Shown here piece by piece: positions 1 through 64,000 of a stretch of DNA of 64,000 bases (the first letter of the stretch is position 1; every line of letters begins with the position of its first letter). The notes beneath the pieces were generated by a model. The model was not told where the DNA came from. It did no database searches and saw only the letters and a list, made by a program, of their open reading frames with translations. Position numbers and translations under genes: made by a program. Source of the DNA: Chthonomonas sp. (GTDB lineage Bacteria > Armatimonadota > Fimbriimonadia > Fimbriimonadales > Fimbriimonadaceae); NCBI GenBank assembly GCA_016788585.1, contig JAEURP010000018.1, positions 62,001-126,000 on the forward strand. The letters run 5' to 3'.

Positions 1-687
1 GGCTGCAAAAGCCAAGCAAGCCAGCGCAACCGAAAGTGGGCGCCATCCTCCTAATATGAGCGCAGCCAAGGCAATGAACCCCCTACCTGCAGTGAGGTTG
101 TCGCCAAAGGATCCTGAGTTCGTCACGATCAAGGAGCCGCTAAGTCCACAAAGAATGCCAGCAAGAACCAGTGCCCATAGCCGCACTTGAAGTGGCTCAA
201 TACCGGTCGTCCTCGCTTTATCTGGGTTTTCGCCTACCGCTAGGAGCCGGAGGCCGGCGCGCATGCGGCTAAACATAAACCAGCTTGCTCCGATCGAAAG
301 TGCGAGGCATCCGAAGTAGAAGGGAATCGGCAAGAATTGGTTGGGCACTTCTGGCTTGATGAAAGTGAGCGCGATGAAGTTCGTTGCTCCATAGGCAAAC
401 AGGTTAATCCCCATGCCGCTGACGATATGATCGACTTGATAGAACTGTGTTAGCGCCCAGTGGCTCAAGCTCAACAAGACGGCGGAAGCAAGGCCAGCGG
501 ACAGGCCGAGAATTGGTGAGCCTGACACCCCGCCAACGAGGGCCGTAATGCAGGCTGCCATCAGCATTTTGCCTTCCAGCGCGATGTTGACGATTCCAGA
601 GCGCTCGCTAAACATGCCACCCAGGGCGGCGAGCCCAAGGATCGCCGTAAACATCCCCCAGTTAGTGACAAAGCTAAGATCACCCAT
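1..687 (-). CDS. ABC transporter permease, nucleoside/BmpA-type (partial)
   Basis: Inner-membrane permease, cut by the left edge of the window, so its C-terminus is missing. Translated from the ATG at 687 it begins MGDLSFVTNWGMFTAILG and carries the IVNIALEGKMLM segment typical of the YufQ/NupQ class of branched-permease subunits that import nucleosides with a BmpA-like binding protein. Hydrophobic segments follow one another for the whole visible length. Its first eight bases overlap the end of the next permease gene (ATGGGTGA), which indicates translational coupling. The partner binding protein is not visible and may lie beyond position 1. The family is assigned confidently; the nucleoside substrate is inferred from family only. 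Confidence 0.85.
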   Translation of the reverse strand, partial: MGDLSFVTNWGMFTAILGLAALGGMFSERSGIVNIALEGKMLMAACITALVGGVSGSPILGLSAGLASAVLLSLSHWALTQFYQVDHIVSGMGINLFAYGATNFIALTFIKPEVPNQFLPIPFYFGCLALSIGASWFMFSRMRAGLRLLAVGENPDKARTTGIEPLQVRLWALVLAGILCGLSGSLIVTNSGSFGDNLTAGRGFIALAALILGGWRPLSVALACLAFAA

Positions 688-1690
688 TGCTGTGCCTCAC
701 TTTCGCATACCTGAATGCAGAGAAGAGGATGACAAGTAGCGACAAGATCAGGGTGGCAATGCCGGGGGGAACGTGAAGGGTTTGTACCGCCAGTGCTCCT
801 TGCTGGAGCAAGCCATAGGCAAAGGCGCTAGGTATGATCCCGAGCGGATTACTACCGGCCAAGATCGCAACGCCGAGGGCATCGAACCCATATCCCGTGC
901 TGAAACCCATGAAGAAGCGCCCTTCAAACGCTACTGCCTGCAGCCCGCCGCCGAGTCCTGCCACAGCACCGGATGCCATCAGTGCTGAGAAAGTTGTACG
1001 GCGAACATCGATGCCAGCAAAGGCTCCAGCTGTGCTGTTAGCGCCAGTGACGCTTAACTCGTATCCGGCCACGGTCCGTCGGAGCCACCATCCAAATGCC
1101 ACCACAATTCCAATGCCGAGCCCAAGTGCCCAGTTAACGTTCACGTCGCCAATTTGAATCCCACTCAGCATGGATTCTGGCGGTAACGTTTTGGTCGTAG
1201 GGAAGCCGGCCTCGGGATCCATGATAGGCCCCGAGACAAGGTGATTCGAGAGTTGAAACGCAATCATGTTGAGCATGATCGTGCTGATCACTTCATGACC
1301 GCCCCGATATGCTCGAATCCAGGCTGCTGGAAGTGCCCATAGAGCCCCGACAAGCGTTCCCGCGAGCGCACCCAAGATGACGCCCCCCAAGCCGCCAATT
1401 TGAAGAGCGACCACGGTCCCCGCCATTCCCCCCATCAGGAACTGACCCTCGACACCGATATTGAATAGTCCGGCGCGCAGAGCCCAAAAAACCGCTACGC
1501 CAAGAATCATGTAGGGGCAGAATCGTTTAAGTGTGTCGGCAAAGGCGGTGGGCGATCGGAACGTGTCGGTCAGCAGCGCGGTCATGACCTCAGCCGGATT
1601 TGCCCCCGACGTCATCAGTGCAATGAGAACGATAATGGCGCAGGTCAACCCCAAGATTCCTATCCGCATAGCGAGAGGAAGCGGCTTCAT
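680..1690 (-). CDS. ABC transporter permease, nucleoside/BmpA-type
   Basis: Second inner-membrane permease of the transporter (336 residues, normal for YufP/NupP). It has an N-terminal hydrophobic helix (about residues 8-28), then the conserved FRAGLFNIGVEGQFLMG-like segment at about residues 67-85 and the EVISTIMLNMIA motif at about 133-145, both typical of this branch. It forms a heterodimer with the product of the preceding entry. The start overlaps the ATPase stop codon by four bases (1687-1690) and the stop overlaps the next permease start, so the three genes are one operon read leftwards. The substrate is inferred to be a nucleoside or similar small solute from the family only. Confidence 0.88.
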   Translation of the reverse strand: MKPLPLAMRIGILGLTCAIIVLIALMTSGANPAEVMTALLTDTFRSPTAFADTLKRFCPYMILGVAVFWALRAGLFNIGVEGQFLMGGMAGTVVALQIGGLGGVILGALAGTLVGALWALPAAWIRAYRGGHEVISTIMLNMIAFQLSNHLVSGPIMDPEAGFPTTKTLPPESMLSGIQIGDVNVNWALGLGIGIVVAFGWWLRRTVAGYELSVTGANSTAGAFAGIDVRRTTFSALMASGAVAGLGGGLQAVAFEGRFFMGFSTGYGFDALGVAILAGSNPLGIIPSAFAYGLLQQGALAVQTLHVPPGIATLILSLLVILFSAFRYAKVRHSNG

Positions 1691-3168
1691 TTGGCACCTA
1701 CCATCAGCTGACCAATTTCAGCCCGTTTCTTTGCGGCTGGGCTCGAGATGAGTCCGCCATTGATCACCAAAATTCTGTCGCAAAACTCAAGCAGCTCGTC
1801 TAAGTCAAAGCTCACAATGAGGGCTCCGGCGCCGCGTTCGCAAACTTCGCGGAGCCCTTGGTAAACCGCGCGTGTCGCATCGATGTCGAGGCCGCGGGCG
1901 GGCTGAAAAGCAAGCACTAGGGAAGGGGACTCGCCGAGAGCGCGGGCCGCGACAAAACGTTGCTGGTTGCCGCCGCTCAGGCTACCTATCGGCTGGGCTG
2001 CCGAAGTGCATTTCGTGTTGAATCGCGTGATGTACTCCTGGACGCGCTCGGCCTTATAAGCCTCATTGATTCCTGGTCCGGCACGAAAACTTGGGAGGCG
2101 TTGGAAGCCGAGCACGGCGTTGTCGGCGAGTGACCAGTCCTCGACGATCGCTTCGTCATGCCGATCCTCGGCAATGATTCGTACGCCCGCTTCGATGCGG
2201 TCACGGGTGGAGTTCTGCGCCAAGTCTTCGCCATTCAAGTTTGCCAGGCCATGAAATCCGCGAGTTCCCAGTAAGGCGTGAAAGAGCTCCCTTTGACCAT
2301 TGCCATCCACTCCCGCAAGGCCAACGAGTTCTCCCTTACCAATCTGAAAAGAGGCACCCTTCACCGCTTCATCCCCGCGATCGCCAATGACCGAAAAGTT
2401 CTGGACGCTGAGCACAGCCTCGGTCGGCGTGACCTCGCGGCTTGGGAATTCGGTCAGAGCATGGCCAACGATGAGTTCGGCAAGTTCTGGTTTGGTGACT
2501 TCGGTCACTGCTTGATGGGTGATCAACTTACCGCCGCGAAGCACAGTCACGTTCTGGCAGTAGTCCATTACTTCCGGCAAACGGTGCGTCACCAAGATCA
2601 CTGTCGCGCCGTCCTGAGCGAGCTTCTTAAGGCTTTCAAAGAGCGCGTCGGCGTCCCTTGGTGAGAGCATCGCCGTTGGTTCATCAAGGATCATAATCTC
2701 GGCGTTGCGCCAGAGAAGTTTGAGGATCTCAAGTTTCTGGGCGCCCGCCGGGCCGAGGGTCTCGGCTTTTGCCGACCAATCAAAGCTGAAGCCCATACGA
2801 GATGCGAGGTCGTCGGCTCTCGTTCGGCACGCGGCAAGGTTCATGACCGCGCCTTCCTCAGCTCCGAGCATCAAGTTTTGCAGGCAAGTAAGTTCCGGGA
2901 TGATCGCGTAATGCTGGCTGACCATGCCGATGCGGTCGGCGATGGCGTCGCGGCTTGAGCGGTAGTTTCGTTGCTGGCCTCGAACAGAAACGGTGCCGGA
3001 AGACGGTGACAGCGCACCGTACAGAATGCGCATGAGCGTTGTCTTGCCCGCGCCATTTTCGCCGACGACGGCGTGAAGGTCGCCCTTTTGAACGTGCAGG
3101 CTGACATTATCCAGCGCTACAAAATCCCCAAAACGCTGGGTAATCCCCTCCAAAGCTACGATGCTCAT
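1687..3168 (-). CDS. ABC transporter ATP-binding protein, two ABC domains
   Basis: Cytoplasmic ATPase of the nucleoside-type importer (493 residues). The first domain has Walker A GENGAGKTT near residue 37 and Walker B EIMILDEPT near 160. The second has the degenerate Walker A GVDGNGQREL near 285, the signature LSGGNQQR near 400, and AFQPARGLD in place of a classical Walker B. One good and one degenerate Walker A is usual in the YufO/RbsA/MglA architecture, so this is not decay. It overlaps the first permease gene by four bases and is the first gene of the operon as read. No clear promoter is visible in the six bases between it and the gene at 3175, so it may be transcribed with gltX and that gene. 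Confidence 0.92.
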   Translation of the reverse strand: MSIVALEGITQRFGDFVALDNVSLHVQKGDLHAVVGENGAGKTTLMRILYGALSPSSGTVSVRGQQRNYRSSRDAIADRIGMVSQHYAIIPELTCLQNLMLGAEEGAVMNLAACRTRADDLASRMGFSFDWSAKAETLGPAGAQKLEILKLLWRNAEIMILDEPTAMLSPRDADALFESLKKLAQDGATVILVTHRLPEVMDYCQNVTVLRGGKLITHQAVTEVTKPELAELIVGHALTEFPSREVTPTEAVLSVQNFSVIGDRGDEAVKGASFQIGKGELVGLAGVDGNGQRELFHALLGTRGFHGLANLNGEDLAQNSTRDRIEAGVRIIAEDRHDEAIVEDWSLADNAVLGFQRLPSFRAGPGINEAYKAERVQEYITRFNTKCTSAAQPIGSLSGGNQQRFVAARALGESPSLVLAFQPARGLDIDATRAVYQGLREVCERGAGALIVSFDLDELLEFCDRILVINGGLISSPAAKKRAEIGQLMVGAK

Positions 3169-3174
3169 GAGTGT

Positions 3175-4026
3175 TTAACTGCGATTCAAGACGTCGAACA
3201 AGGCCGCGGTGGTGTCTTCGCCTCGCCCCTCATTTTGCAACGTCGCGAGCAAACTGTCCACTAGGTCGGTGCCCGGGAGTTTCGCGCCGATCTCTTTCGC
3301 CGCTTCTTGGGCGTAAGCAAAGTCCTTTCGTTGGTTCTTCACGCTGAAGCCAGGCGACCAGTCTTTGTTCAGAATCTTGGGGCCGTAGTTGTCGAATGCC
3401 CAACTCCCCGCCGCGCCGCCGCCGATGAGTTCTTTGGCTTGTTTGAGGTCGAGGCCAGCTTTATCTGCAAAGGCGAGGCATTCGCAAAGGGCCTGAAGTG
3501 AGCCACCGACCGCGATCTGGTTGGCCATCTTCATCATCTGCCCCATGCCGGGGCCGCCGACGCGTTCGATTCTCTTGCCGTAGGCCTCGAGGTAGGGCTT
3601 CGCTCGCTCAATTGCCTCTTCGTCGCCGCCGCAAAAGATGGTCAGCGTGCCGTTGACCGCCCCCATACTCCCGCCCGTGATTGGACCGTCGATGAATGCG
3701 ATCCCATCAGCCTTCAACTGGTGATAGAAACCCTGGGCCGCCTTCGGAGCAATGGTCGAATGGTCCACGATTGTCGAAGTCATCCGAACTCCGGACTCCA
3801 AACTCCGAACTAATCCATTGAGCACCTCCGCAACATCCTCGCTTCGGTTCACGCACAAAATCACGGTCTCACAAGACCGCGCGATCGCCTCTAACGATCC
3901 CGCTTGAGACGCTCCTTCCACCACCTTTCCAGGTGTACGGTTCCAAACCATTACCTCGTGCCCTGCGTGGACGAGGTGTCCGGCCATGGGGAGGCCCATT
4001 GTGCCAAGGCCGACGAAGCCAACCAC
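3175..4026 (-). CDS. NAD(P)-dependent 3-hydroxyisobutyrate dehydrogenase-like oxidoreductase
   Basis: Soluble beta-hydroxyacid dehydrogenase (283 residues from the chosen GTG). The Rossmann motif GFVGLGTMG is at residues 3-11. The substrate-binding signature DGPITGGSMGA and the K-x-x-N catalytic region (MMKMANQ) follow in the expected order. The GTG at 4026 is chosen because it places the Rossmann strand at the N-terminus and overlaps the gltX stop by one base (TAGTG); longer readings run into gltX. The stretch at 3783-3812, encoding LVRSLESGVR, is unusual: in the DNA it is a degenerate repeat of the type TCCGAACTCC and looks like an inserted intergenic repeat (see findings). The exact substrate cannot be read from the sequence. 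Confidence 0.88.
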   Translation of the reverse strand: MVGFVGLGTMGLPMAGHLVHAGHEVMVWNRTPGKVVEGASQAGSLEAIARSCETVILCVNRSEDVAEVLNGLVRSLESGVRMTSTIVDHSTIAPKAAQGFYHQLKADGIAFIDGPITGGSMGAVNGTLTIFCGGDEEAIERAKPYLEAYGKRIERVGGPGMGQMMKMANQIAVGGSLQALCECLAFADKAGLDLKQAKELIGGGAAGSWAFDNYGPKILNKDWSPGFSVKNQRKDFAYAQEAAKEIGAKLPGTDLVDSLLATLQNEGRGEDTTAALFDVLNRS

Positions 4027-5555
4027 TACTTCAGCATCCCCTTTGCTCGTTGAAGTCGCTTGATCATGCGCGCTGGGCCGAGCACTTCCATGAGTTCGAA
4101 AAGGCCGGGGCCGGCGGTCTTGCCGGTGAGGGCGACTCGCGTTGGGTGAACGGCTGGGCCTAGTTTCTCGAGGCCATTCTTGTCCACAAATTCCTGAACC
4201 ATTGCCTTGCACTCTTCGTGGCTCGCGGCGTTTTTGCCGGTTAGGCCAGCGATCAAGTGATCGAATAGGGGCCCGACATGAGCTTGGCCAACAAACCACT
4301 TTTCCGTCGCTTTCTCGTCGAAATCAACCTCGTCCACGAAGAAGAATGCGCAGGCGGGGCCGAACTCGGCCAGCGTCGTTACACGCTCCTGCTCAAGCGG
4401 AAGGACTTGATGGACGTAGTCAGGTCTTTCAGCAAAAGCTGAACGCAACAGTGCCACGCCGGAGACGACCGCGTCGTCCTTATGCTCCTCCGAGGAGAAG
4501 TAAGCGGCAACTTCGGGGTTAGAAACATAGGCAGAAACCGTCGAAATCAGTTCCGACGGAGAAAGGGCGCGGATGTAGTTGCCGTTCATCCACTTCAGCT
4601 TGTCTGCGTCGAAGACGCCGGGCGAGGGCTGAAGCCCCTCCAACCGGAAAGCCGAAGCGATTTCCTCCATGCTCATGATTTCGCGGTCGCCACCCGGGGC
4701 CCAGCCGATCAATGTGATGAAGTTTGCCAGCGCATCTGGGATATATCCGGCCGCGCGGTAGTCGAGCATCCGCGTGTCACCGTGGCGCTTGCTCAGCTTC
4801 GCGCCGTCCTTGCCTTTGATCACCGGAACGTGAACGAAAACAGGAGGATTCCAGCCAAAAGCTTCAAAAAGCCACACATGTTTCGGCGCGCTGCTGATCC
4901 ATTCCTCGCCGCGGATGATGTGCGTCGTGCCCATCAGGTGGTCGTCCACCATGGCCGCGAAATGATAGGTCGGCATGCCATCGGCCTTGATCAAAACCGG
5001 GTCGTCCACAAGGTCGCTCTCGAATTCCACCCGCCCGCGGATCGCGTCGTTTACCACCAGCATCTTCCCGCGCGGCATCTTCAGCCGAATCACCGGCCGC
5101 TTTCCTTCCGCCTCAGCTGACGCAACCGTTTCAGCAGAGGCATCGCGCCAAACGCCGCCAAAGTAGCCGAAGGGCTTTTTGTTGATCTGCTGGTACTGGC
5201 GCATTTCGTCCAGTTCCTCGGGCGTGTCGAAGGCCTTGTAGGCGTTGCCCGAGTTCAACAGTTCGTCAATGTAGGGCTGATATATCCCTTGCGCTTGCCG
5301 CTCGCTTTGCTTGTAGGGCGCAAAGGGCCCGCCCTTATCCGGCCCCTCCTGCCACTCGATTCCGGCCCAGCGGATGCTCTCCAAAATCTCCTCCTCGACC
5401 CCAGGAACGGTCCGCGCGCGGTCGGTATCTTCGATCCGCACGAACATCACGCCGTCGTGGTGGCGGGCAAAGAAATGGCAAAAAAGCGCCGTGCGGATAT
5501 TGCCCACGTGGGGGCTGCCGGTGGGACTCGGGGCGTAGCGGACTCGGACGAACAT
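4026..5555 (-). CDS. gltX: Glutamyl-tRNA synthetase
   Basis: Charges tRNA-Glu in the cytoplasm. The class I signature region is VRYAPSPTGSPHVGN at the N-terminus (HIGH written HVGN) and the second signature is KLSKRHGD near residue 245; both are intact. The chosen start is the ATG at 5555, giving 509 residues, a normal length. In-frame codons further upstream exist but add about 34 residues without family similarity. The downstream oxidoreductase gene starts on the last base of the gltX stop. A tRNA-Glu(UUC) gene, the substrate of this enzyme, lies at 57725-57800. With no asparaginyl or glutaminyl systems in view I cannot say whether the enzyme discriminates between tRNA-Glu and tRNA-Gln. Confidence 0.96.
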   Translation of the reverse strand: MFVRVRYAPSPTGSPHVGNIRTALFCHFFARHHDGVMFVRIEDTDRARTVPGVEEEILESIRWAGIEWQEGPDKGGPFAPYKQSERQAQGIYQPYIDELLNSGNAYKAFDTPEELDEMRQYQQINKKPFGYFGGVWRDASAETVASAEAEGKRPVIRLKMPRGKMLVVNDAIRGRVEFESDLVDDPVLIKADGMPTYHFAAMVDDHLMGTTHIIRGEEWISSAPKHVWLFEAFGWNPPVFVHVPVIKGKDGAKLSKRHGDTRMLDYRAAGYIPDALANFITLIGWAPGGDREIMSMEEIASAFRLEGLQPSPGVFDADKLKWMNGNYIRALSPSELISTVSAYVSNPEVAAYFSSEEHKDDAVVSGVALLRSAFAERPDYVHQVLPLEQERVTTLAEFGPACAFFFVDEVDFDEKATEKWFVGQAHVGPLFDHLIAGLTGKNAASHEECKAMVQEFVDKNGLEKLGPAVHPTRVALTGKTAGPGLFELMEVLGPARMIKRLQRAKGMLK

Positions 5556-5664
5556 TCGGGCTCTAAAGGTACCCGGAAGGGGGCTGTCGAGCCAGTTGCT
5601 ACTCAGGAAAAACGGTCTGGGTCCAACGGAATCCAATTTACGCTTTGGGGCGTACACTAGACCG

Positions 5665-6189
5665 TTGGAAAAATTTGATTGGCACTATATCGGGCAATTT
5701 GGGCAGTTGGGACCGCTCAGCGAGGCACAGGTGCGAGACTTGATTCGTGACGGAGTTGTCCTTGGAGATACTTTCTTGTGGAAGAGTCCAATGGCAGATT
5801 GGCAAAGGGCTCGATCGCTGAGCGAGTTCAGTGGAATGTTTAATGAACCCCAGATTCCAGCTTCGCCACCAACGATTGTGACTACGCCCCCTGCCATGCC
5901 CACGACGACGAGTTTTACCAGTTCAGCTCCCCCAGTTCCCGCGTTTGCGATTGACCCTGCCCATACCCTGGTTCCTTACAGCGACCGGAGCAAGGTCGTT
6001 GGAGGAATCCTAAACATTGTCTTACCAGGGGTGGGCAGGATGTACCTCGGCTATGTCGGCACAGGGATCGCCCAACTCTTCACAACGCTTTGTTTCGGGA
6101 TTGGGGCGGTGTGGTCGATGATCGACGGCATTTTGATTTTGTGTGGCACGGTTCGTGCTGACGGAATGGGCCGTCCGTTACGACAATAG
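5665..6189 (+). CDS. GYF_2 (DUF4339) and TM2 domain membrane protein
   Basis: About 174 residues from a TTG at 5665. The N-terminal 55 residues (WHYIGQFGQLGPLSEAQVRD, then DTFLWKSPMADW) match the GYF_2/DUF4339 pattern, a small domain thought to bind peptides. A proline/threonine-rich linker follows. The C-terminus (KVVGGILNIVLPGVGRMYLG, then a second hydrophobic hairpin ending at a short polar tail) is a TM2 domain with two membrane helices. An in-frame ATG at 5596 would add 23 residues that fall in the gltX upstream region and lack family similarity, so the later start is preferred. The role is unknown; the fusion itself is common in bacteria. It is divergent from gltX. Confidence 0.75.
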   Translation: MEKFDWHYIGQFGQLGPLSEAQVRDLIRDGVVLGDTFLWKSPMADWQRARSLSEFSGMFNEPQIPASPPTIVTTPPAMPTTTSFTSSAPPVPAFAIDPAHTLVPYSDRSKVVGGILNIVLPGVGRMYLGYVGTGIAQLFTTLCFGIGAVWSMIDGILILCGTVRADGMGRPLRQ

Positions 6190-6204
6190 TGAGCTAAACG
6201 TTAT

Positions 6205-6777
6205 ATGATTGAAGTGAACATGCGATTGCTTCCTGTTTTGGTCTTGGCTTCTTTCCCCTTGATGGGTCTGGTGCCGGAGCCGCAAGCGGCGGGTCTTTCT
6301 CGCGGCCAAGTCGGCCTGCGCGTCAGCATTGAAGGCAAGGGTGATGTCGTGATTCGTCTCGAAGAATCGAAAGCCCCTCAAGCCTGCGCTCGAATCAAGA
6401 GCTTGGCCTCAGGGCAGTTTTACGATGGCCAGAAGTTCTTTAAGGTGGTGAAGCAGCCGAAGCCATTTTTGGTTCAGTGCGGCGACCCGAACTCGCGGAC
6501 AAAGCCTATGGACGACTCTTCGCTCGGCACCTGGAGTAGCGGCACCAAGATTCCGTTTGAAGCCAATGATTTGAAGCACGTTCGCGGGGCAGTTGGTCTG
6601 GCTCGCTTAAGTTCAAACAAGAACACTGGCGACAGTCAGTTCTACATCATGCTCGACAATGCGCCGTTCCTCGATGGGCAGTACACCGTGTTTGGTCAGG
6701 TCGTGAGCGGTATGGACGTCGTAGACAAGATCGCGCTTGGCGACAAGATTCGGTCGGTGTCGGTCGTTTCGAATTAG
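6205..6777 (+). CDS. Peptidyl-prolyl cis-trans isomerase, cyclophilin type, secreted
   Basis: Protein-folding catalyst (190 residues) with a signal peptide: MRLLPVLVLASFPLMG followed by a small polar stretch and an AA cleavage region. Cyclophilin core signatures are in order: FYDGQKFFKV (the F-H-R-I strand, here with KFFKV), GAVGLARL (GxxSMA-like), NTGDSQFYIML (SQFFI) and FLDGQYTVFGQV. The catalytic arginine of the FHRV strand is not present in this protein (KFFKV), so activity may be reduced, which is also seen in other divergent cyclophilins. An alternative start is the ATG at 6220, which begins directly at the signal peptide. The probable location is the periplasm. Confidence 0.87.
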   Translation: MIEVNMRLLPVLVLASFPLMGLVPEPQAAGLSRGQVGLRVSIEGKGDVVIRLEESKAPQACARIKSLASGQFYDGQKFFKVVKQPKPFLVQCGDPNSRTKPMDDSSLGTWSSGTKIPFEANDLKHVRGAVGLARLSSNKNTGDSQFYIMLDNAPFLDGQYTVFGQVVSGMDVVDKIALGDKIRSVSVVSN

Positions 6778-6781
6778 GCTA

Positions 6782-6831
6782 ATGGCTGATGGCGGATAGC
6801 TAATAGCGTCAGACCATAGACCATCAGCCAT
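6782..6831. repeat. Intergenic inverted repeat with tandem word structure
   Basis: ATGGCTGATGG at 6782-6792 is exactly complementary to CCATCAGCCAT at 6821-6831, a perfect 11-base stem with a 28-base loop. The loop holds related words (GATAGCTAATAG, GACCATAGACCATC). It has the appearance of a dispersed intergenic repeat. It could also end transcription of the cyclophilin gene, although no run of T follows. Confidence 0.6.
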
Positions 6832-6847
6832 AGACTAAACTCTTGGC

Positions 6848-7729
6848 GTGATCCATCCGCCTCTCGCGTCACCCGGGCAGATTCTGCGCGACCAGTTTAG
6901 CAAGGGCATCGTGGTGATGCCGGGCGCTTTCTCCGCGCTTTCGGCGCTTTCCGCCTACAAGCAAGGGGCGAAGGCGGTTTACCTGAGCGGCGGCGCGATG
7001 ACCAACAATGTCCTCGGCGTCCCCGACATCGCGCTGATGACCTTGAACGAGATATCTGGCGTGGCAGCACAGGCTTGCCAAGTCGCGCCGGTGCCGATCA
7101 TCAGCGATGCTGATACTGGCTTTGGCGATGCGTTCAACGTCGTCCGCACGGTGATCGAGTTCGAGCGCGCCGGACTCGCTGGCATTCATCTGGAAGACCA
7201 GATCAGCCCGAAGCGCTGCGGCCACCTCGACGGCAAGGACCTGATCTCGACCGGGCAGATGGAGAGCAAGCTCCGAGCCGCGATCTCGGCGAAGCGCGAC
7301 CCGTCGTTTATGATCGTCGCCCGAACCGACGCCCGCGGCGTCGAGGGATTGGAAGCCGCGATTGATCGGTCAAAAGCCTATGTTCAAGCCGGTGCGGACG
7401 GAATCTTCCCCGAAGGCCTCGCGAGTGAAGAGGAGTTTGCCGCTTTCCGAGCCGCGTTGCCGGGAGTTCCACTGCTTGCCAACATGACCGAATTTGGCAA
7501 GACGCCCCTCATCACCGCGAGTCAGTTCCAAGACCTGGGCTATGAGATGGTTATCTTCCCGGTGACCGCACTGCGCGTCATGCTCAAGGCGATCGATGAC
7601 TTCTACGAAGACCTGCTACGAGACGGGACGCAGGCCGGATGGATGGAGAAAATGCGAACGCGCGCCGAGTTGTACGAGCGCATTGACTACGCTGACTACA
7701 CGGCGCGCGACGAACAGTGGTCTAGTTAG
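6848..7729 (+). CDS. prpB: Isocitrate lyase/PEP mutase family, methylisocitrate lyase-like
   Basis: TIM-barrel C-C lyase (293 residues, GTG start at 6848). The metal-binding DADTGFGD motif is near residue 93, the catalytic loop KRCGHLDGK is near 121, and the ARTDAR motif is near 156. KRCGH with this spacing is the signature of 2-methylisocitrate lyase (propionate catabolism, releasing pyruvate and succinate) and not of isocitrate lyase proper. No prpC or prpD gene is in view, so the pathway assignment rests on the motif alone; related enzymes such as carboxyvinyl-phosphonate phosphorylmutase and oxaloacetase share the fold. The last eight bases overlap the convergent S41 protease gene. Confidence 0.85.
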   Translation: MIHPPLASPGQILRDQFSKGIVVMPGAFSALSALSAYKQGAKAVYLSGGAMTNNVLGVPDIALMTLNEISGVAAQACQVAPVPIISDADTGFGDAFNVVRTVIEFERAGLAGIHLEDQISPKRCGHLDGKDLISTGQMESKLRAAISAKRDPSFMIVARTDARGVEGLEAAIDRSKAYVQAGADGIFPEGLASEEEFAAFRAALPGVPLLANMTEFGKTPLITASQFQDLGYEMVIFPVTALRVMLKAIDDFYEDLLRDGTQAGWMEKMRTRAELYERIDYADYTARDEQWSS

Positions 7730-9008
7730 CCGGGACCTTGACCTTAGGATTCGTAGCAATCCAAGCTAGTGCCGCCTTCATGACCGGATCATTGTCCTTT
7801 GTGATTGCGGCGGTGATCGTCACGTCGGGCTTCACGCCATTGCCTTCTAGTCGAAGGCCCTTCGACGTGATGTAATCCTGAATGGGCACGATTACTTGGA
7901 AGCCGGTTTGCTTATCGCGTGGCGTACCCATTGGGTCGAGGGGCGAGATGATGCTCGCGAGCACCATACCGATCGACTTCGTGCCAAAAACACGCGCGCC
8001 GATTGAATCGCGAAGTCCTGCCGCGACCATCTCGGCGGCTGAGCCGGTTCCGCCATTCACTAAGACGGCGACTGGAACATTGAAGCGATCCTTACGACCG
8101 AACGGGCGCACCGGAGACTTGTCCCACTTGAGGTACTCGACCAAATTGTCGGCCTTATTGCCGGTTTCCTTCACGAACTGTTGCGAACTGCTTCGGTTCA
8201 CGAAGCTGCCCATCGGCGTCGAACTCGGAATGAAGTAGCCGGCGAAGCTCAGCATGTTCATCACGACGCCGCCGGGATTGTTGCGCAGGTCGAGGATCAT
8301 GAACTTTGCCTTCGGCATGGCCTCCTTCATCAATTTGTCCACGTTCTCGCTGCTGTAGCCCGTCGGTTCCTTGCCACGCTGAGACAAACCATCGAACGTC
8401 GGGATGCGCACGATCCCCACTTGGTTGTGCCAAGTCAAGGTTTCGGGTTGGCGGGTGCTGAAAAAGGCTTTAGTAATCGTCACTTCGCGCTTCTTGCCAT
8501 CCACGCCTTCGACGCCGACCTTAAACGACTTGCCGACTTCGCCAGCCAAAGCGTCGCGGCTGGTTGGCTTCACGCCGTCGACGGCAATGATCGTCTCGCC
8601 GGGCTTGAGGCCAGCTTTCTCGGCAGGGGAGTTCGGATAGACGGCGAGGAGTTTGATGCCTTTGTCGGTGATTTCAAGCTGGATGCCGATGCCGACAGTT
8701 CCACCGGTGGCGCGGGCACGAGCAGCGTCGGGCGTGATTACGCTCATGTGGCTCACGCCAAACTTGGCGAGCGCCTCATTCAGCACGGCGGCAAACTCGC
8801 TCGGCGTGTTGGCGGCGTCCACGCGTGGCTTAATCGTCTCCAGCATCGAAGGGAAGCCGCTGAAGTCCTTGCCCGGCACGAAGGCAAATTGCGTGACGCG
8901 CTGGTTCAGGGTTTTGATCAGCCCGTCTTTGGCTTCGGGCGTTAGGTTTTGGGCCGGCGTAATTGCGGCCAGCAGCAGGGCGCCGAGGAGAAAGTATCGC
9001 TTCATCAT
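7722..9008 (-). CDS. S41 family C-terminal processing peptidase with PDZ domain
   Basis: Secreted serine protease (428 residues). A signal peptide MMKRYFLLGALLLAAITPAQ is followed by an N-terminal helical region, a PDZ domain (about residues 95-180, with GIGIQLE and PAEKAGLKPGE) and the S41 core. The nucleophile region is NGGTGSAAEMVA and the general-base lysine lies in GTKSIG. This Ser-Lys arrangement is that of CtpA/Tsp proteases, which degrade or trim periplasmic proteins from their C-termini. Length is typical of the CtpA branch. The gene is convergent with prpB (8-base overlap) and divergent from the hydrolase-like gene at 9068. Substrate unknown. Confidence 0.9.
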   Translation of the reverse strand: MMKRYFLLGALLLAAITPAQNLTPEAKDGLIKTLNQRVTQFAFVPGKDFSGFPSMLETIKPRVDAANTPSEFAAVLNEALAKFGVSHMSVITPDAARARATGGTVGIGIQLEITDKGIKLLAVYPNSPAEKAGLKPGETIIAVDGVKPTSRDALAGEVGKSFKVGVEGVDGKKREVTITKAFFSTRQPETLTWHNQVGIVRIPTFDGLSQRGKEPTGYSSENVDKLMKEAMPKAKFMILDLRNNPGGVVMNMLSFAGYFIPSSTPMGSFVNRSSSQQFVKETGNKADNLVEYLKWDKSPVRPFGRKDRFNVPVAVLVNGGTGSAAEMVAAGLRDSIGARVFGTKSIGMVLASIISPLDPMGTPRDKQTGFQVIVPIQDYITSKGLRLEGNGVKPDVTITAAITKDNDPVMKAALAWIATNPKVKVPAN

Positions 9009-9067
9009 TTGCTATCTATAGAAGTATAGGTTGTTGGCGCAGTTTTGTTTCGCGTTAGAATAGAGTC

Positions 9068-9943
9068 GTGCTCGCCCTCACGCTCGCCATAGCCATTGAT
9101 CCGCCCGTCATGTTTCGGCGGGGAATCGCGCCGGACACCAAGCCCTATCCTGGCATCCAGAGGGAGGTCGCGGTGGATGGGCTCAAGGCGACCCTGTTCG
9201 TGCCGCATTCTTGGAATCGCAAGCTCGGCACGATTCGCGTTCATGTTCACACGGTGCCGTGGTTTGCGATCCAAGAGCATCTAGATGGTGGGCTGGCTGA
9301 GCCGCTGCTCGTCATGAACTTCGGCGAAGGCTCGACCACCTATGCGAAACCATTTCTGGACCCCGAGGCGCTGCCGCGGTGGCTGCGCGCGACGGAAGAG
9401 GCGATTGGAGAGCTTCAACCCTCCCCCGACCCCTCCCAATCTTGGGAGGGGAGAATTCGCGGAATTCAGGTCAGCAGCTTCTCGGCGGGCTATGGCGCGG
9501 TGCGCGAGTGGATGAAGCAGCCCAAGAGCCGCGCGCTCATCCGGCGCGTCGTGCTGGCCGATTCGATGTATGGTTCCTTTAAGCCGGGCGAAGAGAGCAA
9601 GAGAACGCCCGACCCCGCGCATGTTGAAATATGGGCGCCATTTGCGCGCGATGCCATGCTCGGCAAAACCACCTTCGTCATCACGACGAGCCAAATCGCA
9701 CCGAATTCCTACTGCGGCACGTTTGAGATCGCGCGTGGCCTCGTCGCCCATCTCGGTCAAACCATGACGCCGGCGAAAAGCGAAGCCGCCGCGAAAGACC
9801 CCGAGTTTCCTCTCATCGAACGGTTCGACGAGGACAACCTCCATGTTTGGAATTACGGCGGCACCACGACCTTCGCCCACACGACCCACGTCCGCCACAT
9901 TGCCGAGACCTGGCGCGCCCTCAACGCCGCGGGCAGACCATGA
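9068..9943 (+). CDS. Alpha/beta-hydrolase-like protein of unknown function, carrying a repeat-derived insert
   Basis: 291 residues from a GTG at 9068. I recognise no named family. The segment VSSFSAGYGAVREWM (about residues 137-151) has the G-x-S-x-G-like nucleophile elbow of alpha/beta hydrolases (S-F-S-A-G-Y-G), an LADSMYGSF strand follows at a distance that suits the acid residue, and a late TTHVRHI could supply the histidine, so a hydrolase fold is plausible but inferred. Immediately before the elbow, residues 118-132 (QPSPDPSQSWEGRIR) are encoded by a GC-rich perfect inverted repeat at 9430-9451. A long open frame also exists on the opposite strand but shows no protein-like features. Confidence 0.7.
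   Translation: MLALTLAIAIDPPVMFRRGIAPDTKPYPGIQREVAVDGLKATLFVPHSWNRKLGTIRVHVHTVPWFAIQEHLDGGLAEPLLVMNFGEGSTTYAKPFLDPEALPRWLRATEEAIGELQPSPDPSQSWEGRIRGIQVSSFSAGYGAVREWMKQPKSRALIRRVVLADSMYGSFKPGEESKRTPDPAHVEIWAPFARDAMLGKTTFVITTSQIAPNSYCGTFEIARGLVAHLGQTMTPAKSEAAAKDPEFPLIERFDEDNLHVWNYGGTTTFAHTTHVRHIAETWRALNAAGRP
9430..9451. repeat. Perfect inverted repeat inside a coding sequence
   Basis: CCCCTCCCAA at 9430-9439 and TTGGGAGGGG at 9442-9451 form a perfect 10-base stem with two bases between the arms; the surrounding bases (CTTCAACCCTCCCCCGACC) are also low in complexity. The form is that of the palindromic CTCCC/GGGAG elements scattered through many bacterial genomes. Here it is read in frame. Confidence 0.75.
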
Positions 9944-10220
9944 ACCTTGAGACCTAGCCCCATTTTGCCAGGCACGATGATCGCGCTGGCCGCAGGAGTT
10001 GCCGCGCTCCTTCGCCAGCGCCGTAAGCAAAACAAAATCTCTGCCAATCCAGGAGGATTTTGCATGAGCCGCCCCAAATGTGGCCGCATCTGCCGGATAT
10101 TCCTTGCGATCAAGGAAAGATTCTTGACGACCAAAGGGTGATTTTTTGAAAGTCTCCGTGGATCTCCATCAATCTGTGGAAAAACCCTTTTGAGCCAAAC
10201 GCGCTCGCCAGGATTACCAA
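9944..10220. other. Intergenic region with a PEP-CTERM-like relic and a small hairpin
   Basis: 277 bases without a convincing gene. Reading plus-strand from 9947 gives a short open stretch containing LPGTMIALAAGVAALLRQRR, which looks like the C-terminal membrane anchor and basic tail of a PEP-CTERM sorting signal without its protein. A hairpin TTCCTTG/CAAGGAA with a 4-base loop is at 10100-10117. No clear promoter for the gene at 10221 was found. Confidence 0.5.
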
Positions 10221-10862
10221 ATGAGTCAATGGAAATTTACGGTGCCAAACACCGATGCCGGTGCGAACGAGAAGTTTCATCAGTTCGCCGAGAACTTCGT
10301 GACGTGCGCCGAGGACCTCGGCTTCACGCCCACCGATGCGGAGGCCGTGACCGCGTCGGTGGATGAATTCGATCAGGCCCTGATGGCTTCGAACATCGCG
10401 AAAGATGCGGCCAAGAATGCCGTGGCCTCAAAGGACGCGGCTTTTGCCACGACAAACCAGTTCGTTCGAACGTGGGTGGACCGGGTGATTGTGAGCCCGA
10501 CAGGCACGAGCGAAATCTTTGGCAAGCTCGGAATTGTTCCTTACACAAGCTCGGCCGGACCGGTTGTTCCGCCGGTGAACGTCTCGGCTGCGCCGAATGC
10601 CGATGGCACCTGCCGCATCGCTTGGGGCCGCAGCACGAACGCGAATGGCACCGTTTGGGTGGTGGAAAGCAAGAGCGGAGCCGGAGATTGGGAATTCGAG
10701 GCAATTTCTACGAGCGTCAAGTTCGTGGATTTGAACGCGGAAGCCGGCGCGCCGAAGTCGTATCGCATCCGAGCGCAGCGCAATGGCGTGACCAGTGCCC
10801 CATCGCCCGAAGCCAGCATCTATGGTGGCGGAGAAGGCGAAACGTTTTCACTAGCAGCTTAA
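10221..10862 (+). CDS. Protein with C-terminal fibronectin type III-like domain
   Basis: 213 residues, no signal peptide. The N-terminal half (about residues 1-95) is alpha-helical, with a run of Ala/Asp/Lys-rich helices (IAKDAAKNAVASKDAAF). A short Pro-rich hinge (SSAGPVVPPVNVSA) leads to about 85 residues with fibronectin type III style: GTCRIAWGRS, then WVVESKSG, then SYRIRAQRNGVTSAPSP. This two-part layout occurs in phage-like or envelope-associated hypothetical proteins of several phyla; I cannot name a function. It stands alone, with a strong UUCG-loop terminator at 10888. Confidence 0.75.
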   Translation: MSQWKFTVPNTDAGANEKFHQFAENFVTCAEDLGFTPTDAEAVTASVDEFDQALMASNIAKDAAKNAVASKDAAFATTNQFVRTWVDRVIVSPTGTSEIFGKLGIVPYTSSAGPVVPPVNVSAAPNADGTCRIAWGRSTNANGTVWVVESKSGAGDWEFEAISTSVKFVDLNAEAGAPKSYRIRAQRNGVTSAPSPEASIYGGGEGETFSLAA

Positions 10863-10887
10863 ATCTGGTCGGGAATCTTTGCCAAAT

Positions 10888-10917
10888 TGGCCTCTCTTCG
10901 GAGTGGCCATTTTTTTT
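10888..10917 (+). terminator. Rho-independent terminator with UUCG tetraloop
   Basis: TGGCC/GGCCA stem, one T-T mismatch, then CTC(TTCG)GAG, followed directly by a run of eight T. It ends the gene at 10221-10862 and insulates the ribosomal protein promoter downstream. Confidence 0.9.
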
Positions 10918-10931
10918 GTTTGTTACCCGCC

Positions 10932-10971
10932 ACCCCAAAACCGAAAACTGAAAACCGAACACCGAACACGA
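10932..10971. repeat. Degenerate tandem repeat (ACCGAAAACTGAA type)
   Basis: The bases ACCCCAAAACCGAAAACTG followed by AAAACCGAACACCGAACAC repeat a CCGAA(A/C)AC(T/C) word about four times. It is noncoding and lies between the terminator at 10888 and the promoter at 10976. Confidence 0.6.
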
Positions 10972-10975
10972 GGGC

Positions 10976-11004
10976 TTGCTTTTCCCCGGTTGGGCTGGTA
11001 TCAT
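10976..11004 (+). promoter_or_regulatory. Sigma-70-type promoter of the ribosomal protein operon
   Basis: TTGCTT at 10976-10981, exactly 17 bases, then TATCAT at 10999-11004. It is the only strong match upstream of rplC and predicts a leader of about 255 bases. Confidence 0.65.
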
Positions 11005-11010
11005 TCTCCC

Positions 11011-11267
11011 TGCGCTGGGGCTTCGGCCCGGGCGAAGCGGCTTCAAGCCAACGCGAGTGCTGACCCGAGAGCGGTAGCTGGACTATCGGACGCCGAAAGG
11101 TTGAGATCGGGCAACGGCATAGGAACTCGCTGGGGCACGTGACGCTGCGATCCAGGTTCAGATTGAACTAAGGGACAGAAGTGACGGAAGGGTCTAGAGG
11201 GACGCTTTAGTCGCTTGAGTCGCTGATGTCTCTTCGAGCCTGGGGAATAGGAGACATTAATAAGATT
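11011..11267 (+). promoter_or_regulatory. Long structured leader upstream of rplC
   Basis: About 257 bases between the predicted transcription start and the rplC ATG hold no gene. Two adjacent hairpins are at the 5' end: GCTTCG/CGAAGC (11020-11038) and GGCT/AGCC (11039-11049). The rest is purine-rich with several short complementary words. The position is that of ribosomal-protein autoregulatory leaders such as the L4 leader of the S10 operon, but I could not align it to a known leader, so the regulatory role is inferred from place and length. The alternative start at 11226 for rplC would lie inside it. Confidence 0.5.
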
Positions 11268-11897
11268 ATGCTACCGGGCATCCTCGGAACCAAAGTGGGA
11301 ATGACGCACGTCTACGACGCAGACGGGCGCATGGTCCCCGTCACGGTCGTTCAGGCCGGACCAGTTTGGGTTACGCAAATCAAGACGGACGACACCGACG
11401 GCTACAGCGCCGTGCAGGTGGGTTTTGGCGAAGGTCGCACCAAAGACCTGACCTTCCCGAAGTTCGGCCACTTGAAGAAAGCGGGACTCACTTCTAACGT
11501 TAAGCAACTACGCGAATTCCGCGTCAAGGACACGAGCGGCTTTGCCACTGGCCAAGAAATCACCAGCGGCGAGGTCTTCGAAGACGGCCAAGAAATCACC
11601 GTCACAGGCACCAGCAAGGGTAAAGGCTTTGCGGGTGGCGTGAAGCGATACGGATTTAAAGGCCAGCACATGACGCACGGCTACATGACCCACCGACGCC
11701 CGCTTTCGAACGGTGCGACGGGTCCACAGCGCGTTTTCAAGGGCAAGCGAGGCCCGGGACGCATGGGCGGCGACACGGTTACCCAAAAGGGACTGAAGAT
11801 CGTGCGAGTTGACGCCGAACGCAATTTGCTTTTGATCGATGGCAGCGTTCCTGGCCCCACTGGCGGCCTGGTGATCGTGAACAAGGTGGAGAAGTAA
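11268..11897 (+). CDS. rplC: 50S ribosomal protein L3
   Basis: 209 residues starting MLPGILGTKVGMTHVYDADG, the standard bacterial L3 N-terminus; this motif decides the start at 11268 over an in-frame ATG at 11226. The GxxxGVVKRxxFxG-type loop appears as GFAGGVKRYGFKGQ, with the MTHGYMTHR stretch that reaches the peptidyl transferase centre. L3 is an early assembly protein of the large subunit. It is the first gene of the operon here; rpsJ, which normally precedes it, is absent. Confidence 0.97.
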   Translation: MLPGILGTKVGMTHVYDADGRMVPVTVVQAGPVWVTQIKTDDTDGYSAVQVGFGEGRTKDLTFPKFGHLKKAGLTSNVKQLREFRVKDTSGFATGQEITSGEVFEDGQEITVTGTSKGKGFAGGVKRYGFKGQHMTHGYMTHRRPLSNGATGPQRVFKGKRGPGRMGGDTVTQKGLKIVRVDAERNLLLIDGSVPGPTGGLVIVNKVEK

Positions 11898-11900
11898 GAC

Positions 11901-12728
11901 ATGGCGACCCTAGAAATCAAAGATCAGAAAGGTAAAGCCGTCGGCAAGGCCGAGCTTGGCGCAATCGCCAATGCCGAGCCGCTGATGCACCTGCTTCACC
12001 AAGCCGTCGTTACCGAAGAAGCCAATAAGCGACAAGGCACCCAAAAAACCAAGAGCCGCAGCGAAGTCAGCGGTGGCGGTCGAAAGCCCTACAAGCAGAA
12101 GAAGACTGGTAATGCGCGACAAGGTTCGACCCGTTCGCCCCAATGGGCTCACGGCGCAATGGCCTTGCCGCTCATGCCGCGTGACTACACGAAGGGCTTC
12201 AACAAGAAGGAGCGCCGCGCCGCGATTCTTGGTGCGATCAACGCCCAAGTAACCGCAGGCAAGGTGACTGTCGTGGACAAGATTCAGTTCACCGCCGCGA
12301 AGACCAAGGATGCTGTGAAGCTTCTCGAAGGTCTTGGAGTGGCAGGCGCCAAACGAGTCTTGGTGATCACGAAGGCTCACGACGAAGTTACTCATAAGAG
12401 TTTCCGCAATCTCTCGAACGTGGTTGTGCGCACCGCGCCCGCCACCGAGAAGGATGCAAAGACCAACGCTTTCAGCACACGCGACATCTTGGTAGCTCAC
12501 CAGATCGTGGTTGCGAAGGACGCGCTCGAGCAGATCGAATCGGTCTGGGGCGGGGCGAAGTCGGAGAAGGCACCCAAGCTAAAGGCAGAAGTAAAGCCCA
12601 AGGCTGAAAAGCCAGCTAAGGCAGAGGCTAAGCCGAAGGCAGAAAAGGCTGCTCTAAAGGCAACCGCCGCGAAGAAGCCCGTCGCCGCTAAGAAAGCCGC
12701 TCCTAAGAAGAAGGAGGATAGCAAGTAA
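11901..12728 (+). CDS. rplD: 50S ribosomal protein L4 with long basic C-terminal tail
   Basis: 275 residues against about 205 in most bacteria. The core is normal: RQGTQKTKSRSEVSGGGRKPYKQK is the conserved loop that lines the exit tunnel, and QWAHGAMALPLMPRDY follows. The last 65 residues or so are a Lys/Ala/Pro/Glu low-complexity tail made of repeated PKAEK-type words. L4 is also the autogenous repressor of the S10 operon in E. coli; whether it acts on the leader here is unknown. It starts 3 bases after rplC and its stop overlaps the rplW start by one base. Confidence 0.96.
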   Translation: MATLEIKDQKGKAVGKAELGAIANAEPLMHLLHQAVVTEEANKRQGTQKTKSRSEVSGGGRKPYKQKKTGNARQGSTRSPQWAHGAMALPLMPRDYTKGFNKKERRAAILGAINAQVTAGKVTVVDKIQFTAAKTKDAVKLLEGLGVAGAKRVLVITKAHDEVTHKSFRNLSNVVVRTAPATEKDAKTNAFSTRDILVAHQIVVAKDALEQIESVWGGAKSEKAPKLKAEVKPKAEKPAKAEAKPKAEKAALKATAAKKPVAAKKAAPKKKEDSK

Positions 12729-13075
12729 TGCAACGAAGTCCTTATGAAATCATCGTGCGCCCCCATATCACCGAAAAGACGGTGGCGCTGAGCTATGGCA
12801 AGGAATTCGTGGACGACAAGGCGAACGTACGCAAGTACACCTTTGTTGTTGCGAAAGATGCCAACAAGCTCGAAATTGCCGCTGCCTTGGAAGCCATTTA
12901 CAATTCCGGCAAAGGCAAGAAGGATGCACTGATCGAAGTGACCGATGTTCAAACTGTTGGCGTTCGAGGCAAGATGCGCCGTGTCGGACGTGGGCGCCCA
13001 GGCCAACGACCTAGCTGGAAGAAGGCAGTGATTACGCTAGCCGCCGGTCAGCAACTGGAGGATTACGGAGTCTAA
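12728..13075 (+). CDS. rplW: 50S ribosomal protein L23
   Basis: 115 residues with YEIIVRPHITEKTV at the N-terminus and KYTFVVAKDANKLEIAAALE, both typical of L23, plus the GRGRPGQRPSWKKAVITL C-terminus. L23 sits at the tunnel exit and docks trigger factor and the signal recognition particle. It starts on the last base of the rplD stop (TAATG), so translation is probably coupled. Confidence 0.96.
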   Translation: MQRSPYEIIVRPHITEKTVALSYGKEFVDDKANVRKYTFVVAKDANKLEIAAALEAIYNSGKGKKDALIEVTDVQTVGVRGKMRRVGRGRPGQRPSWKKAVITLAAGQQLEDYGV

Positions 13076-13078
13076 ACC

Positions 13079-13912
13079 ATGCCCGTACGAAGATTAAAAC
13101 CAACATCGCCCGGCCGACGCCATATGGTGGCCTCGACTTACGCTGAAATCACAAAGAAGAAGCCAGAGAAGAGCCTTACCGTTGGTATTCACAAGAGCGG
13201 CGGTGTCAACAGCTATGGTCGCCGAACGAGCTTTAACAAGTCCGGCGGTAACAAGCGGCGCTATCGAATCATCGACTTCAAGCGACTGAAGGACGGCATG
13301 GACGCGACGGTCATCGGAATCGAATACGATCCGAACCGAACGTGCCGCATCGCCTTGCTTCAATACGAAGATGGCGAGAAGCGATACATCCTTGCGCCGA
13401 AGGGCCTTAAGGATGGCGACGTTATTCGCAGCGGCGAAGGCGCCGACATTCTGCCGGGTCACTGCCTGGAGCTTCGCTTCATCACACTTGGTTCGCTGGT
13501 TCACAACATCGAGTTCCAGCCGGGCAAGGGTGGTCAGATGGTGCGATCCGCTGGCGCCGCAGCTCAGCTCATGGCAAAGGAAGGCACATATGCAACCCTT
13601 CGATTGCCGAGCGGCGAAATGCGACGCGTTCACTACACCTGCCGCGCAACGGTCGGTGAAGTTGGCAACGCTGAGCACGAGAACGAACAGATTGGTAAAG
13701 CCGGTAAGGCACGCGGATTGGGTCGCCGACCTCACGTCCGTGGCGTTGTAAAGAGCCCACGAGACCACCCACACGGTGGTGGTGAAGCGAAGTCGCCGGT
13801 TGGCCGAAAGAAGGGTCCAGTTGACCGATGGGGCAACAAGGCTCGAGGACAGAAGACGCGCTACAACAAGCGCACTGACAAATACATTGTTCGACGGAGG
13901 AACAAGAACTAG
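13079..13912 (+). CDS. rplB: 50S ribosomal protein L2
   Basis: 277 residues, normal length. Conserved elements are [16 protein letters not shown] at the N-terminus, [29 protein letters not shown] and the C-terminal [16 protein letters not shown] region whose histidine lies near the peptidyl transferase centre. L2 is needed for subunit association. It follows rplW after 3 bases. A 226-residue open frame on the opposite strand is a shadow of the codon bias here. Confidence 0.98.
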
Positions 13913-13967
13913 GGTGCACTGACCAATAGGTCATCACTCAAATAGCATGTAAGCAAAAACTAGAACC

Positions 13968-14255
13968 ATGGCACGCAGTCTCAAAAAAGGATTCTTTGTG
14001 GACGATCACTTGATTAAGAAGATCGACGCGATGAATGAATCGGGCGAAAAGAAGCTCCTCAAGACGTGGAGTCGCCGTTCGACCATCACGCCCGATATGA
14101 TCGGCCACACGATCGCCGTCCACGACGGCCGAAAGCACGTTCCGGTATTCGTTACCGAGAACATGATCGGCCACAAGTTGGGCGAGTTCGCTCCTACCCG
14201 TACCTATAAGGGTCACGGCGGAAGCCTTCCTGACCGGGGGACCAAGCTACGCTAA
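13968..14255 (+). CDS. rpsS: 30S ribosomal protein S19
   Basis: 95 residues starting [20 protein letters not shown], with the [26 protein letters not shown] core and [15 protein letters not shown]-terminus expected of S19 (it binds the 16S 3' domain with S13). A gap of 55 bases separates it from rplB, long for this operon, without a visible terminator. Confidence 0.97.
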
Positions 14256-14290
14256 GGTTCTAGAACCTCCTAGCCAACGGACATAAAACG

Positions 14291-14851
14291 ATGGAAGTTA
14301 GAGCAGTCGCTAAATACGTCAGAGTGCAGCCGCGCAAGGTGCGGATTGTCGCTGACATGGTGAACGGCAAGACCGCCGAATTCGCCGCCGCTAAGTTGCG
14401 GTTCCACCCGAGCAAGGGCGCTGGCGCTCTTCGAAAGGTGCTCGTGAGCGCCATGGCTAATGCCGCCGAGAACAATGGCATCAGCTCCGGAGCCCTCCGC
14501 ATTCGATCGATCAGCATCGACGAAGGACCTCGCATTAAGCGCTTTACACAAAAGGCTATGGGCCGGGGTGCCGCCATTCTTAAGAAGACCAGCCACATTA
14601 CCGTGGTCTTGGAAGACTTCGAGCCTAAGGCTGATCAGAAGCCGCACGGCACGAAGGCAAAGGCCCGACCAAAGTTCGATGTTGCAAAGAAGACAAAGGC
14701 CGCTCCTAAGAAGGAAGAGGAAGTAGCCGTCGCCGAGACCGAAGCGGCAGCAGAGGCGCCAGCGGAAGTCGAAGCAGCAGTGGAGGCTGGAGCCACCGAA
14801 GAAACAACCGAAGTGACAGAAGAAACGAAGACTGAAGAGGTGGAAGGCTAA
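14291..14851 (+). CDS. rplV: 50S ribosomal protein L22 with acidic C-terminal tail
   Basis: 186 residues against about 110-115 for normal L22. The core (KYVRVQPRKVRIVADMVNGK, then ITVVLEDFEPK) is complete by about residue 118, with the loop that reaches into the exit tunnel. The remaining residues are first Lys-rich and then a Glu/Ala/Thr/Val-rich acidic tail with no cysteine or aromatic residues. Its last base overlaps the rpsC start (TAATG). The 35-base gap upstream contains the perfect palindrome GGTTCTAGAACC (14256-14267). Confidence 0.95.
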   Translation: MEVRAVAKYVRVQPRKVRIVADMVNGKTAEFAAAKLRFHPSKGAGALRKVLVSAMANAAENNGISSGALRIRSISIDEGPRIKRFTQKAMGRGAAILKKTSHITVVLEDFEPKADQKPHGTKAKARPKFDVAKKTKAAPKKEEEVAVAETEAAAEAPAEVEAAVEAGATEETTEVTEETKTEEVEG

Positions 14852-15618
14852 TGGGTCAGAAGATTCACCCAATCGGATTGCGCATTGGTGTGATTCGGGC
14901 TGCCGACAGCACCTGGTATGCCGACAAGAAGACCTACAAGGCCAATTTGTCGCAAGACAAAAAGATCCGAGATACGATTCGTGATCGTTTTGGAATGGGC
15001 ATCATTAGCCGGGTCGAAATCGAACGGGCCGCCATTCGAATCAAGATCAATATCTATACCAGCCGCCCCGGCGCAATCATTGGCAAGGGTGGTTCGGGAA
15101 TCGATCAGCTTACACAGGACCTAAACGACATGGTGCGCAAGCAAGACTCTAGCTTGGTTGTGCAAGTTAATGTCACCGAAGTTCGCCAACCGGAGCTCGA
15201 CGCTCAACTGGTCGCCGAGAACATCGCAATTCAACTTGAAAAGCGTGTTAGTCACCGCCGGGCCATGCGTCAAGCGATGACTCGCGTCACGCGGCTCAAT
15301 GGTAAGGGCATCAAGGTTCTTGTGAGCGGACGATTGAACGGTTCCGAAATCGCTCGATCCGAAGGAGATAAGCAAGGCAAGGTGCCTCTGCATACCCTCC
15401 GAGCCGACATCGATTATGGAGTCGCCACGGCCAAGACCGTGTATGGCTGCATCGGAATCAAGGTTTGGCTGTACAAGGGCGAAGTTCTGCCAGAGAAACA
15501 GCGGCAGCAAGAAGCCGCCGCACGACGACGCGAGTCTGAACCGCAGCCGATCGAGGCTTCAGCGGCACCCGCGCCAAAGAAAGAAGTTGAAGAGGTGAAC
15601 GCAAATGTTGATGCCTAA
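14851..15618 (+). CDS. rpsC: 30S ribosomal protein S3
   Basis: 255 residues with [16 protein letters not shown] at the N-terminus, the KH domain loop [12 protein letters not shown] near residue 75 and the [12 protein letters not shown]-terminal domain motif. S3 lines the mRNA entry channel. The last 35 residues or so are a charged tail (Arg-rich, then Pro/Ala/Glu) longer than in E. coli. The 3' end overlaps rplP by 14 bases. Confidence 0.97.
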
Positions 15619-16123
15619 GCGCATGAAATATCGTAAGCAGCACCGTGGCCGTATGCGCGGTCAGGCGACTCGCGGCAACGAGATCTCGTTTGGTCAATAT
15701 GCCTTGGTGGCATTGGAGCCAGCATGGATAACGAGCCGCCAGATCGAAGCCGCTCGTATTGCCATGACTCGCCACATCCGCCGTGGTGGTAAGGTCTGGA
15801 TTCGAATTTTCCCCGACAAGCCATTCACGAAGAAACCCCTCGAGCAGCGAATGGGTAAAGGTAAGGCCGGCGTCGAAGGCTACGTTTGCGTAGTCAAGCC
15901 CGGTCGAGTGATGTTCGAAATGGCTGGCCCCGCCCCCGAAGTTGCAAAGGAAGCCATGCGACTGGCAATGCATAAGATGCCAATTCGGTGCAAGTTTGTT
16001 GCGCTGGATAACGCCGTTGACAATCGAGACTGGTCCAAAGCCAAGGCAGAGGTCGAGGTCGCTCCAGCCACTGGAGAGTCTACAGAAGCCGGAGATGCCA
16101 CACCGGAGGCTACAGAAGAATAA
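15605..16123 (+). CDS. rplP: 50S ribosomal protein L16 with acidic C-terminal tail
   Basis: 172 residues against about 137-144 for normal L16. [19 protein letters not shown] is the standard start and fixes the ATG at 15605, inside the end of rps[21 protein letters not shown] and the [11 protein letters not shown] segment that contacts the A-site tRNA are intact. After the core there is an acidic Glu/Ala/Thr tail of about 30 residues. The stop overlaps the rpmC start. Confidence 0.96.
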
Positions 16124-16332
16124 TGAAGGAAATCAAAGCATCAGATTTGCGCGACAAGTCGGTTCCAGAACTGGAGGCCTTGTTGGAGCAGGAACGAGCG
16201 AGCCTGTACAAGGCACGACGTGATCTCGTTTTTCGCCAGATCACGGATACGGCGAGCCTCGCGGCACGCCGCCACAACATCGCGCGAATCCTAACGGTGA
16301 TCACCGAGAAGAAGAGCGGAGGTAGCAAGTAA
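16123..16332 (+). CDS. rpmC: 50S ribosomal protein L29
   Basis: 69 residues with the two-helix L29 pattern: [20 protein letters not shown], then [14 protein letters not shown] and [12 protein letters not shown]. It lies at the tunnel exit beside L23. One-base overlaps join it to rplP and rpsQ. Confidence 0.95.
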
Positions 16333-16631
16333 TGTCAGCTAAGAAAGTTGAAGTCGCCGCCGAAGTCGCCCGTGGTCGGCGCAAGGTTCGAACCGGCGTG
16401 GTCTCCAGCAACAAGATGGAGAAAACGGTGGTCGTGAAGATCGTTCGTCGCGTTCAGCACCCGCTGTATGGCAAGACCCTTCTGAAGACGCAGAAGTTCA
16501 AAGCCCACGTGGACGAAGATCAACTCGGCGGAAAGGTCGATGAAGGCGATACCGTCGAAATCGTTGAAACCCGACCGCTCAGTAAAGAGAAAAACTGGCG
16601 CGTTTCGAAGATCATCGAAAAGGTCAAGTAG
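16332..16631 (+). CDS. rpsQ: 30S ribosomal protein S17
   Basis: 99 residues. An N-terminal extension of about 14 residues precedes the OB-fold core [31 protein letters not shown] and [19 protein letters not shown], all characteristic of S17, which binds 16S helix 11. The gene is followed by a 60-base gap with a small hairpin before rplN. Confidence 0.96.
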
Positions 16632-16639
16632 TTTGTCGT

Positions 16640-16656
16640 GCGGCCATGATGGCCGC
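16640..16656 (+). promoter_or_regulatory. Perfect hairpin between rpsQ and rplN
   Basis: GCGGCCA (16640-16646), TGA loop, TGGCCGC (16650-16656): a perfect 7-base GC-rich stem in the only large gap of the rpsQ-rplN part of the operon, the position of the S10/spc operon boundary in E. coli. No T-run follows, so it is not a classical terminator; it may be an RNA processing or attenuation site. Confidence 0.5.
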
Positions 16657-16691
16657 CAAGATTTTAGGAAAAGAAGGAAGGAAAGAACGAG

Positions 16692-17063
16692 ATGATTCAG
16701 CAATTTTCGAGGCTGAAAGTGGCCGATAACAGTGGCGCCCGTGAAGTCATGTGCATTCGCGTGCTCAAGGGTTCGCAGCCACGGTATGGGGGCGTAGGCG
16801 ACATCATTGTTGCCTCCGTCAAGTCTGCCACGCCAAATATGCCGATTAAGAAGGGTGACGTAATCAAGGCTGTGATCGTAAGATCGAAGAAGCCCATTCG
16901 CCGAGCGGACGGTAGTACCTTGCGATTCGACGAGAATGCCTGCGTTGTAATCAACCCAGCGAACATGGAGCCGCGGGGAACCCGCATCTTTGGCCCCGTT
17001 GCCCGAGAGTTACGCGATTCAAACTTCATGAAAATTGTCTCGCTCGCTCCGGAGGTGCTCTAA
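16692..17063 (+). CDS. rplN: 50S ribosomal protein L14
   Basis: 123 residues, normal length. [36 protein letters not shown] and [14 protein letters not shown] are the conserved L14 segments. It contacts 16S RNA in the intersubunit bridge B8. A purine-rich GGAAGGAAAG element lies a few bases before the ATG and is a good ribosome binding site. Confidence 0.97.
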
Positions 17064-17067
17064 CACT

Positions 17068-17505
17068 ATGCCAACTAAAGCGGAATTGAAGCAGGAAGCT
17101 CAGCATATTAAGCTGAAGATTCGAAAAGGCGATACGGTAATGATTATCAGCGGTAAGGACCGTGGTCAAATCGGCACCGTTGCCTTGGTGAGCCCAAAGG
17201 AGAACAAGGCAATCGTTGTGCAAGATGACCCAGCGAATCCAGATCAAAAGATTGCTCTGAATGCGGTGATCAAGCACTTTAAAGCGAAGCACCAGGGTCA
17301 GAAGTCAGCTCGAATTAAGCTGCCCTCGCCGATTCACATCAGCAATCTCATGATCGTGGATCCCAACACCAAGAAGCCAAGCCGAGTCGGCCGCCGAAAG
17401 GAAAAGGATGAGATCGTGCGCTACTACAAGGGAAGCGGCAAGACGATCAAGGAAACCCCCGACGCCGACTTAATTGCTCGACGTGAGGAGGAGAAGAAGA
17501 AGTAA
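17068..17505 (+). CDS. rplX: 50S ribosomal protein L24
   Basis: 145 residues, somewhat longer than the usual 105. The KOW motif KIRKGDTVMIISGKDRGQIG is near residue 15. The start at 17068 (MPTKAELK), four bases after rplN, is preferred to the earlier in-frame ATG at 17035 that lies within rplN. The C-terminus adds about 30 mostly charged residues after the RVGRRKEKDEIVRYYKGSGK region. L24 starts large-subunit assembly. Confidence 0.94.
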   Translation: MPTKAELKQEAQHIKLKIRKGDTVMIISGKDRGQIGTVALVSPKENKAIVVQDDPANPDQKIALNAVIKHFKAKHQGQKSARIKLPSPIHISNLMIVDPNTKKPSRVGRRKEKDEIVRYYKGSGKTIKETPDADLIARREEEKKK

Positions 17506-18080
17506 TGGCTCGTAAACAAGAAGGAAGCAAGACGGCACTGCCCGCACCTCGACTCAAGCAGGTGTACAAGGACAAGACCCTGCCCAAGTTGATGGAGCAG
17601 TTTAAGTACAAGTCGGTCATGCAAGCGCCAAAGCTCGATAAGATCGTCGTGAACATGGGTGTTAAGTCAGCTGATGACAAGCACCTCGAAAACTGCATCC
17701 GCGATATGGAAATCATCACGGGTCAGAAGCCAGTTGTCACGACCGCCCGCAAGGCAATTTCGAACTTTAAGCTCCGGGAGAATATGAAGATTGGTTGCAA
17801 GGTCACCCTTCGTGGTGATCGCGCCTATCACTGGCTCGACAAGCTTGCCACCGTGGTATTGCCGCGTATTCGTGACTTTCAGGGGCTGAACCCGAACAGT
17901 TTCGATGGGCGCGGGAATTACGCGATGGGACTCAAGGAGCAACTCGTGTTCCCGGAAATCCCTTACGACAGCTTTGACCGCATTCGAGGCATGGACGTGA
18001 TCATCTGCACGACAGCCAAGAACGATGAAGAGGCTCGCCTTTTCCTTAAGGAAATGGGTCTGCCCCTCCGCGACAAGTAA
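17505..18080 (+). CDS. rplE: 50S ribosomal protein L5
   Basis: 191 residues. Conserved segments are KLDKIVVNMGVKSADDK, ITGQKPVVTTARKAISNFKLRE (shown in part by the T-A-R-K-A core), RDFQGLNPNSFDGRGNYAMG and FDRIRGMDVIICTTAKNDEEA. L5 binds 5S rRNA and the P-site tRNA. It is the last gene of the operon here: rpsN/rpsZ, rpsH and the rest of the spc operon do not follow, and a strong terminator ends the unit. Confidence 0.97.
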   Translation: MARKQEGSKTALPAPRLKQVYKDKTLPKLMEQFKYKSVMQAPKLDKIVVNMGVKSADDKHLENCIRDMEIITGQKPVVTTARKAISNFKLRENMKIGCKVTLRGDRAYHWLDKLATVVLPRIRDFQGLNPNSFDGRGNYAMGLKEQLVFPEIPYDSFDRIRGMDVIICTTAKNDEEARLFLKEMGLPLRDK

Positions 18081-18101
18081 CGCGCAAATCGTTGTACTTT
18101 G

Positions 18102-18137
18102 AAGGGGTGATGCTTTGAATAGCATCACCCCTTTTCT
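18102..18137 (+). terminator. Strong Rho-independent terminator after rplE
   Basis: AAGGGGTGATGCT (18102-18114), loop TTGAAT, AGCATCACCCCTT (18121-18133), then TTT. It is a perfect 13-base stem and marks the end of the ribosomal protein operon. Confidence 0.95.
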
Positions 18138-18192
18138 CTCGAAGCTTACGGTTCTCTAACAGAGATTACAGTCTTCAGACGCTGGCAACAGA

Positions 18193-18214
18193 AAGGGCAC
18201 CCCATTGGGGTGCC
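18193..18214 (-). terminator. Terminator of the lipoprotein gene
   Basis: GGGCACCCC, ATT, GGGGTGCCC is a perfect 9-base stem. On the minus strand it follows the stop at 18235 and is followed by TTTC, so it suits the leftward lipoprotein gene. Confidence 0.85.
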
Positions 18215-18234
18215 CTAATCCCTTAACCGAACCC

Positions 18235-20211
18235 TTACGGCAGGTTAAGGTTCACTGTTCGGCCGATGTTTAAGCCAGTAGCTGAGGCCGTGCTTGTGCC
18301 GAGCCCGTTGCCCTGCCAGTTCAGTTCAACACTCATCGTAATCGATGCCGGTTCTGCTGCTGGGAACACAAGGTTGTAGAGCGGGCTGGGCGCATTCGGG
18401 AACGTCAACGAACCACCTGAAGAACTGGTGATGAACCCAGATTTATCCGTCATTGTGGATTCGCTGGTCACGTTATGACCGAAGCCATCGAGGAACGAAA
18501 TATTCACTGCTTGTGAACTACCAGCCGTTCCGCTAAGACCGCCGACGCCCGGGGTGGGATCAACTAAGATCTTGGAAGGCGGGCCCCAGATGTGGCAATC
18601 TACCTCATTGGACAATGTGCCGTTGAATGAGGCGGTCACTGTGGCAACGCCTGGATTCGAACCCGCATTGAGTTGAGCTGTTGGTCCCGTTGGCACTCCC
18701 GCAAAGGAGGACGCGGCAACAGATCGAGGCGACGAGTTATCTGGATCACCATAGTTGGTGGCAGTGTTTGGGTTGATCGCCCAGACATATGGGCCACCCA
18801 TTTCTGGTTCAGAAATGGTCTGGCTATCGACATCATCGGCACCCAAGACCTTGAACACGCGACTGTACATTGGGTGGGTCGGGCCAACCAAGTAGCTCAC
18901 GGTTCCAATGTCTAGTCGTGAAGTACCCTCGATGTTGAGTTGCTCAAGCGTTCGCGTCACCCGAATGTTCTTTCCGCCTTGAACGGGGCTACCGTCGAAA
19001 AGCACTTGTACCAAGCATCCAGGTTCCCACTTGATGTCTAATCCATTGAACGCCGGATTACCTGCAGCCGACGTCGGTGCTGAGAACGTCACGCCCGCAA
19101 CATTTCCGGAGCCATCGGTAACCACCGAGGTGGCCGATAGGATGGTCCCAGCGGCCGGGGCAGGGTAGGCATTGCCCGAGAACACATCCCCAGATGTGTC
19201 GAGAGAGCGAAGCGTCACCGTTTGACCGGGAAGCCCGATGCCTCGACCATTGTTGACATTGAAGTTCATCACGGTTGTGGCGGCTGCACCAGTGGTCGCC
19301 CAATTGATCGAGGCTCGATCTGCAGGAGTACTGAACGTCACCGCAAATCGATTTGCCAAACCATACGAATAGTAAGTGTCGTGGGTGACAACCAAGTCAG
19401 GAGCTTGTGGGCTCGTAAACGTTAGCGTTACTGGAGCATCTTGAGTCCCTCCACCAGCGACGATTAGCTGGTTCCCGGACTCCGTGACAGCCGCCTGCGT
19501 GGGACCGTCCGAACTGCTGTCGGTCATCGTAAACGTAGTGCCAGGAATCAGAACGCCATTGGCGTCGTGAAGCAGAACTGCGACATTGTATCGATCACCA
19601 ACATTGGCACTTGGGATCAACCCGTCGTCGCCAGGATTGTCGTCGCCAATCACATCACCTGGAGCCGCGAATCGAAATTCCTCATCGTCGCCGTAGGTAT
19701 TGCTCTGGTCCTGAACCAGTACGCGCATGGAAGCCGGGGCGCCCGGAGTGTAGCTAGGCGATCCGTAGGTAATCGAATAAACAGTATTGTCATCACCCGT
19801 GATGTCAAAAGACGGATTAGACAGGTCTGTCTTCGCTTCGCCATCTAGCTCCAGACCACTGAAGCTAGCCTCCATCGTTGGGGTGCTGTCGCTTCGCGAC
19901 ACAACACGAGCAACTACCGCATTACCATCTTCCATATCGAAGACTTCGCTATCGGCATCGCGGGTGATGGTCCCGTCCACCACAGAAATTGTTACGTTGC
20001 CGTCGTCTGGAGCGGCATATCCGTCCGGTGCCGTGGAGCTTGGTGAGATGATGACGGTTGGGCTTGATCCTGGATTAGGCCAATTGTTCAGTTGTACGTA
20101 AACATATCCGGCGACTATTCGATTGGCGGTGTTGCCACTGTCTCCGCCACCGCAACCAGTCAATATGACGCCAGCTGACATCAAACTACAAAGCAAAAGT
20201 GATTTACGCAT
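18235..20211 (-). CDS. Large lipoprotein with Ig-like/cadherin-like repeats
   Basis: 658 residues. A lipoprotein signal peptide ends in the lipobox LTGC (cysteine near residue 20), followed by GGGDSGN. The rest is Gly/Ser/Thr/Asp-rich beta-sandwich material of the bacterial Ig-like type, for example VTLTFTSPQAPDLVV, NRFAVTFSTP and NPGVATVTASFNGTLSNEV. No catalytic motif is seen. It is probably exposed on the cell surface or in the periplasm, with an adhesive or structural role inferred from the fold only. The DNA upstream has AAGGAGA about 12 bases before the ATG and a TTGTGT-N18-TAATAT promoter candidate. A terminator hairpin lies at 18193. Confidence 0.75.
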   Translation of the reverse strand: MRKSLLLCSLMSAGVILTGCGGGDSGNTANRIVAGYVYVQLNNWPNPGSSPTVIISPSSTAPDGYAAPDDGNVTISVVDGTITRDADSEVFDMEDGNAVVARVVSRSDSTPTMEASFSGLELDGEAKTDLSNPSFDITGDDNTVYSITYGSPSYTPGAPASMRVLVQDQSNTYGDDEEFRFAAPGDVIGDDNPGDDGLIPSANVGDRYNVAVLLHDANGVLIPGTTFTMTDSSSDGPTQAAVTESGNQLIVAGGGTQDAPVTLTFTSPQAPDLVVTHDTYYSYGLANRFAVTFSTPADRASINWATTGAAATTVMNFNVNNGRGIGLPGQTVTLRSLDTSGDVFSGNAYPAPAAGTILSATSVVTDGSGNVAGVTFSAPTSAAGNPAFNGLDIKWEPGCLVQVLFDGSPVQGGKNIRVTRTLEQLNIEGTSRLDIGTVSYLVGPTHPMYSRVFKVLGADDVDSQTISEPEMGGPYVWAINPNTATNYGDPDNSSPRSVAASSFAGVPTGPTAQLNAGSNPGVATVTASFNGTLSNEVDCHIWGPPSKILVDPTPGVGGLSGTAGSSQAVNISFLDGFGHNVTSESTMTDKSGFITSSSGGSLTFPNAPSPLYNLVFPAAEPASITMSVELNWQGNGLGTSTASATGLNIGRTVNLNLP

Positions 20212-20615
20212 ACTGTTTGAACTTCTCCTTAGTTTACAGCCCAGAGACTGATGCCAATAATATTACCGGCAAATTGGCCCCGAACACAATTTACAGACGA
20301 AGCAACTGGGATAAGAGGAACCTCTGGAAACAGTAATTTTGGCTTTTCTCCTTAACATTGAGAATATGTCATCCATCCCCTTGACAATCTGGCAAAAGTA
20401 GACTCAGAATCCCACTACGTCTAAAACTGGGCGCGGAATTGTTTTTCGCAACTTATGGAGGCATAGGTGCGTCTCTAGTCCATTAGTTCACTTAGGTGGC
20501 TAAGACGAGAGAGGGGAAAGCAACCAGGAAGGAAGTCCATGAGGGACTGAGCGCTTGGGAAGGGCCGCTAGCTCGGTTTCGGACAACCTGACACGGAGGT
20601 CAATACATAGCAATC
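20212..20615. other. Intergenic region between lipoprotein gene and sepF
   Basis: 404 bases with divergent promoters. For the minus strand there is TTGTGT-N18-TAATAT within 60 bases of the lipoprotein ATG. For the plus strand there is TTGACA (20381) and CAGAAT (20405), 18 bases apart. From about 20417 to 20615 there is a roughly 200-base GC-rich leader before sepF with short hairpins such as AGTCC/GGACT near 20538. No open frame in it looks like a protein. Confidence 0.5.
20381..20410 (+). promoter_or_regulatory. Sigma-70-type promoter candidate for sepF
   Basis: A perfect TTGACA at 20381-20386, 18 bases, and CAGAAT at 20405-20410 (four of six matches). It would give a leader of about 200 bases. 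Confidence 0.5.
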
Positions 20616-21038
20616 ATGGAAGAACTGGAACTCCAGGAAGAAAAATCTGGGATCTTTACACGCCTCAAGGGCATCTTTAACCGCGACGAAGAGTACATCG
20701 AGGAAGAATCCTACGACTCGCCGGCACCGTCTCGCGGAACACCCATGCGCCAGCTTGGTCGGGCACATTACAGCATCACGGTGCGAAGGATGGTTCAGTC
20801 CTTCCAGGATGCGGTTGCAGCTGCGGACGGCCTGAAGCGAGGCGACCAGCAAGTACTTAATTTAACCGCTTGCGATCCAGCCCTTCGCGACAAGATCAAG
20901 GACTTTATGTGCGGCGTGAATTACAGCCAAGAAGGTACTTGGGAAGAGTTGGGTGACAACGTCTACTTACTCGCGCCACCAAATGCCATGGTCGATGTTG
21001 CACCCGCTACGCCTCGGGTAACGAGCGCGAAGAATTAG
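20616..21038 (+). CDS. sepF: SepF-like cell division protein
   Basis: 140 residues. The N-terminus (SGIFTRLKGIFNRDEEYIEE) fits the short membrane-binding helix and acidic linker of SepF. The C-terminal domain runs from about residue 55: FQDAVAAADGLKRGDQQVL, NLTACDPALRDKIKDFMCG and GDNVYLLAPPNAMV correspond to the SepF globular domain (DUF552). SepF tethers FtsZ to the membrane and bundles it at the division site. No other division gene is adjacent. The level of identity I can see supports the family, with some room for it being a SepF-related paralogue. Confidence 0.82.
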   Translation: MEELELQEEKSGIFTRLKGIFNRDEEYIEEESYDSPAPSRGTPMRQLGRAHYSITVRRMVQSFQDAVAAADGLKRGDQQVLNLTACDPALRDKIKDFMCGVNYSQEGTWEELGDNVYLLAPPNAMVDVAPATPRVTSAKN

Positions 21039-21067
21039 GCTTTTCTTTCGCCACTCCTCACATCACA

Positions 21068-21087
21068 GGGCCGCCTTTGTGCGGCCC
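21068..21087 (+). terminator. Terminator-like hairpin after sepF
   Basis: GGGCCGC (21068-21074), CTTTGT, GCGGCCC (21081-21087), a perfect 7-base GC stem in the 75 bases before leuD. The following sequence is only weakly T-rich. Confidence 0.6.
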
Positions 21088-21113
21088 AGCTTATTGCACG
21101 GCATAATGTTGTC

Positions 21114-21701
21114 ATGTCTGGCTTTACGACATTGACGGGAAAGATCGCCGTTCTCAACCAAGACGATGTCGACACTGATCGCATTATCCCAGCGCGATTC
21201 CTGAGCATGGTCACGAAATCAGGCTATGGCGAACTCGCTTTCAAGGATGTGCGAGGCCCAGACTTTCCCCTTGATCGTCCTGAAGCCTCTGGTGCTGAGA
21301 TTCTGGTGGTGGGTACCAATTTCGGTTGTGGGTCAAGTCGTGAACACGCCGTCTGGGCGATTCAACAGGCGGGCTACAAGGCAGTGGTGGCAAACAAGAC
21401 GGCCGAATCGCCCGGATTCAGCGACATCTTTCGGTCCAATGCCGGCAATTGCGGCTTGGCGCTTATCGAACTTGGCGAAGATGATCATTCGAAGCTGGTG
21501 GCTCAAGGCAGCGGAGCAATTGCTTCGATAGACTTGCCAAAGCAAACTGTCTCTTGGCCGGGTGGGAACGCATCGTTTGAGATCGCGCCTGCGACAAAGT
21601 CCCAACTGATCGAGGGATTGGACCTGATTGGAATCACTTTGCGGCACAAAGATGAAATCGATGCCTTCGAAAGGGCGTCTAAAGCATACGTTCCAAAGTA
21701 G
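21114..21701 (+). CDS. leuD: 3-Isopropylmalate dehydratase small subunit
   Basis: Leucine biosynthesis: with LeuC it isomerises 2-isopropylmalate to 3-isopropylmalate. 195 residues, of the short archaeal/bacterial type. Conserved features are DDVDTDRIIPARFL near residue 17 and NFGCGSSREHAVWAI near 69. LeuC is not in the window. The closest relatives of this short form can also act on homoaconitate-type substrates, so the name is given for the commoner role. The next gene follows after 9 bases on the same strand. Confidence 0.9.
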   Translation: MSGFTTLTGKIAVLNQDDVDTDRIIPARFLSMVTKSGYGELAFKDVRGPDFPLDRPEASGAEILVVGTNFGCGSSREHAVWAIQQAGYKAVVANKTAESPGFSDIFRSNAGNCGLALIELGEDDHSKLVAQGSGAIASIDLPKQTVSWPGGNASFEIAPATKSQLIEGLDLIGITLRHKDEIDAFERASKAYVPK

Positions 21702-21710
21702 ACTGGAAGA

Positions 21711-22250
21711 ATGATCATGAAGATGGGAATAACGATGACGTGCGTTGGAGCGCTACTCCTGATGAGCGCTTGTGGCATGACTAGCAAAGCTCAAGATCCA
21801 CCGGCTGAAAATATCCCAGCCAATGGAAAGCACGCGCACAATTCAAGGCGGCTCTTTCAGCTGGACACCCTTCAACTTGTAAAGATCAAAATCGACAAGC
21901 ACACCTTTTTCTGTTGGGTGATGGATACCACTCCGAAGCGGTCCGAAGGAATGATGTTTTTGCAGAACAAGGACTTCAAGGACAATGACAGCATGATTTT
22001 CGTATTCGATCGTGCCCAAGAGCTTGGTTTCTGGATGCAGAACACTTTGGTTGATCTTGACATCGCCTATTGCGATCCTAATGGTCGAATCATTCGTGCT
22101 GTAACCATGAAAGCGCTCGATGAGACTTCCGTTCCAAGCCGCGGTCTTGCCAAGTACGCAATTGAGTTTCGTGCAGGTACGTTTAAGAAACTCGGCATTC
22201 GTCCGGGTATGAAGGTTGAGATACCTTCGACCGTTCAAGCGAAAGAATAG
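21711..22250 (+). CDS. DUF192 lipoprotein
   Basis: 179 residues. A lipoprotein signal with lipobox LMSAC is followed by a polar linker and a DUF192 domain: CWVMDTTPKRSEGMMFLQNK corresponds to the V-x-D-T-x-x-x-R-x-x-G-L-M pattern, then MIFVFDRAQELGFWMQNT (F-W-M-x-N-T) and a C-terminal AIEFRAGTFKKLGIRPG. DUF192 proteins are small secreted domains of unknown role. Its last 16 bases overlap the convergent kdsA. Confidence 0.88.
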   Translation: MIMKMGITMTCVGALLLMSACGMTSKAQDPPAENIPANGKHAHNSRRLFQLDTLQLVKIKIDKHTFFCWVMDTTPKRSEGMMFLQNKDFKDNDSMIFVFDRAQELGFWMQNTLVDLDIAYCDPNGRIIRAVTMKALDETSVPSRGLAKYAIEFRAGTFKKLGIRPGMKVEIPSTVQAKE

Positions 22251-23041
22251 CGCTTAATTAGCTCGAACATTTCTCTCGCTCTCGCGAGGGGCCATTGGGT
22301 GGCGGAGTCGCTGAGGGCATTCTGCGGGTCGGGGTGCACTTCAAGAAACAACGCATCGATCCCAACGGCCAAGGCCGCGCGCACCATCGCGGGGATTGAC
22401 TCACGGACGCCCCCCGTCGAAGTTCCGGCCCCACCGGGGCGTTGGGCGCTGTGAGTCGCATCAAAGCAAACCGGCACCCCATAGGACCTCATGGTCTCTA
22501 ACCCAGGAAAGTCCACGATCAGCGTGTTGTAGCCGAAGCTGGTCCCGCGCTCGCACAGCATGATGCCATTGGCGTCGAAGTCGCGAAGTTTCTCAATTAT
22601 GTTCTTCGTATCCCAGGGAGCAAGGAATTGGCCCTTTTTTACATTTACTGGCTTGCCAGTTTGAGCGGCCGATTCGAGGATGTCGCTCTGGCGACATAGG
22701 AAGGCTGGGATCTGCAAGATATCGGCAATTTGCGCGACAGGGGCCGCCTGATCGGGCAAGTGGATGTCGGTCGTTACTGGAGTGTTTAGCTTCTCTTTAA
22801 CTTCTTGCAAGATGCTGAGGCCTGCTTCCATGCCAAAGCCGCGAACACTGCCGCCGCTAGTGCGATTGGCTTTGTCAAAGCTCGCCTTGAAAACATAGTC
22901 AATATCAAACTCGTGGGCCAGAGACAGAAGAGTCTCGGCGACCTGAAAACAAAGGTCGCGCGACTCGGCTAAGCAGGGCCCGGCAATGACGGTCAGACGC
23001 CCTGTGCCAACCGAGTACGGGCCAATCTTGAAAGGGGTCAC
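22235..23041 (-). CDS. kdsA: 3-Deoxy-8-phosphooctulonate synthase
   Basis: Makes KDO-8-phosphate from PEP and arabinose-5-phosphate for the lipopolysaccharide core, which supports a diderm cell. 268 residues. It has AGPCLAESRDLC (GPC at the PEP site), FKASFDKANRTSGGSVRG (KASFDKANR-S motif), DIHLPDQAAPVAQIADILQIPAFLCRQ (given here by its D-I-H and PAFLCRQ parts), VNVKKGQFLAPWD and the C-terminal EVHPDPQNALSD. A metal-type cysteine is present in GPC. It starts four bases inside the preceding dsbD-like gene, so the two are translationally coupled. Confidence 0.96.
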   Translation of the reverse strand: MTPFKIGPYSVGTGRLTVIAGPCLAESRDLCFQVAETLLSLAHEFDIDYVFKASFDKANRTSGGSVRGFGMEAGLSILQEVKEKLNTPVTTDIHLPDQAAPVAQIADILQIPAFLCRQSDILESAAQTGKPVNVKKGQFLAPWDTKNIIEKLRDFDANGIMLCERGTSFGYNTLIVDFPGLETMRSYGVPVCFDATHSAQRPGGAGTSTGGVRESIPAMVRAALAVGIDALFLEVHPDPQNALSDSATQWPLARAREMFELIKRYSFA

Positions 23042-24846
23042 GGCTTCACCCCGGCTTTCTTAAAGATCTCATCAAGTTCAGCCACGGAGTGCAGTTCGTT
23101 GAAGGACATGACCATTTCGCCGCCGGGCTTAGCGATGACCATATGAGGAAGGCCCCGGATTCCGAACTGTTTTGTAGTAGATTCAATATACGAAGGATCG
23201 ACGCCAGTGCTGTGGTCAATCCGAAGCAGGGCAAATCCCTTCGCTACCGATATGAACTTAGGATCATCAAACACCTCATGCTCGATCACTTTGCACTTGA
23301 CGCACCAGTTTGCTCCTACGTCGATGAAGATCGGCTTGCCGCTCTCTTTGGCGGCATTCCAGGATTCCTCCGTGAACGCCACGAATTCAGATACTTGCCC
23401 TTCATTCTCGCCGAGTAGCTTTTTGTACTCCTCGCGCGTCGCCTCAAGTTTGCTTTGAGCAAGAATATTAGCGTAAGTGATGCCGGCAAAAGCACCCAGC
23501 GCCAGCATTCCAAACCCCTTTACTTTCCACGATCGCGTGTCCGTGCTCTTGCGGTCATACAGGAATAGAACAATGGCCCCGGCAATGAAGAATGCCAGAT
23601 AGAGCCAGGGCTCCCTCTTGGGGTCGCCTAACTGAGGAACAGCCTGGACGAAATAGCCGAGACCAAAATAGATCACAACGAGTCCCATCATGGCTTTAAC
23701 CACCTTCATCCAGCCGCCGGCCTTGGGAAGTGCCGTACTGGCCTTACTGACCATTCCGAGCACGAAATAGGGAATGCCCATGCCAAAGCCGACAAGGACA
23801 AAACTAAGGACCGACAGCGCGGGATTGTTGAGCTTCGCGAGCTCTGTTAGTAATAGCACGATGATCGGCCCTGCGCAGGGGGCAGCGCCAATTCCAACCA
23901 GCGATCCCATGATCAGCGAGCCCACCGGTCCGCTGCGCCCTTTCAGGTGCTTGCTGATTGCAGGCGGGATTCCAATTTGATAGAGGTCGAACATCGACAG
24001 CGCGAGCACGACCATAAACACGCCTAGTGCCGCGTTGAACCATGGGTTCTGGAAAAGCTGCCCAAAGACGCCGCCAGAGAGCGCGGCAATTCCACCCACG
24101 ATTCCATAGCTGGCGGCAATTCCCAGCATGTAGTTGAAAGCGAGCGTGGTCTTGCTCGCTTTCTCGCCGCTATTCGCCTGCCCAGCAAAGAAACTGATCG
24201 TGACCGGGATCAGTGGGTAGACGCAAGGCGTCAGGTTGATCGCGAGGCCAATGAGCAGAAGAACCAGGGCGAGTAAGCCCCAGTTTTTGGCTTCAAAAGA
24301 GTCTTGAAGGAACTTACCCAGGCCAGTTGCCGCAGGGGCTGGCGGAGGAGCAGACTTACTGCTAGGCGCCATTGCCTTTGGCGCGACCGCGGCACCCTCG
24401 ACCTTGAGAGGCACGACAGCTTCGACCTGCCCAGGCGCGAAGCAGTTCGTCTCATTGCACTGTTGATACGAAAAAATAAACTTGAGACCTTCAGCCGTGA
24501 TTTTTGCGGGTGCGGCGAACTTGAATGGTATTTGGATCGTGCCGGAGTGAACAAAGTACTTATCCGGTAATCCTCCAACCGTGTCTTCATGCCCCTTCGG
24601 ATAGGCGATTGAGGCGAGTTTAAAGCCGTCCCCGCTAAGTTCAATTGGAATAATTGTTTCGTCGGTCTGCGGGTTTTGGTACCCGTGCAGACCCTCGGCA
24701 AAGACCACCGTGGCGACCCCATCAATCATTTGGCCAGGTGCTGCCGTGGAAGCTTTAAGTTTGACAGAAAATTTTGGTGGAACGTCTTGAGCAAACCCTA
24801 CCAGCGGCAATAGAAGCGCGACGAAGAGGATCAACCACCGAGACAT
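23038..24846 (-). CDS. dsbD: Thiol:disulfide interchange protein, DsbD type
   Basis: 602 residues from ATG 24846. In order: signal peptide (MSRWLILFVALLLPLVGFAQ), a DsbD-alpha-like beta domain (about residues 20-150, with the NETNCFAPGQ cysteines), a transmembrane electron-carrier domain starting about residue 190 with NLTPCVYPLIPVTISFF and its second cysteine in IGAAPCAGPII, and a thioredoxin-like domain near the C-terminus with the pair WCVKC. It passes reducing power from cytoplasmic thioredoxin to periplasmic proteins. An in-frame TTG at 24864 is possible but would place six polar residues before the signal peptide. It lies 18 bases after sdhB and overlaps kdsA by four. Confidence 0.9.
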   Translation of the reverse strand: MSRWLILFVALLLPLVGFAQDVPPKFSVKLKASTAAPGQMIDGVATVVFAEGLHGYQNPQTDETIIPIELSGDGFKLASIAYPKGHEDTVGGLPDKYFVHSGTIQIPFKFAAPAKITAEGLKFIFSYQQCNETNCFAPGQVEAVVPLKVEGAAVAPKAMAPSSKSAPPPAPAATGLGKFLQDSFEAKNWGLLALVLLLIGLAINLTPCVYPLIPVTISFFAGQANSGEKASKTTLAFNYMLGIAASYGIVGGIAALSGGVFGQLFQNPWFNAALGVFMVVLALSMFDLYQIGIPPAISKHLKGRSGPVGSLIMGSLVGIGAAPCAGPIIVLLLTELAKLNNPALSVLSFVLVGFGMGIPYFVLGMVSKASTALPKAGGWMKVVKAMMGLVVIYFGLGYFVQAVPQLGDPKREPWLYLAFFIAGAIVLFLYDRKSTDTRSWKVKGFGMLALGAFAGITYANILAQSKLEATREEYKKLLGENEGQVSEFVAFTEESWNAAKESGKPIFIDVGANWCVKCKVIEHEVFDDPKFISVAKGFALLRIDHSTGVDPSYIESTTKQFGIRGLPHMVIAKPGGEMVMSFNELHSVAELDEIFKKAGVKP

Positions 24847-24864
24847 ACTATTCTTAGAAGGCAA

Positions 24865-25638
24865 TTACCGGCCCGCCAGTCCCATCCACTGCCTTAACTT
24901 GAAGACCGTAGTGTCACGATTGAGTCGGGAGATTGCAAGTGTGAGTGGAACGCCCTTCGGGCAAACCTTCACGCAGTTCTGAGCGTTTCCGCAATTTGTG
25001 ATTCCCTCACTGGTCGTGAGAAACTCCATCCGTTCCTCGGCAAGCGTGCCGCCTACTGGGTGAAGATTGAACAGAAGCGCTTGGCCGATGGCCGCCGGAC
25101 CAACGAATTCAGACTTTTCGCTAACTTGGGGACAGGCTTCCACGCAGCAGCCACAGGTCATGCACCGCGAGAGCGAGTAGCGTAGTTGGCGCACATGGTC
25201 GTCTTGGGCCTGTGCCATTCCCAAGTCATAAGATCCATCAATAGGTACCCAAGCTTTGACCTTCTTTAGGTTCTCAAACATCTTGGCGCGGTCGACGCTG
25301 AGGTCGCGGACTAATGGAAACTTTTTCATTGGTTCGAGCGTGACCTCGTAGGCATCTCCGACTTTAACGCCGATATTCTCGATCAAGGCACTGCAAGCCT
25401 GCTGAATTTTTCCATTGATGTTCATGGTGCAGGAACCACAAACCTCTTCAAGACAGGCGGCGTCCCAAACGGGCGGAGGCACGTGCTTGCCTTCGATATT
25501 CACCGGGTTCTTCCGAATCTCAATAAGCGCGGAGATGACGTTCATGTTTTCCTGCAGGGGAATCTCAAACGTATCGAAGTGGGCGGGCGCATCCTTGCTC
25601 GCTTGCCGGTGAACCTTTAGCCGAATCTTTGTTGGCAT
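24865..25638 (-). CDS. sdhB: Succinate dehydrogenase/fumarate reductase iron-sulfur subunit
   Basis: 257 residues. An N-terminal 2Fe-2S ferredoxin domain has CLEEVCGSC and the fourth ligand in IQQACSALI; the C-terminal part has the 4Fe-4S ligands CMTCGCCVEACPQ (three plus one) and CGNAQNCVKVCPKGVPL. It links the flavoprotein to the quinone site in the membrane. The usual partners (flavoprotein sdhA, cytochrome b subunit) are not adjacent on either side: upstream is a terminator and the pseudopilin, and downstream is dsbD. If the complex is real its other genes lie elsewhere. Confidence 0.92.
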   Translation of the reverse strand: MPTKIRLKVHRQASKDAPAHFDTFEIPLQENMNVISALIEIRKNPVNIEGKHVPPPVWDAACLEEVCGSCTMNINGKIQQACSALIENIGVKVGDAYEVTLEPMKKFPLVRDLSVDRAKMFENLKKVKAWVPIDGSYDLGMAQAQDDHVRQLRYSLSRCMTCGCCVEACPQVSEKSEFVGPAAIGQALLFNLHPVGGTLAEERMEFLTTSEGITNCGNAQNCVKVCPKGVPLTLAISRLNRDTTVFKLRQWMGLAGR

Positions 25639-25674
25639 GGCGTTGACCTTATTTTAGCCGAGTCTAACGAAAAG

Positions 25675-25705
25675 AAAAGCCCCGTCCGATCAGACGGGGC
25701 TTTTT
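25675..25705 (-). terminator. Rho-independent terminator
   Basis: AAAAGCCCCGTC (25675-25686), loop CGATCA, GACGGGGCTTTT (25693-25704). On the minus strand it follows the pseudopilin stop at 25722 and is followed by TCTTTTC; it also separates that gene from sdhB. Confidence 0.92.
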
Positions 25706-25721
25706 GTTTACCCAGAATCGA

Positions 25722-26666
25722 TTAGTTTCGCGGTTCGGCGATGAGGCCGGGAATACCGTTGAAGTCGTAAGGTGGGTAGTAGGCAAGACCAGCGGCGGCA
25801 ACAGGAGTCGTACCTGCTCGCTGCATTTCACCAAGTCGCTCAGGATCGTTTGCAAATCGCTGTGCGTACTTGATTGTTCTGGTGCTCGAGTCGGAGAAGT
25901 TCACGGTGACCGAACCGGAGTATCGGTCGACGCCTGGGAACATGTATCGAGTCATTGCGCCCTGGGCAGGAAGTGCACCAACATAGCCGCCAGCGCCGTT
26001 CGGGAAAGCGACCTTAAGAGCGGCCGGCTGATTGGTGTACCAAGTACCGGTTGTCGTAGCGTAGGTTGCAGCTTCGCCGGTTGGAACCTTTGGTGAAGCG
26101 TTGACTGCGCGATACTGGGCATCGTAGAAAAGAACCGTCTCGGAAACCCACTGCAACATGCCTTGGCTGACCACTGGGTCTTCTGTACCGAGGCTAACCG
26201 GGATACCTGGATCCTCGAACACGGCAAAGTTCGGCGCATAGCCTGCGTACTTGATTGGGTTCGTGGTTGGTCGCTGCCAGTTGGCACCAGCCGACAACAA
26301 TGCGGTCTGCCAGTCGATTGCTTGTGGGTCGCCTGGAGATCGAAGAATGTCGATATTCTTCATGAATGGCTGAAGAGCATCGTAGACCGAGTAAATCTGC
26401 GAACCGGCGCCAGGGGTTGAAACGCCCCAAGTTGCGTTTGCCGTGCAGTTCGTAAGGCAGTAAGCCGCCTGTGGGAACTGGTCGTCATTGTCGCTGATGT
26501 ACATGTTCGTGGCCAAGCCGAGCTGCTTGAGGTTGCTGATGGAAGCAGCCTTCTTAGCGGCGGCTCGTGCTTGAGCGAAAACGGGGAAGAGGATTGCAGC
26601 GAGGATTGCGATAATCGCAATCACAACGAGCAATTCGATGAGCGTAAAGGCTTTACGAGTGCGCAT
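25722..26666 (-). CDS. Type II/IV pseudopilin-like protein (DUF1559-like)
   Basis: 314 residues. Prepilin N-terminus: [20 protein letters not shown] with glutamate at position +5 after the predicted cleavage, then [16 protein letters not shown]. The remainder is beta-rich with Asn/Asp/Thr-rich loops, and a near-C-terminal [12 protein letters not shown] segment corresponds to the H-x-9-D-G region of DUF1559 proteins. This type is very abundant in Planctomycetes and Armatimonadota. It is probably exported by a type II-like or type IV-pilus machine; the individual role is unknown. A terminator follows at 25675. Confidence 0.9.
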
Positions 26667-26813
26667 GTTAGTTCTGGGGTCCTACGCAAAGGCAGGCGAT
26701 GTGGGTTTCTTGCAGGAAACAAAATCCCCGCATTAACGACGCACTATGGCACACTTCGGTTCGAAAAGTAGACACCTCATTAAAAAAACATTAAAAAACT
26801 CAGGGTTCCGAAC

Positions 26814-27587
26814 TTGGATCGGCTGGTAGAATCCCCAGCGTTGGCAACGCATACCCAGGACCGTGTTATTCCGACCGAGCAAGTCCTCGGCATTCCAATC
26901 GCAGTGGTTGATCTTGCCCAAGCTATAGAGATCATCGAGCGGTTCATACAGGGTGATAGCCCTCAACTAGTCGTAACCGCCAATGCAATCGCAGCTGTTA
27001 TGGCCCATGATGATCCGGCCTTTGCTGACGAGGTCCGGTCGGCTGGACTTGTTACTTGTGATGGCGCGGGCACGCAATGGGCTCTTAAGCGGGGCGGGCA
27101 TGAAAATGCGGCTAAGGTAACTGGCATCGACTTGCTGGAGCAACTGTGCCGACTCAGTAGCGATAAGGGGTATCGGTTGTACTTCCTTGGTGGCGCACCA
27201 GGAGTAGCTGAAGAAGCAAGAAACAAGCTCCAGCTCAGGGTGCCCGGCTGCAATATTGTAGGTTGCCGAGACGGTTTCTTTCCTGTCGATGATGATGATC
27301 TGGTCGCTCAAGAGATTGCCGAGTTCAAACCAGACGTTGTCTTCATTGCCATGGGGATGCCTCGTCAAGAACGTTTCTTCTTGAAGACCAAACATTTGCT
27401 TGGAGCAAAAGTTGGAATTGGAGTGGGTGGAGCCCTCGATGTTTTCAGTGGCAGAACCAAACGTGCTCCCGAGATTTGGCAACGCCTGAAGCTGGAGTGG
27501 CTTTGGCGCGCTTTGCTCAACCCAAAGAAACTCAAGAACCTTAAGAACCTGCCAAGGTTCATGTGGCTGGTTAAGACAGGCAAATGA
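26814..27587 (+). CDS. WecG/TagA/CpsF family glycosyltransferase
   Basis: 257 residues from a TTG at 26814. The pattern is that of GT26 transferases of teichoic acid, ECA and capsule synthesis: VVTANAIAAVMAHDDPAF, TCDGAGTQWALKRGG (catalytic Asp in CDG), LYFLGGAPGVAEEARNKLQ and FIAMGMPRQERFF, then GVGGALDVFSG. It adds a sugar, often ManNAc, to an undecaprenyl-linked acceptor. The start is uncertain, since the coding signal begins about residue 15. It overlaps the next gene by four bases. Confidence 0.88.
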   Translation: MDRLVESPALATHTQDRVIPTEQVLGIPIAVVDLAQAIEIIERFIQGDSPQLVVTANAIAAVMAHDDPAFADEVRSAGLVTCDGAGTQWALKRGGHENAAKVTGIDLLEQLCRLSSDKGYRLYFLGGAPGVAEEARNKLQLRVPGCNIVGCRDGFFPVDDDDLVAQEIAEFKPDVVFIAMGMPRQERFFLKTKHLLGAKVGIGVGGALDVFSGRTKRAPEIWQRLKLEWLWRALLNPKKLKNLKNLPRFMWLVKTGK

Positions 27588-28123
27588 AGATCTACACCAA
27601 GACCGGCGATGATGGCACGACCGGACTCTTTGGTGGGGGCAGGACTTCGAAGGATGACCTAAGAATCGAGTTGTTGGGCCAGATCGACGAACTGAATGCT
27701 GCGATCGGCTTTGCGCGGACGCAATCTGATTCGGAGCCTCTTGGCCACCGACTTATGCGTATTCAGCGGGAACTCTTCGAGTTAGGGGCCGAAGTGGGCT
27801 GCCCATCCGACAGTCCCTATTTCAAGCCCTCGATAGGGCAAGCCGACCTTGCCCGTTTGGAGAAGGAGATCGACGAGGCTCAACTTCCACCCTTGCGCGA
27901 CTTCATTCTGCCGGGCGGTACGCCATTCGCTGCTTCGATTCACGTTGCCCGTACCATTGCTCGCCGAGCAGAGCGCCAAGCGGTTTCTGCCCGCAGTGCC
28001 CTTGGCATTCGGACTGAACCAAGCATGTATCTCAACCGTCTCTCTGACTGGCTTTTCGTCATGGCTCGCTTAGCCAATCATTTGGCTGGAGCACAAGACG
28101 TAAAATGGAAAGAAGCTGAATGA
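27584..28123 (+). CDS. Corrinoid adenosyltransferase, PduO type
   Basis: 179 residues. The N-terminal YTKTGDDGTTGLFGGGR forms the ATP-binding loop; RIELLGQIDELNAAIGFAR and the C-terminal LPGGTPFAASIHVARTIARRAERQAV with the RLSDWLFVMARLAN helix are standard. It makes adenosylcobalamin from cob(I)alamin and ATP. No other B12 gene is nearby, so the cell may rely on salvage. It begins inside the glycosyltransferase stop (ATGA) and overlaps the next gene by four bases. Confidence 0.93.
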   Translation: MKIYTKTGDDGTTGLFGGGRTSKDDLRIELLGQIDELNAAIGFARTQSDSEPLGHRLMRIQRELFELGAEVGCPSDSPYFKPSIGQADLARLEKEIDEAQLPPLRDFILPGGTPFAASIHVARTIARRAERQAVSARSALGIRTEPSMYLNRLSDWLFVMARLANHLAGAQDVKWKEAE

Positions 28124-28833
28124 TATCGCTTACCCTCACCTTCGCTTTGATCACCGCGCCGCCGACGCCGGGAGCACTCGTGTCCAAAATGTTTGCCCGA
28201 TATGCCGGCGCAGACAAACTTTCCGGTTCGATCCAGTTTAAGCAGTCGGGGGCTGAGCGGACTCTTTCGATTTCAACTCTGATCCAAGCCGAGCGACCCC
28301 ACAAACTCTACGTGAAGCAATCGCGTCCCGACACCAAGCAAACCGCGATTATTGCCGCCGATGGGACGATGTTTACCTATGAGATGCCAGATTCCATAGC
28401 GAAGCGCTCTGGAGATCGGCTTTATGAGCTGCAGAATCAACGCGGTGTCGTCTACACGGTAGGCGATATCTACACGATTGGCTTGCCAGGTCTGCTGGAT
28501 CGATCTCCCGTACTCGACACCTTGATCGCGAAGACGGCGCACCTCTCCTATGTTCGCGGTCAAATCGCGAGCCTGGCTTGGAAGGATGGCGACGCGCCTG
28601 AAGCGGGGAAGAATGGGGTTGTCGTTGGCGATTGGCGGGCCTACCAAAATGCCCCAGTGAGTGGGAAGTTTGCTGTCACCATTTCTCCTGAAGGCGACCT
28701 CTTAAACTGGAACCTGAAGGAGTACGTGGCCGTGCCTGGCCAAAAGCCGATTCTCGTTACTTCGGACTGGTCCGTAAGTATCAAGGTAGGCGATTCAGGT
28801 AACGCCACTCTCTTCAGAGTGGTCAGAAAATAG
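28120..28833 (+). CDS. LolA-like/DUF2092-like secreted protein
   Basis: 237 residues. N-terminal signal peptide, then a pattern of alternating beta strands: LIQAERPHKLYVKQSRPDTK, IIAADGTMFTYEMPD, and later VTISPEGDLLNWNLKEYV. This recalls LolA/LolB or DUF2092 half-barrels that carry lipids in the periplasm. I see no conserved residue that would separate these possibilities, so the assignment is tentative. Its start overlaps the adenosyltransferase by four bases and feoA follows after 26 bases. Confidence 0.65.
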   Translation: MISLTLTFALITAPPTPGALVSKMFARYAGADKLSGSIQFKQSGAERTLSISTLIQAERPHKLYVKQSRPDTKQTAIIAADGTMFTYEMPDSIAKRSGDRLYELQNQRGVVYTVGDIYTIGLPGLLDRSPVLDTLIAKTAHLSYVRGQIASLAWKDGDAPEAGKNGVVVGDWRAYQNAPVSGKFAVTISPEGDLLNWNLKEYVAVPGQKPILVTSDWSVSIKVGDSGNATLFRVVRK

Positions 28834-28859
28834 ACTATACTTTTTTGGAAAGATAAACC

Positions 28860-29105
28860 GTGGCCGAGCAATCTGATCTGAGCAAAATGAAACCGGGCAC
28901 CAAGGGAAAGGTGGTGCGCTACCTTTGCGAGGACGAGTGTACGTTGCGACTTCAAGAAATGGGCCTGACTGAAGGTACGGAGGTTGAAGTCGTGAAGCAA
29001 GCACCGCTTGGGGACCCAGTGGAGGTTCAATTCCGACGATGTCGCCTTTGCCTGCGAAGAAGTGAAATGCAAGGCATCGAAGTCGAGGTCGAGGGGAAGA
29101 AGTAG
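28860..29105 (+). CDS. feoA: Ferrous iron transport protein A
   Basis: 81 residues, GTG start. SH3-like FeoA fold: MKPGTKGKVVRYLCEDECTL, LRLQEMGLTEGTEVEVVKQAP and DPVEVQFRRCRLCLRRSEM. FeoA is a small cytoplasmic partner of FeoB. It directly precedes feoB with a 3-base gap. Confidence 0.93.
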   Translation: MAEQSDLSKMKPGTKGKVVRYLCEDECTLRLQEMGLTEGTEVEVVKQAPLGDPVEVQFRRCRLCLRRSEMQGIEVEVEGKK

Positions 29106-29108
29106 GGA

Positions 29109-31076
29109 ATGCCCTTGGCAACTTGGGAGAAGACCACACTTGTGGGACTGATTGGAAATCCCAATGCCGGGAAATCATCGATCTTCAATGCACTCACTGG
29201 CGGAAAGGCGAAGGTTGCGAATTACCCCGGAGTGACCGTCGAAAAGATGTCCGGTCGATTCAAGATCGACGACGTCAATATCGAGATAGTCGACATTCCC
29301 GGACTTTACACGCTCACGGCAATGTCCCGCGATGAAGAGATCGCGGCCGCGGCCATTCGAGGCGACAGCGAAACCGAGCGAAAGGCCAACGTCATGCTCA
29401 TCGCGCTGGATGCGACCAACCTCGAGCGGAATCTATTCTTCTTCAGTCAGGTTATTGAACTCGGCATCCCGATTATTGCCGTGCTCACGATGTCCGACAT
29501 CATGAAGCGAAAGGGAATTGAGATCGACCTCGCTGCGCTCAAAGAAAAGCTTGGCGTCCCGGTCGTTCCCGTCGTCTCCCATAAGGGGCATGGAATCGCC
29601 CGTCTCAAGGAAGTTCTTAAGGAGGTTATTGAGAAGGGCCAAGAGCCAAGCCACCTTCGGTTTGACAATATCGAATCGCGCTACCAATGGGCCGAGCAGG
29701 TCCACGCAGAGACATTCAAGGAGAATCCGGCCCTCAAGCTACGGGCGCGTCAAGACCAGATCGACAAGTGGCTTACTCACCGCGTTTTTGGTCTCTTCTT
29801 CTTTCTTTTGGTTATGTACGCGATGTTTCAAAGCGTGTACACCCTTGCGGGCCCCATCATGGAGAAGATCGACGAGGGGTTTGGCAAGCTGGGCGATCTT
29901 GTCGGTGGTGCACTGAGGCCGATTCCTTGGCTTCAGTCGCTCATCGTGGACGGCCTCATCGCTGGAATAGGTGGCGTTGTCGTCTTTCTGCCTCAGATCC
30001 TCATTCTTTTCGGCTTTGTCGCCATGCTCGAGGGATCGGGCTACCTGGCACGAGCAAGCTTTCTGATGGACAAGCTCCTGGGATGGTGCGGACTAAATGG
30101 CAAGGCGTTTATTCCATTGCTCAGTTCATTCGCCTGTGCAATTCCAGGAATCATGGCCGCGCGAATCATGCCAGATAGCCGATCGCGACTGGCTACGATT
30201 CTTGTGGCACCACTCATGTCTTGCTCGGCCCGGCTACCGGTTTACATCTTACTCATCGGAGCCGTTATCGAACCAAAATTCGGGCCGTGGGTTGCCGGGC
30301 TCACTTTGTTTGGGATGCATGCGCTTGGCGCGATCATCAGCGTGCCGATCATCTGGTTCCTGAACCGGACCGTGTTGAGGGGGAAAAGACTTCCATTCCT
30401 CATGGAACTGCCGCCCTACCAGTGGCCCAAGTGGCGCGAAGTGGGGCTTGCAATGGCCAGTCGGGCAAAAGTCTTCCTGCAAACCGCGGGCACGATCATC
30501 GTCGTTATGTCGATCATCATCTGGGGCCTCCTCTATTTCCCGCGTAGCGCAGAGGCCGATGCAATGTACAAGCAGGAGTTCGCGATACGCTTTACGAGCC
30601 AAACACCGCCGGAGAAACTGGTCACCGCTGAGACGAACTTCGTCGAGGCAAAGCGGTTAGAGGACTCGTACTTGGGCCGCTTCGGCAAGTTTATCGAGCC
30701 AGCGTTCAAGCCGGCGGGATTTGACTGGCGCATAAGCACCGCCATTCTCGCTGCCTTTCCAGCCCGCGAGGTCCTCGTTAGCTCCCTGGGAATCATCTTC
30801 GACCTCGGAAGGGAAGAGACTGAAGAATCAGTGCTTTTAAAGCACAAGGTTCAGGCGGCAAAGTGGCCCGATGGTAGCAAACTTCTGACGACTGGCACCA
30901 GTTTTGCACTCATGGTGTTCTTTGCCCTCTGTTGCCAATGCGGCGCAACCCTAGCTGCCATCAAGCGCGAGACCAATTCGTGGAAATGGCCCATATTTGT
31001 GTTCGTTTACATGACCAGCCTGGCATGGATCTTTGCGGTCGTAGTCAATCAGGCTATAAAGGCGCTCGGCGGATAG
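29109..31076 (+). CDS. feoB: Ferrous iron transport protein B
   Basis: 655 residues. The N-terminal G domain has G1 GNPNAGKSSIFNALTG, a G2 threonine in YPGVTVEKMSG, and G3 DIPGLYTL. The G4 position reads TMSD rather than NKxD/NMxD and G5 reads SHKG. A helical linker is followed by the membrane domain with LSSFACAIPGIMAAR (first Gate motif) and FALCCQCGATLAAIKRE (second Gate with cysteines) and about nine membrane spans. It takes up Fe(II) through the inner membrane. It converges with the GT4 gene, only four bases apart, with no terminator between. Confidence 0.95.
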   Translation: MPLATWEKTTLVGLIGNPNAGKSSIFNALTGGKAKVANYPGVTVEKMSGRFKIDDVNIEIVDIPGLYTLTAMSRDEEIAAAAIRGDSETERKANVMLIALDATNLERNLFFFSQVIELGIPIIAVLTMSDIMKRKGIEIDLAALKEKLGVPVVPVVSHKGHGIARLKEVLKEVIEKGQEPSHLRFDNIESRYQWAEQVHAETFKENPALKLRARQDQIDKWLTHRVFGLFFFLLVMYAMFQSVYTLAGPIMEKIDEGFGKLGDLVGGALRPIPWLQSLIVDGLIAGIGGVVVFLPQILILFGFVAMLEGSGYLARASFLMDKLLGWCGLNGKAFIPLLSSFACAIPGIMAARIMPDSRSRLATILVAPLMSCSARLPVYILLIGAVIEPKFGPWVAGLTLFGMHALGAIISVPIIWFLNRTVLRGKRLPFLMELPPYQWPKWREVGLAMASRAKVFLQTAGTIIVVMSIIIWGLLYFPRSAEADAMYKQEFAIRFTSQTPPEKLVTAETNFVEAKRLEDSYLGRFGKFIEPAFKPAGFDWRISTAILAAFPAREVLVSSLGIIFDLGREETEESVLLKHKVQAAKWPDGSKLLTTGTSFALMVFFALCCQCGATLAAIKRETNSWKWPIFVFVYMTSLAWIFAVVVNQAIKALGG

Positions 31077-31080
31077 CGTC

Positions 31081-32523
31081 TTACAGGTCGCCCTTGTCGT
31101 CGTCTTCCGGCTCATCAAGAACATGGCCTGGTGTCACCTTGTTGAGTCGAACGGGCTCATTTGGTACCTCCACGGAAAGCTTCAGTGGAGGTCTTGTATC
31201 AAATCCACCCGTCACCGCCTTTTCGCGGACATGTGCCTTTTCGGCGCGCTCCTCTGCTCCCGGCATGACCGGCCAGAGCGAGGCATCGGCATGGTGCGAC
31301 TCAACGAACTCGTTCCACACGCGGTAATAGACATCGCGCGTTTGCTCGGCGATGCCTTCCCAATTGAAATCCAAATAGAGCCGGGCCCGGGCCATCTTCT
31401 TCATCCGTTCGGCTTTGCTCGGGTTGTTCAGCGTGTGAAGAACTGCCCAGGCAAGCGACTCACCGTTCCCAGAGTAGAAGTTTGTGCCAGTAACGTTATG
31501 CACACAGACTTCCTTGAGGCCACCTGCGTCGCTGGTGATCACTGCCGCACCCGCTGCCATGCCCTCGAGAGCAACGATGCCGAATGGCTCATAAAGGCTT
31601 GGAAACACAGCAACATCTGCGCAACGGAAGAGTTGGTGCAGTGAGCGGTTCGCCATGAACCCCGTAAACAAAACCTTATCCTGAAGGCCGTACCAGCGAA
31701 CGAATTTCTCGAATCGCTCACGGTTCCCGCCGCCTACGATAACGAACTTTGTGTTGGGCTGCTGCGCGAGGATGGCGCTGGCGGAGTTAAGAAGAAGTTG
31801 GATGCCCTTTTCCCTTACAAATCGCCCAACATACATGACGATCTTCTCATTGGGAAGGGCAAGTTTCGATCGCCACGCAGCTCGGTCTTCTAGAGACCAT
31901 TCGAATTCAAATTTCGGAGCATCGACACCATTGAAGATAATGTCAATTTTGTCCGCCGGAACTTGGAAAGAACGCTCCACTTGCCCTTTCATAAACTCCG
32001 AGCACACAATCACGCGCCAAGCCTCGTAGCTGAGCCAGTACTCCATCTCGTGGATGTACTTTTGCATGGGTGTGAAGATTCCACCATTGCGCCCCTCCTC
32101 GGTGGCGTGAATAGTGGCGACGACGGGCAGTTGGTATTCGTACTTCAGTTCTCGAGCCGATTCCAAACTGAGCCAATCGTGGGCGTGGAAGATAGTCGGC
32201 TGTCCACCCGGTCGCCAGTCTTCGAGGAGTTGGCGAACACGCAAGTCAGTCGCACGGTTCAGAAGCTGGATCTCGTGAACGAAATTATCTGGCTCTCGCT
32301 CCAAGTGGACCCGGTGGACATGCACACCACTCGGTTCGACCTCCTCATCGGGGGCGAGGGGAGTGTTCTTTGTGACCACGTGAACTTCTATTCCTAGCTT
32401 AACAAGCTCTTTCGAGAGGTCGTATACATGAGGGCTGATACCCCCCACAATCCGCGGCGGATATTCCCAAGAGAGCATCACGACGCGAAGCTTTTGGAAG
32501 GCAATAGGTTTCTGGGTTGGCAT
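31081..32523 (-). CDS. GT4 glycosyltransferase, glycogen-synthase-like
   Basis: 480 residues. GT-B fold: LSWEYPPRIVGGISPHVYDL at the N-terminus (the K-x-G-G-like loop is R-I-V-G-G), FHAHDWLS near residue 115, then a C-terminal domain with VMYVGRFVREKGIQLL and the EPFGIVALEGMAAG motif holding the E-x7-E pair. The overall pattern is closer to the starch/glycogen synthase-like branch of GT4 than to ordinary LPS transferases. The sugar and acceptor cannot be read from the sequence. A charged tail of about 45 residues follows the domain. Divergent from the OGT-like gene. Confidence 0.85.
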   Translation of the reverse strand: MPTQKPIAFQKLRVVMLSWEYPPRIVGGISPHVYDLSKELVKLGIEVHVVTKNTPLAPDEEVEPSGVHVHRVHLEREPDNFVHEIQLLNRATDLRVRQLLEDWRPGGQPTIFHAHDWLSLESARELKYEYQLPVVATIHATEEGRNGGIFTPMQKYIHEMEYWLSYEAWRVIVCSEFMKGQVERSFQVPADKIDIIFNGVDAPKFEFEWSLEDRAAWRSKLALPNEKIVMYVGRFVREKGIQLLLNSASAILAQQPNTKFVIVGGGNRERFEKFVRWYGLQDKVLFTGFMANRSLHQLFRCADVAVFPSLYEPFGIVALEGMAAGAAVITSDAGGLKEVCVHNVTGTNFYSGNGESLAWAVLHTLNNPSKAERMKKMARARLYLDFNWEGIAEQTRDVYYRVWNEFVESHHADASLWPVMPGAEERAEKAHVREKAVTGGFDTRPPLKLSVEVPNEPVRLNKVTPGHVLDEPEDDDKGDL

Positions 32524-32586
32524 TGCGTCGTAGGCTCAAGGTACCCCGAACTGCAGTCGTCTCGGTAATTTGCCAAAATAGAGCTT

Positions 32587-34332
32587 GTGATCACCCTCCT
32601 TGACCAGCAGATAGACCATGCAATGAAGCTCTTTAGCAATGATCAGCGCCAAAAGGGGCTTGAGCTGATGCAAAAGATTGTCGATGAGAACCCGCAGAAA
32701 GCAAACGCTGTGCATGGCCTCGCTATGATGATGCTCAACATGGATCGCCCAGAGGAGGCCAAACCGTTTCTTGAAAAGTCAATTGAACTTGAACCAAATA
32801 ATCCTGTTTATTACTGCAACTTCGGTGCCTTCTGGACGCGCATTAATGAGCACGAGAAGTCGCTGGAGTATCTCTTCAAAGCCATCGAGCTAAAGGACGA
32901 CTACACCGATGTAATGCTTAACATTGGCCACGTGATGAGCATGCTGGGTCGTTTCGATGAGGCTATCGAGTGGGCATCAAAAGCCCATGCCATCGTTCCG
33001 GGCGATGAGCAACTCACGATGAACCTGTACACGTACTTGCGTGATCAGGATTTTGAGAAGGGCTTCAAGTTTCTTCGCGAGAAGCTGGAAAGGTATGACC
33101 GGCCGCACTTTTGGCGGGTCGTCTGCAGCGACTCGCTTTATTCCGACCAGATTTCAGAAGAAGAAGTAGATCGTTTGCACTTCACACTGGGTGAGAAGGT
33201 AGCCGGGATTCCCCCCACCAAGCGCTACCTTTCTAAGGCCGATCCTGACAGGAAAATCCGCATTGGCTTTCTTTCGAGCGATCTACGCAGGCACTCGGTC
33301 TCGTTTTTCTTACTCGATTGGCTCCGCCAACTCGACAAGGATAAGTTTGAGGTGTATCTCTATTTGGCTATGGGGGCACCGGATGACATCACGGAGCTGT
33401 ACAAGGAAGTCGGGCATGTCGAGCTCGCGATGGTCAGCAAAATCCAGTCGCTGGTGAACCTCATTTACAACGACAAGATCGACATTCTTTATGACCTCAA
33501 CGGTCTAACGATTGGTGGACGCCCCGATGTGCTCGCTGTCAAGCCGGCTCCGATTCAAGTTTCGGCCATCGGTTACGCTCATTCTTTGGGGCTGAATCGA
33601 ATTGACTATCGCCTCGCGGATTCAATCACGGACCCGGAGGGCTCCGAGGTCCACTATGCAGAAAAACTCGTTCGGATCGAAGGTTGCTTCCTTAACTACG
33701 GCATCCTCGACCCCCTTCCCGACATTGAGGAAACGCCAGATCGCCCCGTCATTTTTGGATCTTTCAATAATCACCTCAAGATCAATCGAACAACTGTGAA
33801 ACTATGGGCGGACGTGATCAAGGCAAACCCTGGCTCAATCTTGCTTCTGAAGGCCCTTGGACTTAGGCACCCACCGATTCGCAAGGCAGTTATGGGTTGG
33901 TTCGAGGCCGAGGGCATTCGAGACGAGCTTCGCATTCTCGAACCCCAAGACGTGGTGGTCGATCACCAGGCTATGTATCGAGAGATCGACATCGCTCTCG
34001 ATACTTTCCCCTACAATGGAACCACGACTACGATGGAAGCACTCTTAATGGGAGTACCGGTCGTTACGTTGCAGGGAGATGTCCATCGAGGACGTGTGAG
34101 TAGCTCGCTCTTGATCAATGCTGGCTTGCCAGAGTATGTGGCACATTCTCCGAAGGAGTTCGTGGAAATAGCAAGCCGAGCTGCGAAGGACATCAAGGCG
34201 ATCCGTAACGGAAAGCAGGCGCTTCGCGATAAGATCAAGTCATCAAGTCTAATGGATTCTAAGGGTTACGCCAAGAAGATGGCCACCTTTATGGAGAAGG
34301 CCTGGCGGGACTACTGCGCAAGCCAAGCGTGA
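32587..34332 (+). CDS. TPR protein with OGT/SPINDLY-type (GT41) glycosyltransferase domain
   Basis: 581 residues. About four TPR repeats fill residues 10-145 (for example AVHGLAMMMLNMDRPEEAK and VYYCNFGAFWTRINEHEKSL). The GT41 domain then runs from about 215: RIGFLSSDLRRHSVSFFLLD, DILYDLNGLTIGGRPDVLA, APIQVSAIGYAHSLGLNRID, and the donor-site part IFGSFNNHLKINRTT, LDTFPYNGTTTTMEALLMGVPVV. The family O-glycosylates Ser/Thr of proteins, in bacteria often flagellin or surface proteins. The start is a GTG at 32587; an internal ATG is at 32623. The flagellar cluster begins 4.3 kb downstream, so flagellin is a candidate substrate, which is inference only. Confidence 0.87.
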   Translation: MITLLDQQIDHAMKLFSNDQRQKGLELMQKIVDENPQKANAVHGLAMMMLNMDRPEEAKPFLEKSIELEPNNPVYYCNFGAFWTRINEHEKSLEYLFKAIELKDDYTDVMLNIGHVMSMLGRFDEAIEWASKAHAIVPGDEQLTMNLYTYLRDQDFEKGFKFLREKLERYDRPHFWRVVCSDSLYSDQISEEEVDRLHFTLGEKVAGIPPTKRYLSKADPDRKIRIGFLSSDLRRHSVSFFLLDWLRQLDKDKFEVYLYLAMGAPDDITELYKEVGHVELAMVSKIQSLVNLIYNDKIDILYDLNGLTIGGRPDVLAVKPAPIQVSAIGYAHSLGLNRIDYRLADSITDPEGSEVHYAEKLVRIEGCFLNYGILDPLPDIEETPDRPVIFGSFNNHLKINRTTVKLWADVIKANPGSILLLKALGLRHPPIRKAVMGWFEAEGIRDELRILEPQDVVVDHQAMYREIDIALDTFPYNGTTTTMEALLMGVPVVTLQGDVHRGRVSSSLLINAGLPEYVAHSPKEFVEIASRAAKDIKAIRNGKQALRDKIKSSSLMDSKGYAKKMATFMEKAWRDYCASQA

Positions 34333-34342
34333 ACCCTCTGGA

Positions 34343-35275
34343 TTAGCCAAGATAGTCGAGCTCTTTGAGCAATCGTGGATTTTGTCGCCATTCTGGGCGC
34401 ACTTTCACAAAGAGCTCAAGGAACACCTTGCGACCGAGGACGGCTTCGATTTCTTCGCGCGCTTCGGACCCAATTCTCTTGATCATCTCACCACGCTTTC
34501 CAATGAGGATGGCTTTTTGTCCCTCCTTTTCGACCACCATCGAAATCAGGATTCTGGTGAGGTTTGGTTCATCGGTCCAGTCATCGACAATAGCTGCCAG
34601 AGCATGGGGGATTTCTTCTCGGGTCAGTCTCAAGGCCTTTTCGCGAACCAATTCAGCGGCAAGCCGGCGCATGGGCTGGTCGGTAACCTCATCCTCAGGA
34701 AAGAGCAATGGGCCGCACGGCAGCTGTGAAACAATCAGATCGACAAGCTTGGTGACGTTCAATCCCGCCTTCTTAGTAAGGCTGGTCATCATGATCTGCT
34801 CCGTCCCGTACAGTTTCGAGTAGGCCGCAAAGTGATCTTGAACGTCGACTGCCTTCAGCAGATCCATCTTGTTCATGCAGAGGATGACATTCGACTTGGC
34901 TTTACCATTGGTGTCGATCCATCCCTGCATTTTCAGGAGCCCGGCAATCGCTTCCTCATTCTTGTCCGGCTTTCTTGAGCCGTCAACCATAATTACGAGG
35001 ACATCGGCCCCTTCCAGACTGCCTTGAGCCGTCTCGTTGAGAATCTTGCCGAGGTGGGTGTGCGCTTTGTGAACGCCGGGAGTGTCGATAAGGACCAGTT
35101 GATAAGTATTGGTTGATGAAATCCCTAGGACGCGGTGCCGAGTTGTCTGCGCCTTGTCACTGACAATGCTCACTTTCTGACCAACGAGGAGGTTGGTCAG
35201 CGTGCTCTTTCCTGTATTCGGCTGGCCGACAAGCGCGACCATGCCGCACGGCCTATTCGCGCTTTCGGAAGACAA
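34343..35275 (-). CDS. era: GTPase Era
   Basis: 310 residues. G1 GQPNTGKSTLTNLLVG, G3 DTPGVHKAHTHLGK, G4 NKMD, and a C-terminal KH domain with LIGKRGEMIKRIGSEAREEIE. Era helps 30S maturation by binding the 3' end of 16S rRNA. The start at 35275 lies 22 bases inside the end of the preceding large gene; a later ATG at 35242 would begin exactly at the G domain. It converges with the OGT-like gene, ten bases apart. Confidence 0.96.
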   Translation of the reverse strand: MSSESANRPCGMVALVGQPNTGKSTLTNLLVGQKVSIVSDKAQTTRHRVLGISSTNTYQLVLIDTPGVHKAHTHLGKILNETAQGSLEGADVLVIMVDGSRKPDKNEEAIAGLLKMQGWIDTNGKAKSNVILCMNKMDLLKAVDVQDHFAAYSKLYGTEQIMMTSLTKKAGLNVTKLVDLIVSQLPCGPLLFPEDEVTDQPMRRLAAELVREKALRLTREEIPHALAAIVDDWTDEPNLTRILISMVVEKEGQKAILIGKRGEMIKRIGSEAREEIEAVLGRKVFLELFVKVRPEWRQNPRLLKELDYLG

Positions 35276-38200
35276 TGTTCATCTCCGCGATATCAAAGTC
35301 GCTCTGTTCCTGGCGCTTTCGGTTATCCCGTCGCCCCCGTCTTCGTCCTTGGTGCTGAGCGCGACGCTCGTGAATCGCTTGTTCAACCGGTTCCTCCACG
35401 GCCATAGTCTCTTCCAGTTCAGAAGGTTTGAAGACAAGGTCAGTAGCCATTTCTTCCGACCAACCTTCTTCAACCCAAGTGTCGACCTTCATGATTGGCA
35501 CATCGAAGTGCAGGTCATCAAAATGAAGCGTATTCTCGGCTCGCTCGGGAAGTTCATCGACCTTGAGTAGGTCATCGGTCGGGTGTCCGAGAATAGACTC
35601 GATCTCACTCTTGGAGCCAACCAAGAAGGTCTGCGTTTGTCCATCCGAAACGCTGAAGTTAATTTGGCCGCTATCGGTCGAGGTCCACTCTCGCCGCTGC
35701 AAGTTGTAGGCCGAGAGTTTCTCCGGAAGTGCGATCGTGCGCGTGCCAGTTCCGCTGGCATGGAGCGAAACAAATGGGCTCCTCGCATGCAGAAGATCTT
35801 CCTGGAAGTTCCAAACATGGGCCCCCGCCATTTGGCCGAGCGCTCTGAATAGCGCTGGAGTAACTACCGGTTCGCCCAAGAACACGCTTCGCCAGCGCGA
35901 TTTGGGGTCATCGTTGAACTCGCGCAAAACGAAGCTGGGGAGACCCGTGCCGGCATACTCGCCTAACACCATGCTGTCTTCGGGGATGGCGAAGTAACTT
36001 GGCTCCAATTGGCTTCCGCTGCTTAGCACGCTCTCCGGCAATGCTTCGCTGAGCGGGTGCTTTCGATGGACGATGGTCGTTCCACTCTTGCTAGCGAAGG
36101 GTTGTCGCTTCAATGCGATACCGGTCACCTCTCTCACTCGTTCCAAGGCGTTGCGGCCCGCGTCGAAAAGCCCTGCCGCGTACATCCAGAAGAGAACTTT
36201 GTTATCCCGCTGCAATCGGGCCTTGATGGCACTTCTCACTTCTGGTCGAATATCCCAGGCATTCAGGAACACATAGACTTTTGCTTCTGGGAACTGCTCT
36301 CGGTGAGCAAGGTCGCTCAGCAGGTAGAAACCTGCGCTGAGGCCAGAGCGTAGAACGGATTCGCGGACGTTTTGGACCAGCAATGTAAACGCACGTTGAT
36401 CGACAAGGTATGCGAGCGACCGCTCATCGATAAAGACAGCGACCTCGGGGTCGGCCTGCGGAACCGCCATACGGTTGATCAGGGTGTCGCGCACTTGGCT
36501 GGCCCGCTCCCAAATTCCAGGAGACCTTAACCAGCCATTTCCCCAAAGGTCCATCCAGCAGACCCCACCGCCGTGGGCCACAGCAGCACCGAGACCTCGC
36601 CAATGGACAGTCTCAAGGGATTGAGGAGTCTTCATTACCGGATTGAAATCATCGGGTTCGTACTTTGCCGTAATGGGGGTTTTGAAGTCCTCTTCGCTGA
36701 CATAGAGCTTCCCATTCAAAGCAAAGCTGTCAATCGGGCCAGGGAATGGACACGACCCTCCGGGCTCACGGTTCTTGTAGCTTGGTGGTCCGGCAATGAA
36801 ATCGACTTCGGGGTTGCGCAGAAGCTTGCCTAACGAAAGGTGCCCACTGGCAGGATGACTCCACTCAAACGTGTAGCCGTAACTAACGCCGACTAGGAAG
36901 TAGCCCGCACTGGCCTTCTTCACGACGTGAGCGAGCTTTCCAATTCTCTCGACGGTGATATCGCTCAGGAAGAGGTGGTAATCCACCCAGCGACGGGTCT
37001 TGCGTCCGGTACGAACGAATTCTTCTCCGGTTCGGATTTCTCCACTGTATTCGGGCACCGACAGAGTTTCAAATTGGGCCTGACCATCGAACCAACTCGC
37101 GCAGAGGGCGACATTGTCATTTCGATAGCGCATACGAACCCAGTCTCGGAAGGCTTCCTGAGCGGCGATCGACGTGTCGTAACCCCAACCAGCGGCAAAG
37201 AACCACTCCCCGCGCTCGAGGTGCACACCCATAATCTGATCGCTCTTGGGAAGGCTCCGGAGTTTGGTCGTGAAGTCGCTTAGGCAGTTGGCCGCGTCTC
37301 CCCAAAACTCTTCATCACAAACGCTTGGATCGCCAAGGCCTCCGCTTTCTGAGACGTATTTCGCCTTGCGATACGTCGATTCCCAGCCGGTAGCGGCAGT
37401 AAAGACCGTGCGGAACACCACTTGGGCATCTGGCGCTATTTCTAGCGTTCGATTCAAAAGATATCCGGCCGTTTGGACGGCTTCATCAGCCGTTCCATCT
37501 GAGTTGACTTCTAGATCGACATAATGGACGATGACCCCGACGCCCGCTTCAGCTGCGTACTTGATTTCCTCGAGCACGACATCGAGCCGCTTCTCATCCG
37601 AGGCATTGCCGAAAAAGAAGATGGGCGGGAACACCCGGTGATCACGGACCAGCGTGGGAATGCCATTGCGGACAAAAACCTGCGGAGCGTCCGATGGGAT
37701 TCGAACAAATTCTCGCCGAGGGGGCTCCGGCACTGGGGGAACGACAGGCACCGCGGGGGCTTCGGGCTCGTGGCGCGGTGATCGAGCCTCTCGTTCTCGC
37801 GGTTCCCTTGGGGCCCTCCGTGCTTGCTCCCGGTCCTTACCTGCTTCTCGAACTCGAAACATCGGAACTGGCACCACCTCGCCCGGCTCCAGCGCTATGC
37901 TGATCAACTCCCCTTGAGCCGGTTGTTCAACCTTGACTCGCTGGGTTGGCTGTGCCTTTTTCGGCGGTCTTTCGGTTTTGGCGTCCTTCTTGGGAGCTCC
38001 CAACCTTGGCCGCAGAGAGACAGACGGTAGTTTCTCGCCCGATACGTTGGAAATGAGACTAAACAGCGTGTGACCGTCTCGAGTTTCAGTTTGGTCGCCA
38101 GCGCCCTTCTTTGGTCGTCCTCTTGGTCGCTTGGGAGCCTGGGCCTCCTCAGGCGAGACCTCCTTCCTTGGCCGACCGCGCCCTCGCTTTGGCGCGTCGC

Positions 38201-38381
38201 TTGCTTCGGCTACAGGTTCCTTTCTTGGGCGTCCTCGACCTCGCTTTGGCGCATTCGGATCGACTTCAACGGGCGCTTTCTTGGGGCGCCCGCGGGGTTT
38301 CTTGGGGGCCGCTTCTTCGACGAGGTTTTCAGTGTCGACTTTTCGAGTGGGCTGGGTGACTTTGGATGATTTGAATAACAT
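35253..38381 (-). CDS. AT-hook protein fused to glycoside-hydrolase-like (GH42-related) body
   Basis: 1042 residues, no signal peptide. Residues 27-92 carry four AT-hook cores (RGRPKK or RGRPRK) at residues 30, 49, 68 and 87, an exact 19-residue period. Residues 93-240 are low complexity. From about 240 there is a globular region with PIFFFGNASDEKR, an IMGVHLERGEWFFAAGWGYD segment and AFRDWVRMRYRNDNVALCASW, which resemble GH42-type barrels with a possible acid/base Glu; YVSEEDFKT could hold a second. A flavodoxin-like segment (VAVFIDERSLAYL to VYVFLNAWDI) follows, like the GH42 trimerisation domain. The last 40 residues include an Arg-rich RRRGRRDNRKRQ. Function unknown; the hydrolase call is inference from pattern. 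It precedes era and overlaps it by 23 bases. Confidence 0.7.
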   Translation of the reverse strand: MLFKSSKVTQPTRKVDTENLVEEAAPKKPRGRPKKAPVEVDPNAPKRGRGRPRKEPVAEASDAPKRGRGRPRKEVSPEEAQAPKRPRGRPKKGAGDQTETRDGHTLFSLISNVSGEKLPSVSLRPRLGAPKKDAKTERPPKKAQPTQRVKVEQPAQGELISIALEPGEVVPVPMFRVREAGKDREQARRAPREPREREARSPRHEPEAPAVPVVPPVPEPPRREFVRIPSDAPQVFVRNGIPTLVRDHRVFPPIFFFGNASDEKRLDVVLEEIKYAAEAGVGVIVHYVDLEVNSDGTADEAVQTAGYLLNRTLEIAPDAQVVFRTVFTAATGWESTYRKAKYVSESGGLGDPSVCDEEFWGDAANCLSDFTTKLRSLPKSDQIMGVHLERGEWFFAAGWGYDTSIAAQEAFRDWVRMRYRNDNVALCASWFDGQAQFETLSVPEYSGEIRTGEEFVRTGRKTRRWVDYHLFLSDITVERIGKLAHVVKKASAGYFLVGVSYGYTFEWSHPASGHLSLGKLLRNPEVDFIAGPPSYKNREPGGSCPFPGPIDSFALNGKLYVSEEDFKTPITAKYEPDDFNPVMKTPQSLETVHWRGLGAAVAHGGGVCWMDLWGNGWLRSPGIWERASQVRDTLINRMAVPQADPEVAVFIDERSLAYLVDQRAFTLLVQNVRESVLRSGLSAGFYLLSDLAHREQFPEAKVYVFLNAWDIRPEVRSAIKARLQRDNKVLFWMYAAGLFDAGRNALERVREVTGIALKRQPFASKSGTTIVHRKHPLSEALPESVLSSGSQLEPSYFAIPEDSMVLGEYAGTGLPSFVLREFNDDPKSRWRSVFLGEPVVTPALFRALGQMAGAHVWNFQEDLLHARSPFVSLHASGTGTRTIALPEKLSAYNLQRREWTSTDSGQINFSVSDGQTQTFLVGSKSEIESILGHPTDDLLKVDELPERAENTLHFDDLHFDVPIMKVDTWVEEGWSEEMATDLVFKPSELEETMAVEEPVEQAIHERRAQHQGRRRGRRDNRKRQEQSDFDIAEMNIVFRKRE
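38106..38294 (-). repeat. Four tandem 57-base units encoding AT-hooks
   Basis: The codons for residues 30-92 of the large protein repeat with a 57-base period, each unit ending in a RGRP(K/R)K core and an Ala/Pro-rich spacer. Spacers differ in sequence but not in length. Confidence 0.75.
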
Positions 38382-38624
38382 TGTTCAGAGATGAAAATTG
38401 ACTGGCATTCCCGAAAAACGTGCCGGTGGGGGTTGATTGTTGGCTCGACATGGAAATGGAGAGTGAAAGATGGGCAGGAAATGCCTGCGTAAAACTTTTT
38501 CATGAACGACCCACGCTGGAGCGTAAACCGGTTGGTTCATGAGTTCAGATGATTATGGCAGATCGCGAATTACGAAGTCGCGCCTAAGGAAACTGCTTGA
38601 AACTGCCAAATATGCAGGGAGAGC
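38382..38624. other. Divergent intergenic region before the flagellar cluster
   Basis: 243 bases between the AT-hook gene and fliK. I see no gene. GGGAGAGC lies before the fliK ATG as a ribosome binding site. A TAAAACTT element near 38490 recalls a sigma-28 -35 box but lacks a matching -10 at the right distance, so no promoter is called. Confidence 0.4.
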
Positions 38625-40268
38625 ATGGAAATCAACTTGCTACAACTATTTGGAACGGTCCCGGGCATTCCCTTGGGGGCCAAACCCGAGGTGCCGGGAG
38701 GTTTTGCCGAGTTTCTTCAGGCAGCCTCTCCGCCCAATTGGCCGCCGGGGATTGCCAAGGCCATACCCACGGCAGCCACCACCAACGAGAACGGGAAAGA
38801 ACTCTCAATACAGCCGAATGCTAGAGAAACTGAACTGGACCCCGACTCGAAGAGCCCGAGCACAGCGGATGCACAGTTGGCCTGCCAAATGTTCGCCGGC
38901 GCTCCCATCGTGGTTTTGTCATCGGAGGCATCTCCAAATCCGGAATTCGCAACGCCGATCAAGACAACTCGCCAGGTGATTCCTGCGTGGAGCCCAAGCA
39001 CTAGCAACTCCCTACCTTCGAACTGGCAAGTGCCAGAGCTTACTCCTCGGTCGCAGACTCGGAACCAGATCAGTATCCCGGCATTCACTTCATGGGCGGT
39101 TGCGATTCCCCAAGCCGGCGTCATGCCGAGTTTTGAGATCATCAATCCGAATCCACGACCTGAGATTCCAACGATTGACTTCTCACAACCCTTCGGCCCC
39201 CAAATTGGTAATTTCATGGGCTTTGATCGGCCAAAGGTTGTTCCTCAGGAGTCGCCGGCGGTGGCGATTTCTGGATTGGTTCGAAACGAGCCGGCTTCGG
39301 TGACGCTCGATCCCAAGATGATCGAGACTCTTGGCGTTGTCGCAATGGAGGGTAGCGGCTTTGCTGAAGAAGCGATTCCCGCTAACACTCCTCCCGAAGT
39401 ACCCGTCGAAACGGAGCTTCCCACTCCTAGCCGCAGCGTTACCGCCGATCAGGCCAATCCAGTGAAGAACCCGGTTCAGGATCAGGCTTTGGCGACCTTC
39501 ACTCAGCTCATTGAGGGGAAGAGGGTCGAAGGCACTCGAGTCCAACAGGTTGTGGCAAGCCCACCTAAAACTGACGTGGTAGCGGTGAAGGCTGAGCCAA
39601 GAGCCGAAAAAGAAGCGATTGGAAAGGAAATCTTGACTGACCTTCCAGATGAACCAGCGGCCCCCATGTTGATCGAAAAGGAGGAGCCAACTAGTATCGA
39701 ATTGGCCCACGAGCCAATCGACGAAGAAGGCCCGGAAGTTCTTGACGTAAAGACCCGTCCAGCAGAGGAGCCGAAAGCGGCCACGTCATCAGTTGCGACA
39801 CTGCACCAACCGCAAGAGAGATTAGCCGAGACGAAGGCAAGTCGGCCTTCTGGGCTCGCGCCCGTCGAACAGCGTCAAGTCCTTGAGCAGACGATCGAGC
39901 GACTGGATCGCATGGCGATTCACCGTCCGCTGAGCCAAATGGTTATTCGGCTCATGCCAAAGGAACTCGGTGAGATTACGCTTACCGTCAAGAGTGTCGG
40001 TTCGCGTTCTGAGGCAACAGTCGAGGCAACCGACCCACGCGTCGCCCAAGCTCTCCAAGTGGAGCAACCGAAGCTTCAGCAAACCATCGAGGCTAAGGGA
40101 TTTAGCCTCTCATCTCTCACTTTCCAATTCAATGACCGGAGCCATCAAGAGGCTCCGCACACCGAAACTCCTCGTCCCATGGCGTCATCTTCTGAGCAAG
40201 ATGTGCCCCCGACCAACAGCCCGAATCACACCATCAGCGGTTCGGACAACCTTAATCTGGTGATCTAA
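38625..40268 (+). CDS. fliK: Flagellar hook-length control protein, FliK-like
   Basis: 547 residues. The long N-terminal part is Pro/Ala/Glu/Ser-rich and low in complexity, as usual for FliK rulers. The conserved C-terminal Flg_hook domain is at about residues 420-510: LSQMVIRLMPKELGEITLTV, then EATVEATDPRVAQALQVEQPK (its E-x2-V-A-Q core) and QTIEAKGFSLSSLTF. This domain switches export specificity from hook to filament. The start follows a good GGGAG ribosome binding site, and flgD begins two bases after the stop. Confidence 0.85.
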   Translation: MEINLLQLFGTVPGIPLGAKPEVPGGFAEFLQAASPPNWPPGIAKAIPTAATTNENGKELSIQPNARETELDPDSKSPSTADAQLACQMFAGAPIVVLSSEASPNPEFATPIKTTRQVIPAWSPSTSNSLPSNWQVPELTPRSQTRNQISIPAFTSWAVAIPQAGVMPSFEIINPNPRPEIPTIDFSQPFGPQIGNFMGFDRPKVVPQESPAVAISGLVRNEPASVTLDPKMIETLGVVAMEGSGFAEEAIPANTPPEVPVETELPTPSRSVTADQANPVKNPVQDQALATFTQLIEGKRVEGTRVQQVVASPPKTDVVAVKAEPRAEKEAIGKEILTDLPDEPAAPMLIEKEEPTSIELAHEPIDEEGPEVLDVKTRPAEEPKAATSSVATLHQPQERLAETKASRPSGLAPVEQRQVLEQTIERLDRMAIHRPLSQMVIRLMPKELGEITLTVKSVGSRSEATVEATDPRVAQALQVEQPKLQQTIEAKGFSLSSLTFQFNDRSHQEAPHTETPRPMASSSEQDVPPTNSPNHTISGSDNLNLVI

Positions 40269-40269
40269 C

Positions 40270-40893
40270 ATGGCAGAAATCTCCTCCGTTGCATCGTCCT
40301 TTTTTGGCATGACGCCGGCTAAGCCGAAGTCAGAGCTGAACATGGCGACCTTTATTCGGTTGCTCACAATCCAGTTGGCCAATCAAAACCCGCTGGAGCC
40401 TATGAACGACCGTGACTTCTTTGCCCAGATGGCCCAATTGGGTCAAGTGCAGGGAAGTGAGAACATGACCAATCAGCTCAAAACCATGCAGGCGGCGAGC
40501 TTCATTGGTAAAACCATTCGGGCCACGATTACTCGTTCTGACGGAGCTCCATCCGAGGAGACATTCGGTCGAGTCATTGGTATGGACGTCAAGAATGGTG
40601 AGCAAATCTTGAAGGTCCAAGAGGCCGACGGCGGTCTTGTCGATGTCAGATTTGAGAACATCCTCAGCATGACCGACATTCAGGTCCAATATCCTCCGAT
40701 GCCGACTTTGGCGGACGCGACTTCCTTAATTGGGCGCACCGTTACGGCTAAGAACGGCGACTCTACTATTACGGGTCAAGTTTGGGGTGCGTCGCTTGTC
40801 AATGGCGTTCCAACTGTGACCGTTCATGGCGAGGATGGAACGATCTACCAAGTCGCCTATGATCAGATTCGATCCGTTGTACCAACCCAATGA
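40270..40893 (+). CDS. flgD: Flagellar hook assembly (hook-capping) protein
   Basis: 207 residues. The N-terminal FlgD signature is clear: FIRLLTIQLANQNPLEPMND, RDFFAQMAQLGQVQGSENM. The C-terminal half forms beta strands typical of the FlgD tudor/FnIII-like parts. FlgD caps the growing hook and guides FlgE polymerisation. Its stop overlaps the start of the next gene by four bases. Confidence 0.94.
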   Translation: MAEISSVASSFFGMTPAKPKSELNMATFIRLLTIQLANQNPLEPMNDRDFFAQMAQLGQVQGSENMTNQLKTMQAASFIGKTIRATITRSDGAPSEETFGRVIGMDVKNGEQILKVQEADGGLVDVRFENILSMTDIQVQYPPMPTLADATSLIGRTVTAKNGDSTITGQVWGASLVNGVPTVTVHGEDGTIYQVAYDQIRSVVPTQ

Positions 40894-41258
40894 GCTCCCC
40901 TATTCAAAACTACCGAATTGCCGAGCTGCTGCAGACACAGCAGACGACGCCCCAGATTAAGCCCCAAGTGGGCGGGGGCCCTGCCTTTGATGAGATTCTG
41001 GCGAATCGCCTCAAGGTTTCGGGTCACGCACAGACCAGACTCCAGAGTCGCGACCTGCAACTCGATAAGGGGGCCTGGGAGCGCGTGATTGGGGGCGTCG
41101 AGCGAGCGGCTCAGAAAGGAGCGAAAGAAAGTTTGGTGCTCGTCGATGACGTCGCTCTGGTTGTATCCGTGAAAAACAAAACGGTCATTACGGCAGTGGA
41201 TCAGGCGCGATTAAAGGATAACGTCTTCACCAATATTGACAGCGCGATCGTTGTCTGA
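40890..41258 (+). CDS. Flagellar operon protein (TIGR02530 family)
   Basis: 122 residues. The core SGHAQTRLQSRDLQLDKGAW, KGAKESLVLVDDVALVVSVK and NKTVITAVDQA match the small flagellar-operon protein family found between flgD and flgE in Gram-positive and related bacteria. Function is unknown; position and conservation suggest a role in hook assembly. The start overlaps flgD (ATGA). Confidence 0.9.
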   Translation: MSSPIQNYRIAELLQTQQTTPQIKPQVGGGPAFDEILANRLKVSGHAQTRLQSRDLQLDKGAWERVIGGVERAAQKGAKESLVLVDDVALVVSVKNKTVITAVDQARLKDNVFTNIDSAIVV

Positions 41259-41288
41259 AACCTAAAGCAGATTGCCAATTTTGAACTC

Positions 41289-41315
41289 TAATGATGTTCA
41301 GAAAAGGCCCGATAA
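41289..41315 (+). promoter_or_regulatory. Sigma-28-like promoter candidate upstream of flgE
   Basis: TAATGATG (41289-41296), exactly 11 bases, CCCGATAA (41308-41315). The -10 box matches the sigma-28 (FliA) consensus GCCGATAA in seven of eight bases and the -35 box matches TAAAGTTT in five of eight. It would give a leader of about 140 bases before flgE. Confidence 0.5.
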
Positions 41316-41365
41316 AACTATCGGATTCGTCGTCCGAGAACAAGCAAAACAGAGCAAAAGCCGGA

Positions 41366-41384
41366 TCGCACAAGGCATTGTGCG
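41366..41384 (+). promoter_or_regulatory. Perfect hairpin in the flgE leader
   Basis: TCGCACAA (41366-41373), GGCA, TTGTGCGA (41377-41384), following a smaller CCGATA/TATCGG stem at 41309-41324. There is no T-run, so it is not a terminator; it may stabilise the leader or act in post-transcriptional control. Confidence 0.5.
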
Positions 41385-41462
41385 AAAGCGAGCGGGCCAG
41401 CCGAATGCTGAACTGCACACTCCGTATGCGAAGTTCTCCCTAACCTAGTCGAGTAAGAACTT

Positions 41463-42740
41463 ATGCTACAAGCTATGCTAGCCGGCGTTGCGAGTATTAA
41501 AGCTCAGCAAACCCGAATGAACATCATCGGCAACAACCTTGCCAACGTCAACACTACTGCGTTCAAGGGAGGTCGTGTGACTTTCCAAGATATGATCGCC
41601 CAGACCATTCGTGGTGCCAGCCGCCCGACCGAATACAGTGGTGGTACGAACCCCATTCAGTACGGATTGGGCGTTTTGGTTGCCGGTACGGACGTCAACA
41701 ACGAGCAGGGCTCGTTGGCGGCCACGAACCGACCGAGCGACCTTGCCATCCAAGGCAATGGCTTTTTCTTGGTAAGTAATAGCTCCCGAATTGGGTACAC
41801 CCGGGACGGTGCGTTCGACCTTGATGCCGAGGGCATTCTGGTTCAGCGATCTACCGGCGAGCGCCTAGTCGGTTGGGCTGCAGATGACGACGGTGGAGTG
41901 AACACTCAGAATCCACTCAGCCCGACCAGCTACATCTCGATCCCTCTTGGTTCGTTGAATGCAGTTCAAGCGACAACCCGAGCCACTGTAACTGGAAACC
42001 TCAATGCTGAAGCAACTGGTACGGATACTTGGGATGTTGTGATGACGGTTTACGATTCGCTAGGCGGTAGCCACGATATCCGGGTTCAGTTCAAGAACCG
42101 CCTCGCTCCTCCGGCCGCTGGCGCCCCTGCTGGCGCAACCGCCAGCTGGGAGTGGGAAGCCTTTGAAGGCACTACCTCAATTGGCTCAAGTGCAACCGCA
42201 GGTAACGAACCTCTCTATTTTGATGCTAATGGTGCCAGGCTGAATTCGACGATAATGGGGGGAATCACTCTTCCAGCTGCTGGTGGCGCCATGGCGCAGG
42301 CCATTTCGCTCGACTTCTCTGGGATCAGTCAACTGAAGGCCGAAAGCAACGTGACGCCAAGTAGCCAAAATGGTTATCCACCAGGATCACTCCAGGGCTA
42401 CAGCATTGGACCAGATGGCGTCGTGACGGGATTGTTCACAAATGGTCTGACGCGGTCGTTGGGTCAAATCGCCATGGCGGTGTTCAGTAATCCGGCGGGT
42501 CTTGAGCGCACCGGTAACAACCTTTGGCGACAGACGGACAACTCAGGCATCCCGCTCACTGGTGCACCTCGTTCCGGCGGTCGTGGAAGCATTAACGCTG
42601 GCTTCTTGGAGCAGTCGAACGTCGATATCTCCAACGAGTTCACTGACTTGATCGTTACGCAGCGAGGCTTCCAAGCCAACACGAAAGTGGTTTCGACAGT
42701 AGACGAAATGCTGCAAGATCTCATTAACATGAAGCGATAA
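41463..42740 (+). CDS. flgE: Flagellar hook protein
   Basis: 425 residues. The N-terminal rod/hook signature is MLQAMLAGVASIKAQQTRMN, IIGNNLANVNTTAFKGGRV. Domain motifs GYTRDGAFDLDAEG and the C-terminal LEQSNVDISNEFTDLIVTQR, AFQANTKVVSTVDEML-type helix (QRGFQANTKVVSTVDEML) are standard. FlgE polymerises into the hook. Length is typical. A long leader with a sigma-28-like promoter precedes it and a strong terminator follows at 42762. Confidence 0.97.
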   Translation: MLQAMLAGVASIKAQQTRMNIIGNNLANVNTTAFKGGRVTFQDMIAQTIRGASRPTEYSGGTNPIQYGLGVLVAGTDVNNEQGSLAATNRPSDLAIQGNGFFLVSNSSRIGYTRDGAFDLDAEGILVQRSTGERLVGWAADDDGGVNTQNPLSPTSYISIPLGSLNAVQATTRATVTGNLNAEATGTDTWDVVMTVYDSLGGSHDIRVQFKNRLAPPAAGAPAGATASWEWEAFEGTTSIGSSATAGNEPLYFDANGARLNSTIMGGITLPAAGGAMAQAISLDFSGISQLKAESNVTPSSQNGYPPGSLQGYSIGPDGVVTGLFTNGLTRSLGQIAMAVFSNPAGLERTGNNLWRQTDNSGIPLTGAPRSGGRGSINAGFLEQSNVDISNEFTDLIVTQRGFQANTKVVSTVDEMLQDLINMKR

Positions 42741-42761
42741 TCATAGGCTGGCTTTGAACTT

Positions 42762-42794
42762 GGGGCACGAGATTCTCGTGCCCCTTTCTTGTTT
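42762..42794 (+). terminator. Rho-independent terminator between flgE and flgB
   Basis: GGGGCACGAG (42762-42771), ATT, CTCGTGCCCC (42775-42784), then TTTCTTGTTT. A perfect 10-base stem. It separates the hook block from the basal-body block, so the latter needs its own promoter in the remaining 120 bases. Confidence 0.95.
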
Positions 42795-42912
42795 AACCCT
42801 ACAGAACCCCGTAATTCTGCCAATACACCAATTGGAGCGGAGTACACCTTCGATCCAGGCAAGCCAGGATGGTTAGCCTCAAGAGCAGGGATGCGCAGAC
42901 GGAGAAACTACC

Positions 42913-43275
42913 GTGGCGCTATTAGATGGAATTTTTGGACCGCACGTGAACAACCTTTCGCGGTCAATGAAGCAGGCGAGCCTGCGGCACAACTTGCTAA
43001 GTGAAAACTTGGCCAATGTAAACACGCCGGGCTACAAGCGAAAGGACATAGACTTTGGTATCGAACTCGAGAAGGCAAGCTCAAGAATGATCGATAAGAG
43101 GCATGGCGCCATGATCAAAAAGAGTGACGGCGGCCTTCGTCGCGATGGCAACAGCGTTGACCTCGAGTCTGAAGTAGCAAACATGGCCGAGACCGAATTT
43201 AGGTATCGGCTGCTGACCGATATGACCAATCGATACTTTACCGGCCTGAAAAGCGTGATCCGGGAGGGAAGGTAA
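42913..43275 (+). CDS. flgB: Flagellar basal-body rod protein FlgB
   Basis: 120 residues from a GTG at 42913. Rod signature LRHNLLSENLANVNTPGYKRKDIDF at about residues 24-45 (its N-L-A-N-V-N-T-P-G-Y core) and C-terminal AETEFRYRLLTDMTNRYF, the helical pair that packs in the proximal rod. It is the first gene of the block after the terminator and is followed by flgC after four bases. Confidence 0.94.
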   Translation: MALLDGIFGPHVNNLSRSMKQASLRHNLLSENLANVNTPGYKRKDIDFGIELEKASSRMIDKRHGAMIKKSDGGLRRDGNSVDLESEVANMAETEFRYRLLTDMTNRYFTGLKSVIREGR

Positions 43276-43279
43276 GTAG

Positions 43280-43666
43280 ATGAGCATCGGAAGCACCATG
43301 CGCGTTAGTGCGAGCGGCATGACAGCAGAGCGATTCCGGATGGACGTCATCAGCGGCAACATTGCCAATGCGAACACGGTCCAGAAGCCGGGCCAACCTG
43401 AAGTGCGGCGCCAAAGTGTCGTGTTGCGACAGGCTAGAGAAGGCGTAGCCATTGAGGATATCGCCCCTGACCAGACGCCGCTTCGCCGCGAGTACGACCC
43501 AGGGAACCCCAACGCCATTAACGGTTGGGTGACCTATACCAACATTAACCCAGTTTTCGAGATGGTGGACATGATTGGGGCAAGCCGCGCCTACGAGGCC
43601 AATCTTGCCGCCTTCAACACCGCAAAGCAGATGATGAATGCCGCGCTAAGTATTGGCAAGGCATAA
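43280..43666 (+). CDS. flgC: Flagellar basal-body rod protein FlgC
   Basis: 128 residues. N-terminal SASGMTAERFRMDVISGNIA and C-terminal NPVFEMVDMIGASRAYEANL, AFNTAKQMMNAALSI are the usual FlgC signatures. The middle DQTPLRREYDPGNPNAIN loop corresponds to the FlgC-specific DPxxPxA segment. It builds the proximal rod with FlgB and FlgF. Confidence 0.95.
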   Translation: MSIGSTMRVSASGMTAERFRMDVISGNIANANTVQKPGQPEVRRQSVVLRQAREGVAIEDIAPDQTPLRREYDPGNPNAINGWVTYTNINPVFEMVDMIGASRAYEANLAAFNTAKQMMNAALSIGKA

Positions 43667-43678
43667 GAGTAATTCACC

Positions 43679-43969
43679 ATGCGCATTGATAATGCAACAG
43701 CTAACCTGAAGCTCAGCGAGCATCTTGCCAAGAAGCAAGAGGCATCCACTGAGAACTTTGGCGAGGCGCTGATGGACGCCCTGAAGGAAGTCAACTCTTC
43801 GCAGCTACAAAGCCGCGAGAAGCAAGAAGCACTCATGGCGGGTCAGCCGGTGGATGTAGATGATCTGATGATCTCGATGGAGCGAGCGAGCGTCGCGATG
43901 CAACTCACGATGCAAGTGCGCAATAAGGTCTTAGAGGCCTACCAAGAAGTCATGAGAACCCAAATCTAA
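43679..43969 (+). CDS. fliE: Flagellar hook-basal body complex protein FliE
   Basis: 96 residues. Typical FliE: FGEALMDALKEVNSSQLQSRE, then DVDDLMISMERASVAMQLTM and a C-terminal QVRNKVLEAYQEVMRTQI. FliE links the MS ring to the rod. Confidence 0.94.
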   Translation: MRIDNATANLKLSEHLAKKQEASTENFGEALMDALKEVNSSQLQSREKQEALMAGQPVDVDDLMISMERASVAMQLTMQVRNKVLEAYQEVMRTQI

Positions 43970-44004
43970 CCTAACGGCGACATCAAAGGAATGATGCGCG
44001 AACA

Positions 44005-45639
44005 ATGGTCTCTTTTCTAGAACAAATCAAAGCTTGGTGGCTCGGACTCGATCGGACGCAACGTCCGATTTGGATTCTTGGCGGAGGTCTCTTGACCGCC
44101 CTACTCGTCGTCGCCTTCATGCTCAGTAGCCGACCAAGTATGAGTCTGCTCTTCGGTGGCCTGAGCCCTGCCGACCAGGGAATGGTAGTTCAAGAACTTA
44201 ACAAGATGGGGATCTCCGCCGAGTACGACACAAACGGCAATGTTCTGGTCCCCGGCAATAAGGTCTCCGAAGCGAGAGCAAAGCTCGCGGTAGCCAAAAA
44301 GCTCCCTCAGGGCGGCAATCTCGGCTACGGGGCTCTGGACAACATGAATTCCATGATGGTCTCGCCCGAAGTAGAAAAAGTGAAGATCAAAGCCGCTATG
44401 GAAGGCGATCTCGCGAATTCGATTCAGATGATGAGTGGGATTTCCGCGGCCAAGGTCACCTTAACTCTTCCTGACAATACGCCCTTTGCTGCCGAACAAA
44501 AGCCGGCCGGTGCCAGCATTGTTGTGACGCAAGACGGAGGCGTGTCTTTGAGTGCTGAGCAAGCGCAGGCGATTGTTCGCTTGGTGCAGTTTGGTGTTTC
44601 TGGGCTTGGAGCTGAGCGAATCGTGGTGATGAACGACCGTGGTCAGCGGCTCTACGATGGAGCCGAAGCCACAGGCATCAATGCAAGTGCCGACAAGAAA
44701 GTGCAGGCGGAAATTGCCGAGGCGCGACGTCGTGAGCAGGAATTGCAGGCCAAGCTCGATGCCGCTTTCGGCGTCGGCAACACAATCGTTTCGATTCCGA
44801 TGATCAACTTGAACTTCGATAAGATTCATGAAAACAGCGTCATCAAGCAACCCACGCCAAAGCCGGTAAGCATTGATACGACCGAGGAAACCATGGCGGA
44901 CGCTAATGGTTCTTCAGCGATGGGCGCTGCAGGCACAACTTCGAACTTACAGGCACCGGCCGAAGGATCGAGCACGGACAAGAAATCGTACTCCGGTACA
45001 ACCAAGAGCGCGACTTATGACATGAACGTCACCGAAAAGAGCATTGAGCGAAGCGCCGGTGTTCTTGAAGGAATGACGCTGAGTGTCTTGGTAAACAGCG
45101 CCAACATCACCGATACAGCCCCGGTCGAGGAGTACATCCAGAACTATCTTGGCCCCCTTTCACAGCAGACCGACAAGTTTAAGGCGAGCGTCACGAGCAC
45201 GGCCTTCGACAAGACGGCGACCGAAGGAATGAAGGCCGCCCAGTCCGGCGCCGCATCACGCAACATCACCCAGCAGTTGATGGCGATTCTACCAATCGCT
45301 GCACTGATCCTGGTTGGGTTCTTGATTACCAAAGCAATCAGCAAGGCCACACCACGCCCCGGACAAGCGACAGCAGTCGCTCTTCCGGGTGGCGGAACCC
45401 TCTCGCTACCACCTGGGGCTCTGAACGGTGATCCCAATCAGCTCATTGCCCTCGAAGGTGCTGATATTGCCAATGCCTTGAATACCAGGGCCGTTCAGAA
45501 CAGCGAACCTCCGGTTCCGATCGAAGATATTCCTGACAAGGTGAACGTTCCTCTCGAGCAAATTAAGAAGATGGCCAGCACTCGCCCCGAGACTGTAGCA
45601 AGCTTGCTTAAGACCTGGATGTTGGAGGAGACGCGATGA
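44005..45639 (+). CDS. fliF: Flagellar MS-ring protein FliF
   Basis: 544 residues. Two membrane helices: about residues 24-44 (PIWILGGGLLTALLVVAFML) and about 430-450 (LPIAALILVGFLITKAI). Between them are the ring-building motifs, with MSLLFGGLSPADQGMVVQEL, then MNSMMVSPEVEKVKIKAAME, GDLANSIQMMSGISAAKVTL (YscJ/FliF domain) and a periplasmic low-complexity loop near 300. The C-terminus holds the FliG-binding tail (PLEQIKKMASTRPETVASLLK). Overlaps fliG by four bases. Confidence 0.96.
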   Translation: MVSFLEQIKAWWLGLDRTQRPIWILGGGLLTALLVVAFMLSSRPSMSLLFGGLSPADQGMVVQELNKMGISAEYDTNGNVLVPGNKVSEARAKLAVAKKLPQGGNLGYGALDNMNSMMVSPEVEKVKIKAAMEGDLANSIQMMSGISAAKVTLTLPDNTPFAAEQKPAGASIVVTQDGGVSLSAEQAQAIVRLVQFGVSGLGAERIVVMNDRGQRLYDGAEATGINASADKKVQAEIAEARRREQELQAKLDAAFGVGNTIVSIPMINLNFDKIHENSVIKQPTPKPVSIDTTEETMADANGSSAMGAAGTTSNLQAPAEGSSTDKKSYSGTTKSATYDMNVTEKSIERSAGVLEGMTLSVLVNSANITDTAPVEEYIQNYLGPLSQQTDKFKASVTSTAFDKTATEGMKAAQSGAASRNITQQLMAILPIAALILVGFLITKAISKATPRPGQATAVALPGGGTLSLPPGALNGDPNQLIALEGADIANALNTRAVQNSEPPVPIEDIPDKVNVPLEQIKKMASTRPETVASLLKTWMLEETR

Positions 45640-46646
45640 GGAAGACCACAGTTGAAGTTGGGCCTCGCCAGAAAGCTGCCATCCTTCTGACTTTGCTTGG
45701 TGCCGAACCTGCTGCCAATGTGATCTCTCAGCTTAACGAGGAAGAAATCGAGTTTCTCGCGCTGGAGGTTGCCCGATTGGACAAAGTGCCCGTCGATGTT
45801 CGCGAGCAGGTCATCAATGAGTTTCATGGAATGGCGACCGCCCAAGCGTTTATTTCTGAAGGCGGTGTCGATCAGGCGAGAAAGATGCTCGAAGGTGCAC
45901 TGGGTCAAGAGCGCGCCGACGTGGTCGTTCGAAAGATCACTAATGCGATGCAAGTGGTGCCGTTCGACTTTCTGAAGCGAGCCGACCCGACCCAGGTCTT
46001 GAGCTTCATCCAAGATGAGCATCCCCAGACGATCGCCCTGATCCTCTCTTATATGCCGATGAATCAGTCGGCTTCGATTCTTACCAAGCTCACTCCAGAG
46101 CTCCGCGCCGATGTTGCGGAACGAATTGCGATGATGGAGCAGACGCCACCAGAGGTGATTCGCAGGGTCGAGCAAGTTCTGGAGCGAAAGGTCGCGAGCC
46201 TTATCAACACCGACATGACCAAAGCCGGCGGTCCAAAGATGCTCGTGGACTTGCTCAACCGAGTGGATCGTTCCACCGAACGAATCATTATCGAAAACCT
46301 TAGCGAAACCAACCCTGAACTGGCCGACCAGATCAAGAACATGATGTTCGTGTTTGAAGACATTGTCACGCTCGATGATCGTGCCATCCAGTCTGTGTTG
46401 AAGGAGATCGACGTACGAGACCTTGCAACCGCATTGAAGGGTACGCCAGAGGAGGTCCAAGAAAAGATCTACAAGAACATGTCTGAGAGAGCCGTGAACA
46501 TGCTGAAGGAAGACATGGAGTTCATGGGACCAGTCAAGTTGCGCGTGGTCGAAGAGGCTCAGCAGAAGTTCGTAGCAGTGATCCGAAGGCTAGAAGAAGC
46601 GGGCGAGATTCAGATCGGACGTGGTGAGGAGGATGTGCTTGTCTGA
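45636..46646 (+). CDS. fliG: Flagellar motor switch protein FliG
   Basis: 336 residues. N-terminal QKAAILLTLLGAEPAANVIS, middle domain HPQTIALILSYMPMNQSASI with EHPQT, and the C-terminal torque domain with MFVFEDIVTLDDRAIQSVLK, ALKGTPEEVQEKIYKNMS and VEEAQQKFVAVIRRLEEAGE. It transmits torque from the stator to the MS ring. Its stop overlaps the fliH start region. Confidence 0.97.
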   Translation: MRKTTVEVGPRQKAAILLTLLGAEPAANVISQLNEEEIEFLALEVARLDKVPVDVREQVINEFHGMATAQAFISEGGVDQARKMLEGALGQERADVVVRKITNAMQVVPFDFLKRADPTQVLSFIQDEHPQTIALILSYMPMNQSASILTKLTPELRADVAERIAMMEQTPPEVIRRVEQVLERKVASLINTDMTKAGGPKMLVDLLNRVDRSTERIIIENLSETNPELADQIKNMMFVFEDIVTLDDRAIQSVLKEIDVRDLATALKGTPEEVQEKIYKNMSERAVNMLKEDMEFMGPVKLRVVEEAQQKFVAVIRRLEEAGEIQIGRGEEDVLV

Positions 46647-47289
46647 TCCTGCGGTTCGAAACACCGGGATTTTTGAAACGGTTACAGAAGACAAGCTTCG
46701 AGCGGCTCGATCGCGTTCGACGACTCGTTCGCGAGCTCTCGACGCCGCGCGAGAAGAGGCCAAGCAATCGGCCTATGCCGAGGCATTCGAGCTGGGGCAA
46801 GTTGCTGGGTACGCGGAAGGGTTTGAAACCGGCCGCCAAGAGGCTGTGGCTCGGTTCACGGCGGAGTTGGAAGTTGAACTTGAACAAATCACCAAGGAGA
46901 TCCAGGCAACATTCGACCAACTCACATCTGCCGTTGAGAGCTTTTATCTGGATGCGGAGAAGCAACTTGCCGCGGTGGCCAAGGATGTCGTCGCGCGTGT
47001 CCTCGATGCCGAGCTCAACATTACGGAGGACGCGATCATCGGAATCGTTCGCGCAGCGATTAGTGAAGTGGCGCAAAGTAGGGAGGTGGTCGTTCGCCTA
47101 AACACGGCCCACAAGCCGTTGCTGGAGGCAAACAGGGAATCGCTACTCCGCGCGTTTTCAAGCATCAAGTCATTGGAGTTCATCTCTGATCCTGACATCA
47201 CTCACGGCTGCATTGTCGAAGGCAGCCACGGTTCGGTTGATGCAACGCTGAACGCCACTCTGCGACTTATCGAAGGGGAGGCGGCATGA
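46639..47289 (+). CDS. fliH: Flagellar assembly protein FliH
   Basis: About 216 residues. Charged helical N-terminus (EDKLRAARSRSTTRSRALDA), a G-x-x-x-G-like run (GQVAGYAEGFETGRQEAVARF) and a C-terminal V-ATPase E-subunit-like domain with KDVVARVLDAELNITEDAII and HGCIVEGSHGSVDATLNA. FliH is the negative regulator of the FliI ATPase. The TTG at 46639 is preferred because AGGAGG ends six bases before it; GTG and ATG codons at 46621 and 46633 are alternatives. The overlap with fliG is 8 bases. Confidence 0.85.
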   Translation: MSDPAVRNTGIFETVTEDKLRAARSRSTTRSRALDAAREEAKQSAYAEAFELGQVAGYAEGFETGRQEAVARFTAELEVELEQITKEIQATFDQLTSAVESFYLDAEKQLAAVAKDVVARVLDAELNITEDAIIGIVRAAISEVAQSREVVVRLNTAHKPLLEANRESLLRAFSSIKSLEFISDPDITHGCIVEGSHGSVDATLNATLRLIEGEAA

Positions 47290-48614
47290 GCGCGATTATT
47301 CCGAGGCGAAAGCCGAACCTCATTCGCGAATTTCGCCGACTCAAGTCCACGCCTTTAAGGGAGTCGTCGGGAGTGGTTGTGCAAGTCGTTGGGTTGGTGG
47401 TGGAAGCCAATGGACCGAGTTGCCGAGTCGGTGATCTTTGCTGGATCGAGACCGGTGTTTCGGAACGAATCCCCGCCGAGGCTGTTGGCTTTCGGGATCA
47501 CCGAACGCTCCTCATGCCCCTTGGCAAAATGGAGGGTGTCCGGGCCGGTTGCATTGTACGTTCGACGGGTCGCCAAATTAGTGTTCCATCCGGTGAAGGA
47601 CTTCTTGGACGCGTGGTCAATGGCATCGCCGAGCCAATGGATTCGGGGCCAGCTATTTGCGCCGAGACCTTCTACCCATTAGAGGGCGACGCGCCCAACG
47701 CGATGGAACGAACGATGATTCATCGCCCATTTGGCACGGGAGTGAAGGCGATAGATGGCGTGCTAACGATGGGAGTTGGGCAGCGAATGGGGATCTTTGC
47801 CGGTTCGGGCGTCGGTAAGAGCACTCTTTTGGGCATGATCGCTCGCCACAGCACGGCGGACGTCAATGTGATTTGCCTGGTTGGTGAGCGAGGCAGGGAA
47901 GTGCGCGAATTCATGGAGCACGACCTTAGCGATGCTTTGGAAAAGAGCGTTGTCGTTTGCGCGACCAGCGACGAACCAGCCTTGATGCGGGTGAAGGCGG
48001 CATTCGCCGCAACGGCCATCGCCGAGTCTTTCCGAGATCAGGGGCTGGACGTGATGCTCATGATGGACTCGGTAACGCGTTTTGCGATGGCGCAAAGGGA
48101 AGTGGGACTCGCCATCGGCGAGCCACCAAGCGCGAAGGGCTATACGCCAAGCGTGTTCGCGATGTTGCCGCGACTGATGGAACGAACCGGATGCGGAAAG
48201 AAAGGCTCGATTACCGCCATCTACACGGTGCTCGTCGATGGTGACGACAATAACGAGCCGATTGCCGATGCGGCGAGATCCATTCTCGATGGTCACATTG
48301 TGCTCAGCCGCAAGCTAACCAGTCGGGGGCACTATCCACCCATCGACGTGATTCAATCCTTGAGCCGTGTCATGCCAATGGTCGTGCAGTCTGAGCAAGT
48401 CGTGGCGGCGAATCGCATGAGGGAACTGCTCGCGGCCTACGCCGAAGTGGAAGACCTTGTTGCCCTGGGTGCCTATAAAGAAGGGAGCAAGCCAGTCAGC
48501 GACGAAGCCATTTCCAAGTGGACCGCGATCAATGACTTCTTACGGCAGGACAAGTCGGCTGGTGTCGATTTCATTTCAAGTGTGCAAAACCTAAAGGAGA
48601 TCGCGCATGGCTAA
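47286..48614 (+). CDS. fliI: Flagellum-specific ATP synthase FliI
   Basis: 442 residues. Walker A FAGSGVGKSTLLGMIARH, VCLVGERGREVREF-type motif (NVICLVGERGREVREFMEHD), Walker B region LDVMLMMDSVTRFAMAQREV and the arginine-finger stretch KGYTPSVFAMLPRLMERTG. FliI is the hexameric ATPase of the flagellar type III export apparatus. Overlaps of four bases with fliH and eight with fliJ. Confidence 0.97.
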   Translation: MSAIIPRRKPNLIREFRRLKSTPLRESSGVVVQVVGLVVEANGPSCRVGDLCWIETGVSERIPAEAVGFRDHRTLLMPLGKMEGVRAGCIVRSTGRQISVPSGEGLLGRVVNGIAEPMDSGPAICAETFYPLEGDAPNAMERTMIHRPFGTGVKAIDGVLTMGVGQRMGIFAGSGVGKSTLLGMIARHSTADVNVICLVGERGREVREFMEHDLSDALEKSVVVCATSDEPALMRVKAAFAATAIAESFRDQGLDVMLMMDSVTRFAMAQREVGLAIGEPPSAKGYTPSVFAMLPRLMERTGCGKKGSITAIYTVLVDGDDNNEPIADAARSILDGHIVLSRKLTSRGHYPPIDVIQSLSRVMPMVVQSEQVVAANRMRELLAAYAEVEDLVALGAYKEGSKPVSDEAISKWTAINDFLRQDKSAGVDFISSVQNLKEIAHG

Positions 48615-49029
48615 GTTTAAGTTTCGTCTAGAAACCCTGCGGATGGTCCGAGCTCAGGAGGCTGAAGATGCCAAGGTTGCCCTCTTGCAGGCTCAGCGGG
48701 AGCGGATCGAAATGGAGGGCCAAATTTCTGAGCTAACCGCTCGGCGCAGAGAGTCGATGAAAGAGTCTAAAGCGAAGAATTTTGGGGATCGCGTGACGCT
48801 GCAGCACTGGATGGACGCTCTCGATCTTCAGCAGCACCAAGCCGAAGCAGCCCTGTGCATCTTGCTCAATGAAGAAGAGGCCTGTCGCGAGATTTGGCAT
48901 AAGCGCCAGCAAGCTTCAGATGCCCTTGAGAAGCTCCGAGAGCGCCACAAGCAGGAATTCGATCTTGAAGTGATCCGCCGAGAGCAGGCTGATCTCGACG
49001 AATGGGCAGTGATGAGGAGAAAAGCATGA
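48607..49029 (+). CDS. fliJ: Flagellar export chaperone FliJ
   Basis: 140 residues, almost all one coiled-coil: FRLETLRMVRAQEAEDAKVA, then QQHQAEAALCILLNEEEACR and a C-terminal KLRERHKQEFDLEVIRREQA. The coiled-coil hairpin inserts into the FliI ring. The assignment rests on helix pattern and position, as FliJ sequences are poorly conserved. Confidence 0.88.
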   Translation: MAKFKFRLETLRMVRAQEAEDAKVALLQAQRERIEMEGQISELTARRRESMKESKAKNFGDRVTLQHWMDALDLQQHQAEAALCILLNEEEACREIWHKRQQASDALEKLRERHKQEFDLEVIRREQADLDEWAVMRRKA

Positions 49030-49631
49030 AGCACGAGTTAAGAGGCCCCGATGGATGTGCTCAAAGAATGGCGGAGATTCAGGCTCGAATGGCCCAGATT
49101 TCTGGGGCAAGGACGTACCCTCGTAAGATCTTTGAGCCACCAAAGAGCGACTTTGGCGCGGTCATGGAGGGCAAGATCGGCGATCAAGAGGGCGGCCTTC
49201 TTCCGATGGCGCCGGGAATGTTCGCTCCTGAACCCGGCGGGGAGATTCGGTCATTGATTGTTGAAGCAGCTAATGCCGAGGGTGTAGAACCCGCATTACT
49301 GGAAGCTTTGGTCAGCGTGGAAAGCAACTTTAATCCAGGAGCTGTTTCCAAGAGCGGCGCGCAAGGACTGACGCAGTTAATGCCCGGCACGGCTCGAGCT
49401 TTGGGCGTTCAAGATCCGTTCGATCCTGTTCAAAACTTGCGAGGTGGAGCCAAGTACCTTCGCCAAATGCTGGGCAAGTATGGCGACTTGAGTAAGGCGC
49501 TAGCCGCCTATAACGCAGGGCCTGGATCTGTCGATCGCTACCAGGGAATTCCGCCGTTTCGTGAGACACAGAATTACGTTCGCCGAGTCCAAGAGAGGTA
49601 CGGACTCATTGCTAGAGGAGGAATCCAATGA
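49026..49631 (+). CDS. Lytic transglycosylase (SLT domain) in the flagellar operon
   Basis: 201 residues from ATG 49026, overlapping the fliJ stop (ATGA). The C-terminal SLT domain has SVESNFNPGAVSKSGAQGLT (catalytic Glu in VESNF), QLMPGTARALGV and AYNAGPGSVDRYQGIPPF. No signal peptide is seen, so export may be through the flagellar export system, as for FlgJ-type muramidases, or the N-terminal 90 residues may carry another signal. It likely opens the peptidoglycan for rod passage; this role is inferred from context. Confidence 0.9.
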   Translation: MKHELRGPDGCAQRMAEIQARMAQISGARTYPRKIFEPPKSDFGAVMEGKIGDQEGGLLPMAPGMFAPEPGGEIRSLIVEAANAEGVEPALLEALVSVESNFNPGAVSKSGAQGLTQLMPGTARALGVQDPFDPVQNLRGGAKYLRQMLGKYGDLSKALAAYNAGPGSVDRYQGIPPFRETQNYVRRVQERYGLIARGGIQ

Positions 49632-50068
49632 AGCCAATCATTGCTATCGTAGGCGCCGTCATTCTCGCTGGAGGATTTGTCGGAGCCGCTAAAACCGGAG
49701 TGATCAAGGTCCCCGGACTCACTCCGGCTCCAAAGGCCGTAGCAAAGAAGCCAGCTGAGACCAAACCCGTTGCCAAGAAGACACGCAAATCCGTTTCGGA
49801 ACCTGTCGAAACCCCCGAACCTAAGCCCGAATTCACTGTAGACGCCGACAAGGGTGCCGCAGCGGTAGCGGAGGTTTGGAACGGGGTCGACACCGGGCGA
49901 TTGGCACTAATTGTCTCTGATTGGAACGATACGGAACTCGCCCGAGTTATGTTCAACATGGATTCGGGTAAGGCATCTCAATTGTTGGCCGCATTACCTT
50001 CCGACCGGGCTTCACGAGTAAGCCTGCAACTACAAGACATGGCATCACAAGTGCCGGTTGAGAACTAG
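49628..50068 (+). CDS. MotE/YlxF-like flagellar operon protein
   Basis: 146 residues with one N-terminal membrane helix (IAIVGAVILAGGFVGA), a Lys/Pro/Glu linker and a C-terminal helical domain (AAAVAEVWNGVDTGRLALIV, LARVMFNMDSGKASQLLAAL, ASRVSLQLQDMA). This pattern, with repeated short helices of the MgtE-N type, is that of MotE/YlxF, which lies after fliJ in Bacillus. MotE chaperones MotC in alphaproteobacteria. Function here is inferred. It overlaps the SLT gene and ends the flagellar run, overlapping the convergent gene at 50065 by four bases. Confidence 0.75.
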   Translation: MKPIIAIVGAVILAGGFVGAAKTGVIKVPGLTPAPKAVAKKPAETKPVAKKTRKSVSEPVETPEPKPEFTVDADKGAAAVAEVWNGVDTGRLALIVSDWNDTELARVMFNMDSGKASQLLAALPSDRASRVSLQLQDMASQVPVEN

Positions 50069-50433
50069 CGCTTTGAGCTCTTGTCTTGTGCCTTGCGTCC
50101 GGCGAGGAATCCGCGAAGCGCCCCAAGGACAATAAACGCCAACGAAACCCATTCCGCTCGCTGCGTAATTGCACTGGTGAAGGCGTTGATGTTTCCGGCT
50201 GCCCCCGTTGCCTGCTCTCCGACTCTTTCCGTGAGGCTATTAGCCTTGGTAACAAGTCCATCCACTTTCGTTGTGATGCCGTCCACTTTCGTGATCAGTG
50301 CATTAACGCGATCGAGAATCCCTTTTTGCTTCTGGATCAAGATGATTGCAAGGATGATGAGCGCGATGAAAAAGACAGTGCCGAGGCCAAAAAATAGTCC
50401 CGAAACTAGATACCACCACTCCGGCGCGTTCAT
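50065..50433 (-). CDS. DUF948-like membrane protein
   Basis: 122 residues. One membrane helix near residue 10-35 (LFFGLGTVFFIALIILAII) followed by a helical part with regular hydrophobic spacing (DRVNALITKVDGITTKVDGL, VTKANSLTERVGE) and a second hydrophobic stretch (WVSLAFIVLGALRGF). It resembles DUF948-type proteins with an N-terminal anchor and coiled-coil. Role unknown. It overlaps the start of the larger gene upstream by four bases, so the two are probably co-translated. Confidence 0.75.
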   Translation of the reverse strand: MNAPEWWYLVSGLFFGLGTVFFIALIILAIILIQKQKGILDRVNALITKVDGITTKVDGLVTKANSLTERVGEQATGAAGNINAFTSAITQRAEWVSLAFIVLGALRGFLAGRKAQDKSSKR

Positions 50434-53015
50434 CCTGTCACCTTACCCGTCACGGTGATTGTCTGATTGGCGGGGAGTGCGAGCGCGGCTTCGATCACGC
50501 CATCTTTCGCCTCGCAGTGCTTGCCCGCGATGGCCACCTGGGTGCCCCACATTCCTCGAACGCGTAACCGCGCCGTAATGGACTTGTCACTGGGATTCTC
50601 GACCTTTAGGTTAAAGTACCGCTTTCGGTGATCGAGTTCGACCTCGATAACTCGACCAAAGGAAAGCTCAAACGAGGCGCCGACTTGGCGTAGGACCACT
50701 CGCCGTCCAACACCCTCCCATGGGCGCACCCGATACAGACCGTCTTGGCTTTCAAAATGGCATCCAAAGGTGTAAGTCCCCAGTTCTCCTGAAGGAAGTA
50801 CATAGGCTCCGACGCCCCGTAGGTAGTGGTAGTAGCCGAGGCCGGATGCGCCAGTATAGGCGTTGTAGCCGAAGTGTTTACTGCTCAAGTCGGGGCAGTA
50901 CGTCATGCTGGCCGCTCCATCGTTGCGAACCAGAGCCCATGGCCCAAGCATGCCCCCGAAGGCGAGGCGCATGTATACGTCCGGCAGGGCTAGGTAATCC
51001 CGGTCGAGCGCCTCAAAGAACATGAGGGCGTTGGGAATGGTGGTGTGCGCTAGGCAGGCCTCGCCGCGATCTTGAAGCGAATTGAGTGGAGTCGAGTCGG
51101 CTCCGTCCCAGCTTCGCTTGTCACTTCCATACCACCACCAACTCGGGGCGAGGCTCCGCGCGGCAAAGGCGCACCGCATCGTTCGCTCTAAGTGCTCATC
51201 ATCATTCAGCTCAAGCGCCGCAGAAAAGACCTCTTCGAATCCGCCTGTGTCGAGCACGGATTCTCCGGCATACGGATATTGTAATTTGACAAGTTCTTCG
51301 GCCTTTGCCGAAATAAAAGGTTCGAGTTCATCAGCGAGATCGTGTAGCCCTTCTCGCCTAAGATCGTCGACGATGTCATAAATCCTGGCATAGCCGAGAA
51401 TCCCGACGGTTCTGACGTAGTGCCGCCAACCAAATGTGAACATTGCCTTGGCGGTTGCGGCAGCCCTTCGCAAGTAAATGTCGGGTTTCGATGCCGTCTC
51501 GCCATAGCTATGTGCGATGCGGTACATCGCGTGGTAAAGGTTGAATACGCTGGGATAGGTTAGGGGTCGACCGGCATATGATCCGACGGCCCAACCTTCG
51601 CTGAGGACGCTACCGACGCTCATGTCGGAGGGGTTTTGTAAATCATCAAGCAAGAAATCTTGAACAAATGAGTCAAGCGCTTTAATTTCATTTCGCTCAG
51701 GAAATATACAGTTCTTCTCCGCTAAATATAACGAATCAGCCAATGCGCATTCGATCCCGCTCGAGCCTGCATATTCATCCCCATTGGTGACCTTTTCTCC
51801 GGTAACGCAATTAGTGAGAAGGAAAGCATGATGCAGTGGTGACTCTGGGTCGACCAATCGTTGGTGCTCGACAATGTACTTCGCGCGACGCTTGATCAGA
51901 GTGTCGATTGGGTCGGTGAACATGAGGTGCACGTGACTGAGCCTTCCAGCCTTGTCCTCAAAGCTGACCCGCATTCGACCAGGTTCCTTGGGCCGAATGA
52001 AACAGAAGCCCCCAGTCTCGTCAGAGTCCGTTTGAATTTCTGCTTGGTGGTCGACAAACCACTTCGTCGGAACCGTCCCCGTGACTTCGATGGCGATGCC
52101 AACATCAACTGGCGCCACGGCGCCGGGAAGAAGTCGGATGGCAGGGCGTTCGCAGGCGGCAAGAATCCCCAAAACACCATCGCTTCGATCTCGGTCAGCT
52201 GGGACAAACCGCAGTTCAAACTTGCGAGAGTCACCTGGTTCAAGAATGAGGGACGTGTGTTCATTCCACCAGCCACGCCAACCTTCGCGTTCAATCGTTG
52301 CACGACTGTAGGCGTAAACAACAGGAATTCCCTCCCACTGGTGCGGGGTTGAGAGGCTTGCTGGAACTGAGCTAAAGAACTCCCAGCCGCGGCTATCACC
52401 CGGGAAGATCAGGAGCCCAGGTGGCTCGCTGGTCATTCGCTGGGCAAAGACATAACTTGCCGCACCACCAATGTGCTTATGTACATACAGTCTTGAATTC
52501 CAAAGCTTCTTTAGTTGCTCGTCACTCCACCCGAAGCCATCATAAAAGGTGTTGAGGGCCAGCGGGAACCCCAATTCACCAACTTCGACGGTCTGCTTGC
52601 CTTTGTTCCGAATCTCGATCTCCCAGACAATGGTGGGGAATGGACCGGCAAGTTCAAAGAAGCGACCGGTTGCCTGAATCTCCGGAATCAGCGGAAGGTC
52701 ATATTCGAATGTGATTTCCGATCGCTCTTCGAAAGGATCGAATTCCTCTTCGGGTTCATTACTTCTGACCGAGACATTTCGTGCAAAAACCCAGGGCTCT
52801 TCCGGACTCGTCCGGGCACCGATGAGAATGGTGCCTGGGTACAAGTCTTCAGCGTTTTCTTCGCCAAACGGAAGCGGGGGCAGAATAAACTGAAACTCCT
52901 CACCCTCCTCGGGAAGGGAAGGATCAGAAGCCCAAAGTTGAACAATTCTGCCGCCCGGGCCGAATTCCATGGAGATCAAAGCGCCGGTCAGGTCTGCTCG
53001 CAGATAGTTGTCCAT
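50430..53015 (-). CDS. DUF5695-like protein, possible carbohydrate-active enzyme
   Basis: 861 residues, no signal peptide. The N-terminal half is beta-rich, like a galactose-mutarotase/jelly-roll region (SMEFGPGGRIVQLW, ATGRFFELAGPFPTIVWE, WFVDHQAEIQ). From about residue 370 the pattern becomes helical with paired helices: LTNCVTGEKVTNGDEYAG, ALDSFVQDFLLDDLQNPSDM and RRAAATAKAMFTFGWRHYVR, as in six-hairpin (alpha/alpha) glycosidases. This matches what I know of DUF5695. A carbohydrate-active role is inferred from fold, and no catalytic pair could be assigned with confidence. It has no adjacent transporter or secretion gene. Confidence 0.65.
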   Translation of the reverse strand: MDNYLRADLTGALISMEFGPGGRIVQLWASDPSLPEEGEEFQFILPPLPFGEENAEDLYPGTILIGARTSPEEPWVFARNVSVRSNEPEEEFDPFEERSEITFEYDLPLIPEIQATGRFFELAGPFPTIVWEIEIRNKGKQTVEVGELGFPLALNTFYDGFGWSDEQLKKLWNSRLYVHKHIGGAASYVFAQRMTSEPPGLLIFPGDSRGWEFFSSVPASLSTPHQWEGIPVVYAYSRATIEREGWRGWWNEHTSLILEPGDSRKFELRFVPADRDRSDGVLGILAACERPAIRLLPGAVAPVDVGIAIEVTGTVPTKWFVDHQAEIQTDSDETGGFCFIRPKEPGRMRVSFEDKAGRLSHVHLMFTDPIDTLIKRRAKYIVEHQRLVDPESPLHHAFLLTNCVTGEKVTNGDEYAGSSGIECALADSLYLAEKNCIFPERNEIKALDSFVQDFLLDDLQNPSDMSVGSVLSEGWAVGSYAGRPLTYPSVFNLYHAMYRIAHSYGETASKPDIYLRRAAATAKAMFTFGWRHYVRTVGILGYARIYDIVDDLRREGLHDLADELEPFISAKAEELVKLQYPYAGESVLDTGGFEEVFSAALELNDDEHLERTMRCAFAARSLAPSWWWYGSDKRSWDGADSTPLNSLQDRGEACLAHTTIPNALMFFEALDRDYLALPDVYMRLAFGGMLGPWALVRNDGAASMTYCPDLSSKHFGYNAYTGASGLGYYHYLRGVGAYVLPSGELGTYTFGCHFESQDGLYRVRPWEGVGRRVVLRQVGASFELSFGRVIEVELDHRKRYFNLKVENPSDKSITARLRVRGMWGTQVAIAGKHCEAKDGVIEAALALPANQTITVTGKVTG

Positions 53016-53032
53016 AAGGCAAGCCGAGTCTA

Positions 53033-53653
53033 CTACAGGGTGCCAAAAAGCCGGTCGCCAAAATCACCAAGGCCCGGCATGATGTACTTCTTATCATTCA
53101 GTTCGCGGTCTAATGATGCGGTGAAAATAGGAACTTCAGGGTGAGCCTCTTGCAGGGCGGCGACCCCCTCTGGCGCAGCGATCACACTCACCATCTTGAT
53201 TTGATCCGCGCCATTGGCTTTGAGGACGTGAATAGCCTGGACAGCACTCCCGCCCGTTGCCAGCATGGGATCCAAGCAAAGGGTCATGCGTCCGGGAAGC
53301 TTGGGCAACTTGCAATAATAGCTGTGGGCAATAGCCGTGTTTTCGTTTCGCTCGAGCCCGATGTAGCCAACAGCCACATCAGGAAAGAGCTGGAGGGCGG
53401 ATTCGAGCATGCTTAAACCCGCACGAAGAACGGGAACGACGGCCAGCCCTTGGTCAAGAGCCGCATCCGTACAAGGCTCGACCGGAGTTTGAACTTCTAC
53501 CTCGCGAAGTCGCAAATCGGCGGTCGCATCCAGCAAGAGAATCTCGGACAATTGCCGTGCGGCATGCCGAAAGCGATCAGGTGTCGTTTCAACATTCCTC
53601 AGTTGGGTGAGGAGGTGGCGGGCCAGAGGATGCTCGCAGACGTTCAGCGACAC
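53033..53653 (-). CDS. upp: Uracil phosphoribosyltransferase
   Basis: 206 residues. EHPLARHLLTQLRNVETTPD at the N-terminus, VVPVLRAGLSMLESAL, and the PRPP loop CLDPMLATGGSAVQAI near residue 131; the C-terminal TASLDRELNDKKYIMPGLGDFGDRLFGT is the uracil-binding flap (its Y-I-M-P-G-L-G-D core). It salvages uracil to UMP. The start overlaps the stop of the DUF1385 gene by one base. Confidence 0.97.
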   Translation of the reverse strand: MSLNVCEHPLARHLLTQLRNVETTPDRFRHAARQLSEILLLDATADLRLREVEVQTPVEPCTDAALDQGLAVVPVLRAGLSMLESALQLFPDVAVGYIGLERNENTAIAHSYYCKLPKLPGRMTLCLDPMLATGGSAVQAIHVLKANGADQIKMVSVIAAPEGVAALQEAHPEVPIFTASLDRELNDKKYIMPGLGDFGDRLFGTL

Positions 53654-54684
53654 TAGGCAGGCACCTCGCTTGAGGTTTCTGTATATTTCGATTCAAGCAC
53701 TTCGATGCCGGTGACGGCAACTTCGCCTTTGTCTTCGGCGTCGACCACGGCCTGGAGCGCCGCCAAAGCAACTTCCACGTGCTTCTCTGCAGGTTCCTGG
53801 GTAGTGATCAATTGTGTCCAGAGCCCCGGCTTGAATGCGACATTCACCCACTTCTCGTCCCTCAGTCTCCCAGCAAGGCGCAGGGCCTCATAGCTGAGAC
53901 CTGCGATGATAGGCAACAGCATCAACTCCATCAGAATTCGGACTGGGACATCCTGGAACGGATTGCCTTGCTGCCCAGTAATTGGGTACCGCGGCACCAA
54001 CGGCAGGAATAGGAAGCCAATGATGAAGACAATTACGGCGAAAGATGTTCCACAGCGAGGGTGAAGGCGGGTTTGGGCTTGGCACGTCGCGATATCGAGC
54101 GGCTGGTCGTGCTCAAGGGCATTGATCGCCTTGTGCTCAGCACCATGGTAACGAAACACTTCCCGTACGTCTGGAAGCTTGCTGATCATCCAAAGGTAGC
54201 CAATAAAAACTACTAGCTTAATGACTTCACTGGTGTAGTTGATGATCGTCCCATTGGTCACCCCTCTCGTTCGAAGCATCTCCGCTAGAGCATTTGGCAT
54301 AACGTTGAAAATCAGAATGCCAACCGCTAGGCTAAAGATGATTGCTCCAAGAACGGCGGCATTTTGCACTTTCTCGTTGACAGGCTTGCCTTGTGCCTTG
54401 ATTTGCTCTTCGGTGGAGTACTTGGTGTCCATCTGGACATCCGAAGCAAACCGCATTGCTCTCAAGCCAAGGGTCATCCCGTCGAGCAGAGCAAAGGTGC
54501 CTCGCAAAAACGGCTTCATCAACCACTTCTGGCGACCAATCCAGGTCTTTTCAAGGGGTTCGGTGATCCGAACAATGGTTCCATTGGGGGCACGGCAAGC
54601 GATCGAGAAGAAGCGCGGCGTGCGCATCATTACCCCTTCGATGATCGCCTGGCCGCCGTACTGCAGATACTCGCCTTTTGGCAC
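53653..54684 (-). CDS. DUF1385 membrane protein
   Basis: 343 residues from a GTG at 54684. The signature YGGQAIIEGVMMRTP is within the first 25 residues, which decides the start against in-frame ATGs at 54759 and 54783 whose extra residues show no family similarity. Membrane segments lie near residues 110-135 and 180-195, and the YHGAEHKAINALE motif and RCGTSFAVIVF segment are typical. DUF1385 (YqhQ) proteins are metal-ligand-rich membrane proteins of unknown role. Adjacent to upp. The region before the start has a TACACT element that might be a promoter -10 box. Confidence 0.83.
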   Translation of the reverse strand: MPKGEYLQYGGQAIIEGVMMRTPRFFSIACRAPNGTIVRITEPLEKTWIGRQKWLMKPFLRGTFALLDGMTLGLRAMRFASDVQMDTKYSTEEQIKAQGKPVNEKVQNAAVLGAIIFSLAVGILIFNVMPNALAEMLRTRGVTNGTIINYTSEVIKLVVFIGYLWMISKLPDVREVFRYHGAEHKAINALEHDQPLDIATCQAQTRLHPRCGTSFAVIVFIIGFLFLPLVPRYPITGQQGNPFQDVPVRILMELMLLPIIAGLSYEALRLAGRLRDEKWVNVAFKPGLWTQLITTQEPAEKHVEVALAALQAVVDAEDKGEVAVTGIEVLESKYTETSSEVPA

Positions 54685-54830
54685 CGCGAGAGTGTACTTG
54701 ATGCGGAAGTGCCCCGAAAAGGTCCTAATCCCACTATTCTTGCCACATTTAGTCCCCATTGGTCCGTAGTGGTTGAACAGCATGAGCGAAGAACTCGTCT
54801 CATCAACTGTCCCGTGAAATACGGAATACC

Positions 54831-55037
54831 ATGAAGGTGACTAACGTGAAATCAAAGGAGTTGGATCTCACAGAGGAGGAAGCGTTCGCTCTGCTCGGCT
54901 TGTGTATGACAAGCCCCGAGAAGCTCGACGCGACCGCCGAGCAGGCCATGCGCAAGCTGGCCGGATACTGCAAGTCCCGGGTTCGCCTGGGATCGGAGAG
55001 TGGCCGCCGCGCAAGCGGGTCGGATCACACCCTCTGA
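54831..55037 (+). CDS. Small conserved-looking protein, function unknown
   Basis: 68 residues. The core KELDLTEEEAFALLGLCMTS and KLDATAEQAMRKLAGYC is amphipathic and helical with two cysteines, so it looks like a real protein rather than chance. A GAATACC-ATG start lies in the divergent region beside the DUF1385 gene, and a terminator hairpin with a T-rich end follows at 55063. No family is recognised. Confidence 0.65.
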   Translation: MKVTNVKSKELDLTEEEAFALLGLCMTSPEKLDATAEQAMRKLAGYCKSRVRLGSESGRRASGSDHTL

Positions 55038-55062
55038 AAAGTCCAATAAGCAATCATAAACC

Positions 55063-55095
55063 GCGGCTCCGACTATCGGGGCCGCTCTCATTTTA
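55063..55095 (+). terminator. Terminator after the small protein gene
   Basis: GCGGCTCCGA (55063-55072), CTA, TCGGGGCCGC (55076-55085), a 10-base stem with one G-T pair, then TCTCATTTTA. Confidence 0.85.
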
Positions 55096-55102
55096 GGCTA
55101 AG

Positions 55103-55462
55103 ATGAGGCTCGTGAAACTCGGACTTCATAGCCTCATTTACAGTTCCCAGCCCGAAGAATTACGGGCTTTTCTGCGGGACAAGCTCGAATTGTCCTGCTA
55201 CGACACGGGTGGTGGTTGGCTGATGTTCCCAAATGCCAATGCAGACCTTGGCATCCATCCCATTGACGGTGAAGGAGGCAAACACGAGGTGTCATTCAAC
55301 TGCGACGATATCTACGCCACGCGATCCGAACTCGAAGCTAAGGGAGTGGAGTTCTCCTGCGAAACCGAGGACCATGGTTGGGGTTACGTGACGTACATCA
55401 AGCTTCCTGGAGCCAAGGACATCATGCTCTATCAGCCGAAATACGAGCGACCTCAATCATAA
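55103..55462 (+). CDS. VOC (glyoxalase-like) family protein
   Basis: 119 residues, two beta-alpha-beta-beta-beta modules: KLGLHSLIYSSQPEELRAFL, DTGGGWLMFPNANADLGIHP, then KHEVSFNCDDIYATRSELEA and GWGYVTYIKLPGAKDIMLYQ. Members bind a metal and may be dioxygenases, glyoxalases or resistance proteins; the residues do not decide among these. It lies 7 bases before the PLP enzyme gene on the same strand. Confidence 0.87.
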   Translation: MRLVKLGLHSLIYSSQPEELRAFLRDKLELSCYDTGGGWLMFPNANADLGIHPIDGEGGKHEVSFNCDDIYATRSELEAKGVEFSCETEDHGWGYVTYIKLPGAKDIMLYQPKYERPQS

Positions 55463-55469
55463 TCGGAGG

Positions 55470-56624
55470 GTGGAACGCGACACGATCATTCAGCACCTCG
55501 GCGAGGAAAAGAAAGGCCCAAGCCCCGTGGTGCCGCCGATCGTTCAGACCTCGCTTTTTGTTTATCCTGACTTAGATTCCTTCTGGGGCACGATGTTTGA
55601 CCCCGACAGCGACAAGGAGCGCTACATCTACAGCCGGGTTGGAAACCCCACGCTAGACGTCGCCGCCAAGAAGATTGCGGCTCTGGAGCACACAGAGAGC
55701 GCGCTGCTGTTCAATAGCGGCATGTCCGCGATCACTTCGGCCATGCTATCGGTCTTGTCGCAAGGTGGGCATGTCGTGTACGTGGACACCATTTATGGCC
55801 CGAGCAAACACTTCATTGAGGAGTGGCTGCCACGATTCGGAATGACATCTACTGCTGTAGATGGGCGCGATGCCGAGGCCGTGATAGCCGCATGCCGGCC
55901 CGAGACCCAACTCATTTACTTGGAGAGTCCGTCGAGCATCGTCTTTCGTCTCCAAGACGTTAGCGCGATTTGCTGCTTCGCGAAAGAGAAGGGAATTGCG
56001 ACGCTTCTCGACAATTCCTATGCTTCACCACTTTTCCAGCAGCCCGCGGCCATGGGTGTGGATTTCGTCGTTCATTCGGCAACGAAGTACCTAGCGGGCC
56101 ATAGTGATGTTGTAGCCGGGGTGGTCGCTGGCACAAGGGCTCGGATGACCAAGATCATGGAGCAAGAGGGCCAATGGCTGGGAACGCTTCTCCCGCCATT
56201 TCCCGCGTGGCTCCTGCTACGGGGTCTAAGAACCCTTTCGATCAGGATGAAAGCCGCTCAAGAAACGGGCAATGCTGTTTGTGACTTTCTAAAACAACGC
56301 CCCGAAGTCGAGCACGTCCTGCATGTCGGGGACAGCGATTACGACCAGAAGGAGCTTCGAGACAGGCAGATGTCCGGAACCTCATCATTGCTCAGCTTTC
56401 GGCCAAAGGTTCAGGATTTTGAACGACTGAAGCAGTTTGTCCACGACCTTGAGATCTTTCAGATTGGCGTCAGTTGGGGCGGGTTTGAGAGCTTGGCGCT
56501 TCCCATTCCATTGAAGCCAGGCGATGAGCCATCCGACTGGGTGATAAGGCTGTACTGCGGATTAGAAGACCCAGTGGACCTCTGCAAATCGCTCGCTACT
56601 TCTTTGGAGAAGAACCTTCGATGA
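55470..56624 (+). CDS. Cys/Met metabolism PLP-dependent enzyme (cystathionine gamma-synthase family)
   Basis: 384 residues from a GTG. Fold-type I PLP enzyme with YIYSRVGNPTLDVAAKKIAA, LLFNSGMSAITSAMLSVLSQ, DNSYASPLFQQP and the PLP lysine in VHSATKYLAGHSDVVAG near residue 210. The family includes cystathionine gamma-synthase, beta-lyase, methionine gamma-lyase and O-acetylhomoserine sulfhydrylase, which sequence alone does not separate here. The start overlaps nothing; the stop overlaps the Nif3-like gene by four bases. Confidence 0.92.
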   Translation: MERDTIIQHLGEEKKGPSPVVPPIVQTSLFVYPDLDSFWGTMFDPDSDKERYIYSRVGNPTLDVAAKKIAALEHTESALLFNSGMSAITSAMLSVLSQGGHVVYVDTIYGPSKHFIEEWLPRFGMTSTAVDGRDAEAVIAACRPETQLIYLESPSSIVFRLQDVSAICCFAKEKGIATLLDNSYASPLFQQPAAMGVDFVVHSATKYLAGHSDVVAGVVAGTRARMTKIMEQEGQWLGTLLPPFPAWLLLRGLRTLSIRMKAAQETGNAVCDFLKQRPEVEHVLHVGDSDYDQKELRDRQMSGTSSLLSFRPKVQDFERLKQFVHDLEIFQIGVSWGGFESLALPIPLKPGDEPSDWVIRLYCGLEDPVDLCKSLATSLEKNLR

Positions 56625-57712
56625 TCGTTGCCGAGGTTCTGTCTGCAATCGAGAGCATCGCGCCCGCACATTTGGCCTTCGATTGGGACCACGTTGGCCT
56701 CCAGGTTGGGGCACCAGACGCTGAAGTAACGCAAGGGGTGACGTGCCTCGACTTGACCCTAGACAAGGCTCAGTCCCTTGCTTCAAAGTCGGTGGTCGTG
56801 GCTCACCACCCGTTGATTTGGAATCCGCTTCCAGAAATTCGCACCGACCACCTAAATGGTGCGGTCATTGCGGAACTGATTCGCAAGGAGTGCGCTTTCA
56901 TCGCTGCACACACCAACTGGGATGCTGCCAGCGGAGGCATCAATGACACGCTTGCCGCGAGGCTTGGGCTGACAGATGTTCGAACATTTGGATCTTCGAG
57001 TCCGCAGAAACAGTTCAAGGTCAGCACATTCCTTCCTTCTGACTCAGTTGAAGCCGTCTTTGAAGCTGCATGCAATTGCGGAGCGGGCGTCATCGGGGAA
57101 TACAGCCGCTGCTCGTTTCGCACCGAAGGGCAGGGCACGTTTTTGGGCTCCAGTAAGACAAACCCCTCGATCGGTCAGGCAGAGCGGTTCGAAGCGATTG
57201 CTGAAACTAAGCTTGAGTTCAAGGTAGCCGCCCATCTTCTGGCCAAGGTCGAAGCTGCCATTCGGAGGGCCCATCCGTATGAGGAGCCTGCGATAGATGT
57301 CGCTGTACTTCGTGATTCTGCTAGTCAATCTCTGGGTCGTATCGGCTCCCTTCCTCGCCCTATGCCACTTCTTGAGTTTCGAGATCTTGCAGATGCGCAT
57401 TTGGAGACAAGGTCACAGGTCACTGGTCGTCCGGACCAAGAAATCAAGAGAGTTGCCATTGTCGGTGGGGCAGCTGGTGACGAGTTCCGGGCCGCTCATC
57501 GAGCCGGAGCTGATGTCTTCCTGACTGGTGAAATCAAGCACCACGAATTAGTCGAGGCGACGCAAAAGGGAATCGCAACGATTGAAGCTGGGCACTACGC
57601 CACAGAACACCCTGGGATGGAGGCCTTGAGTAGCCGGCTATCGGAGTTACTTCCAACCATGAACTGGAAGTGCCTTGCCAGCGAACAAGGAGCAAATGGT
57701 CGAAGTTGGTGA
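56621..57712 (+). CDS. Nif3-like dinuclear metal center protein
   Basis: 363 residues. Metal-ligand motifs VVAHHPLIWNPL, FIAAHTNWDAASGGINDTLA and the C-terminal EAGHYATEHPGMEALSSRL are those of the NIF3/YqfO family, which binds two metal ions in a hexamer; some act as GTP cyclohydrolase-like proteins. A CutA1/PII-like insertion of about 100 residues (FKVSTFLPSDSVEAVFEAAC to RAHPYEEPAIDVAVL) is present, as in YqfO. Function remains unclear. It overlaps the PLP-enzyme gene by four bases. Confidence 0.93.
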   Translation: MIVAEVLSAIESIAPAHLAFDWDHVGLQVGAPDAEVTQGVTCLDLTLDKAQSLASKSVVVAHHPLIWNPLPEIRTDHLNGAVIAELIRKECAFIAAHTNWDAASGGINDTLAARLGLTDVRTFGSSSPQKQFKVSTFLPSDSVEAVFEAACNCGAGVIGEYSRCSFRTEGQGTFLGSSKTNPSIGQAERFEAIAETKLEFKVAAHLLAKVEAAIRRAHPYEEPAIDVAVLRDSASQSLGRIGSLPRPMPLLEFRDLADAHLETRSQVTGRPDQEIKRVAIVGGAAGDEFRAAHRAGADVFLTGEIKHHELVEATQKGIATIEAGHYATEHPGMEALSSRLSELLPTMNWKCLASEQGANGRSW

Positions 57713-57724
57713 TAATTGGCTGAG

Positions 57725-57800
57725 TGGTGACCCGTACGGGAATCGAACCCGTGGTCTCCTCCGTGAAAGGGAGGCGTCCTAACCGCTAGACCAACGGGCC
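57725..57800 (-). tRNA. tRNA-Glu (anticodon UUC)
   Basis: The minus strand folds as a tRNA: acceptor GGCCCGT with ACGGGTC, D arm with GGTTAGGACGCC, anticodon stem CCTCC/GGAGG around loop CTTTCAC giving anticodon TTC (Glu), and T arm with GGTTCGAATCC. The terminal CCA is encoded (57725-57728 read ACCA on the minus strand). No other tRNA is adjacent; the first base is 57800. Confidence 0.95.
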
Positions 57801-57847
57801 AGCCAGAGGCACATTGTACCTTGCGGTCGAGGAAAGATATGCGTGGG

Positions 57848-58174
57848 TTAGCCGCGGGATCCAGCCAGAAACCAGATTGTCCAAATCGACAAGTAGAGCC
57901 AAGAACCGACCATACATGACTTCTTGATGAATTCGAGATGAGTCTTTGCAAACCGAATCATGCAGCAGTAGGCTAGAGCCAAGGTCATGCCTTTGATCAA
58001 TACAAACAACCAAACGCCAGTTTCGATAACTGGCTTCATCAAGGGGTTTAGCTCAACGATCAAGCCATGGGAGTAAAGGACTGCTGTCACGATGAGGTCC
58101 ACCGTTCCGATGAGAAGAAGATAGAACAGGGCTTTGGTTGGAAAGTACTGACTGAAGCGTGGGGCTTGCGTCAT
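57848..58174 (-). CDS. DUF5658 membrane protein
   Basis: About 108 residues from ATG 58174. It has three or four membrane helices (ALFYLLLIGTVDLIVTAVLY, WLFVLIKGMTLALAYCCMI, SWLYLSIWTIWFLAG) with the conserved early D in GTVDLIVT and an N-P in ELNPLM, matching DUF5658. Role unknown. Its first 122 bases lie inside the end of dacB in another frame on the same strand, an unusually long overlap (see findings). An ATG further upstream would only add a tail with no similarity. Confidence 0.75.
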   Translation of the reverse strand: MTQAPRFSQYFPTKALFYLLLIGTVDLIVTAVLYSHGLIVELNPLMKPVIETGVWLFVLIKGMTLALAYCCMIRFAKTHLEFIKKSCMVGSWLYLSIWTIWFLAGSRG

Positions 58175-59465
58175 ATCCCAGTCGGAGCGCAAGCAATGGG
58201 CCAAACTCTGGTCCCTTTTCAACCCAACGCACAATTTCGTCAGCTGAATCTCGTACTTTGGTAGGCGAATCGACGGAATTGTTGATCACGATCGCAACAA
58301 TGAGCGGTTCACCGATGGCTGAATTAACATAACCACTCAGCCCAACAACTGAGGTGAGGGTGCCGGTCTTGCCCTTGAAGCTACTTCCAGCGAGCCGTGT
58401 TCGAAGCGTACCTTTGCCTGGAGCAGCTAGAGCTTCCTTGTAGACCGAAAACCATGGCTGTTTACTCGCCCAGGACAGCGCGGAGCCAAGGGCTCGTGTG
58501 GTTACGAGATTTTGGCGAGCTAATCCGCTTCCATCCATAGGACGTAAATCATTCGCCGGCACCTTCACGATCTCCTCGAAGAACTTCTTAAGGTCTGCGT
58601 TTGCCGAAGTGTACGGACTAGCTGGGTTATCTATGACGCCCTTTTGAGATGCCGTCATGAGTAGAAAGTGCTCTGCGTAATTATTGTCGCTAGGCTGTAA
58701 ACAGTCTGCTAAGAGCTTTGGCATGGGGTCGCCAAAGTACTCGGTTTCGCGCGTTGGCTTGTACCAAGATGGTAATGGGCCTGGGATAAAGCCACGCCCC
58801 AGGAAACGAGCCGCAGACCGGTCGGGGTACTTAAGGGCCAGCGTCTCAAGCGTCTGTCGCTCGCCAGCGAGGTCGCCATCGACCCGGACACGCTGCTGAT
58901 CGAGCGAGTAGCTCACCTTGACAGGCCCAGTGTTGCGACCTCTCTCGATAAGAACACCCAGTTCTTTTGGGAGGGGAAGTATTTCTTTGTTCTCGCTAAG
59001 GAGCCGGAAGGCGCCTTGGTCGACGGTAAAGGCAAAGACCGGGGCAGCGTAGCGGTTTATGAGGTCATCCGTTTCCCAACCACTGGGAATACCAGGGGTA
59101 TAGGCCTGCGAGACGTAAACGGGCCGCGACTTATCGCCGAGTGTCGCACCGATTTCTTGCAACCGAAGCGTGGACATGCTGGGGTCGCCATCTGCGATCA
59201 CTCCAACCGCTTCTGCACACTCGATGACGGTTGTTTTGGGGCGAAACTCCAACCCAAGGTGGTGTACGCCATAGAGCGTCGACAGTATCTTCTGATTGCT
59301 AGCGGGAATCAGTCTGCGGTTTCCGTCTCGGCTAAACAGAACAGTACCGTCCAGTTTCATAACGGTGACACCGTACGAAGCACCGCTTAGGACGGGATTA
59401 GTGTCCAGCAACGTGTTAAGCGACGTCGCAGCTTGAAAGGCAAGGGGCAAGAAGTAGGCGATCAT
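58053..59465 (-). CDS. dacB: D-alanyl-D-alanine carboxypeptidase/endopeptidase (PBP4 type)
   Basis: 470 residues. N-terminal signal-like hydrophobic stretch, then S-x-x-K in IPASNQKILST near residue 56, S-x-N in LQPSDNNYAEHF near 263, and K-T-G in FKGKTGTLT near 371. It trims peptidoglycan side chains. The expected end of the family domain is near EIVRWVEKG at about residue 420; about 50 further residues (to SSPLLPWLDR) have no family similarity and overlap the DUF5658 gene. The start overlaps the neighbouring gene by four bases. Confidence 0.92.
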   Translation of the reverse strand: MIAYFLPLAFQAATSLNTLLDTNPVLSGASYGVTVMKLDGTVLFSRDGNRRLIPASNQKILSTLYGVHHLGLEFRPKTTVIECAEAVGVIADGDPSMSTLRLQEIGATLGDKSRPVYVSQAYTPGIPSGWETDDLINRYAAPVFAFTVDQGAFRLLSENKEILPLPKELGVLIERGRNTGPVKVSYSLDQQRVRVDGDLAGERQTLETLALKYPDRSAARFLGRGFIPGPLPSWYKPTRETEYFGDPMPKLLADCLQPSDNNYAEHFLLMTASQKGVIDNPASPYTSANADLKKFFEEIVKVPANDLRPMDGSGLARQNLVTTRALGSALSWASKQPWFSVYKEALAAPGKGTLRTRLAGSSFKGKTGTLTSVVGLSGYVNSAIGEPLIVAIVINNSVDSPTKVRDSADEIVRWVEKGPEFGPLLALRLGYDASPTLQSVLSNQSPVLSSSHRNGGPHRDSSPLLPWLDR

Positions 59466-60451
59466 GGTTCGTCATCAAAGATCGGCTCGGCGATGTGGTC
59501 GACAACTTCGTTTTGGATGTCCTTCATCAGACCGGCACTGTAAGCCCGAAGTAGAGGCTCCGAGTCTTCCTCAGTAGCACGCCTCAGAGTCTCCATAACT
59601 TGATTCTTCCGTATTGGCATCCACTCGCATAGATGAAAACTGGCATGCATCGCGCTTCGGCGGGCGATTCGGCTTGGAGCAGACATGAGCTCGATGATTG
59701 TTTCGGCTGCATCAGGGGTACAAACATGCCCCCCCAGCACGACGCCAGCCTTGTAAATCGTTCGTGCGAAGTCATCTTCAGCGTTCCACATCATGTTGCG
59801 AATCGCCGCTAACGCCTCCGCCTCGGCTTCGGGGCCCGGGCAGTAACTCGTCAAATCTTCAAAAAGGTCGAGGACAAGCCACTGAGCAGTTCTTCGGTGC
59901 CGATGTTTTGTTTCATTGAGAATTGCGACCAGAGCCGGCCCATACGTGGCGAGCCCGCCTTTGGTCTCTAGCTCCTTCTGGGCATCATGGGCGATCGAGC
60001 GATCAGCGGCAAAAAACAGTTTGAGGAGACTCAGTGCGTCGAGTTCGCGCATGCGACCCTGATAGGGTCCCCCTAACCCAAGTAGCTCGCCTACTTGATT
60101 GCGCCGACCGAAGAGCGGTTCGCATGTATCGAGTAGTGTGAGTAGCATGTCTTCCTCGCTATCACCTTTTGCCTCCGCGCGCAGAATTTCGCAGCGTCCA
60201 AAAACTCCCCACGGCGTTCTGGCAACGACAACAGGGAATGACTGCCCTGCGTGCTCCAAGATCGCGCTTCCGTGCCATTCGCTTGCGGGAATGTGGTAGT
60301 CGTAGCTGACCGGGTGTATCGGCCACCGCCAAGGCTTGTAATGGCCAGGTTTAACTGCACTGAAGTCACCGGCCTGTTTGGCGACCTCCGATTTGATCCA
60401 GGTTTCCAACTCCGCCTTTAGGCGAAGAGGTTCCGTCGTCGTAGCCATCAC
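59462..60451 (-). CDS. HEAT-repeat-like protein of unknown function
   Basis: 329 residues. No signal peptide. The N-terminal 120 residues are beta-rich (HPVSYDYHIPASEWHGSAIL). From about residue 130 the pattern is helical with repeated pairs (DALSLLKLFFAADRSIAHDA, GPALVAILNETKHRHRRTAQ, AETIIELMSAPSRIARRSAM), suggesting HEAT or ARM repeats. No catalytic motif. It is translated in overlap with dacB (ATGA) and divergent from the metalloprotease gene. Confidence 0.7.
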   Translation of the reverse strand: MMATTTEPLRLKAELETWIKSEVAKQAGDFSAVKPGHYKPWRWPIHPVSYDYHIPASEWHGSAILEHAGQSFPVVVARTPWGVFGRCEILRAEAKGDSEEDMLLTLLDTCEPLFGRRNQVGELLGLGGPYQGRMRELDALSLLKLFFAADRSIAHDAQKELETKGGLATYGPALVAILNETKHRHRRTAQWLVLDLFEDLTSYCPGPEAEAEALAAIRNMMWNAEDDFARTIYKAGVVLGGHVCTPDAAETIIELMSAPSRIARRSAMHASFHLCEWMPIRKNQVMETLRRATEEDSEPLLRAYSAGLMKDIQNEVVDHIAEPIFDDEP

Positions 60452-60549
60452 TTCATAATCCTACCCGCGCCCCCCGAAAAGGAGTCGAAAAGGTCTAAAC
60501 TTGGGTAACCGACCACTTCGGTGAAGCGGTAGTCAGATTAAGAGGATTT

Positions 60550-63282
60550 ATGCAACTCAACAAAACCGCGCTCGCTGCGCTGGCCTGTGTCGCCCTATGG
60601 GGCATTGCTCCTGCCGCTAGCTTGGCCCAGTCCGCACCTGCTGAGCCAGCAAAGCAAGCCGAGCCACCGAAGAGAGACGAAAAGGCCGTTGCCTACGAAA
60701 AGGCAGTCAAAGACTTAGAGAAGTCCGAAGGAGCTTTTACGCTCTACAAGCGCAAAAAAGAGCTCTTGCTCGAGTTGCCTGAAGAAAAGCTGAGCAAGCT
60801 CTTCGTTGTTCAAGCAGCTTTTCATCATGGCTTCACAGAGGACCCAGCCCAGGCAGGGTCGCCAATTGGGAACAATGCCGTAGACGTCTATCGACTCGAG
60901 CGCCGTGATACCGCCGTTTGGTTGATCCGCCCAAATCTGACCTATCGCTGGGACCCAAGCGATCCGCTTGCTCTTGCGAGTAGCCGAACGATGCCAGAAG
61001 CGATCCTGAGCGACTTTCCGATCGAACAGACCAATCCAGAAACCAAGAGAGTCCTGATCAATATCACTTCGCTTCTTAGCGGTGATCTGCAGCAGCTTGG
61101 CATGATGGTAACGGTTCTAGGCGGATCTCAATACTCTCTGGAACGTGACAAGTCGGGCGTCGACCGCATCATCCAGTCGGCAGACATGACGACTGTTCGA
61201 ATGAACAATGTGTACAGGGCAGCCCGCGCGGGCGGCGATAACCCGCTTGCGGCAATGTTTGGAATGGTCAATCATGCTGAGGATGGGCGAAGTCTGCCTC
61301 TAAAAGTCACATGGACCCTGAATTGGCGGCCCGAGAAGTCGAACTACATGCCTCGGATCGCGGACCCAAGAGTGGGCTATTTCACCCAAGACTTCTATTC
61401 AGTGGACAAGTTTTACAAGCGAGACCGGACCCAACGCTATATCAATCGTTGGAACCTGGTGAAGAAGTCGCCCGAAGCGAAGCTAAGCGACGTTGTCAAG
61501 CCCATCGTTTGGACGATTGACCCATCGATTCCTGAGAAGTATCGACCGGCCGTCAGAGAGGGCATCCTTCGATGGAACCGGGCGTTTGAGGCTGCCGGCT
61601 ATCGGAATGCGATTCAGGTCGTCGACGCGCCAAAGAATGATCCTGATTACGATCATGCCGACGCACGTCGCAATGTCATCCGCTTTACGATGACTGAAAG
61701 TGCTGGCTATGCCATTGCTCTCTTCCGCACGGATCCATTTACGGGCGAGATTCTGAACGCGAGTGTCAACATCGATGCAAACTACGTTCACTACGTGAAT
61801 CAGGAGTATCTACGCTCCGCGATTCCATCCTCAGTGGCGCTTCAGGCAGGTCTGAAGATTGCCAAGCAAGGCCTCACGCAGACAGGCTTGCCTTCACCGA
61901 AGGACCTCATGCTGAAGCGCGATGTCCTGCGCGACAAGGCTCTCGAGCCCGAGATTCGACGGCTGGGATGGACCCCGTTCTTCTGCAACATCGGTGCCCA
62001 TGCCATGCGTGATATGGCAATGGCTTACAGCATCGGCAAGGCCAACAACATTGCCATTGGAAGCGATAAGTTCGTCGAAGAAGCCATGGCCGACGTGGTG
62101 GCCCATGAAGTTGGCCACTGTCTAGGCTTACGCCATAACTTCATCGCATCGACGAATCTGTCGACCGCTCAACTTGGCGATGATTCCGCGGTGAAGAATC
62201 ACCAGGTCGCTGCATCAGTAATGGACTACACGCCGACCAACATGGTCGCACTACTAAACAACAAGCCTAAGAGCTTGTTCAATAACAGTATCGGTGCCTA
62301 CGATATGTTTGCGATCGATTACGGTTACCGACCAGTAGGAGCACAAACCCCTGAAGGGGAGAAGTTCGCGCTGGGCCAAATCGCCAAGCAAAGCGGAATG
62401 CAGGGACTAGCTTACATGTCTGACGAAGACGCGGATGGGGTTGACCCATTTGTCGTTCGCTTTGACCTTGCTCGGGACCCGCTAAACTATGCTGAGAAAG
62501 AGATTGTTGGATACAAGCGCACGCGAACATGGGCGATCAATAACCTGCCGATGCCCGGAAGTTCCTATGCTGATCGCACGTCTCTCGTCGTCGGCACGAT
62601 GTCGCGACAATTGAGTGTTGCGATGGCCGCGACTTCATTTATCACAGGTGTCGTAGGAAACCGAAACTTCAAGGGAGACATAGGCGAAAAGCCAACTCTG
62701 CGCCCGGTTGATCCGGCCGCTGCACGCCAGGCGATGAAGATGATCTGCGGTGGGGCATTGGCAATGGATTCGGTTAACCTCTCGGAATCCGTTCTCAACA
62801 ACCTGTCCTTGAACTATGAGGATGGCTCGGGGAATCAGTTCACTGCGCCGATCCGCATGACGCTACTCATGTCGCAAATGATGATCGTGATGCAACTTCT
62901 CAACGTGGAGGCATTGAATCAGATTCAAGAGAATCAGTTCAAGATGCCAAATATTCCATCGGCATACACGATCGATGAGCATGTCCGGCTGCTTGCAACG
63001 GCGCTATTCGGCGATGTACCGACCTCGACAAAGATCAATTCGATGCGCCGAGAGCTGCAATCATTTGCCCTGGAGTCGATGATCGAGCAAGCATCCCAAG
63101 CCGGCCTGCAGGCTGAGGTTCGCCGGGTCGCTGCCGATGGCGTAGACCTTGCCTCGGCCAAGATCAACTCGCGCCTCAGAAACCGGATGGCGATTGATGC
63201 TGCGACTCAATCGCACCTTAAGAACCTAGCGAAAATGATAGCTCGGTACGAGAACCGAATGATGACCGTTTCAGGTCCTTAG
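60550..63282 (+). CDS. Zinc-dependent metalloprotease, DUF5117/DUF5118 type, secreted
   Basis: 910 residues. A signal peptide (MQLNKTALAALACVALWGIA) ends near residue 27. The N-terminal half has the beta-rich DUF5118/DUF5117 pattern, for example FVVQAAFHHGFTEDPAQAGS and WRPEKSNYMPRIADPRVGYF. The zinc site is VAHEVGHCLGLRHNF near residue 520 (H-E-x-x-H-x-x-x-x-x-H), with Met-turn-like VMDYTPTN. The C-terminal helical part continues for 300 residues. A large extracellular or periplasmic protease, substrate unknown. A hairpin at 63292 follows the stop. Confidence 0.9.
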   Translation: MQLNKTALAALACVALWGIAPAASLAQSAPAEPAKQAEPPKRDEKAVAYEKAVKDLEKSEGAFTLYKRKKELLLELPEEKLSKLFVVQAAFHHGFTEDPAQAGSPIGNNAVDVYRLERRDTAVWLIRPNLTYRWDPSDPLALASSRTMPEAILSDFPIEQTNPETKRVLINITSLLSGDLQQLGMMVTVLGGSQYSLERDKSGVDRIIQSADMTTVRMNNVYRAARAGGDNPLAAMFGMVNHAEDGRSLPLKVTWTLNWRPEKSNYMPRIADPRVGYFTQDFYSVDKFYKRDRTQRYINRWNLVKKSPEAKLSDVVKPIVWTIDPSIPEKYRPAVREGILRWNRAFEAAGYRNAIQVVDAPKNDPDYDHADARRNVIRFTMTESAGYAIALFRTDPFTGEILNASVNIDANYVHYVNQEYLRSAIPSSVALQAGLKIAKQGLTQTGLPSPKDLMLKRDVLRDKALEPEIRRLGWTPFFCNIGAHAMRDMAMAYSIGKANNIAIGSDKFVEEAMADVVAHEVGHCLGLRHNFIASTNLSTAQLGDDSAVKNHQVAASVMDYTPTNMVALLNNKPKSLFNNSIGAYDMFAIDYGYRPVGAQTPEGEKFALGQIAKQSGMQGLAYMSDEDADGVDPFVVRFDLARDPLNYAEKEIVGYKRTRTWAINNLPMPGSSYADRTSLVVGTMSRQLSVAMAATSFITGVVGNRNFKGDIGEKPTLRPVDPAAARQAMKMICGGALAMDSVNLSESVLNNLSLNYEDGSGNQFTAPIRMTLLMSQMMIVMQLLNVEALNQIQENQFKMPNIPSAYTIDEHVRLLATALFGDVPTSTKINSMRRELQSFALESMIEQASQAGLQAEVRRVAADGVDLASAKINSRLRNRMAIDAATQSHLKNLAKMIARYENRMMTVSGP

Positions 63283-63291
63283 GATAAGAGT

Positions 63292-63321
63292 CTGCAGGCG
63301 GGATTTCCGTCCCGCCTGCAG
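63292..63321 (+). terminator. Long hairpin after the metalloprotease gene
   Basis: CTGCAGGCGGGA (63292-63303), TTTCCG, TCCCGCCTGCAG (63310-63321), a perfect 12-base stem. It is followed by GTTGAAATG, without a T-run, so termination may need help or the element may serve as an RNA stabiliser. Confidence 0.65.
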
Positions 63322-63372
63322 GTTGAAATGCAACCACTTTGCCAATCTTCGCGATAAACTCTAAGAAAGCAA

Positions 63373-63975
63373 ATGTCAGGATCGTCCAGCGAAGTCCGAT
63401 ACGCCGAAATCGCGCATGAAACCGCTCATGCGAGAGTACAAGTCGTACTCGACCTTGATGGCGGTACCAGGCGCGATCTTACTACGGGGATTGGCACGCT
63501 TGATCACCTGCTGACTCAATGGGCGTTTTTTGCGGGATTCGATCTTGGAATCAGTTGCGAAGGCAATCTCCATCTCGATGACCAACAAACGGTTGAAGCC
63601 ATCGGAACGGCTCTCGGTGCCGCCCTTTGCCTCGCCTTGACCGATACCGGGCCCATTGAGCGACTTGGAAGCGCCCACGGAGTCACCGAAGATGCCTGTG
63701 TCATGGTAGCAACCGACCTCATTGGCAATGGGGCGCTTGGATACCAAGTCTCGATAAAGCGGGAGCGCCTCGGATTGCTGGCGGCTGAGTCGATCGAGGT
63801 ATTCCTACTTGCATTTGCGCGCGCGGCAAAGATCTCTCTGCATGTTCAGCAGATTGCTGGCGAGAACGGACACCATATAGCTGAAGCCATCTTTAAGGGC
63901 CTAGGACAAGCCATGGCAAAGGCAACTCATCGCAACGAGCACCATCGTCTCAGTCGTAGAGGCAAGGAAAACTAA
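63373..63975 (+). CDS. hisB: Imidazoleglycerol-phosphate dehydratase-like protein with altered metal site
   Basis: 200 residues. HisB pattern is clear: TGIGTLDHLLTQWAFFAGFD, then GPIERLGSAHG and GENGHHIAEAIFKGLGQAMA. In ordinary enzymes the D-H-H-T-x-E-D motif supplies manganese ligands; here the residues at 69-76 are DDQQTVEA, with Gln at 71 and 72. The position corresponding to the H of V-E-H-F-F is Val143 in IEVFL. Histidines 45, 157, 167, 168 and Glu 75, 171 remain. It is either a paralogue without ordinary activity or a true enzyme with a changed metal site. The stop overlaps the start of the next gene by one base, suggesting a his operon. Confidence 0.75.
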   Translation: MSGSSSEVRYAEIAHETAHARVQVVLDLDGGTRRDLTTGIGTLDHLLTQWAFFAGFDLGISCEGNLHLDDQQTVEAIGTALGAALCLALTDTGPIERLGSAHGVTEDACVMVATDLIGNGALGYQVSIKRERLGLLAAESIEVFLLAFARAAKISLHVQQIAGENGHHIAEAIFKGLGQAMAKATHRNEHHRLSRRGKEN

Positions 63976-64000
63976 TGGACGAAATGCTCATTCCCCTCTT
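63975..64000 (+). CDS. Start of a gene cut by the window edge
   Basis: An ATG at 63975 sits on the hisB stop (TAATG) and reads MDEMLIPL to the window edge. Too short to name; by position a histidine biosynthesis gene is possible. Confidence 0.5.

Follow-up and report, generated by a model that had tools for sequence, protein, structure and literature searches.

A gene in the window (here the whole 64,000-nucleotide stretch of Chthonomonas sp. contig JAEURP010000018.1 that was analysed) encodes a long protein in which repeated AT-hook cores precede a body reminiscent of glycoside hydrolases. The initial annotation took it for a fusion of DNA-binding hooks to an enzyme whose barrel would be either active or a scaffold. 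The locus therefore raises the question of whether this combination is a lone accident or the mark of a maintained protein family and, if the latter, what a glycosidase fold would be doing on nucleic acid. Searches of the open-access literature found no description of this protein or its architecture, and the full-length protein gave no useful match in Pfam, NCBIfam or a single-sequence PDB search. The features discussed below are collected in Table 1.

Table 1. Features of the tailed-protein gene and its downstream neighbour, in window coordinates
Feature	Residues	Position	Strand	Basis and remarks
Whole gene, tailed GH42-fold protein	1042 aa	35253..38381	(-)	ORF in the window
N-terminal tail	1-225	37707..38381	(-)	Net charge ~ +21; carries the AT-hooks; predicted disorder to ~204
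AT-hook 1, RGRPKK	30-35	38277..38294	(-)	Core match and Pfam AT_hook
AT-hook 2, RGRPRK	49-54	38220..38237	(-)	Core match; Pfam AT_hook below cut-off
AT-hook 3, RGRPRK	68-73	38163..38180	(-)	Core match; Pfam AT_hook below cut-off
AT-hook 4, RGRPKK	87-92	38106..38123	(-)	Core match; Pfam AT_hook below cut-off
VPMFRVR, loose copy of the recurrent N-tail motif	172-178	37848..37868	(-)	VPMFR fits [VIL]x[FW]R loosely; outside the motif count
GH42-type body: barrel, middle domain, C-terminal beta domain	226-940	35562..37706	(-)	Model, fold and profile matches
Candidate acid/base, GEW motif just past beta4	E392	37206..37208	(-)	Alignment only
Candidate nucleophile in the SEED motif, at the apparent end of beta7	E563	36693..36695	(-)	Position only
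C-tail basic patch RRRGRRDNRKRQ	1013-1024	35310..35345	(-)	Sequence; predicted disordered
C-terminal motif IVFRKR	1036-1041	35259..35276	(-)	Conservation in the class
era, overlapping downstream neighbour		34343..35275	(-)	NCBIfam Era; context, separate from the tailed protein

AT-hooks are kept within the genus at variable spacing

The four RGRP[KR]K cores reported initially, at residues 30, 49, 68 and 87 and so with spacings of 19/19/19, withstood scrutiny: when the N-tail was shuffled 20,000 times, two cores never arose and a single one appeared in only 16 shuffles. Pfam AT_hook (PF02178) scored 17.5 bits at hook 1, against a cut-off of 17.4, and 12.8-16.0 bits, below it, at hooks 2-4; no other protein in the same genome passed that cut-off. 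Basic residues flank the RGRP core, as in AT-hook proteins. Among the orthologues, repeated RGRP hooks are limited to the window's genus, and a check of close homologues found them in all five members sampled, four hooks each in G000, G001, G003 and G004 and three in G002. The exact 19-residue interval, on which the initial annotation had laid stress, holds for the window protein but not for its genus, where spacings of 19/19/19, 19/17/17, 19/19 and 25/31/26 occur (range 17-31), and this difference between members rules out a functional 19-residue register. Synonymous change separating the window's species from the genus mates compared has reached or nearly reached saturation; since the cores persist at such a distance with their spacing altered, selection has kept the cores and not the spacing. 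Recent tandem duplication is not favoured as the sole origin of the hooks, the units sharing 57-80% DNA identity in the window genome, and an old duplication is likely.

A parallel is offered by CarD of Myxococcus xanthus, a bacterial protein whose disordered tail carries four RGRP hooks that bind AT-rich DNA (PMC4374960). As in the tailed protein, a disordered stretch bearing the hooks is attached to a folded domain, in CarD a partner-binding one; the hooks of CarD are, however, C-terminal, its folded part binds RNA polymerase and is not a GH42 fold, and its DNA binding was established by experiment (PMC4374960).

The body is modelled with a complete GH42 architecture

The body was modelled with a mean pLDDT of 92.7 and a pTM of 0.93. 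Its nearest PDB chains by Foldseek were GH42 enzymes, among them 3tts (E 3.1e-22, TM 0.67/0.71), with which VIA-align superposed 601 residues (Z 23.4, rmsd 3.4), and a beta-1,2-glucosyltransferase of Ignavibacterium. Profiles pointed the same way, one built from 58 orthologues matching GH42 beta-galactosidases in the PDB (E 8.6e-4) and 42 of the 58 matching PF02449 (best E 1.4e-6). Both structure and profile thus uphold the initial call of a GH42-like hydrolase fold. About 600 residues and the three-domain architecture are shared with the beta-galactosidases 3tts, 1kwg, 4uni and 5dfa, although identity to them is only 11-15% and the window protein's body scores 11.2 bits against PF02449, under the gathering cut-off of 21. 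The model thus indicates a complete GH42 architecture, although by Pfam the protein falls outside GH42 in the strict sense. Unlike those enzymes, it has at each end a long basic tail that is predicted to be disordered.

A tailed subfamily across the phylum and its secreted paralogues

Whole-protein searches found the orthologue throughout the 35 good-quality genomes of the relatives set; in the class, 107 of 113 genomes had one (87 of the 88 of good quality). There is normally one copy per genome, the few genomes with two matches seeming to contain split or fragmentary ones. The named relatives are Fimbriimonadaceae, Fimbriimonadales and other Armatimonadota, besides a few generic or evidently wrong MAG names. 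When 151 phylum genomes were searched with the body, matches outside the class fell into two tiers. The first, in families f8, f12, f17, f26, f28 and f37, comprised one protein per genome with E 1e-96 to 1e-151, and all 20 members fetched had long tails with basic clusters. The second, with E 1e-75 or weaker and up to ten members per genome, had mostly N-terminal signal-like segments and no basic tails. The secreted GH42-like Armatimonadota paralogues (L106-L119) share a homologous body and the same GEW and E[ED]D motifs with the tailed protein but mostly have a hydrophobic, signal-like N-terminal segment, and they have no basic tails and often several copies per genome; their sequences mark them as a tier separate from the tailed orthologues. 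A lone-accident fusion is ruled out by the near-universal orthologues in the class and by the hooks in every genus member sampled. The fusion of AT-hooks to a GH42-like body thus stands as a conserved trait of the genus, but the unit of interest, judged from these comparisons, is a phylum-wide tailed subfamily with generic basic tails, of which the AT-hooks are the genus-level version.

Basic tails predicted to be disordered

Both tails are predicted to be disordered, with pLDDT below 50 at residues 1-159, 173-204 and 961-1042 of the full-length model. Inspection of the window protein revealed no N-terminal hydrophobic stretch, in support of the earlier suggestion of a signal-less form able to meet DNA, and the basic patch in the C-tail bears out the arginine-rich C-terminus proposed at the same time. 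Among the 113 orthologues (distinct sequences rather than independent lineages, some with ORF starts chosen by rule), at least two basic clusters occur in the N-tail of 106 and at least one cluster or patch in the C-tail of 109; the N-tails have medians of 282 residues and four clusters. The secreted paralogues yielded no basic clusters (0/12), and a scan of 51 non-overlapping ORFs in the window found several such clusters nowhere but in this protein and a few apparent ribosomal proteins. In most class members the sequence opens with MPRKK or a close variant and finishes with FRKR and one further residue; across 51 aligned class members R1039 is invariant and F1038 is present in at least 90%, and a DNA pattern search with the C-terminal motif plus stop found no second occurrence in the window's genome. 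Class N-tails are also enriched in [VIL]x[FW]R (76 observed, 4.7 expected from shuffling).

The tails could instead have arisen by low-complexity drift, or they could aid solubility or engage some other target (polyphosphate or a membrane, for example), with no nucleic-acid role. They differ widely in length and sequence among orthologues, the N-tail dN/dS (a pairwise approximation) of 0.13-0.45 is above that of the body where synonymous sites are unsaturated, and net tail charge is modest across the family and not uniformly positive, the N-tail being near zero or negative in some orthologues. Near-universal basic clusters, the conservation of MPRKK at the beginning and FRKR near the end, and hook cores retained at saturated synonymous distance argue against this explanation, which we consider quite improbable.

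Charge blockiness relative to shuffles has a family median z of 4.8 and exceeds 2 in 87% of members; at z 1.8, the window protein is a marginal case of the disordered, arginine-rich, alternating charge-block tail of the RNase E type that the family displays. In Caulobacter RNase E such arginine-rich blocks can gather RNA (PMC10412687). It likewise joins an enzyme-fold domain to a disordered tail of these blocks, but its body is a nuclease, its tail is at one end only, and it binds RNA and forms BR-bodies (PMC10412687). This precedent and the charge-block pattern, together with the RRRRRGGRGRGRR-type tails in which the tailed members of other classes end, fit an alternative in which RNA or ribosomal particles are what the tails bind, with condensates forming as in RNase E and the AT-hooks being one basic-block form and not DNA-targeting. 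General RNA binding would not, however, require the exact RGRP core found in 5/5 genus members, and the neighbouring genes, described next, bear on this alternative in both directions; overall it seems to us rather unlikely.

Neighbouring genes are exchanged between lineages

That the neighbour is era, as first annotated, is borne out by its match to NCBIfam Era (329.8 bits against a cut-off of 237), and its longest ORF overlaps the tailed-protein gene by 23 nt. Era is a GTPase of 16S rRNA maturation. Families f1, f3 and f5 provided 29 informative loci, and era immediately follows the tailed-protein gene in every one, with an overlap or gap between -26 and +6 nt at 28 of them and a gap of 164 nt at the other; it is translationally coupled downstream of the tailed-protein gene in most of the class. 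This coupling would suit tails that bind RNA or ribosomal particles, but it is absent in family f2 and none was seen in other classes, which weighs against that role and weakens era as a fixed functional partner. A HAD-family phosphatase-like gene, the immediate upstream neighbour in 23 of 61 loci, is more widespread than era, since it is found across f1, f2, f3, f4 and f8. A flagellar cluster replaces it on the upstream side in the window, and genus mate G002 has it. As operon partners swap in this way, neither gene fixes the function of the tailed protein.

Candidate catalytic residues are lost in some lineages

Like the GH42 beta-galactosidases, the tailed protein has a glutamate, E392, near the end of beta4; a second, E563, ends a strand that model and alignment suggest to be beta7. 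E392 is present in 104 and E563 in 105 of the 113 tailed orthologues, and each in 12/12 secreted paralogues. Their candidate catalytic roles were assigned by alignment and strand position, not by residue-level superposition. The Asn-Glu dyad of GH42 is not found: in the alignment G391-E392, part of GEW, stands where GH42 chains have NE, and the secreted paralogues, like most orthologues, have GE there.

Some tailed orthologues, unlike the beta-galactosidases, have dispensed with these residues. Eleven are without one or both glutamates and keep their tails; seven of these form one tree group, with replacements including N/L, G/L, S/L and P/D, and in the I/E member of this group the first glutamate alone is missing. 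A tree made by a quick method with the two catalytic columns masked implied at least four changes to the glutamate-lacking state, the number of independent losses being uncertain because the largest loss group has long branches. Body dN/dS, again a pairwise approximation, was 0.007 in the L083/L084 pair, which is without the candidate nucleophile, and body dN was 0.061, with synonymous sites saturated, in the double-loss pair L054/L179. Furthermore, the aromatic and acidic residues W393, D402, Y501, W609, D611 and W617, which fall in the same motif regions, do not vary in aligned sets where some members lack the catalytic pair. The simplest reading of these alignments is that the loss lineages retain a folded, probably ligand-binding, non-hydrolytic protein.

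These observations bear on whether the protein is simply an active cytoplasmic glycosidase or glycosyltransferase, selected for turnover and merely localised by its tails, with the loss lineages as exceptions of changed mechanism or role. More than 90% of orthologues and every one of the 12 secreted paralogues examined have both glutamates, so that in most lineages the main function may be catalysis; the fold neighbours are active enzymes, and the upstream HAD-family gene would fit sugar-phosphate metabolism. Such a function is harder to reconcile with repeated loss of one or both glutamates from a body that is constrained where tested and keeps its tails, and with the absence of the Asn preceding the GH42 acid/base, and we find this account doubtful. 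Of the two possibilities first raised for the barrel, activity appears to be lineage-dependent, since some orthologues have lost catalytic residues, and the scaffold is the better guide: where these residues are lost the protein is nearly unchanged, and its main job may therefore be to bind and organise, not to cut sugar.

Discussion

We propose, with middling confidence, that the tailed protein is an apparently cytoplasmic, core GH42-fold platform tethered by its tails to nucleic acid, DNA in this genus, for which catalysis is optional. The GH42-fold body would be carried between two disordered tails with basic blocks, and these would hold the protein on nucleic acid, the AT-hooks directing it to DNA in the genus that has them. 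GH42 enzymes are usually trimers; were the body trimeric too, a particle would display some twelve hooks and might link separate stretches of DNA. The conserved job of the body would probably be to bind a sugar or a partner and to act as a scaffold, with hydrolysis possible in lineages that have both glutamates, including this one, and absent where they are lost. More tentatively, and with less confidence than in the platform itself, the protein may be a phylum-specific nucleoid- or RNA-associated architectural protein derived from a domesticated glycosidase, sugar-binding (and catalytically dead in some lineages), studded with AT-hooks or basic blocks and perhaps coupling carbohydrate status with the organisation of DNA or RNA.

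The gene is thus a nearly universal, single-copy gene of its class without an assigned function, in an understudied phylum. Lineages that have naturally lost catalytic residues while purifying selection stayed strong provide a ready experiment for separating catalytic from non-catalytic roles of a glycoside hydrolase fold, and the genus-level shift, in which AT-hooks took the place of generic basic blocks, offers a way to test the evolution of DNA-binding tails.

Gene neighbourhood and tail motifs

A three-gene run comprising a HAD phosphatase-like gene, the tailed GH42-fold gene and era was found at the orthologous loci L052, L054, L056, L059-L061, L066, L068, L069, L073 and L075; in f2 and f8, two families within Armatimonadota, the HAD phosphatase-like gene adjoins the GH42-fold gene only, and era is not in the run. 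In the window, a gene for a TPR protein with a glycosyltransferase-41 domain stands two genes away from the AT-hook gene and is flanked by era and a glycogen-synthase-like gene; the start of a flagellar cluster, with fliK-, flgD-, flgE-, flgB-, fliF-, fliG- and fliI-like members assigned by eye, is divergent to the AT-hook gene.

Coordinates of additional features
Feature	Position	Strand
TPR + glycosyltransferase-41 (OGT/SPINDLY-like) protein	window 32587-34332	+
Flagellar gene cluster	window 38625-48614	+
Further AT-hook match	G017:C154:2573-2599	

The further AT-hook match in genome G017, above the Pfam cut-off and inside a 1130-residue frame, lies on a different contig from the tailed GH42-fold orthologue of that genome.

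Among the class orthologues, the short motif [VIL]x[FW]R, repeated in the N-tails, and V[VML]FRKR, their C-terminal end, were both strongly enriched relative to shuffles.
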